A DNA stretch of 23,345 bases, taken from a virus. The notes under the pieces were generated by a model that saw only the letters and a program-made list of their open reading frames with translations, was not told where the DNA came from and ran no database searches. The position numbers and the translations under genes are program-made. The stretch spans positions 1,242-24,586 of the IMG/VR virus record IMGVR_UViG_3300030329_004486, one strand, 5' to 3'. Below are positions 1 to 23,345 of this stretch, in pieces (the stretch's first letter is position 1; each line of letters opens with the position of its first letter).

Positions 1-35
1 TTAGAGGATTAGGTAGAGCTTTTACTAAGAATTAA
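1..35 (+). CDS. 3' end of an upstream gene (possibly portal), partial
   Basis: Only the last ten codons and the TAA stop are inside the window. Read from base 3 they give the tail RGLGRAFTKN. The stop overlaps the next start as TAATG, which is typical of coupled phage genes. Ten residues cannot identify a family. Portal is the best guess from position, because in head modules of this type the portal usually comes just before the scaffold and capsid genes. This is inference only. Confidence 0.45.
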   Translation, partial: RGLGRAFTKN

Positions 36-268
36 TGGACGGAATACAGTTAGTTTATAAACTAAAGAAACAAATCGAAGAAACACAAAAAAATGTGCAA
101 ACCTATGTTCTAAATGGACAGGTTGACAATCACGAAAAATACCAATATATGGTAGGACAACTTCGTGCATACGAAGCAATTTTACAGGAAATCTCTACCC
201 TGCTAACAAATAAGGAGCCAGAAGAAAATGAGTCAGGAACAGTCATCGATATTAACACCAAAAAATGA
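35..268 (+). CDS. small coiled-coil head-module protein, unknown function
   Basis: This encodes 77 residues rich in Lys, Glu and Gln, with a predicted helical stretch over about residues 5-60. It has no signal peptide or membrane segment. The C-terminal third is acidic (KEPEENESG). The start overlaps the stop of the upstream gene as TAATG, so translation is probably coupled. Its 3' end overlaps the GroES-like gene by 41 bases. Small helical proteins of this kind often lie next to portal genes in marine phages, but I do not recognise a named family. A role in head assembly is inferred from position alone. Confidence 0.7.
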   Translation: MDGIQLVYKLKKQIEETQKNVQTYVLNGQVDNHEKYQYMVGQLRAYEAILQEISTLLTNKEPEENESGTVIDINTKK

Positions 269-644
269 TTTAATTGGTGTAAAGAAAACTAAAAAAGTTA
301 CAAACGAATCAACAAAATTACCCCAACCTACAGGTTGGAGACTTTTAATTTTACCATTTAAAATGAATGATAAAACTAAAGGTGGAATTTATTTAGGTGA
401 ATCTACTTTAGAAAAACAACAAGTAGCTTCACAATGTGGAAACGTCTTAGCAGTAGGGCCAGATGCATATGGAGATAAAGAAAGATTTCCAGATGGGCCT
501 TGGTGCAAAGTTGGAGACTGGGTAATGTTTGCACGTTATGCAGGCTCTAGAATAAAAATAGAAGGTGGCGAAGTTCGTCTGCTAAACGACGATGAAGTTT
601 TAGCAACAATCAAGAATCCAGAGGATATCTTGCATGAATATTAA
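228..644 (+). CDS. GroES-like co-chaperonin (Cpn10 family)
   Basis: This 138-residue protein has a Cpn10-like domain at about residues 33-128. The pattern matches GroES in order: a Pro/Gly-preceded first strand (GWRLLILPF), a mobile-loop equivalent with GGIYL at 52-56, GNVLAVGPDA at 71-80, KVGDWVMF at 94-101, and a final strand ending DDEVLATI. The first 30 residues are a Lys/Thr-rich extension absent from bacterial GroES. GroES family members form the lid of the GroEL folding chamber. Phage versions such as T4 gp31 and RB49 CocO replace host GroES when the capsid protein is folded. Lying between the head genes and the scaffold, this one probably works with host GroEL on the capsid protein. 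An AAGGAG site (about 212-217) supports the start. The family call is strong; capsid as client is inference. Confidence 0.85.
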   Translation: MSQEQSSILTPKNDLIGVKKTKKVTNESTKLPQPTGWRLLILPFKMNDKTKGGIYLGESTLEKQQVASQCGNVLAVGPDAYGDKERFPDGPWCKVGDWVMFARYAGSRIKIEGGEVRLLNDDEVLATIKNPEDILHEY

Positions 645-659
645 TCATAGGAGAAACTT

Positions 660-1667
660 ATGCCAGAAGACAAAGAAGATAAAGTAATAGACATCCCAAC
701 CGATGGTCCGGGAGCAGAAGTTACTTTACCAGAAGAACCGGTTAAAGAAGGAGCACAAAATGTTGATGTTCCTGAACAAAAACCGGAAGGTGAAGTCGAA
801 GTAAAAGACGAACCTAAAAAAGAAGAAGCTCCCAAAGAGCTTATTCAAGAACAATCAAAACAAGAAACACCTAAAGAAGAAACAAAAGAAAAAGAATTAG
901 ATGAGTATGGCGAAGGAGTTAAAAAACGAATCGCTAAACTTACTAAACGTATGCGTGAAGCAGAACGTCAAAAAGACGAAGCAACACGTTATGCACAATC
1001 AGTTTTAAAAGATAAAAAATCTTTAGAAAGCCGATTAACCAAATTAGATACAGGTTATGTATCTGAAATGGAAAAAAGACTTACTTCAAGTCTTGATGCT
1101 GCAAAGGCTAAATTAACTACAGCCAGAGAAGCAGGTAACATAACTGATGAAGTGGATGCTCAAAGAGAAATCGCTAAATTAGGATATGAAGAAGCAAGAT
1201 TGGCTGAAATGAAACTTAATCAAGAAGCCAAAGCTAAAGAGAAGAGTGAATTTGTTAAACAATCAACAAATATTCAACAAGCACAACCTAACACTCAACA
1301 ACCAGCTCCAGATGCGAAAGCAACTGAATGGGCGTCTAGAAATGCCTGGTTTGGTAAGGATAGCGCTATGACTTATACAGCGTTTGATATGCATAAAACA
1401 TTGGTGGAAGAGGAAGGTTATGACCCACAATCTGACGAATATTATGGAGAATTAGACAAGAGAATAAAGCTTGAATTCCCCCATAAATTTGGTAATACTA
1501 CAGAACAATCGACTAAACCTACACAAACTGTAGCTTCGGCTACGCGAAACGTAAAAAGAGGTACTGGTCGCAAAACTGTGAAGCTCACATCATCACAGGT
1601 AGCAATTGCTAAAAAATTGAATGTGCCACTTGAAGAATATGCTAAACAATTAAACGTAGAGGAGTAA
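660..1667 (+). CDS. capsid assembly scaffolding-type protein
   Basis: This encodes 335 residues with three visible parts. Residues 1-80 are very acidic and Pro/Glu-rich. Residues about 85-200 are a long charged helical region, probably a coiled coil. A more conserved part begins at 224 (WASRNAWFGKD) and runs to about 270. The basic C-terminus ends with a helix-like motif (SQVAIAKKLNVPLEEYAKQL, 312-331) of a kind I associate with scaffold-type proteins of marine phages. An acidic, coiled-coil protein with a basic C-terminal helix just upstream of the capsid gene fits a scaffolding protein that guides procapsid assembly and then leaves. AGGAG at 649-653 precedes the start. There is no protease domain, so maturation by a scaffold protease is not indicated here. 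Confidence 0.8.
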   Translation: MPEDKEDKVIDIPTDGPGAEVTLPEEPVKEGAQNVDVPEQKPEGEVEVKDEPKKEEAPKELIQEQSKQETPKEETKEKELDEYGEGVKKRIAKLTKRMREAERQKDEATRYAQSVLKDKKSLESRLTKLDTGYVSEMEKRLTSSLDAAKAKLTTAREAGNITDEVDAQREIAKLGYEEARLAEMKLNQEAKAKEKSEFVKQSTNIQQAQPNTQQPAPDAKATEWASRNAWFGKDSAMTYTAFDMHKTLVEEEGYDPQSDEYYGELDKRIKLEFPHKFGNTTEQSTKPTQTVASATRNVKRGTGRKTVKLTSSQVAIAKKLNVPLEEYAKQLNVEE

Positions 1668-1672
1668 TGCAT

Positions 1673-2155
1673 ATGACTAAATCTAAAACTGAAGACAAAA
1701 AAGTTACAGAGGCAGTAAAAAAGGACTCTCGCGCTTCCGAAACAAGAGATGCTGTAAAGCGTCCTGTTGAATGGAAACCACCATCATCTTTAGATGCACC
1801 ACCTGCGCCGGATGGATTTCGACACAGATGGGTAAGAGCTGAAAGTTTAGGCTTTGACGATACTAAGAACGTCGCTGGTAAATTAAGATCAGGATATGAA
1901 TTAGTAATGGCTTCAGAGTACAAAAATTCAGGATACCCAATTATCGAAGACGGCAAACACAAGGGAGTGATCGGAGTTGGAGGCCTTTTGCTGGCAAGGA
2001 TACCTAATGAGGTCGCCGAAGCACGTCAAAAGTACTATAGCGATAAAGCTAAGGAACGTGATGATGCTGTCAAAAACGATCTGCTGAAGGAACAGCACCC
2101 GAGCATGCCTATCAGTTATGATAGCCGCTCTAGCAAATCTTTCGGTGGTAAGTAA
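1673..2155 (+). CDS. head-associated protein, unknown function
   Basis: About 160 residues. There are two possible ATGs, at 1667 and 1673. I chose 1673 because the GAGGAG site ends at 1664, giving eight bases of spacing against two for the first ATG. The N-terminus is charged and probably disordered. It is followed by a Pro-rich stretch (EWKPPSSLDAPPAPDG) and a folded part with FRHRWVRAESLG and a glycine-rich GVIGVGGLLLARIP segment near residues 103-117, then a charged helix. It lies between the scaffold and decoration-like genes and looks like a family often seen beside capsid genes in marine phage genomes. It could be a minor head protein or assembly factor. No enzymatic motif is visible. 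Confidence 0.75.
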   Translation: MTKSKTEDKKVTEAVKKDSRASETRDAVKRPVEWKPPSSLDAPPAPDGFRHRWVRAESLGFDDTKNVAGKLRSGYELVMASEYKNSGYPIIEDGKHKGVIGVGGLLLARIPNEVAEARQKYYSDKAKERDDAVKNDLLKEQHPSMPISYDSRSSKSFGGK

Positions 2156-2162
2156 AAGTTTT

Positions 2163-2191
2163 TTAACAATTACTATCAACGAATTTAAATT
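2163..2191 (+). promoter_or_regulatory. possible sigma70-type promoter before the capsid genes
   Basis: TTAACA at 2163-2168 matches the -35 consensus at five of six bases. It is followed after 17 bases by TAAATT at 2186-2191, which matches the -10 consensus at four of six. A transcript would start near 2197, at the foot of the hairpin at 2196-2224. The surroundings are AT-rich, so chance matches are likely and confidence is low. Confidence 0.3.
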
Positions 2192-2195
2192 AACC

Positions 2196-2224
2196 GTGAC
2201 TGGAGGTCCGCAAGGACAGGTCAC
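2196..2224 (+). promoter_or_regulatory. leader hairpin with GCAA tetraloop before the decoration gene
   Basis: GTGAC (2196-2200) pairs with GTCAC (2220-2224). Inside it, GTCC (2206-2209) pairs with GGAC (2214-2217) around a GCAA tetraloop (GNRA type). The hairpin ends five bases before the GGAGG ribosome site at 2229-2233. No T-run follows, so it is not a terminator. It could stabilise the mRNA 5' end, be a processing site, or tune translation of two abundant virion genes. Confidence 0.5.
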
Positions 2225-2241
2225 AAACGGAGGAAACAAAT

Positions 2242-2856
2242 ATGGCTAATCAAGATGCCGCTTTCGGTCTAAGACCGTTAAAGTCAGTTGGTCAAGCAGA
2301 CGACTCCACAGGAATGAGTTCACATTGGATAGATGCTGGCGATGCTAGTGCTATGTACCAAGGTTCACCAGTTATTGCAGCTGCAGGATATGTAGATATT
2401 GCAACAGCTGGAGCCGTACTTAATATCGGCGCATTCTGGGGATGTTTCTACACAGATCCAACTACATTAAAACCTACGTTTAAAAACTACTATCCGGGAA
2501 GCATAACACCTCCTTCAAGTAAAGATATTGAAGCTTTTGTTTATGACAACCCAAATCAGATGTTTGAGGTTCAATCAGACAACTCAAGTGCATCAGCGCA
2601 AGCAGATGTATTTTCTAACGCTGACTTCGTGTCTTCGAGCATAGGATCAGGTAGTACTTTAAATGGGGTGAGTTCAGCTGAACTAGACGACAGCACAATT
2701 GGTGCTTCTAGTGATGCTGCTGCTCAAATGTTAATCCTCGGTGTTTCTCGTGATCCAAAAAATGATGATTTAACTGCCGCTAATGTAAATTGGCGTGTTT
2801 TAATTAATCAGCATTTATTTGGACATGGAGTTGGTACCGCAGGAGCAAATCCGTAA
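2242..2856 (+). CDS. putative head decoration / minor capsid protein
   Basis: This encodes 204 residues that are Ala/Ser/Gly-rich, without Lys-rich or membrane segments and consistent with a beta-rich virion protein. The opening MANQDAAFGLRPLKSVG is typical of a family found directly upstream of the capsid gene in many marine phages. A good GGAGG site lies before the start, and the gene ends 16 bases before the capsid gene with another AAGGAG in the gap. The position suggests a decoration protein stabilising the mature shell. I see no direct motif proving this, so the role is inference from family resemblance and gene order. Confidence 0.75.
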   Translation: MANQDAAFGLRPLKSVGQADDSTGMSSHWIDAGDASAMYQGSPVIAAAGYVDIATAGAVLNIGAFWGCFYTDPTTLKPTFKNYYPGSITPPSSKDIEAFVYDNPNQMFEVQSDNSSASAQADVFSNADFVSSSIGSGSTLNGVSSAELDDSTIGASSDAAAQMLILGVSRDPKNDDLTAANVNWRVLINQHLFGHGVGTAGANP

Positions 2857-2872
2857 TAAGGAGTAAACAACT

Positions 2873-3784
2873 ATGGCAATATCACGACAACAACTCGTAA
2901 AAGAGCTTGAGCCAGGTTTAAACGCCTTGTTCGGCCTTGAGTATAAAAGATACGACCAGGAGCATAAAGAAATTTATACTACTGAGTCTTCTGACAGAGC
3001 TTTTGAAGAAGAAGTAATGTTATCTGGCTTTGCTAATGCATATGTTAAACCTGAGGGTTCAGCAGTTGCGTATGACAATGCACAAGAAACATTCACTGCA
3101 AGATATACTAATGAAACAGTAGCTCTTGCATTCGCTTTAACTGAAGAAGCAATGGAAGATAACCTGTATGACAGACTTTCGTCTCGTTATACAAAAGCAC
3201 TAGCTAGATCTATGTCAAATGCGAAACAGATCAAAGCAGCTAACCCACTAAACCAAGGTTTACCTACTACAGATAACTTTGATTCTGGTGATGCAGTTTC
3301 TTTGTTCAACACATCGCACCCGACTATAGCTGGTTCTTTCAAAAACACGCTTACTACACAAGCAGACCTTAACGAAACATCGTTAGAGCAAGCAATGATC
3401 GACATTGCTGCGATGACTGATGAGAGAGGTCTTAAAATTGCAGCTAGAGGAATGAAAATGATCGTTCCTTCTGAAAACCAATTTAATGCTGAGAGATTAT
3501 TAAAATCTCAAGGTAGAGTAGGTACAGCTGATAACGATATCAATGCTATGAAATCTATGGGAATGGTTCCTGAAGGTTACAGAGTAAATCACTATCTAAC
3601 AGATACTGATTCTTGGTACATTATCACTGACGTGCCAAATGGCATGAAGTACTTTGAAAGATTACCTATCCAAACTAAAATGGAAGGTGACTTCTCAACA
3701 GGAAACGTAAGATACAAAGCTAGAGAAAGATACTCATTTGGAGTATCTGACCCTAGAGGTATCTTCGGTGTTGAAGGTGCTTAA
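2873..3784 (+). CDS. major capsid protein (Mu gpT-like, HK97 fold)
   Basis: This encodes 303 residues and resembles the Mu-like major head subunit (gpT) group. The N-terminus reads MAISRQQLVKELEPGLNALF, followed by an acidic EIYTTESSDRAFEEEV stretch. A helix has many Ala/Arg/Ser (about 102-120), and a central region ends in AARGMKMIVPSE at about 191-202. The C-terminal part has DSWYIITDVPNGMKYFER and ends KARERYSFGVSDPRGIFG, a typical closing strand pattern of capsid proteins. It would form the icosahedral shell. There is no long N-terminal delta domain, which agrees with a separate scaffold gene. A strong terminator follows within 20 bases, so the gene ends a transcript likely to be made in large amounts. 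Confidence 0.88.
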   Translation: MAISRQQLVKELEPGLNALFGLEYKRYDQEHKEIYTTESSDRAFEEEVMLSGFANAYVKPEGSAVAYDNAQETFTARYTNETVALAFALTEEAMEDNLYDRLSSRYTKALARSMSNAKQIKAANPLNQGLPTTDNFDSGDAVSLFNTSHPTIAGSFKNTLTTQADLNETSLEQAMIDIAAMTDERGLKIAARGMKMIVPSENQFNAERLLKSQGRVGTADNDINAMKSMGMVPEGYRVNHYLTDTDSWYIITDVPNGMKYFERLPIQTKMEGDFSTGNVRYKARERYSFGVSDPRGIFGVEGA

Positions 3785-3800
3785 TAGGTACTAAAAAATT

Positions 3801-3829
3801 AAGGGGCCGCCTCAAAACGGCCCCTTTTT
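3801..3829 (+). terminator. intrinsic terminator after the capsid gene
   Basis: AAGGGGCCG (3801-3809) pairs perfectly with CGGCCCCTT (3818-3826) around an eight-base loop. The run of five T at 3825-3829 follows. It stands 17 bases after the capsid stop codon, as expected for a rho-independent terminator that closes the head transcript. Confidence 0.92.
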
Positions 3830-3846
3830 AATATAAGGGTGAATAT

Positions 3847-4095
3847 ATGAAGAAATTCCTAGTAAAAATATGGGCTTATGATCATACTTCTACTTTTGAA
3901 GTAGAAGCTGAAGATAATGCTGCATCTATTGAAAAATCTATCCTTGACAAAATAGGAGAAAAGTCTATAAAATGGGAATCAACGGGAATGTTTTCGAATA
4001 TTCCTAATAGAATAACCTATGAGGAGGTTATCGATGGTACAAGACCTGTACAAACAAAAACGGTCCTTGGAGTTGAGGTGGCAGTTGGAGTATGA
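3847..4095 (+). CDS. small hypothetical protein
   Basis: This encodes 82 residues beginning MKKFLVKIWAYDHTSTFEVE. It has an alternating strand pattern, then a helix (AASIEKSILDKIGEKS) and a second strand region, suggesting a small alpha/beta fold. AAGGGTG precedes the start. The last 62 bases overlap the next gene, so the C-terminal tail after about residue 62 is also coding in another frame. I do not recognise a named family. Its place between two transcription-control regions suggests a minor or accessory protein, not a major virion component. Confidence 0.65.
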   Translation: MKKFLVKIWAYDHTSTFEVEAEDNAASIEKSILDKIGEKSIKWESTGMFSNIPNRITYEEVIDGTRPVQTKTVLGVEVAVGV

Positions 4096-4243
4096 GCAGT
4101 TTGGTAAATATACTCTTAACATGGTCGAAATTGATAACGCTATTAAAAATGTTATCACTGAGATTAAAGCTGAGGAACGTAAGATTGCAGATAGAGAAAA
4201 TGCAATTCATAATGCTGCCCCCCAAGTTTCTGTGGCTACTTAA
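4034..4243 (+). CDS. small helical hypothetical protein
   Basis: This is 69 residues from the ATG at 4034. An in-frame ATG at 4019 is also possible. I prefer 4034 because GAGGAGG lies at 4021-4027, six bases upstream, whereas the earlier ATG has that site inside the gene. The product is charged and helical (NMVEIDNAIKNVITEIKAEE at about 29-48), likely a short coiled coil. It starts inside the previous gene and ends before the long leader at 4244-4405. There is no recognisable family. Small coiled-coil proteins of this type may be assembly factors, but nothing here proves it. Confidence 0.65.
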   Translation: MVQDLYKQKRSLELRWQLEYEQFGKYTLNMVEIDNAIKNVITEIKAEERKIADRENAIHNAAPQVSVAT

Positions 4244-4288
4244 ATAAAACGCCACATCGCTGAAATTGCGTATTTCTGCAGGGATCTC

Positions 4289-4317
4289 TTGCACTCTACT
4301 AAAATCTACTATATAAT
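4289..4317 (+). promoter_or_regulatory. sigma70-type promoter for the second structural cluster
   Basis: A perfect -10 box TATAAT at 4312-4317 lies 17 bases after TTGCAC (4289-4294), a weak -35 that shares only TTG with consensus. The site is in a 162-base noncoding stretch (4244-4405), after the capsid terminator and the two small genes. A transcript would start near 4324 and give a leader of about 80 bases before the gene at 4406. Confidence 0.5.
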
Positions 4318-4342
4318 TTAATCACTATACAATTATTAAATA

Positions 4343-4383
4343 GGATACTGACGCGTATAGTCGACGGCCTAGAGACAGTATTC
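4343..4383 (+). promoter_or_regulatory. leader stem-loop before the gene at 4406
   Basis: GGATACTG (4343-4350) pairs with CAGTATTC (4376-4383), eight pairs including one G-T. The 25-base loop contains the palindrome GTCGAC. It lies inside the leader that would follow the TATAAT promoter, and an AGGAGG site for the next gene comes soon after at 4392-4397. No T-run follows, so it is more likely a leader structure than a terminator. Confidence 0.4.
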
Positions 4384-4405
4384 GGAAAACTAGGAGGATA
4401 TAATT

Positions 4406-4855
4406 ATGGCAACAACTACATTTTCGGGACCAATAAAAGCGGGAACGATTTCTAATACAACTGGAACAACAGTTGGAACTAATGTTAAAAACGTTGGTTT
4501 TGTAAAAATGGCTCAAACTGCATCTTGGAGTCAATCAACTACAGCTGCAGATACTGGAATTGTAATTCCAGCTAATAGCCAAATTACTGAGATCATTGTT
4601 AATATTACAACTGCATGTGATGCAGCTAATATTTCTATGGGTACTACATCTACATCAACTTCATTGTTTACTGCTTTAGCAGCAGGAACATCGGCTAATG
4701 TGTTTAAGTATGGATCTACAGGTACAATTACAGATGGTGATACTTGGGCTGATATAGGTTCAAGTGATTTGCCAATTTACATTGACTTTTCTGCTGGAAC
4801 AAGTGGAGCAGGCTATGTAACAGTTGAATATATTCAAAATATAAACAACGCGTAA
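4406..4855 (+). CDS. putative virion structural protein, beta-rich
   Basis: This encodes 149 residues rich in Thr, Ser, Ala and Gly, with very few charged residues. It begins MATTTFSGPIKAGTISNTTG, a Thr-rich opening like those of many marine phage structural proteins. Strand patterns such as SQITEIIVNIT and LPIYIDF and the closing GYVTVEYIQNINN suggest a beta-sandwich. An ideal AGGAGG site precedes it, and a UUCG-loop terminator comes directly after. Being flanked by its own promoter and terminator, it may be made in large amounts, as decoration or spike proteins are. The precise role is not determined by the sequence. Confidence 0.7.
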   Translation: MATTTFSGPIKAGTISNTTGTTVGTNVKNVGFVKMAQTASWSQSTTAADTGIVIPANSQITEIIVNITTACDAANISMGTTSTSTSLFTALAAGTSANVFKYGSTGTITDGDTWADIGSSDLPIYIDFSAGTSGAGYVTVEYIQNINNA

Positions 4856-4864
4856 TAAATAATT

Positions 4865-4888
4865 AAGTGCTCCTTCGGGAGCACTTTT
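4865..4888 (+). terminator. intrinsic terminator with UUCG tetraloop
   Basis: AAGTGCTCC (4865-4873) and GGAGCACTT (4878-4886) form a perfect nine-pair stem capped by TTCG, an exceptionally stable tetraloop. The T-run 4885-4888 follows. It lies 10 bases after the stop at 4855 and only 14 bases before the next start, so read-through probably supplies the downstream genes. Confidence 0.88.
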
Positions 4889-4902
4889 AATAGGAGAAAA
4901 TT

Positions 4903-5211
4903 ATGTCAACAACTTTTACAAGTGACCAAACAACCCTACTTATGACTACTATAGCTGGTGACACTCTGGCAAGAGCAGGAAGAGCTAGAGTTACATCTAT
5001 TCAAGCTAAAGGAGTTGCAGGCTATTTAAAATTATACGATGCAGCAACCGCAGGAGCAGCAGCCGTAAGTAATTTGAAAGCTACTTATAATTTTGGTACT
5101 GAAGGATTAGAAGTTTATGTCCCTGGTTCTGGAATTTTGTTTAAAGATGGAATTGTTTACCACTTAACTGGAACTAGCGGAAGTGCGACTGTAACTATCA
5201 CAGGAGCGTAG
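4903..5211 (+). CDS. small beta-rich virion protein
   Basis: This encodes 102 residues with strand-turn patterns (RARVTSIQAKGVAGYLKLYD at about 27-46, GLEVYVPGSGILFKDGIVYH at about 67-86) ending in TVTITGA. The pattern of a short leader, an I-type strand, KLYDAAT, a Gly/Ile strand and a terminal strand recalls the small proteins at 8420 and 21449, so these may share an immunoglobulin-like sandwich. TAGGAG before the start is a good ribosome site. It is probably a minor structural protein of the head or tail. No catalytic residue is evident. Confidence 0.7.
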   Translation: MSTTFTSDQTTLLMTTIAGDTLARAGRARVTSIQAKGVAGYLKLYDAATAGAAAVSNLKATYNFGTEGLEVYVPGSGILFKDGIVYHLTGTSGSATVTITGA

Positions 5212-5219
5212 GAGGTTAA

Positions 5220-5975
5220 ATGGCTAATACGACTTCCGGAACATTTACTTTCGGAAAAACTTTTGCAATTGATGATATTGTAGAAGAAGCTTTCGAAAGA
5301 ATTGGAATTCGTGGAGTAGCTGGTTACCAGCTTAAAACTGCGCGAAGATCTTTAAATATTCTTTTTCAAGAATGGGCTAATAGAGGCGTGCACCTATGGG
5401 AAATAGGAGATGGCTACTGTACTTTAGTAGCAGGCACTAACCAATACATTGGCTATAGAGCAAGTGCAGATGGAACTTCTACTTTATTAGATAGTGGAGG
5501 ATCTGCTTTATATGGTGTGGACGATGTTTTTGAAGCTTCATATAGAAGTAGTGCAGGTACTACTAGTCAATCAGACAGTCCTTTAACAAAAATTTCAAGA
5601 TCAACTTATTCAGCTCTTTCAAATAAATTAGCACAAGGACAACCTTCTCAATATTGGGTTCAAAGATTTATAGATAGAGTTACAATTACTTTATATACAA
5701 CTCCAAGTTCAAGCCAAGCTGGAGATAGAGTTCAGTTCTACTACATGAAAAGAATTGATGATGTTGGTGCATATACAAATGCAGCCGATGTTCCTTATTA
5801 CTATATTCCTGCAATGTGTGCAGGATTAGCGTATTACTTAAGTTTAAAATATGCTCCAGATAGAACACAGAATTTAAAACTTCTTTATGAAGATGAATTA
5901 TTAAGAGCGGAGGCAGCGGATGGTTCGAGTAATAGTACTTATATTACTCCTAAAACGTACTATCCAAGTGTTTAA
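5220..5975 (+). CDS. P22 gp4-like head-completion / tail adaptor protein
   Basis: This encodes 251 residues. The N-terminal part has the pattern of P22 gp4-type head-completion proteins: DDIVEEAFERIGI at about 18-30, then ARRSLNILFQEWANRG and a strand ending HLWEI. The middle has aromatic strands (QYWVQRFIDRVTITLYTT). The C-terminal helix region has YYYIPAMCAGLAYYLSLKYA and a charged helix. Proteins of this type bind the portal ring and close the head, or join head to tail, after DNA packaging. GGAGG directly before the start overlaps the previous stop. The family call is moderate. It could also be described only as a connector protein. Confidence 0.7.
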   Translation: MANTTSGTFTFGKTFAIDDIVEEAFERIGIRGVAGYQLKTARRSLNILFQEWANRGVHLWEIGDGYCTLVAGTNQYIGYRASADGTSTLLDSGGSALYGVDDVFEASYRSSAGTTSQSDSPLTKISRSTYSALSNKLAQGQPSQYWVQRFIDRVTITLYTTPSSSQAGDRVQFYYMKRIDDVGAYTNAADVPYYYIPAMCAGLAYYLSLKYAPDRTQNLKLLYEDELLRAEAADGSSNSTYITPKTYYPSV

Positions 5976-5977
5976 TT

Positions 5978-6862
5978 ATGGCAAGATATGCACAAGGAAA
6001 ATTTGCATTAGCAATTTCTGATATTAGTGGCCAAGCATTTCCATGGAATGAAATGGTTACTCAATGGAATGGATTGTTTGTGCACTATTCTGAATTTGAA
6101 TCTAAACAACCACAATTAGATCCTAAACCAAGTCAAGCTGATCCAACTGCTTTACCTAAAACAAGACCACAACAACCACCAGCTGATGCCTTAAGATTTT
6201 TAGAATTTAATCCTTTAGTAACTTATGCAGCTGCTTCAGGAATTATAAATGTTAAATCTTTAGACCATCAAAGAAGTTATGGAGATACTGTAAGATTTAG
6301 AGGTCCTCCAACTACTTCTCCTGGTACAGGTACACCTGATACAATTGGTGATGATGGACCTGTTGCAGGAAATCCCGTGGTTGCATTTGCAAACATTGCA
6401 AACGTAGATGGAATTTCTGGAGCAACAATTTGTAAAGCTGCAGGTTTTACAATTTATCCGGGAAAATATACTTCTACTACAACAACTTTAAATGGAGCTC
6501 TTGATGATTCTACAACTACTATAGTTTTAACTAGTGGTACAAATTTTACAGGAGTTTCTACTGGAGTCGTAGAACCTACAAGTACCAATACCAGTGGTAC
6601 ATCTACTTGGGGAATTTTAGTTGATACTGAAATTATTAGCTATACGGGAGTAAGTACTCATACCTTAACAGGAGTAACTCGTGGAGCTTTTGGATCTACG
6701 GCTGCTGCTCATGATACAGGAGCAACAGTAAGATTACTTAAGACACCAGCGAACTGGTACCATTTTAATAGTACTGGATCCGCAACTTCAGGTGGTGTAA
6801 AAGGTGGAGCATGGAACATATCTTCTGGACCAGTAACTTTAAAAACGATAGGACCGCAATAA
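5978..6862 (+). CDS. virion structural protein with beta-rich spike-like module
   Basis: This encodes 294 residues. The N-terminal part (MARYAQGKFALAISDISGQ) is followed by a Trp-rich segment (PWNEMVTQWNGLFVHYSEFE) and a Pro-rich linker at about 65-75. Residues about 170-255 form a repeated-strand module containing DTEIISYTGVS, then TLTGVTRGAFGSTAAAH. A module with the same order occurs inside the nozzle protein at 18991. The product is probably a connector- or tail-associated protein. The start has almost no Shine-Dalgarno site and lies two bases after the previous stop, so translation is probably coupled. The function of the module is unknown; adhesion to glycans or virion stability are both possible. 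Confidence 0.7.
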   Translation: MARYAQGKFALAISDISGQAFPWNEMVTQWNGLFVHYSEFESKQPQLDPKPSQADPTALPKTRPQQPPADALRFLEFNPLVTYAAASGIINVKSLDHQRSYGDTVRFRGPPTTSPGTGTPDTIGDDGPVAGNPVVAFANIANVDGISGATICKAAGFTIYPGKYTSTTTTLNGALDDSTTTIVLTSGTNFTGVSTGVVEPTSTNTSGTSTWGILVDTEIISYTGVSTHTLTGVTRGAFGSTAAAHDTGATVRLLKTPANWYHFNSTGSATSGGVKGGAWNISSGPVTLKTIGPQ

Positions 6863-6863
6863 T

Positions 6864-7559
6864 ATGCCAGCAGGATTAACATACACATTAGCAAATTTAC
6901 AAACCGATCTTAAGAATTATACTGAAGTTGATAGTTCAGTTTTTACAGACGCGGTAATGAATAAATTTATTACAAATGCTGAAAACAAAATTTATAGAGC
7001 AGTAGATGCAGACCTAGAAAGACATTATGCAACATCTACTACAGTTATTGGAAATAGATATGTAACTATTCCATCGGATCTTAGAACAATTAGATATATT
7101 CAATTAAAAGATAGCTCTGATAAACAGGTTTATTTAGAACAGAGAGACCCTAGTTTTATAGCTACTTATTATGATACACCAAGTACTTCTTCTAGTACTT
7201 TACCTAAATATTACGCTAATTGGGATGAAAATTACTGGGTTGTAGCCCCTACTCCTAATGCAGCTTATGAAATTACTTTGGCTTATAATAAAAACCCTAT
7301 AAGTTTAACTGATTCAACTAAGTCTACTACGGGGACTTATTTGTCTAATAAATATCCAGACCTTCTACTTTATGCATGTCTAGTAAATGCATATGGGTAC
7401 TTGAAAGGCCCTATGGATATGTTACAATACTATGATAAAGCTTATAACGAAGCTTTAGAAACGTACGCGACTGAACAGATTGGTCGTAGACGCAGAAGCG
7501 AATATCAAGATGGTGTTATTCGTATTCCCCTTAAATCTGAATCACCATCTACTTATTAA
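6864..7559 (+). CDS. head-tail adaptor protein (SU10-adaptor-like)
   Basis: This encodes 231 residues. The N-terminal helices run from LANLQTDLKNYTEVDSSVF to FITNAENKIYRAVDADLE. They are followed by strands (NRYVTIPSDLRTIRYIQL), a loop with LPKYYANWDENYWVVAPTP, and a C-terminal helical part with YPDLLLYACLVNAYGYLKG and a basic tail (GRRRRSEYQDG). This helix-strand-helix order, with the YPDLLLY helix, is like phage adaptor proteins that dock under the portal. It would act with the gp4-like gene upstream in the connector. The start is one base after the previous stop. The general class is fairly clear, the exact subfamily less so. Confidence 0.72.
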   Translation: MPAGLTYTLANLQTDLKNYTEVDSSVFTDAVMNKFITNAENKIYRAVDADLERHYATSTTVIGNRYVTIPSDLRTIRYIQLKDSSDKQVYLEQRDPSFIATYYDTPSTSSSTLPKYYANWDENYWVVAPTPNAAYEITLAYNKNPISLTDSTKSTTGTYLSNKYPDLLLYACLVNAYGYLKGPMDMLQYYDKAYNEALETYATEQIGRRRRSEYQDGVIRIPLKSESPSTY

Positions 7560-7573
7560 GGAGATAAAAAAAT

Positions 7574-8005
7574 ATGGCGAACGTAATACCTTTTAGTTTT
7601 AGAAGTGAGCTTCTATCTGGAACGCATAATTTTGCGTCAGGTGGTAATACTTTTAAATTAGCATTGTATACAGCAAACCCATACACGACTTCGAGCACAG
7701 CTTATTCTTCAGGATCAGCTAATCAAGTAAGTGCTTCTGGAACAAATTATTCCACAGGGGGCAATACTTTAACAAGTCAATCAGTGACTATATCATCTGC
7801 AACAAGTTATGTAGATTTTGCTGATTCGACATGGTCGTCTGCAACTTTTACAGCTGCATTCGGAGTAATTTACAATAGCTCAGCGTCGGATAAATTAGTT
7901 GTCGTTTTAGATTTTGGCGGAAGTAAAACTTGTACTAATGGTACATTTAAAGTTACTATGCCAGATCCATCAACACCAACTGATGCTATCATAAGTATGA
8001 GTTAA
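7574..8005 (+). CDS. putative tail/virion structural protein
   Basis: This encodes 143 residues, Ser/Thr/Gly-rich with a beta pattern: FRSELLSGTHNF, FKLALYTANPY at about 27-37, NYSTGGNTLTSQSVTISS, and FGVIYNSSASDKLVVVLDFGG at about 95-115. Proteins with this LALYTA ... GVIYN ... DFGG order are common among tail or tail-tip genes of tailed phages. AAGGAG before the start is strong. It probably forms part of the tail or of the base where fibres attach. No enzyme motif is seen. Confidence 0.68.
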   Translation: MANVIPFSFRSELLSGTHNFASGGNTFKLALYTANPYTTSSTAYSSGSANQVSASGTNYSTGGNTLTSQSVTISSATSYVDFADSTWSSATFTAAFGVIYNSSASDKLVVVLDFGGSKTCTNGTFKVTMPDPSTPTDAIISMS

Positions 8006-8020
8006 TAGGAGAGTTTAAAA

Positions 8021-8410
8021 ATGGCTTTAGTATTAAATGACAGAGTAAAAGAAACTAGTACAACAACAGGAACAGGCACACTAAATTTAGATGGTGCTTC
8101 AACTGGATTTGTAACTTTTGTTGCAGGAATTGCTACTGGTAATACAACTTATTATACTATTCATAATCAAGGAACGGCAGAATGGGAAGTTGGTATTGGC
8201 ACAGTAACTGATGCAACCCCTGATACTCTTTCAAGAGATACAGTTTTAACTAATTCTTCAGGTAATACTTCGAAGATAAGCTTTAGTGCAGGCACTAAAG
8301 ATGTTTTTTGTACAATGCCTGCAAGTAAATCGGTTTACTTAGATTCGTCTGGTAATCCAGTAGGAGCAGCAAGCGCAGGTTTTGCATTAGCAATGGCGGT
8401 TGCATTATAG
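8021..8410 (+). CDS. putative tail/fibre-base structural protein
   Basis: This encodes 129 residues opening MALVLNDRVKETSTTTGTGT. The core has FVAGIATGNTTYYTIHN and WEVGIGTVTDATPDTLSRDT, then FSAGTKDVFCTMPASKS, and it ends in a small hydrophobic Ala/Leu tail. This order (DRVKETT, TTYY, EWEVGIGT, DTLSRDTV, GTKDVF) is widespread in tailed phages next to fibre genes and is usually annotated only as structural. A TAGGAG site precedes it. Its role is probably in the fibre-attachment region. The annotation rests on pattern memory of the family, not on any active-site residue. Confidence 0.7.
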   Translation: MALVLNDRVKETSTTTGTGTLNLDGASTGFVTFVAGIATGNTTYYTIHNQGTAEWEVGIGTVTDATPDTLSRDTVLTNSSGNTSKISFSAGTKDVFCTMPASKSVYLDSSGNPVGAASAGFALAMAVAL

Positions 8411-8419
8411 GAAATAAAT

Positions 8420-8746
8420 ATGGCACAAGATTTTAGAAACAGTCTAGTAAGAACAATTGGAACAAGTGATACTACTATTTTAACTGCAGGAGATTATGAT
8501 GCAGTAATAGGTATTAGATGCTGTAATATTTTAACTTCAACAATTAACATTGATGTTAAAATTGCAAAAGGCGGAAATGATTACTTTTTAGCAAAAGGAG
8601 TCGTGATTCCACCTAATTCAGCTATCGAATTGATTCAAGGAGGAGCAAAGATTGTTTTAGCTAGTGGTGATGTATTAGAAGCAGTTAGTGATACGGCAAG
8701 TTCACTAGATGTTGTTTGTTCATACATCGATACTATTAGTTCGTAG
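8420..8746 (+). CDS. small beta-sandwich virion protein
   Basis: This encodes 108 residues with alternating strands: DAVIGIRCCNIL at about 28-39, INIDVKIAKGGNDYFLAKG, VVIPPNSAIELIQGG, IVLASGDVLEAVS and a final strand. The small protein at 21449 has the same order of elements with low sequence identity. Such proteins are common beside fibre genes of marine phages and are probably trimer-forming tail or decoration components. It is tightly packed between neighbours, so it is part of the tail operon. Function is not proven. Confidence 0.7.
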   Translation: MAQDFRNSLVRTIGTSDTTILTAGDYDAVIGIRCCNILTSTINIDVKIAKGGNDYFLAKGVVIPPNSAIELIQGGAKIVLASGDVLEAVSDTASSLDVVCSYIDTISS

Positions 8747-8754
8747 GAGAAATT

Positions 8755-8931
8755 ATGACGGCAACAATAAATGGAATCCAATATATTGGGGGGCAATATA
8801 GCCCTAATGATTTTATACCTAATCAAGCCTCAACTATTGAGGGAACTCAAACTGTTGTAAATGCAGTTCTTGCAGGTCCTCTTACTTTACCAGGCACAAT
8901 AACAATTACAGGAACGGTAGTAGTAGTATAA
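8755..8931 (+). CDS. 58-residue fibre-operon protein
   Basis: An uninterrupted frame of 58 codons begins with ATG at 8755, eight bases after a TAGGAG site, and ends in TAATG that overlaps the next start. The product starts MTATINGIQYIGGQYSPNDF and ends with a low-complexity strand, LPGTITITGTVVVV. The good ribosome site and tight coupling make it very likely real. It may be a small tail or fibre-associated subunit. I do not recognise a named family. Confidence 0.65.
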   Translation: MTATINGIQYIGGQYSPNDFIPNQASTIEGTQTVVNAVLAGPLTLPGTITITGTVVVV

Positions 8932-10379
8932 TGTCAAAGATAGAAGTAAACACAGTCGACGCACAATGCGGTAGTACAGTAACTATTGGATCTTCAGGTA
9001 AAACTGTAGCAGTTCCAGGTAATGTTGTTAAATCAAATGCTTTACAAGCTTCAGATGCGGGTAATATTATAAGTCAATCAGGTACAACTATTACTTTAGG
9101 TGCTTCAGGTGATACAGTAGCTTTAGCTACTGGAGCTTCTCAAACAGGTTTTGGTTCTGCTGGTCCAGTTGTAGATTGGCAAACAGGTTCAATTAAAACA
9201 GGAGATTTTACAGCAACAAGTGGTGAAGGATATTTTGTTAATACTACTGCTGGTTCAGTAACTTGTACTTTACCTGCTAGTCCAAGTGCAGGAGATTATT
9301 GTGGCTTTATTGATTATGCTAGAACTTGGGATACAAATTATTGTTATCTTGGAAGAAACAGTTCTAAAATTCAAGGAACTACTGAAGACTGGGTTGGTTA
9401 TGAAAATGGTCAACAAGTTACTTTAATTTATGTAGATGGGACTCAAGGATGGCTACCTATTAGTGAAAATTTACAATCTTCAAACAATGTTAATCCATAT
9501 GTGGTTGCAACAGGTGGATGTGTTACAACTACAGGAAATTACAAAATTCATACATTTACAGGACCCGGAACATTTACAGTTACAAAATTAGCTACCTCGG
9601 CCCCCAATAGTAACGCAGATTATGTAGTCGTTGGAGGCGGCGGCGGTGGCGGTGTTGGAGCACCTGGTGGTCCAGCAAATAAGAGAGGTGGCGGTGGCGC
9701 TGGAGGATATAGAGAATCTCCAGGTACAGCTACATGTTATACAGCAAGTCCAAAAGGAGCGGCTCCGGCTGCAGCTATCACTTTAGATGAAGGTGATTAC
9801 CCAGTAACAGTAGGTTCTGGTGGTTCTGGAGGACTTACAGGATCTAGTTGTGGATGTGCTGGTTCTAGTTCAACTTTTTCAACAATAACTTCTGCCGGCG
9901 GTGGCCAATCTAGTCAACCTGGTGGTTCAGGTGGAGGTGGAAATTTTCCTGGCGGTGGCGGTGGAACAGGTAATACTCCTCCAACAAACCCGACTCAAGG
10001 AAATGATGGAGGTCCTAATCACGCTCCTTACAATTCCGGTAAAGCTGGTTCTGGTGGTGGCGGTGCAACAGCTGCTGGAAGTTCAAATTCAAACCACAAC
10101 GGAGGTCCTGGTGGAGCTGGAGCTACTTCAGAAATAACAGGTTCTCCTGTTGCTTATGCTGGTGGTGGCGGCGGTTCTTCTAATAATTATGGTGGTGGAG
10201 GTGGTACTGGAGGTGGAGGCGATGGAAAAGGTGGCACTCCTCAAGGTCCCCCTTATGTAGGAGTTGCTGGTACTGCAAATACTGGTGGTGGTGGAGGCAG
10301 TGGAAGCTATACTAGTGGTGATCCTGAAGGTGGAAATGGTGGCTCAGGTGTAGTAATCATAAGGTATAAATATCAATAA
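8931..10379 (+). CDS. tail fibre-like protein with polyglycine domain, copy 1
   Basis: This encodes 482 residues. The N-terminal part (1-75, KIEVNTVDAQCG then short TITLGASGDTV strands) is like the attachment ends of marine phage fibres. Residues about 80-178 form a beta domain closing with QQVTLIYVDGTQGW. A conserved linker (YKIHTFTGPGTFTV, 204-217) leads to YVVVGGGGGGG and about 245 residues of Gly-rich sequence with Pro, Ser and Asn, ending VVIIRYKYQ. Gly-rich tails of this kind can form packed polyglycine type II helices, as in the S16 fibre-tip adhesin gp38, so receptor binding is likely. It is the first of three tandem paralogs. Confidence 0.82.
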   Translation: MSKIEVNTVDAQCGSTVTIGSSGKTVAVPGNVVKSNALQASDAGNIISQSGTTITLGASGDTVALATGASQTGFGSAGPVVDWQTGSIKTGDFTATSGEGYFVNTTAGSVTCTLPASPSAGDYCGFIDYARTWDTNYCYLGRNSSKIQGTTEDWVGYENGQQVTLIYVDGTQGWLPISENLQSSNNVNPYVVATGGCVTTTGNYKIHTFTGPGTFTVTKLATSAPNSNADYVVVGGGGGGGVGAPGGPANKRGGGGAGGYRESPGTATCYTASPKGAAPAAAITLDEGDYPVTVGSGGSGGLTGSSCGCAGSSSTFSTITSAGGGQSSQPGGSGGGGNFPGGGGGTGNTPPTNPTQGNDGGPNHAPYNSGKAGSGGGGATAAGSSNSNHNGGPGGAGATSEITGSPVAYAGGGGGSSNNYGGGGGTGGGGDGKGGTPQGPPYVGVAGTANTGGGGGSGSYTSGDPEGGNGGSGVVIIRYKYQ

Positions 10380-10381
10380 TT

Positions 10382-11647
10382 ATGAGTGAAATAAAAGTAA
10401 ATAAAATAACTCCAAGAAGTGATTGTGGAACAACCACATTAGGAGATAGTGGAGATACTTTTAATCTTCCTAGTGGAACAACTTTAACTGTTGCTTCAGG
10501 TGCATCAATTACTAACAGTGGAACAGCTACAGGATTTGGACAAACATATTCAGCAGTTTCTTGGGTTACAGATTCAATTAAAACGGCAACTTTTACTGCA
10601 GTAGCAGGTAAAGGTTATTTTTGTAATACAACAGGCGGTGCTTTTGAAATAGATTTACCAGCCGGAACAGCAGGTGATGTTATAGCTATAAATGATTATG
10701 CTAATACTTTTGATGATAATAATTTAACTGTTGATCCAAATGGTACTGAAAAAATTAATGGTGGAAGTGGACAAAGGATTTTATCAACTGAGGGATTAAC
10801 ATTAACTTTAGTTTATGTTGATAGCACCAGAGGTTGGCAGACAGTACAAGATTCTACTGATACTACAGCAGGATCAGATTATATAATTGCAACTGGTGGA
10901 ACAGAAACCACTTGTGGTAATTACAAAATTCATAAATTTACTGGACCAGGAACTTTTACAGTTACAACTAATGCAGTTGCTGCTCCTGATAGAGTAGTAG
11001 ATTATGTAGTGGTAGCTGGAGGAGGTGGTTATGGTGATCATGGAGGAGCAGGTGGAGCTGGTGGAATGAGATTTGCAGCTACACACTATACTCAACCCTC
11101 TCCATTAAAAGCACCTGCTGCTTTACCAGTTTCAGCTCAGGCATATCCAATAACAGTTGGCGGAGGAGGAGCTAAAGGTAGTTCTCCATCACAAGGTGCT
11201 AATGGCAATCCATCAATTTTTTCAACAATAACTTCTGCTGGTGGTGGAGGCGGTGGAGGTAGAACAGGAACACAAACAGGAAAACCAGGTGGTTCTGGCG
11301 GAGGAGGTGGAGATTATGCTCCTAGTAATGCTGGTGGCTCAGGTAATGTACCTCCAACAACTCCAGCACAAGGAAAAGATGGGGGACCTGGTAGTACAGG
11401 AGAACCTGGTGGTGGTGGAGGTGGAATTGCTGCAGCAGGAACTACTTCTGATGGTGGAACTGGATTACAAGATTCTATTACAGGAACTTCTACTTGGTAT
11501 GCTTATGGAGGAAGAGGAGATGGTGGAACAGAAATTCCTACTGCAACTTATGGTCCTGGAGTAAATCAAGGTTTTGGAGCTGGGACTGGCAGTACAAGTA
11601 GTGCTGGCTCAAGTGGAGTAGTAATAATAAGGTATAAATATCAGTAA
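10382..11647 (+). CDS. tail fibre-like protein with polyglycine domain, copy 2
   Basis: This encodes 421 residues with the same layout as copy 1 but a shorter Gly region. The N-terminus reads MSEIKVNKITPRS. The beta domain runs about 58-155, with KGYFCNTTGG and LTLVYVDSTRGW. The conserved linker YKIHKFTGPGTFTV is at 181-194, followed by YVVVAGGGG, and the Gly-rich part ends GVVIIRYKYQ. Block order and junctions match copies 1 and 3, while lengths and Gly-rich contents differ, as expected of host-range proteins that diverge after duplication. The start lies two bases after the previous stop with no clear ribosome site, so translation probably continues from copy 1. Confidence 0.82.
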   Translation: MSEIKVNKITPRSDCGTTTLGDSGDTFNLPSGTTLTVASGASITNSGTATGFGQTYSAVSWVTDSIKTATFTAVAGKGYFCNTTGGAFEIDLPAGTAGDVIAINDYANTFDDNNLTVDPNGTEKINGGSGQRILSTEGLTLTLVYVDSTRGWQTVQDSTDTTAGSDYIIATGGTETTCGNYKIHKFTGPGTFTVTTNAVAAPDRVVDYVVVAGGGGYGDHGGAGGAGGMRFAATHYTQPSPLKAPAALPVSAQAYPITVGGGGAKGSSPSQGANGNPSIFSTITSAGGGGGGGRTGTQTGKPGGSGGGGGDYAPSNAGGSGNVPPTTPAQGKDGGPGSTGEPGGGGGGIAAAGTTSDGGTGLQDSITGTSTWYAYGGRGDGGTEIPTATYGPGVNQGFGAGTGSTSSAGSSGVVIIRYKYQ

Positions 11648-11667
11648 GGATATGGTAAAATAAAATT

Positions 11668-13080
11668 ATGGCATCAACAATAAAAGTAGACAACGTACAA
11701 AATCAACCAGGAAATAATTTAATTAATAGATGTAGTGCAACTACAACTATTGGATCTGGAGCAGGAAATACAATTAATGTAGATGGTGCAACTGTAACTT
11801 TAGGACGTTGCGGTGGAACAGTTTCAATAGCAAGTGGTGCTACTACTTCAGGAATGGGTAGAACCGGTACAGTAGATTGGCAAACAACTCCTAAGACAGC
11901 AACTTTTACAGCTGTTAATGGAGAAGGATATTTTTGTAATACCGCAGGTGGTACTTTTGAAGTTGATTTACCTGCAGGGTCTGCTGGTGCAATAGTTGCA
12001 ATACAAGATTATAATAATACATTTGATACAGCCGGAATAACAATTGATCCTAATGGATCAGAAAAAATTAATGGTGGAGATGCTGGTGGTCCAATTATTG
12101 TAGATACAGAAGGTGAAGGTTTAACTTTAGTATATGTAGATTCAACTGTTGGATGGCGAAGTATTCATAATTCTGCTTTTACAGATGCTGGAAGTAATTG
12201 GATATCAGCAACTGGAGGAACGATAACAACTTGTGGAAATTGTAAAGTTCATACTTTTACAGGTCCTGGAAGTTTGATTGTTGCTTCAGCAGCTAGTCCA
12301 ACTGCAAATAGTGCAGCAGCTTATGTAGTAGTTGCTGGTGGTGGCGGTGGAGGCGGTGTAAGAGCTGGCGGAGGTGGAGCTGGCGGATATAGAGAAGGAA
12401 GTAATCAACCTATAACTCCTTATACAGCAAGCCCTATGGCTGCAGCTTCTCCAAGTGCAATAACTCTTACAGCCCAAACTTATCCAATTACAGTTGGAGC
12501 AGGTGGAACGGCTGCAGGAAATACTACAAACACCAGCGGAGCAAACTCAGTTTTTTCAACAATAACTTCTGCTGGTGGTGGAAGAGGTGGTACTATGGAA
12601 GGTGGACCAACTAATCATGGAGCTGATGGCGGTTCTGGTGGTGGTGGAGGTGGTGGCTGGCCAAGTGGTTCAACAAATGGTGGAACTGGAAACACTCCCC
12701 CTACAAGTCCAGCACAAGGAAAAGATGGTGCTAATGCAACTCTAAAAGCTGGTAGTGGTGGCGGCGGAGGAACTGCATGTGGTTCTCCAAGTTCTCCTGG
12801 AGGTCCAGCAGGTAATGGTGGTAATGGAACAACAACATGTATATCATTTCCAGGTCCAGCAGCTTATGCTGGCGGTGGAGGTGGTGGTACTCAATGCGGA
12901 AGTAAAGGTAATGGTGGTAGTGGAGGTGGAGGAGCTGGTGGTCAAGGAACTAGCGCTCCAGGAAATGTAGCAACCGCTGGAACAGTTAACACTGGTGGTG
13001 GCGGTGGAGGTGGTGGAGATAACGCTACAGGTGGTGCAGGTGGTTCGGGTATAGTTATTATAAGGTATAAATATCAATAA
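11668..13080 (+). CDS. tail fibre-like protein with polyglycine domain, copy 3
   Basis: This encodes 470 residues. The N-terminus MASTIKVDNVQNQPG is the MASTIKVD type seen in many marine phage fibres and differs from copies 1 and 2. The beta domain (about 68-165) and linker (KVHTFTGPGSLIV) match the others closely. The Gly-rich part from about 223 contains many GGP and PGG segments and ends IVIIRYKYQ. An AAGGATATGG segment precedes the start. Together with its two neighbours it probably forms alternative or heteromeric tips of the tail fibre. Several Cys residues (for example in LGRCGG and TTCGNC) are unusual for a fibre and could be chance or stabilising. Confidence 0.82.
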   Translation: MASTIKVDNVQNQPGNNLINRCSATTTIGSGAGNTINVDGATVTLGRCGGTVSIASGATTSGMGRTGTVDWQTTPKTATFTAVNGEGYFCNTAGGTFEVDLPAGSAGAIVAIQDYNNTFDTAGITIDPNGSEKINGGDAGGPIIVDTEGEGLTLVYVDSTVGWRSIHNSAFTDAGSNWISATGGTITTCGNCKVHTFTGPGSLIVASAASPTANSAAAYVVVAGGGGGGGVRAGGGGAGGYREGSNQPITPYTASPMAAASPSAITLTAQTYPITVGAGGTAAGNTTNTSGANSVFSTITSAGGGRGGTMEGGPTNHGADGGSGGGGGGGWPSGSTNGGTGNTPPTSPAQGKDGANATLKAGSGGGGGTACGSPSSPGGPAGNGGNGTTTCISFPGPAAYAGGGGGGTQCGSKGNGGSGGGGAGGQGTSAPGNVATAGTVNTGGGGGGGGDNATGGAGGSGIVIIRYKYQ

Positions 13081-13129
13081 TATTTATGTATTGTTTAAAA
13101 ATTAATTTTAAGATATAAGGAGAAACATT

Positions 13130-13585
13130 ATGGCACATTTCGCAAAATTAGGAGCTAATGGAAAAGTTATTCAAGTATTAACTCTTGATAATAAAGATAT
13201 GCAAGATCATGAAGGCAAGGAAGTAGAAGCTATTGGTCAACAATATTTAGAGTTACATAATAATTGGCCTGCACAGATGTGGATTCAAACATCTTATAAT
13301 ACTAAAGCTACTAAACATAGTTCAGGTGATGACTCAAAAGCGTTCAGAGGAAATTACGCAGGTATTGGTTATGAGTGGGACGAAGATAATCAAATTTTTT
13401 GGCCTAAAAAACCATATGCATCTTGGGTAAAAGATACTACAACTGCAAATTGGAAATCACCAATAGGTGATGCTCCTGCTTTAACCGCAGAGCAACAATC
13501 ACAAAATGATGCTGGTACTCATTTTTGGAAACATAAATGGAATGAAGCTGGTCAATCTTGGGATTTGACAGATTTAATGGCTTAA
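13130..13585 (+). CDS. cyanophage-type tail-associated protein
   Basis: This encodes 151 residues starting MAHFAKLGANGKVIQVLTLD. Trp/Gly/Tyr-rich motifs follow in the order QTSYNTK, FRGNYAGIGYEWDED, FWPKKPYASWVKD, then an acidic and Trp-containing C-terminus (HFWKHKWNEAGQSW). The MAHFAKL start with NYAGIGY and PYASW is characteristic of a family common in marine T4-like cyanophages near tail-fibre genes. It probably belongs to the tail or fibre. AAGGAGA lies nine bases upstream of the start, and a short AT-rich gap separates it from copy 3. Confidence 0.75.
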   Translation: MAHFAKLGANGKVIQVLTLDNKDMQDHEGKEVEAIGQQYLELHNNWPAQMWIQTSYNTKATKHSSGDDSKAFRGNYAGIGYEWDEDNQIFWPKKPYASWVKDTTTANWKSPIGDAPALTAEQQSQNDAGTHFWKHKWNEAGQSWDLTDLMA

Positions 13586-13603
13586 TATATATAGGTATGT
13601 GGT

Positions 13604-14110
13604 ATGCAAAAGAAAGTATTATCTGAAATAGCATTATATTATGGCGATGTAGCAATGCCGAAAGGTTGGGCTATTGACCGAGATAGATTACAACACGATA
13701 TTTTAAAAGACCATCTTCAAAATTTAAAAAATTTTCCCTTTTCTCGAACACTAGATATGTTGATTACATATCTTCGTGAACATATTAATGTTGAATATGG
13801 TTTTAACTTAATACAAAAAGACATCTGGGGAAATGCTTATAAACCACAAGAAATTTCTGTTCCTTTATTAAACATAGATCCTGTTGATTTAAGAAATTCA
13901 CCCGACTTTACTTGTCTTTATGGAGTAAATGTTAAAGATTGTAGTGTTAGAATACATTACGATTCAAACAGAAGAGCGGGGAGAAGCTGGGATATAAAAT
14001 TAGAAAATAATAAGTTTATTATGTTTCCTTCCACTTGTATGTATTATTTAACCAATAATCAAAAAGAGAGTTTAAATTTCGTCCAAACCATTACTCAGGA
14101 CTATATTTAA
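13604..14110 (+). CDS. conserved phage protein heading the oxygenase cassette, possible degenerate oxygenase fold
   Basis: This encodes 168 residues. The order ALYYGDVAMPKGW near the N-terminus, then DPVDLRNSPDF and HYDSNRRAGRSWDIKLENNK near the C-terminus, then FIMFPSTCMYYL and NFVQTIT, resembles a gene found beside tail and oxygenase genes in T4-like cyanophages. A FIMFPS strand is what one expects before the second iron-binding His of 2OG-Fe(II) enzymes, but no His follows it. HYD (118-120) is only about 20 residues earlier, too close to serve as the HxD pair. It is therefore either a catalytically dead relative or an unrelated fold. Its stop overlaps the next start as TAATG. Confidence 0.6.
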   Translation: MQKKVLSEIALYYGDVAMPKGWAIDRDRLQHDILKDHLQNLKNFPFSRTLDMLITYLREHINVEYGFNLIQKDIWGNAYKPQEISVPLLNIDPVDLRNSPDFTCLYGVNVKDCSVRIHYDSNRRAGRSWDIKLENNKFIMFPSTCMYYLTNNQKESLNFVQTITQDYI

Positions 14111-14658
14111 TGAAGCTGTATGAGCACATTTTGGATGGCTCTATTCATATACAAAGAAATTTTTTTGAAAAAAGCATTTACGATAAAATGTGTAAAGAAA
14201 TTACTAAATTAAAATATATTCCTGATCATCAACCAGCGTCTATGTATTTTGGGAATCGTTTTCAAGCTTGGCCTGTTAATGAATATTCTTGGAATAAATA
14301 TAGAAAAATAATAATAGATAAGTTAGAAAAAATACTAGGGTGTCGAATTCAAGTATCTGAAGATGGTATTAGGATGAGAAAAATGATTACCTCAGAAATC
14401 TTAAAATCTAAAACTAATACTAAATATGCTTTAATACATAACGACCATTGTGAGTTTGCTGCGGTAATGCCTTTTTACCAAAGTGTTTCAGGTGGGACAG
14501 CTTTTTTTGAATATACTGTAGATAAATATCCAGATATTGAAATAGGAGCTTATCCTAATCGTCTTATTATCTATCACGGTAAAAGACTACATGCATCGTG
14601 CCAAGATTTTACTTTTAAAAATACTTATAAACTTAACATCTTTTTTAATAAGGCTTAA
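14110..14658 (+). CDS. 2OG-Fe(II) dioxygenase-like protein, HxD type
   Basis: This encodes 182 residues. A double-stranded beta-helix pattern is visible: the iron pair H110-x-D112 in ALIHNDHCEFAAVMPFY, GGTAFFEYTVDKY, NRLIIYHGKRLHAS with the distal His at 161, and a closing strand YKLNIFF with Lys 170 or 174 where the 2-oxoglutarate-binding Arg/Lys is expected. Such enzymes use Fe(II), O2 and 2-oxoglutarate to hydroxylate a target. The substrate is unknown. It is coupled to the gene before by TAATG and followed after one base by the next gene. The fold call is good; the substrate is not inferable. Confidence 0.72.
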   Translation: MKLYEHILDGSIHIQRNFFEKSIYDKMCKEITKLKYIPDHQPASMYFGNRFQAWPVNEYSWNKYRKIIIDKLEKILGCRIQVSEDGIRMRKMITSEILKSKTNTKYALIHNDHCEFAAVMPFYQSVSGGTAFFEYTVDKYPDIEIGAYPNRLIIYHGKRLHASCQDFTFKNTYKLNIFFNKA

Positions 14659-14659
14659 T

Positions 14660-15199
14660 ATGACTTTTATTGAAGAATATAAAGTATCCTCTTCTTTATG
14701 TGATAAACTTATAAAATACCATCAACAAAATAAAGAGTACAAAATTGTTGGAACTATTGCCGATGCCGAAGTAGATCTCGAAGTAAAAGATTCTACTGAT
14801 GTCATTTTTTATAATGATTCTACACATCCTACCATCATTGAATTTTTTAATAGTTTAAAAACGTGTCTCCAAGATTATGTTGACAAATATATGTGGGGAG
14901 GACAGAAAATTCATACTGTTACAGGAAATCTTATTCAACATTATAAAAAAGGAGGTGGTTATAAAAAATTACATTATGAAAGAAGTAATTTAGAAACAGC
15001 AAGAAGACAATTAGTATATATGTTATATTGTAATACTCTAAAAAATGGAGGAACCGAATTTCCCTTGCAAAACACAACACTTCAAGCTACAAAAGGAAAA
15101 TTAGTTATATGGCCTAGTGATTTTACTCACCCTCATAAAGGGGTCATATCTCATACAGAAGAAAAATATATTGCAACAGGCTGGTTTGAAATTATATGA
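14660..15199 (+). CDS. 2OG-Fe(II) dioxygenase-like protein, HxE type
   Basis: This is 179 residues from the ATG at 14660. The frame stays open back to an ATG at 14591 inside the previous gene, but 14660 lies one base after that gene's stop and is preferred. The core reads GNLIQHYKKGGGYKKLHYER (89-108), giving H105-x-E107 as the iron pair in place of the usual HxD. GGTEFPLQNTT, GKLVIWPSDFTHPHKG (distal His 157 or 159) and K169 in EKYIATGWF follow. The arrangement is like prolyl-hydroxylase-related genes of cyanophages, where I recall HxE also being normal. Its stop overlaps the next start as ATGA. Confidence 0.72.
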   Translation: MTFIEEYKVSSSLCDKLIKYHQQNKEYKIVGTIADAEVDLEVKDSTDVIFYNDSTHPTIIEFFNSLKTCLQDYVDKYMWGGQKIHTVTGNLIQHYKKGGGYKKLHYERSNLETARRQLVYMLYCNTLKNGGTEFPLQNTTLQATKGKLVIWPSDFTHPHKGVISHTEEKYIATGWFEII

Positions 15200-15828
15200 A
15201 TTTATCTAATTATTATTGGTTTTTTAAAGGAGTATTAACACCTAAGTTTTGTGATGAAGTTATAAAGTATGCTAATTTACAAAAAGAAGTCTTAGCTCGA
15301 ACAGGTGGTTATGATAAAGAAATCTTAAGTGAAGAAGAAATATTTAATTTACAAAGAAAAAGAAAATCAGATTTAGTTTGGTTAAATGATACTTGGATTT
15401 ATAAGGAATTACATCCATATGTACGTAAAGCAAATGAAATGGCGGGTTGGAATTTTGATTGGGATAGATCTGAATCTTGTCAGTTCACAAAATATAAATT
15501 AAATCAATACTATGATTGGCACTGTGATGCTTGGGACAAACCTTATGATAGACCCGGTCAACCAGACCATGGTAAAATTAGAAAGCTGTCTATGACTTGT
15601 CAGTTAACAGATGGTTCAGAATATCAAGGTGGAGAACTAGAATTTGATTTTAGAAACTATGATCCACATATGCGAGATGAATCGAAGCATAGAGTACAAT
15701 GTAAAGAGATATTACCTAAAGGTTCTATCATTGTATTTCCTTCGTTTGTATGGCATAGAGTTAAACCAGTAAGGAAAGGAACAAGGTATAGTCTAGTTGT
15801 ATGGCATCTAGGCCAACCATTTAAATAG
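15196..15828 (+). CDS. 2OG-Fe(II) dioxygenase, PKHD/prolyl hydroxylase-like
   Basis: This encodes 210 residues and is the clearest enzyme of the cassette. The iron pair is H109-x-D111 in YYDWHCDAWD. Then come KLSMTCQLTDGSEYQGGELEF (in two parts, 130-136 and 137-150), GSIIVFPSFVWHRVKPV with the distal His at 187, and TRYSLVVWHLG with Arg 197 as the likely 2-oxoglutarate ligand. This is the full order of the PKHD-type hydroxylase family. The N-terminal 90 residues are helical with many Trp. It probably hydroxylates a protein side chain; the target is unknown. Start and previous stop overlap by four bases. Confidence 0.85.
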   Translation: MNLSNYYWFFKGVLTPKFCDEVIKYANLQKEVLARTGGYDKEILSEEEIFNLQRKRKSDLVWLNDTWIYKELHPYVRKANEMAGWNFDWDRSESCQFTKYKLNQYYDWHCDAWDKPYDRPGQPDHGKIRKLSMTCQLTDGSEYQGGELEFDFRNYDPHMRDESKHRVQCKEILPKGSIIVFPSFVWHRVKPVRKGTRYSLVVWHLGQPFK

Positions 15829-15829
15829 T

Positions 15830-16462
15830 ATGTATATAAATGATTATTTTAAGACCGCTATTTGGTCAGAAAACAAACCAGAGTTTGTAAAATCTTTAAA
15901 CAAAGCTTCTAATAAATATATTGCTGAAGCTAGAAAAAGAGATAATAAAATTATTAAAAAAAATGGAGATTTTGGAACAAGTCATCATTCTACACCTTTA
16001 ACAGAAGATAATGACTTTAGGGATTTTAGAGATTATGTAGGACAAAAGTCTTGGGAATATTTAGACCATCAAGGTTATGATATGTCATTATATCAAACCA
16101 TGTTTAGTGAGTTATGGGTACAAGAGTTTTCTAAAAAAGGTGGTGGTCATCACTCTGCGCATATACATTGGAACCAACACGTATCAGGTTTTTATTTTTT
16201 AAAGTGTAGCGACAAAACTTCTTTTCCAATATTTCATGAACCTAGAACTGGTGCAAGAACAACAAAGTTAAAAATGAAACCAGACTTAAAAGGTGTATGG
16301 CCTGGTCACGAACTATTTCATATACGACCTAAACCAGGGACATTAATTATATTTCCAGGTTATTTAGAACACGAGTATGCAGTAGATTTTGGTATTGAAC
16401 CATTTAGATTTATACATTGGAATATACAAGCAGTGCCAAAAGGAATGGCAAAACGATCTTAA
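15830..16462 (+). CDS. putative 2OG-Fe(II) oxygenase, HxH type
   Basis: This encodes 210 residues. The pattern LWVQEFSKKGGG, then AHIHWNQHVSGFYFLKC with H111 and H113, FHEPRTGA, GTLIIFPGYLEHEYAV with distal His 181, and EPFRFIHWNIQA with Arg 193 matches the group of putative 2OG-Fe(II) oxygenases in which HxH replaces HxD and SGFYF follows it. The residue after the first His is Ile, not the common Asn. Expected cofactors are Fe(II) and 2-oxoglutarate, but an HxH first pair is less certain as an iron site. The start comes one base after the previous stop. Confidence 0.72.
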   Translation: MYINDYFKTAIWSENKPEFVKSLNKASNKYIAEARKRDNKIIKKNGDFGTSHHSTPLTEDNDFRDFRDYVGQKSWEYLDHQGYDMSLYQTMFSELWVQEFSKKGGGHHSAHIHWNQHVSGFYFLKCSDKTSFPIFHEPRTGARTTKLKMKPDLKGVWPGHELFHIRPKPGTLIIFPGYLEHEYAVDFGIEPFRFIHWNIQAVPKGMAKRS

Positions 16463-17101
16463 ATGAAATATATTAATTTTCCCAATGTAGGTATTCTCGA
16501 AGAAAAATTATCTCCCGAATGTATTAAAAGATTAAAAAAATATATCAAAGCTAGTAGAAAAAAAGCTAATGATGAGTTAGCAGGAAACATTACACGATCT
16601 AATCACTTGATAGATAAAGATAATTGGTTTTTTAATAATGTTTTAAGTACTTTCATAGAAAATTACATAAAAATTTTTAGTAAAAATGCGATCCCTTCTG
16701 TTTTAACTACAGACTGTAGATATAGTTTAAATAAATTCTGGGTTAACTTTCAAAAAAAACATGAGTTTAATCCCCCACATGATCACGGCGGAGTTTTTTC
16801 TTTTGTGGTATGGATTACAATACCAGCTTCTTATAAAAAAGAAAAAGAATTACCTTTTGTAAAAGAAAGCAATAATCCTTGTCCTAATACTTTTAGTTTT
16901 GTCTATTCAAATATTTTAGGAAGAACATCTTATTTTAGATATCTTTTGGAACCAGAATATGAAGGAACCATGTTATTCTTTCCTTCTGGTTTAGACCATG
17001 AAGTTCATCCTTATTATACAAGTGATAAAGAAAGAATAAGTATTTCAGGTAATATATCTTTTAATGTAGATAGCCCAGAAAGGACTAAAGATGTCATTTA
17101 A
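16463..17101 (+). CDS. putative 2OG-Fe(II) oxygenase, HxH type, second member
   Basis: This encodes 212 residues. KFWVNFQKKHEFNPPHDHGG (91-110) gives H106-x-H108 with an intervening Asp. FSFVVWITIP, GTMLFFPSGLDHEVHP (distal His 179 or 182) and DKERISISGNISF with Arg 191 follow. The order is the same as in the preceding gene, but the two are only weakly alike, so they are old paralogs or independent acquisitions and not a recent duplication. A mostly charged insertion (KKEKELPFVKES) lies between the strands. The gene begins right at the previous stop and overlaps the next by 11 bases. Activity is uncertain; membership in the fold is likely. Confidence 0.7.
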   Translation: MKYINFPNVGILEEKLSPECIKRLKKYIKASRKKANDELAGNITRSNHLIDKDNWFFNNVLSTFIENYIKIFSKNAIPSVLTTDCRYSLNKFWVNFQKKHEFNPPHDHGGVFSFVVWITIPASYKKEKELPFVKESNNPCPNTFSFVYSNILGRTSYFRYLLEPEYEGTMLFFPSGLDHEVHPYYTSDKERISISGNISFNVDSPERTKDVI

Positions 17102-17723
17102 AAAAAATAAATATACAGTTATTCGTCAAGCTATATCAAGAGATTTAGCAAGTTTTCTAGCTAATTATTTTAATATGAAAAAACAAGTTTGTGATACTTG
17201 TTTAAAAGAAAGATATTTGTCCCCTTACGAAACTCTATTGGGTATATATGAAGCTTCAGCAGACCAAGGAGGCCAGGTCCCCCATACATATGCTCATTAT
17301 TCAGATATAGCTATAGAGACTTTAATGTTAAAATGCCAACCAGTAATGGAAAAAGCTACAGCATTAAAGTTATATCCTGCATATACCTATGCAAGAATTT
17401 ATAAAAAAGGTGATGAACTTAAAAGACACAAAGATAGATTTAGTTGTGAGATATCTACTACGATGAATCTAGGGGGTGATGAATGGCCCATCTATCTAGA
17501 GCCATCTGGTAAAGAAGGTATGAAGGGTATTAAAGTAGATTTAAAACCAGGAGATATGTTAGTTTATAAAGGAAGTGACTTAGAACATTGGCGAAATAAA
17601 TTCAAAGGTAAAGAATGCATACAAGCTTTTCTTCATTATAATAATCGTAAGACACCAGGAGCGAAAGAAAATATGTTCGATAAAAGACTACATTTAGGTC
17701 TTCCTTCTTGGTTTAAACGATGA
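17091..17723 (+). CDS. 2OG-Fe(II) dioxygenase-like protein, prolyl 4-hydroxylase-like
   Basis: This encodes 210 residues. PAYTYARIYKKGDELKRHKD (96-115) carries H113-x-D115, preceded by the typical Y-R/K-KG-L element. Then follow FSCEISTTMNLGGDEWPIYL, the GIKVDLKPGDMLVYKG strand, DLEHWR with distal His 166, and GKECIQAFLHY, in which Lys 172 or 174 would hold 2-oxoglutarate. This is the arrangement of small phage and bacterial prolyl 4-hydroxylase-like enzymes. The Cys-rich N-terminal stretch (QVCDTCLKERYLS) is unusual. It closes the cassette; a promoter-like box and a hairpin follow directly. Confidence 0.8.
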   Translation: MSFKKNKYTVIRQAISRDLASFLANYFNMKKQVCDTCLKERYLSPYETLLGIYEASADQGGQVPHTYAHYSDIAIETLMLKCQPVMEKATALKLYPAYTYARIYKKGDELKRHKDRFSCEISTTMNLGGDEWPIYLEPSGKEGMKGIKVDLKPGDMLVYKGSDLEHWRNKFKGKECIQAFLHYNNRKTPGAKENMFDKRLHLGLPSWFKR

Positions 17724-17729
17724 TATAAT
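17701..17729 (+). promoter_or_regulatory. possible promoter for the late fibre/nozzle genes
   Basis: A perfect TATAAT lies at 17724-17729, immediately after the oxygenase stop codon. The position 17 bases upstream reads TTCCTT, a poor -35. A transcript from the -10 would start near 17736, at the foot of the hairpin at 17738-17771. The -10 alone is common in AT-rich DNA, so confidence is limited. Confidence 0.4.
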
Positions 17730-17737
17730 TCTTTGAT

Positions 17738-17771
17738 GGAGGCACGGCACCACCACATACCCCGTGTCTCC
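17738..17771 (+). promoter_or_regulatory. ten-pair hairpin at the 5' end of the fibre/nozzle transcript
   Basis: GGAGGCACGG (17738-17747) pairs with CCGTGTCTCC (17762-17771), ten pairs with one G-T, around a 14-base loop. Only TTCT follows, so it is a weak terminator at best. Since it directly follows a TATAAT box and comes before the AAGGA of the gene at 17787, it may instead protect the 5' end of that mRNA. Ending the oxygenase transcript is the other possibility. Confidence 0.6.
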
Positions 17772-17786
17772 TTCTAAGGATTATAT

Positions 17787-18239
17787 ATGTTATTAGGATT
17801 TGACGCATTTGCAGCACAACCATTTGCCGCTTCAGGTAATGAAAATAATGTTACTCTTTCGGTTACAGGTAATCAGCTTACAGTCAGTATCGGAGACCCA
17901 GGTATTACAGCAGATTCTGTTACAGAAATACCTAATCCAACTCCACTTACTTTAGGTACTGGTACTGTTAGTTTTGCTATTGATGTAGATTTTACAGTCA
18001 CTGGATCGGCTATTACTTTAGCTACTGGAACCGTTATAACAACGGCCGGAGCAGACGTATCAGTTAGCGGAAATAATGTTGTAATTTCGTCAGGAACTGT
18101 TACAATTACTGCTGACGCAAATGTTGAGCCTACTGGCATAGATTTAACCGCTGCTACAGGAACAGCACAAGCAATAACATGGAGTGAAATAGTCCCAGGT
18201 GTTAGCATGACTTGGGTAGAAATAGACCCAGGAGTATAA
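17787..18239 (+). CDS. putative structural protein with repeated strands
   Basis: This encodes 150 residues starting MLLGFDAFAAQPF, a start typical of small marine phage structural proteins. It is Thr/Val/Gly-rich with strand repeats such as TLGTGTVSF, TLATGTVIT and ISSGTVTIT at spacings of about 20-25 residues. The C-terminus has two near copies of an eleven-residue unit (AITWSEIVPGV and SMTWVEIDPGV, 129-150). No charged catalytic residue is seen. It probably forms a small spike or fibre part. AAGGA upstream of the start is acceptable. Family resemblance is by recall; the role is inferred. Confidence 0.68.
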   Translation: MLLGFDAFAAQPFAASGNENNVTLSVTGNQLTVSIGDPGITADSVTEIPNPTPLTLGTGTVSFAIDVDFTVTGSAITLATGTVITTAGADVSVSGNNVVISSGTVTITADANVEPTGIDLTAATGTAQAITWSEIVPGVSMTWVEIDPGV

Positions 18240-18243
18240 AATT

Positions 18244-18978
18244 ATGGCATCAACTTATAGTACAGACACAAAATTAGAACTTATTACAACCGGTGAAAAA
18301 GCTGGTCAATGGGGTGGTATTACCAATACTAACCTACAAATCTTAGAACAAGTAGCATCAGGTGTTTTAGATGTGGATATGGCATCTGGAGATGTTACTT
18401 TAGCTTTAACAGATGGAGCTACTTCTAATGGAAAAAATCAATATTTAAGACTTTATGGAACTTTAACAGCAAATAGAACCATAACAATGCCTTCAGGATC
18501 AGACCGAGTCTGGATTATGAAGGATGATACTTCAAGAAATACTACTAATAATTATACTCTAGGAGTATTAACAGCGAGTGGTACTACTAAAAAAATACCT
18601 ATTGGAGCTACAGTTTTATGTAAATCTAATGGAACTCAAACATTAATAACTATTCTTGAAAAAGGTTCTGTTGGAATAAATAATACATACACTCCTTTTG
18701 CAGCCGTAGCTGGAGATCAAATTTTTTGTGACACTTCTTCCAATGTAATTACTGTAACCCTACCAAGTTCACCTTCAACTGGTGATGAAGTAACCATTAT
18801 TGATTCTAGAGGAAATTTTAATTCTAACAACGTAACTATTGATAGAAATGGTTCTCCTATTATGAGTGGAACAGGTAATGATGTTTTAGATGTCAATGGA
18901 CAATCTGTTACATTAATCTATATAGATGGAACTAGAGGCTGGGCGTATAAGTCTAATACCGAAGCATTCCCAGCATAA
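18244..18978 (+). CDS. tail fibre-like protein
   Basis: This encodes 244 residues. The N-terminus (MASTYSTDTKLELITTGEKA and QWGGITNTNLQILEQ) is a well-known opening of fibre-type proteins in marine phages. A middle beta domain (about 45-145) follows. The C-terminal domain (about 148-236) has GDQIFCDTSSNVITVTLPSS, the STGDEVTIIDSRGNF strand and QSVTLIYIDGTRGW. This last domain matches the beta domain of the three polyglycine fibres, but here it ends the protein without a Gly-rich tail. It is probably a short fibre or collar component. AGGAG at about 18229 and the start are 11 bases apart. Confidence 0.78.
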   Translation: MASTYSTDTKLELITTGEKAGQWGGITNTNLQILEQVASGVLDVDMASGDVTLALTDGATSNGKNQYLRLYGTLTANRTITMPSGSDRVWIMKDDTSRNTTNNYTLGVLTASGTTKKIPIGATVLCKSNGTQTLITILEKGSVGINNTYTPFAAVAGDQIFCDTSSNVITVTLPSSPSTGDEVTIIDSRGNFNSNNVTIDRNGSPIMSGTGNDVLDVNGQSVTLIYIDGTRGWAYKSNTEAFPA

Positions 18979-18990
18979 GGAGCATAAAAG

Positions 18991-21285
18991 ATGGCTCTTT
19001 TTGAAATGAAATTTCAACCGGGTGTCAATAAACAAGACACCGGCGTCGGCGCTACCGACCGATGGGTTGATTCCGATAATGTAAGATGGAGATATGGACT
19101 TGCTGAAAAAGTAGGTGGATGGTCTTCTTTACTTACAGACACTATTCATGGTGTAGCTAGAAAACAACTAGCTTTTACAGATTTAGAAGGAAATAGATAC
19201 GTTGGAATAGGTACTGATAAATTTTTATTAGTTTATTTTGAAGGGGCACTTTATGATGTTACTCCTTGGAGAACTAATTCTTCAGGAGCTCAAATTACTT
19301 TTGGAGCTTCTACTATAACTACTAACAGTACGTCTCCCGGTACATCAATTACTATTACTACAGGATCAGATCACGGTTTAGAAGTAGGAGATATTGTTGC
19401 TTTAGAATCTGTTACAATGCCTACGGCTTCAGCTTTAAACAAAAACAATATTGAATATACCAGTACTGATAGACAAGTTTGTCAAGTTATAACAGCACCA
19501 AGTAATACTACATTTACTATTACATCTCCGACAGCAGAAACAAATGGGGGTGGTTCTGATTTAACTTCAGGAAGTGCCTGTATAGTATCTCCTTATCAAA
19601 GAATAGGACCTGCAGAACAATCTTATGGTTATGGATTTGGAATTGGAGACTATGGTGGAACAGTTACTGGAGTAGTAGATGATACATTAGACGGAGCATT
19701 AAACGCTGACACTGCTGGTACTGGTGGATCTGGTACAGCGGTTACAGTAGACTCTACTACAGGTTTTCCTTCGACAGGAACTATTGCAGTTGGAACAGTT
19801 CCCACTGCTGAGTTAATTACTTATACTGCAACCAATGCTACAAATTTTCAAAACATTACTAGAGGAGCTTTAGGAACAGCAACTCCTGGAACTTCAAATG
19901 GACAAGCTCATTCTGATGGAACCGCTCTTCAAAATGCAACTAAATGGACTAACTGGGGTGATGCAGTTAATGCAACAACAGTTACTCTAGAACCAGGACT
20001 TTGGTCTTTAAGTAATTGGGGACAAGTTTTAGTTGGAACAGTTGCTAATGGAAAAACCTATACATGGAATTCAGGAGTAAGTGGAGATACAAAATTTACT
20101 ACACGTGCTTCTATGAACACAACAAGTTATGTAACTGCTATTAGTAGTGGGGACGGAAATCCAACAGCTACTAGATTTACTTTAATATCTCCAACTACAA
20201 GACACTTAGTTCACTTTGGAACTGAAACAACTTTAGGAGATTCAAGCACTCAAGACGATATGTTTTTGCGTTTCTCAGATGTCAATGCTCTTAATACTTT
20301 TGCACCAGAGGCAGATAACAGTGCAGGAGATCAAAGACTCCAAGATGGAACAAAATTAATGGGAGCCATTGTTGCTAAAGAAAACATTCTAGTTTGGACC
20401 GACAATGCTCTTTATACTATGAAATATGTAGGTTCTCCTTATACTTTTGAATTCGAACAGGTAGGAACTAACTGTGGATTAGTAGGTCAAAATGCATGTT
20501 GTGAAATAGATGGTGTTGCTTATTGGTTAAGTAATAATGGTTTCTTTTCTTTTGATGGTACCGTTAACTCTTTACCTTGTGTAGTGGAAGATTATGTATT
20601 TGATGACTTTGCAACTACCAAAGGTCAACAAGTATGCGCAGGAATTAATAATCTATTTACAGAAGTAGTATGGTATTACCCAGGAACAGACTCTTCTTAT
20701 AATGACAAATATGTAGTATTTAATTATGGAGAATCAGGCAGACAACCTGGAGGTATTTGGTACACAGGAGTAAATACTTATTCTATTAGAACTAGCTTTA
20801 TTGATGCCACGGTTTATCCAAAACCTTATGCTACTCAATTCAATAGCTCATCTACAGGTACTTTTCCAGACGTAGTAGGAGCTACAGGATTAGGCCAAAG
20901 TGTTTATTTTGAACATGAAGTAGGAACCGATCAATTAAATCCTGATGGTACAACAACTACTCTTACTTCTTATGCAACTTCATTTGATTTTCCTATTAAC
21001 ACGCAACAAGGAACTGGAGAATATTTCCTAGCTATGAGAAGATTTTTACCAGACTTTAAAACTTTAACTGGTACAGCTAAAGTAACTGTAGGAGTTAAAA
21101 ATTATCCTTCTCAATCAATGACTAATAGTACCTATAGTCCCTTTAGTGTGACCTCAAGTTCTACTAAATTTGATACAAGAGCAAGAGGAAGATATGCTAA
21201 TATTAAAATTGAAAATGAAAGCTCTGGTGAAAACTGGAGATATGGAACGTTTCAAGTAGATGTCCAAGCGGATGGGAGAAGATAA
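18991..21285 (+). CDS. tail nozzle / DNA stabilisation protein (P22 gp10-like)
   Basis: This encodes 764 residues, the largest complete gene here. It opens with FQPGVNKQDTGVGATDRWVD, then NVRWRYGLAEKVGGW and a propeller-like strand set (QLAFTDLEGNRYVGIGTDKF), the pattern of P22 gp10-type stabilisation proteins that form the tail nozzle. A beta-rich insertion occupies about 100-330 and contains ELITYTATN and ITRGALGTATP, similar to the module at 5978. The core resumes at LWSLSNWGQVLVGT and includes KENILVWTDNALYTMKY and the C-terminal strands. It is followed by TAATG. The family call is good; the insertion is probably host-contacting, which is inference. Confidence 0.8.
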   Translation: MALFEMKFQPGVNKQDTGVGATDRWVDSDNVRWRYGLAEKVGGWSSLLTDTIHGVARKQLAFTDLEGNRYVGIGTDKFLLVYFEGALYDVTPWRTNSSGAQITFGASTITTNSTSPGTSITITTGSDHGLEVGDIVALESVTMPTASALNKNNIEYTSTDRQVCQVITAPSNTTFTITSPTAETNGGGSDLTSGSACIVSPYQRIGPAEQSYGYGFGIGDYGGTVTGVVDDTLDGALNADTAGTGGSGTAVTVDSTTGFPSTGTIAVGTVPTAELITYTATNATNFQNITRGALGTATPGTSNGQAHSDGTALQNATKWTNWGDAVNATTVTLEPGLWSLSNWGQVLVGTVANGKTYTWNSGVSGDTKFTTRASMNTTSYVTAISSGDGNPTATRFTLISPTTRHLVHFGTETTLGDSSTQDDMFLRFSDVNALNTFAPEADNSAGDQRLQDGTKLMGAIVAKENILVWTDNALYTMKYVGSPYTFEFEQVGTNCGLVGQNACCEIDGVAYWLSNNGFFSFDGTVNSLPCVVEDYVFDDFATTKGQQVCAGINNLFTEVVWYYPGTDSSYNDKYVVFNYGESGRQPGGIWYTGVNTYSIRTSFIDATVYPKPYATQFNSSSTGTFPDVVGATGLGQSVYFEHEVGTDQLNPDGTTTTLTSYATSFDFPINTQQGTGEYFLAMRRFLPDFKTLTGTAKVTVGVKNYPSQSMTNSTYSPFSVTSSSTKFDTRARGRYANIKIENESSGENWRYGTFQVDVQADGRR

Positions 21286-21449
21286 TGACAAAAATAGTGG
21301 TAAGATTACCAGAACCTAAACGAGAATATAGTGAAGACAATCAAAGACAAATTAACAGAACACTTTCTTCTTTAATCCAGCAACTTAATTCAACATATCA
21401 ACAACCTGAAAAGGATGATCAAGAAAGGTTTAATTTCTTTCTAAGCTAA
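21285..21449 (+). CDS. 54-residue tail-operon protein
   Basis: An uninterrupted frame begins at the ATG sharing its A with the stop of the nozzle gene and ends in TAATG shared with the next gene. The 54 residues read MTKIVVRLPEPKREYSEDNQ, then a helix (RQINRTLSSLIQQLNSTYQQ) and a short charged end with FNFFLS. Small proteins with the QRQINRTL ... QQLNSTYQ ... RFNFFL pattern recur at this position in marine phages. It is probably a short helical fibre or needle-associated part. It is short, but the perfect coupling at both ends makes it convincing. Confidence 0.65.
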   Translation: MTKIVVRLPEPKREYSEDNQRQINRTLSSLIQQLNSTYQQPEKDDQERFNFFLS

Positions 21450-21787
21450 TGGCAAATATATATAAAAATATTCAAGCAAAAATAACCTCAGCAGGGTCTT
21501 ACGATGACATGTATGAAGCCCCTACTGAGACTACTTCTTTAGTTAAAAGTATTAAGCTTTTTAATACTCATAGCGGAGCTTTAGATGTAGATATTAAAAT
21601 TTATGATGCTTCAGGCACGACTGATTATGAATGGGATAAGGTCAGTGTTGGAGCTAGTAACAGTGTTAATTTATTAACCTTTAATAATATAATCATCTTA
21701 GAAGCAGGAGATAAAATTAAGATGCAATGTGCTACAGGAAATGTTATAAAAATGACAGCTTCTGTGCTACAGACAAGCAGAACATAG
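21449..21787 (+). CDS. small beta-sandwich virion protein
   Basis: This encodes 112 residues. The strand order LVKSIKLFNTHSGALDVDIK (31-50), YDASGTTDYEWD, VGASNSVNLLTFNNIIILEA and GDKIKMQCATGN matches the protein at 8420 element by element, though identity is low. It looks like an immunoglobulin-like small structural subunit. Its start overlaps the previous stop (TAATG), with only a weak AAAGG at a distance, so translation is coupled. It lies in the nozzle cluster, so it is probably a tail-attached decoration. The link to 8420 is pattern-based. Confidence 0.7.
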   Translation: MANIYKNIQAKITSAGSYDDMYEAPTETTSLVKSIKLFNTHSGALDVDIKIYDASGTTDYEWDKVSVGASNSVNLLTFNNIIILEAGDKIKMQCATGNVIKMTASVLQTSRT

Positions 21788-21794
21788 GAGAAAT

Positions 21795-22040
21795 ATGCCC
21801 TTTAAAGAACAAGAAGCGAAGAGTGAATATCAAATAATAGACGGTAAAAAGGTACACGTTATTACCCCTGAAGTAGAAATTACATTAACCAATACTGAAA
21901 CAGGTCAAGAATATATGTCCGATAAAGAAGCTGACGACGACGTAGATAACCCAGAAACAGACACTAAAAGAGAGCATATTAGAAGAGATGTTAATGTTAA
22001 GATCTTAGACTTAGGTTTAGGTACCAAAAGTAATATATAA
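21795..22040 (+). CDS. small acidic conserved protein
   Basis: This encodes 81 residues with MPFKEQEAKSEYQIIDGKKV, then VHVITPEVEITLTNTETGQE and an acidic stretch YMSDKEADDDVDNPETDTKR, ending HIRRDVNVKI. The TNTETGQEYMSD, DVDNPETDT and EHIRRDV order is that of a small protein often next to nozzle genes of marine phages. No fold or catalytic residue can be named. TAGGAG precedes the start. It probably is an accessory or assembly protein; the acidic stretch could bind metal or a partner. Confidence 0.65.
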   Translation: MPFKEQEAKSEYQIIDGKKVHVITPEVEITLTNTETGQEYMSDKEADDDVDNPETDTKREHIRRDVNVKILDLGLGTKSNI

Positions 22041-22041
22041 G

Positions 22042-22134
22042 ATGATATTGACGATGATCAAAAAAACAAGTAAACTGGTAAGTTCAGGTGTAATCCCTGC
22101 GATTTTCATATATAATCATAGAACAAGGAATTAA
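22042..22134 (+). CDS. possible 30-residue small protein
   Basis: An ATG at 22042 begins a 30-codon frame ending at TAA 22132-22134, just before the next gene's start. It reads MILTMIKKTSKLVSSGVIPA followed by IFIYNHRTRN, a short hydrophobic segment flanked by basic residues, such as a small membrane-associated peptide could have. There is no clear ribosome site, and the region also holds promoter-like boxes, so it may be noncoding. A second in-frame ATG at 22054 is another possible start. Confidence 0.3.
   Translation: MILTMIKKTSKLVSSGVIPAIFIYNHRTRN
22048..22076 (+). promoter_or_regulatory. possible promoter before the large end gene
   Basis: TTGACG (22048-22053) matches the -35 consensus at five of six, with TAAACT (22071-22076) 17 bases further matching the -10 at four of six. 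A separate perfect TATAAT lies at 22111-22116, without a good -35. Either could drive the gene at 22140. The gap between genes is about 100 bases. Confidence 0.3.
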
Positions 22135-22139
22135 AAATA

Positions 22140-23345
22140 ATGGCCGATTGGTTAGACATAGCAAAAACAGGAATAGCAGCATTATCTGCATATGGATCTT
22201 ACAAAGATCAAAAAAGAAAAAACGAATTACAACAACAAGCTTATAGTGACTACGTGCAGCAAGTAGCAGATGCTACTAAAGCAGCTGAAGCAGCTATTGC
22301 TGCTAATCTTACTCCTATGGTTGTATCAGGCGCACCTACAACGAAAGCAGACGTTACAGACTATACAGCAGCCACTGGTTTAAGACACGGTGGAATAAGC
22401 AATCTTCGTAAAGGATATGCTAGTCGAGGTTTTGTAGAAGATGATGATATAGAAATAATGGATGAAGAAGTTATAACTCCATATGATTTAAAAATGGAAG
22501 AAGGAGTTAACATCGGTGAACAAGTTTTTTATAATACTGGCAAAGGAGATAGAGCTAACGCTTTAATGATTTGGGACCAGATGAGTACTCCAGATAAATC
22601 TATATATGATTTTGATTTTGAAATTTTCTTTCAAGATGGTGGTTGGAGAGAAATGATTAAAGGTGAAGCACCAATGCCTCAAGGAGAAACTCAGATGGCT
22701 TCTCATGCAGGTAATGATGCATGGTTAGAGAATAGATATCAAGAATTATTAGAGTTAGGTTTATCCCCAGCAGAAGCAGCTAAAAAAGCTCAAGAAGAAT
22801 TAAGTTCAGGTGATGTCCCAGGGCCTATGGCTACTGGTGGTGTTGCAGGTTTGAGACACGGTGGAAGACCGGGGTATGCTATGCGAGGTTTTGTGGAAGA
22901 ACTGGATGTAGATACAGAAGAAAATCCGAGAAATCCACAAGATGATCCGGCACACCAAGCGTACAGGGAAATATATAGCGAGTTTATGGAAAAATTTCCA
23001 GGAATTGCAACCGGTGAAGAAACTATAGAAGAAATGATTGCAATGCTTCAAGCAGAAGAAGTCATAAAAGAGGACGTAGGAATTTTAGGATTAAATAGTG
23101 CAATGGATATGATTACACCTCAAAGTGCAGAGAAAAGTGCACAAAAAATATCTATGGGAGACACTCAATACGGAGATATACCTTATGCTCAAGGAGGAAG
23201 AATTGGATATAGATTGGGAACTCCAGACACAACAGACGTAGAAATAATGGACGAAGAATTTGTAGGAGATAACGAACTTAAAATGGAAGAAGGAGTTAAG
23301 ATTGGTCCTATGGCAAAATCTCTAGGTAGGGAAGTAGCAATATTT
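22140..23345 (+). CDS. large virion-type protein with internal repeats, 3' end outside the window
   Basis: This frame is open for 402 codons from the ATG at 22140 (AAGGAAT before it) to the window edge. The N-terminus (MADWLDIAKTGIAALSAYGS, then a helix DQKRKNELQQQ) looks like a phage internal or tail protein. Repeated elements follow. LRHGG occurs at 81-85 and 238-242, each followed by a GYA...RGFVE segment. QGGRIGYR is at 351-358. A 24-residue element containing EIMDEE and LKMEEGV is at 103-126 and again at 366-389, with 16 of 24 residues identical by my count. The repeated acidic EIMDEE units stand out. The rest is mostly acidic and helical. It probably belongs to an internal virion or ejection protein, which is inference from position. 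Confidence 0.7.
   Translation, partial: MADWLDIAKTGIAALSAYGSYKDQKRKNELQQQAYSDYVQQVADATKAAEAAIAANLTPMVVSGAPTTKADVTDYTAATGLRHGGISNLRKGYASRGFVEDDDIEIMDEEVITPYDLKMEEGVNIGEQVFYNTGKGDRANALMIWDQMSTPDKSIYDFDFEIFFQDGGWREMIKGEAPMPQGETQMASHAGNDAWLENRYQELLELGLSPAEAAKKAQEELSSGDVPGPMATGGVAGLRHGGRPGYAMRGFVEELDVDTEENPRNPQDDPAHQAYREIYSEFMEKFPGIATGEETIEEMIAMLQAEEVIKEDVGILGLNSAMDMITPQSAEKSAQKISMGDTQYGDIPYAQGGRIGYRLGTPDTTDVEIMDEEFVGDNELKMEEGVKIGPMAKSLGREVAIF

Follow-up and report, generated by a model that had tools for sequence, protein, structure and literature searches.

An island of predicted 2OG-Fe(II) oxygenases with a fixed core and variable slots among the tail genes of a marine phage

What would a phage do with a closely packed run of oxygenase-like genes among the genes of its tail? 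The question is raised by the 23,345-nucleotide stretch analysed here (the window), which takes up 23.3 kb of an IMG/VR virus record 24.6 kb long. The large structural protein encoded at 18991-21285 is 63% identical to its counterpart in 023Pt_psg01 and about 40% identical to those of HTVC027P and HTVC023P, and we therefore assign the window to an HTVC023P-type pelagiphage. Capsid and tail genes lie upstream of the cassette, with tail-fibre-like genes ahead of it. The genes concerned are:

Z0, 13130-13585, + strand: conserved tail-operon protein (phrog_7759, 5e-31), a candidate tail accessory protein
A1, 13604-14110, + strand: core gene; double-stranded beta helix protein, probably catalytically dead
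B2, 14110-14658, + strand: slot gene; DUF6445-like putative 2OG-Fe(II) oxygenase, H110-x-D112...H161
C3, 14660-15199, + strand: slot gene; predicted oxygenase (2OG-FeII_Oxy_3), HxE site H105-x-E107
D4, 15196-15828, + strand: core gene; predicted PF13640 oxygenase, H109-x-D111...H187...R197
E5, 15830-16462, + strand: core gene; predicted PF13759 oxygenase, H111-x-H113...H181, R193
F6, 16463-17101, + strand: slot gene; predicted PF13759 oxygenase, H106-x-H108...
G7, 17091-17723, + strand: core gene at the 3' end of the core; predicted prolyl-hydroxylase-like oxygenase labelled ferrochelatase (phrog_2954)

The seven ORFs between 13604 and 17723 were intact, contiguous and codirectional, and followed one another head to tail. 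A1 and B2 share one base (TAATG), one-base gaps separate B2 from C3 and D4 from E5, C3 overlaps D4 by 4 bases, E5 and F6 abut, and F6 overlaps G7 by 11 bases. The start of C3 is most likely the ATG at 14660 rather than the mechanical start at 14591. The preliminary description of this DNA had reported codirectional, tightly packed genes among tail genes, and the junctions, ranging from the 11-base overlap to a one-base gap, confirmed it. Its division of the set into several subfamilies was likewise recovered, with HxD sites in B2, D4 and G7, HxE in C3, and HxH in E5 and F6. Pairwise identity among the seven products was only 16-32%, which rules out a recent tandem duplication and agrees with the earlier view of a collection, whose members are either old paralogues or were imported separately. 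Base composition gave no sign of recent import: slot genes and core genes have a similar GC content.

We read 14110-17723 as encoding six 2OG-Fe(II) oxygenase-like proteins, for which 2OG-dependent oxidation itself is predicted from sequence. In profile searches of each product, as the preliminary description had proposed, C3, D4, E5 and F6 exceeded the curated Pfam cut-off, whereas B2 fell below it and G7 had no Pfam match. C3 matched PF13640 (8.7e-10) and phrog_61 (6.8e-33). D4 also matched PF13640 (1.1e-14), and phrog_61 was its best-matching phrog family; its site residues were invariant in 27 of 27 sequences, and PKHD-type PiuC was its match among PDB sequences (0.0028). The PF13759 match of E5 (2.3e-12) was accompanied by a site near-invariant in 27 sequences and a weak alignment with the solved structure 3bvc (E 0.012), and F6 matched the same family (3.2e-11). 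PDB sequence searches gave weak matches or none. The weakest of the six as an oxygenase is B2, a putative member by its motif: DUF6445 was matched below the cut-off (0.0014), and the HND...H motif (H110-x-D112, H161) comes from three known sequences only, IMG/VR holding just two relatives. The motif patches of B2 align with a DUF6445 slot gene, and its dN/dS of 0.13-0.18 indicates purifying selection. The double-stranded beta helix is thus indicated for C3-F6 by Pfam and for G7 by AlphaFold2 and Foldseek, and the iron site, HxD/E (HxH in PF13759) with a distal His, was found in the set, for B2 as read from three sequences.

The ferrochelatase label of G7 comes via phrog_2954 (5.4e-51). No Pfam family, ferrochelatases included, matched G7 at E ≤ 1. 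Its AlphaFold2 model was a double-stranded beta helix (pLDDT 90.9), the fold that structure prediction had been expected to reveal, and the best PDB matches were the Pseudomonas putida prolyl-4-hydroxylases 4iw3/4j25 (E 2.9e-9 to 1.6e-8), which include a structure solved with EF-Tu. Further fold matches were small-molecule oxygenases (SnoN, OkaE) and nucleic-acid oxygenases (AlkB). H113-x-D115...H166 was invariant in 52 of 52 sequences. We rejected the ferrochelatase identity on the missing Pfam match and the high-confidence oxygenase fold and site; as modelled, G7 appears to be an oxygenase-fold protein that was mislabelled. The earlier count of six consecutive oxygenase-like genes consequently stands, with four members over the Pfam cut-off, G7 placed by its model and invariant site, and B2 by a weaker motif.

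No correction of the phrog_2954 label was found in the open-licence literature searched. Published work links cyanophage oxygenases to 2OG drawdown and to DNA repair (PMC3037559), and ferrochelatase partner genes have been proposed (PMC9599517), so that the genes could be thought to adjust the host's 2-oxoglutarate and nitrogen metabolism, or its iron/haem metabolism, together with such a partner. We consider this highly improbable, because the haem interpretation falls once phrog_2954 is read as an oxygenase, and because 2OG drawdown needs one enzyme and leaves the many divergent subfamilies, and the halogenases of related loci, unexplained. The reannotation turns attention to what the islands oxidise.

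The gene standing in front, A1, had been described as a seventh, related-looking member, which holds for its fold and fails for its iron ligands. The AlphaFold2 model (pLDDT 81, pTM 0.80) was an oxygenase-type double-stranded beta helix with 3bvc as the best PDB match (E 1.1e-6, TMq 0.70), and its viral matches included named 2OG oxygenases; alignments for the structure models were built from the IMG/VR loci and the window only. A conserved iron-ligand set was not found among 40 aligned sequences, in which the distal His was replaced by Tyr in 39 and the first His position held H, Y, F or N. The fold is therefore that of an oxygenase without the site of the active members. A1 was intact in more than 100 loci with a dN/dS of 0.09-0.30, indicating purifying selection, and we rejected a decaying pseudogene on this basis. 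The model suggests a catalytically dead oxygenase-fold protein that is nevertheless selectively maintained, and we regard A1 as the most distinctive part of the island. As a guess, it may serve as a non-catalytic partner or substrate holder.

IMG/VR was searched with G7, A1 and the G7 homologue of HTVC008M, which gave hundreds of relatives, and the best ones were taken as loci. Among these, 117 loci spanned A1 to G7 in the order A1-D4-E5-G7, with a core gene absent or substituted in a few. Exactly these four genes were present in 58 loci, while the other 59 carried one to six extra genes in the gaps, giving up to ten genes in total (L193, L194). The E5-G7 gap held 55 gap genes, A1-D4 24 and D4-E5 22. 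The island is thus a fixed four-gene core with three gaps that take variable genes; in the window, the A1-D4 gap contains B2 and C3, and the E5-G7 gap contains F6. The preliminary description had held that loss of most members in close relatives would speak against its reading. The outcome was mixed. We found A1, D4, E5 and G7 conserved, whereas B2, C3 and F6 come and go: the close relative L009 has B2 and C3 and lacks F6, which is present in L008. When loci were compared in pairs, which are not independent of one another, slot occupancy differed in 2 of 13 pairs whose core proteins were 95-99% identical and in 86 of 205 (42%) in the 90-95% range.

By site and family, 58 of the 64 distinct gap genes were oxygenases, and Pfam matches at E ≤ 0.01 were to PF13640 (35/64) or PF13759 (21/64). 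The loose pattern H.[DEH]...H...[RK] occurred in 58 of 58 slot ORFs, more often than chance would give, against 19% of the other same-size ORFs in these loci, where many of its bearers are themselves oxygenases. The remaining six gap genes were two tryptophan halogenases, two carbamoyltransferases, one sulfotransferase and one ParB-like gene, and incomplete loci contained one more halogenase (L027) as well as a methyltransferase-like gene (L018). The halogenases, carbamoyltransferases and sulfotransferase point to tailoring chemistry. The fast turnover, with occupancy differing in 42% of pairs at 90-95% identity, would also suit a neutral or selfish gene-gathering spot whose extra genes have no joint function; such an origin seems very unlikely to us, since a single superfamily accounts for 58 of the 64 gap genes, with ligands kept where complete, and B2 is under purifying selection.

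Existing labels suggest other functions. As many as 43 of the 64 slot genes matched phrog_274, labelled DNA endonuclease V, while 35 matched PF13640. We rejected an endonuclease V identity (phrog_274 and phrog_2297 labels) in view of the oxygenase families and HxD...H sites; the latter are present in S-RSM4 138 and 139 and in Syn9 gp51 and gp53. Records label many such genes DNA endonuclease V, DNA endonuclease, ferrochelatase or minor coat protein, and several of these match oxygenase or DUF6445 profiles and carry the sites. The minor coat protein label of Syn9 gp52, which is DUF6445-like, was also rejected. An AlkB- or TET-like role in modifying or repairing nucleic acid has been suggested for Syn9 and others, as quoted in PMC3037559 and PMC9146016, for cyanophage oxygenases in the vicinity of repair genes, and AlkB is among the fold matches of G7. 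We nevertheless find this role improbable, because Pfam places no member in an AlkB or Tet/JBP family, the neighbours labelled "DNA endonuclease V" are themselves oxygenase-like, and the location is a structural operon.

Our tentative reading is that of a late tailoring island whose targets, as we infer them, are tail or adhesin proteins of the phage itself. The island genes would most likely be expressed together with the tail genes, and the enzymes, working with O2, Fe(II) and 2-oxoglutarate, would hydroxylate or otherwise modify by oxidation selected residues in the phage's tail or receptor-binding proteins. Gaps in the core would receive more oxygenases, joined in relatives by tailoring enzymes of other kinds (halogenases, for example), and turnover of the gap genes would alter the chemistry of the tail or receptor-binding surface. 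The modification module suggested in the preliminary description is accordingly plausible. We favour tailoring of a shared, late-made substrate because of the tail-gene link across phage types, the proximity of G7 to protein hydroxylases, and the halogenases, carbamoyltransferases and sulfotransferase in the slots. Z0 stands before the island in the window, HTVC023P, S-RSM4 and S-SM1, and its relatives sit amid tail genes in several marine phages, with the island present or absent. S-SCSM1 carries 24 oxygenase genes, and the text on its virion proteome of 45 proteins, 13 of them unnamed, names no oxygenase (PMC9602691), which fits enzymes acting during infection. Counting against a tail-protein target are the fold matches of G7 to small-molecule and nucleic-acid oxygenases, and the surroundings in Syn9, where small unknown genes are annotated downstream of the run, and in S-RIM44, which has neck genes rather than fibres as neighbours. 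The late-operon position could reflect expression timing only.

The same slot contents bear on a different substrate. Like a natural-product tailoring cluster, the island might act during infection on a substrate at the host surface or on a small molecule (glycan, lipid or metabolite), as the halogenase, NodU-type carbamoyltransferase, sulfotransferase and methyltransferase-like genes sharing the slots, the resemblance of G7 to SnoN and OkaE, and the glycosyltransferase genes downstream in HTVC023P and HTVC027P would allow. We rank this second and hold it possible, if rather unlikely: the island showed no scaffold-building enzyme, its oxygenases are of the short PF13640/PF13759 types and not the longer natural-product types, and it goes together with tail genes in the podophages and in some of the myophages. 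Returning to the tail or adhesin proteins as target, we raise as a doubtful generalisation that marine phages of at least two morphotypes might share a modular post-translational tailoring of these proteins, with a fixed core that includes a dead oxygenase as scaffold, and interchangeable hydroxylases, halogenases, carbamoyltransferases and sulfotransferases diversifying the receptor-binding surface. The four-gene core and the cultured phages make the oxidation target directly testable.

Comparison with other phages showed nothing exceptional about the cassette for its phage type: it exceeds the four-gene form that is met most often, and longer examples exist. The preliminary description had called six in a row unusual, which did not hold, given five in HTVC008M, about nine in S-RSM4, and the 117 related loci with the core and up to six extras. 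In the pelagimyophage HTVC008M (gp068-gp072), the five oxygenase genes stand in a row as in the window, and the last is a G7 homologue (44% identical). A Z0-like gene is also present, but two genes past the run, and a tryptophan halogenase lies about 6 kb away; unlike the window, HTVC008M is a myophage, with no A1 homologue detected by sequence. In S-RSM4, a tail fibre gene, two small genes and a Z0-like gene are followed by the nearly unbroken run of oxygenase-motif genes, with a G7-like gene last. S-SM1 resembles S-RSM4 from the Z0-like gene onward, so that the order of Z0-like gene, oxygenases and G7-like gene recurs in these cyanomyophages, and both runs include an iron-sulphur protein gene. 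Syn9 has a comparable run after a halogenase, with a JmjC_2 member in the island, and halogenases are nearby in S-RIM44 too. The Syn9, S-SM1 and S-RSM4 runs share PF13640, PF13759, DUF6445 and phrog_2954 genes with the window, whereas these T4-like cyanophages belong to another phage family, and sequence searches found no A1 homologue in them. HTVC027P has three genes of the island kind on the opposite strand, directly before the same large structural gene. The whole genomes of four podophages contained no PF13640 or PF13759 gene outside the island area.

Oxygenase clusters in these phages are of an already published kind. Enrichment of phrog_61 and phrog_2954, the families best matching D4 and G7, was found in a seasonal study of 2024 (PMC11561400). 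The cyanomyophage hyperplastic region between g15 and g18, as cited in PMC2984593, also places variable accessory genes in a structural module; as described there, these are varied metabolic genes, whereas the window island is nearly all oxygenases. Closest to our case, Wittmers et al. 2022 (PMC9599517) reported eight non-orthologous 2OG-Fe(II) genes and adjoining ferrochelatase-labelled genes in HTVC023P-type pelagiphages, and the window, where oxygenases stand beside a phrog_2954 gene within the structural genes of such a phage, belongs with them. In their account the oxygenases are near, not adjacent, and the partner is a haem enzyme, whereas in the window the genes abut and the partner is a predicted oxygenase. 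To that account the present analysis adds the dead-fold core gene and the slot structure; together with the reannotation, the dead core protein and the division into core and slots are what is new here.

Directly 5′ of Z0, the phrog_7759 gene ahead of the oxygenase island, the window carries at 8931-13080 a neighbouring pair of related tail-fibre-like genes, each assigned to phrog_2295, followed by the gene for a glycine-rich 470-aa protein. Downstream of the cassette, we observed an additional oxygenase family of 224 aa (L003:15011-15685 and L018:4517-5191), and its member gp71 of HTVC023P immediately precedes the large structural gene.

In HTVC027P, three oxygenase-like genes, gp72-gp74 (L005:10292-11953), lie on the minus strand amid the plus-strand structural operon, and the island is therefore replaceable or invertible. 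In HTVC008M, gp067 (L007:15629-16051) adjoins the homologue of G7, the prolyl-hydroxylase-like oxygenase; judged by eye, with Tyr at the position of the distal His, its product looks like a further degenerate oxygenase-fold protein. Relatives of G7 were also found on bacterial MAG contigs labelled Maricaulis, Flavobacteriaceae and Dehalococcoidia (L246, L248, L250-L256), which are probably misbinned phage contigs.

Non-oxygenase genes occur as well. Within the oxygenase runs of the cyanophages S-RSM4 and S-SM1 are genes for a cysteine-rich 4Fe-4S-like protein, and pelagiphage-like contigs carry tryptophan halogenases (PF04820) within the island or at its edge:

L240:11957-12658, cysteine-rich 4Fe-4S-like protein gene (S-RSM4_134)
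L233:5666-6367, cysteine-rich 4Fe-4S-like protein gene (S-SM1_058)
L027:113-1360, tryptophan halogenase gene
L084:5952-7436, tryptophan halogenase gene
L127:9117-10598, tryptophan halogenase gene

Between the core genes, a methyltransferase-like gene occupies the E5-G7 gap (L018:612-1247), a sulfotransferase gene the D4-E5 gap (L058:5577-6332), and NodU-type carbamoyltransferase genes the A1-D4 slot (L086:4695-6353; L087:3807-5474). In L048, the A1-D4 slot is filled by a 90-aa ParB-like ORF (556-828), whereas the relatives L044, L047 and L056 have an oxygenase there.
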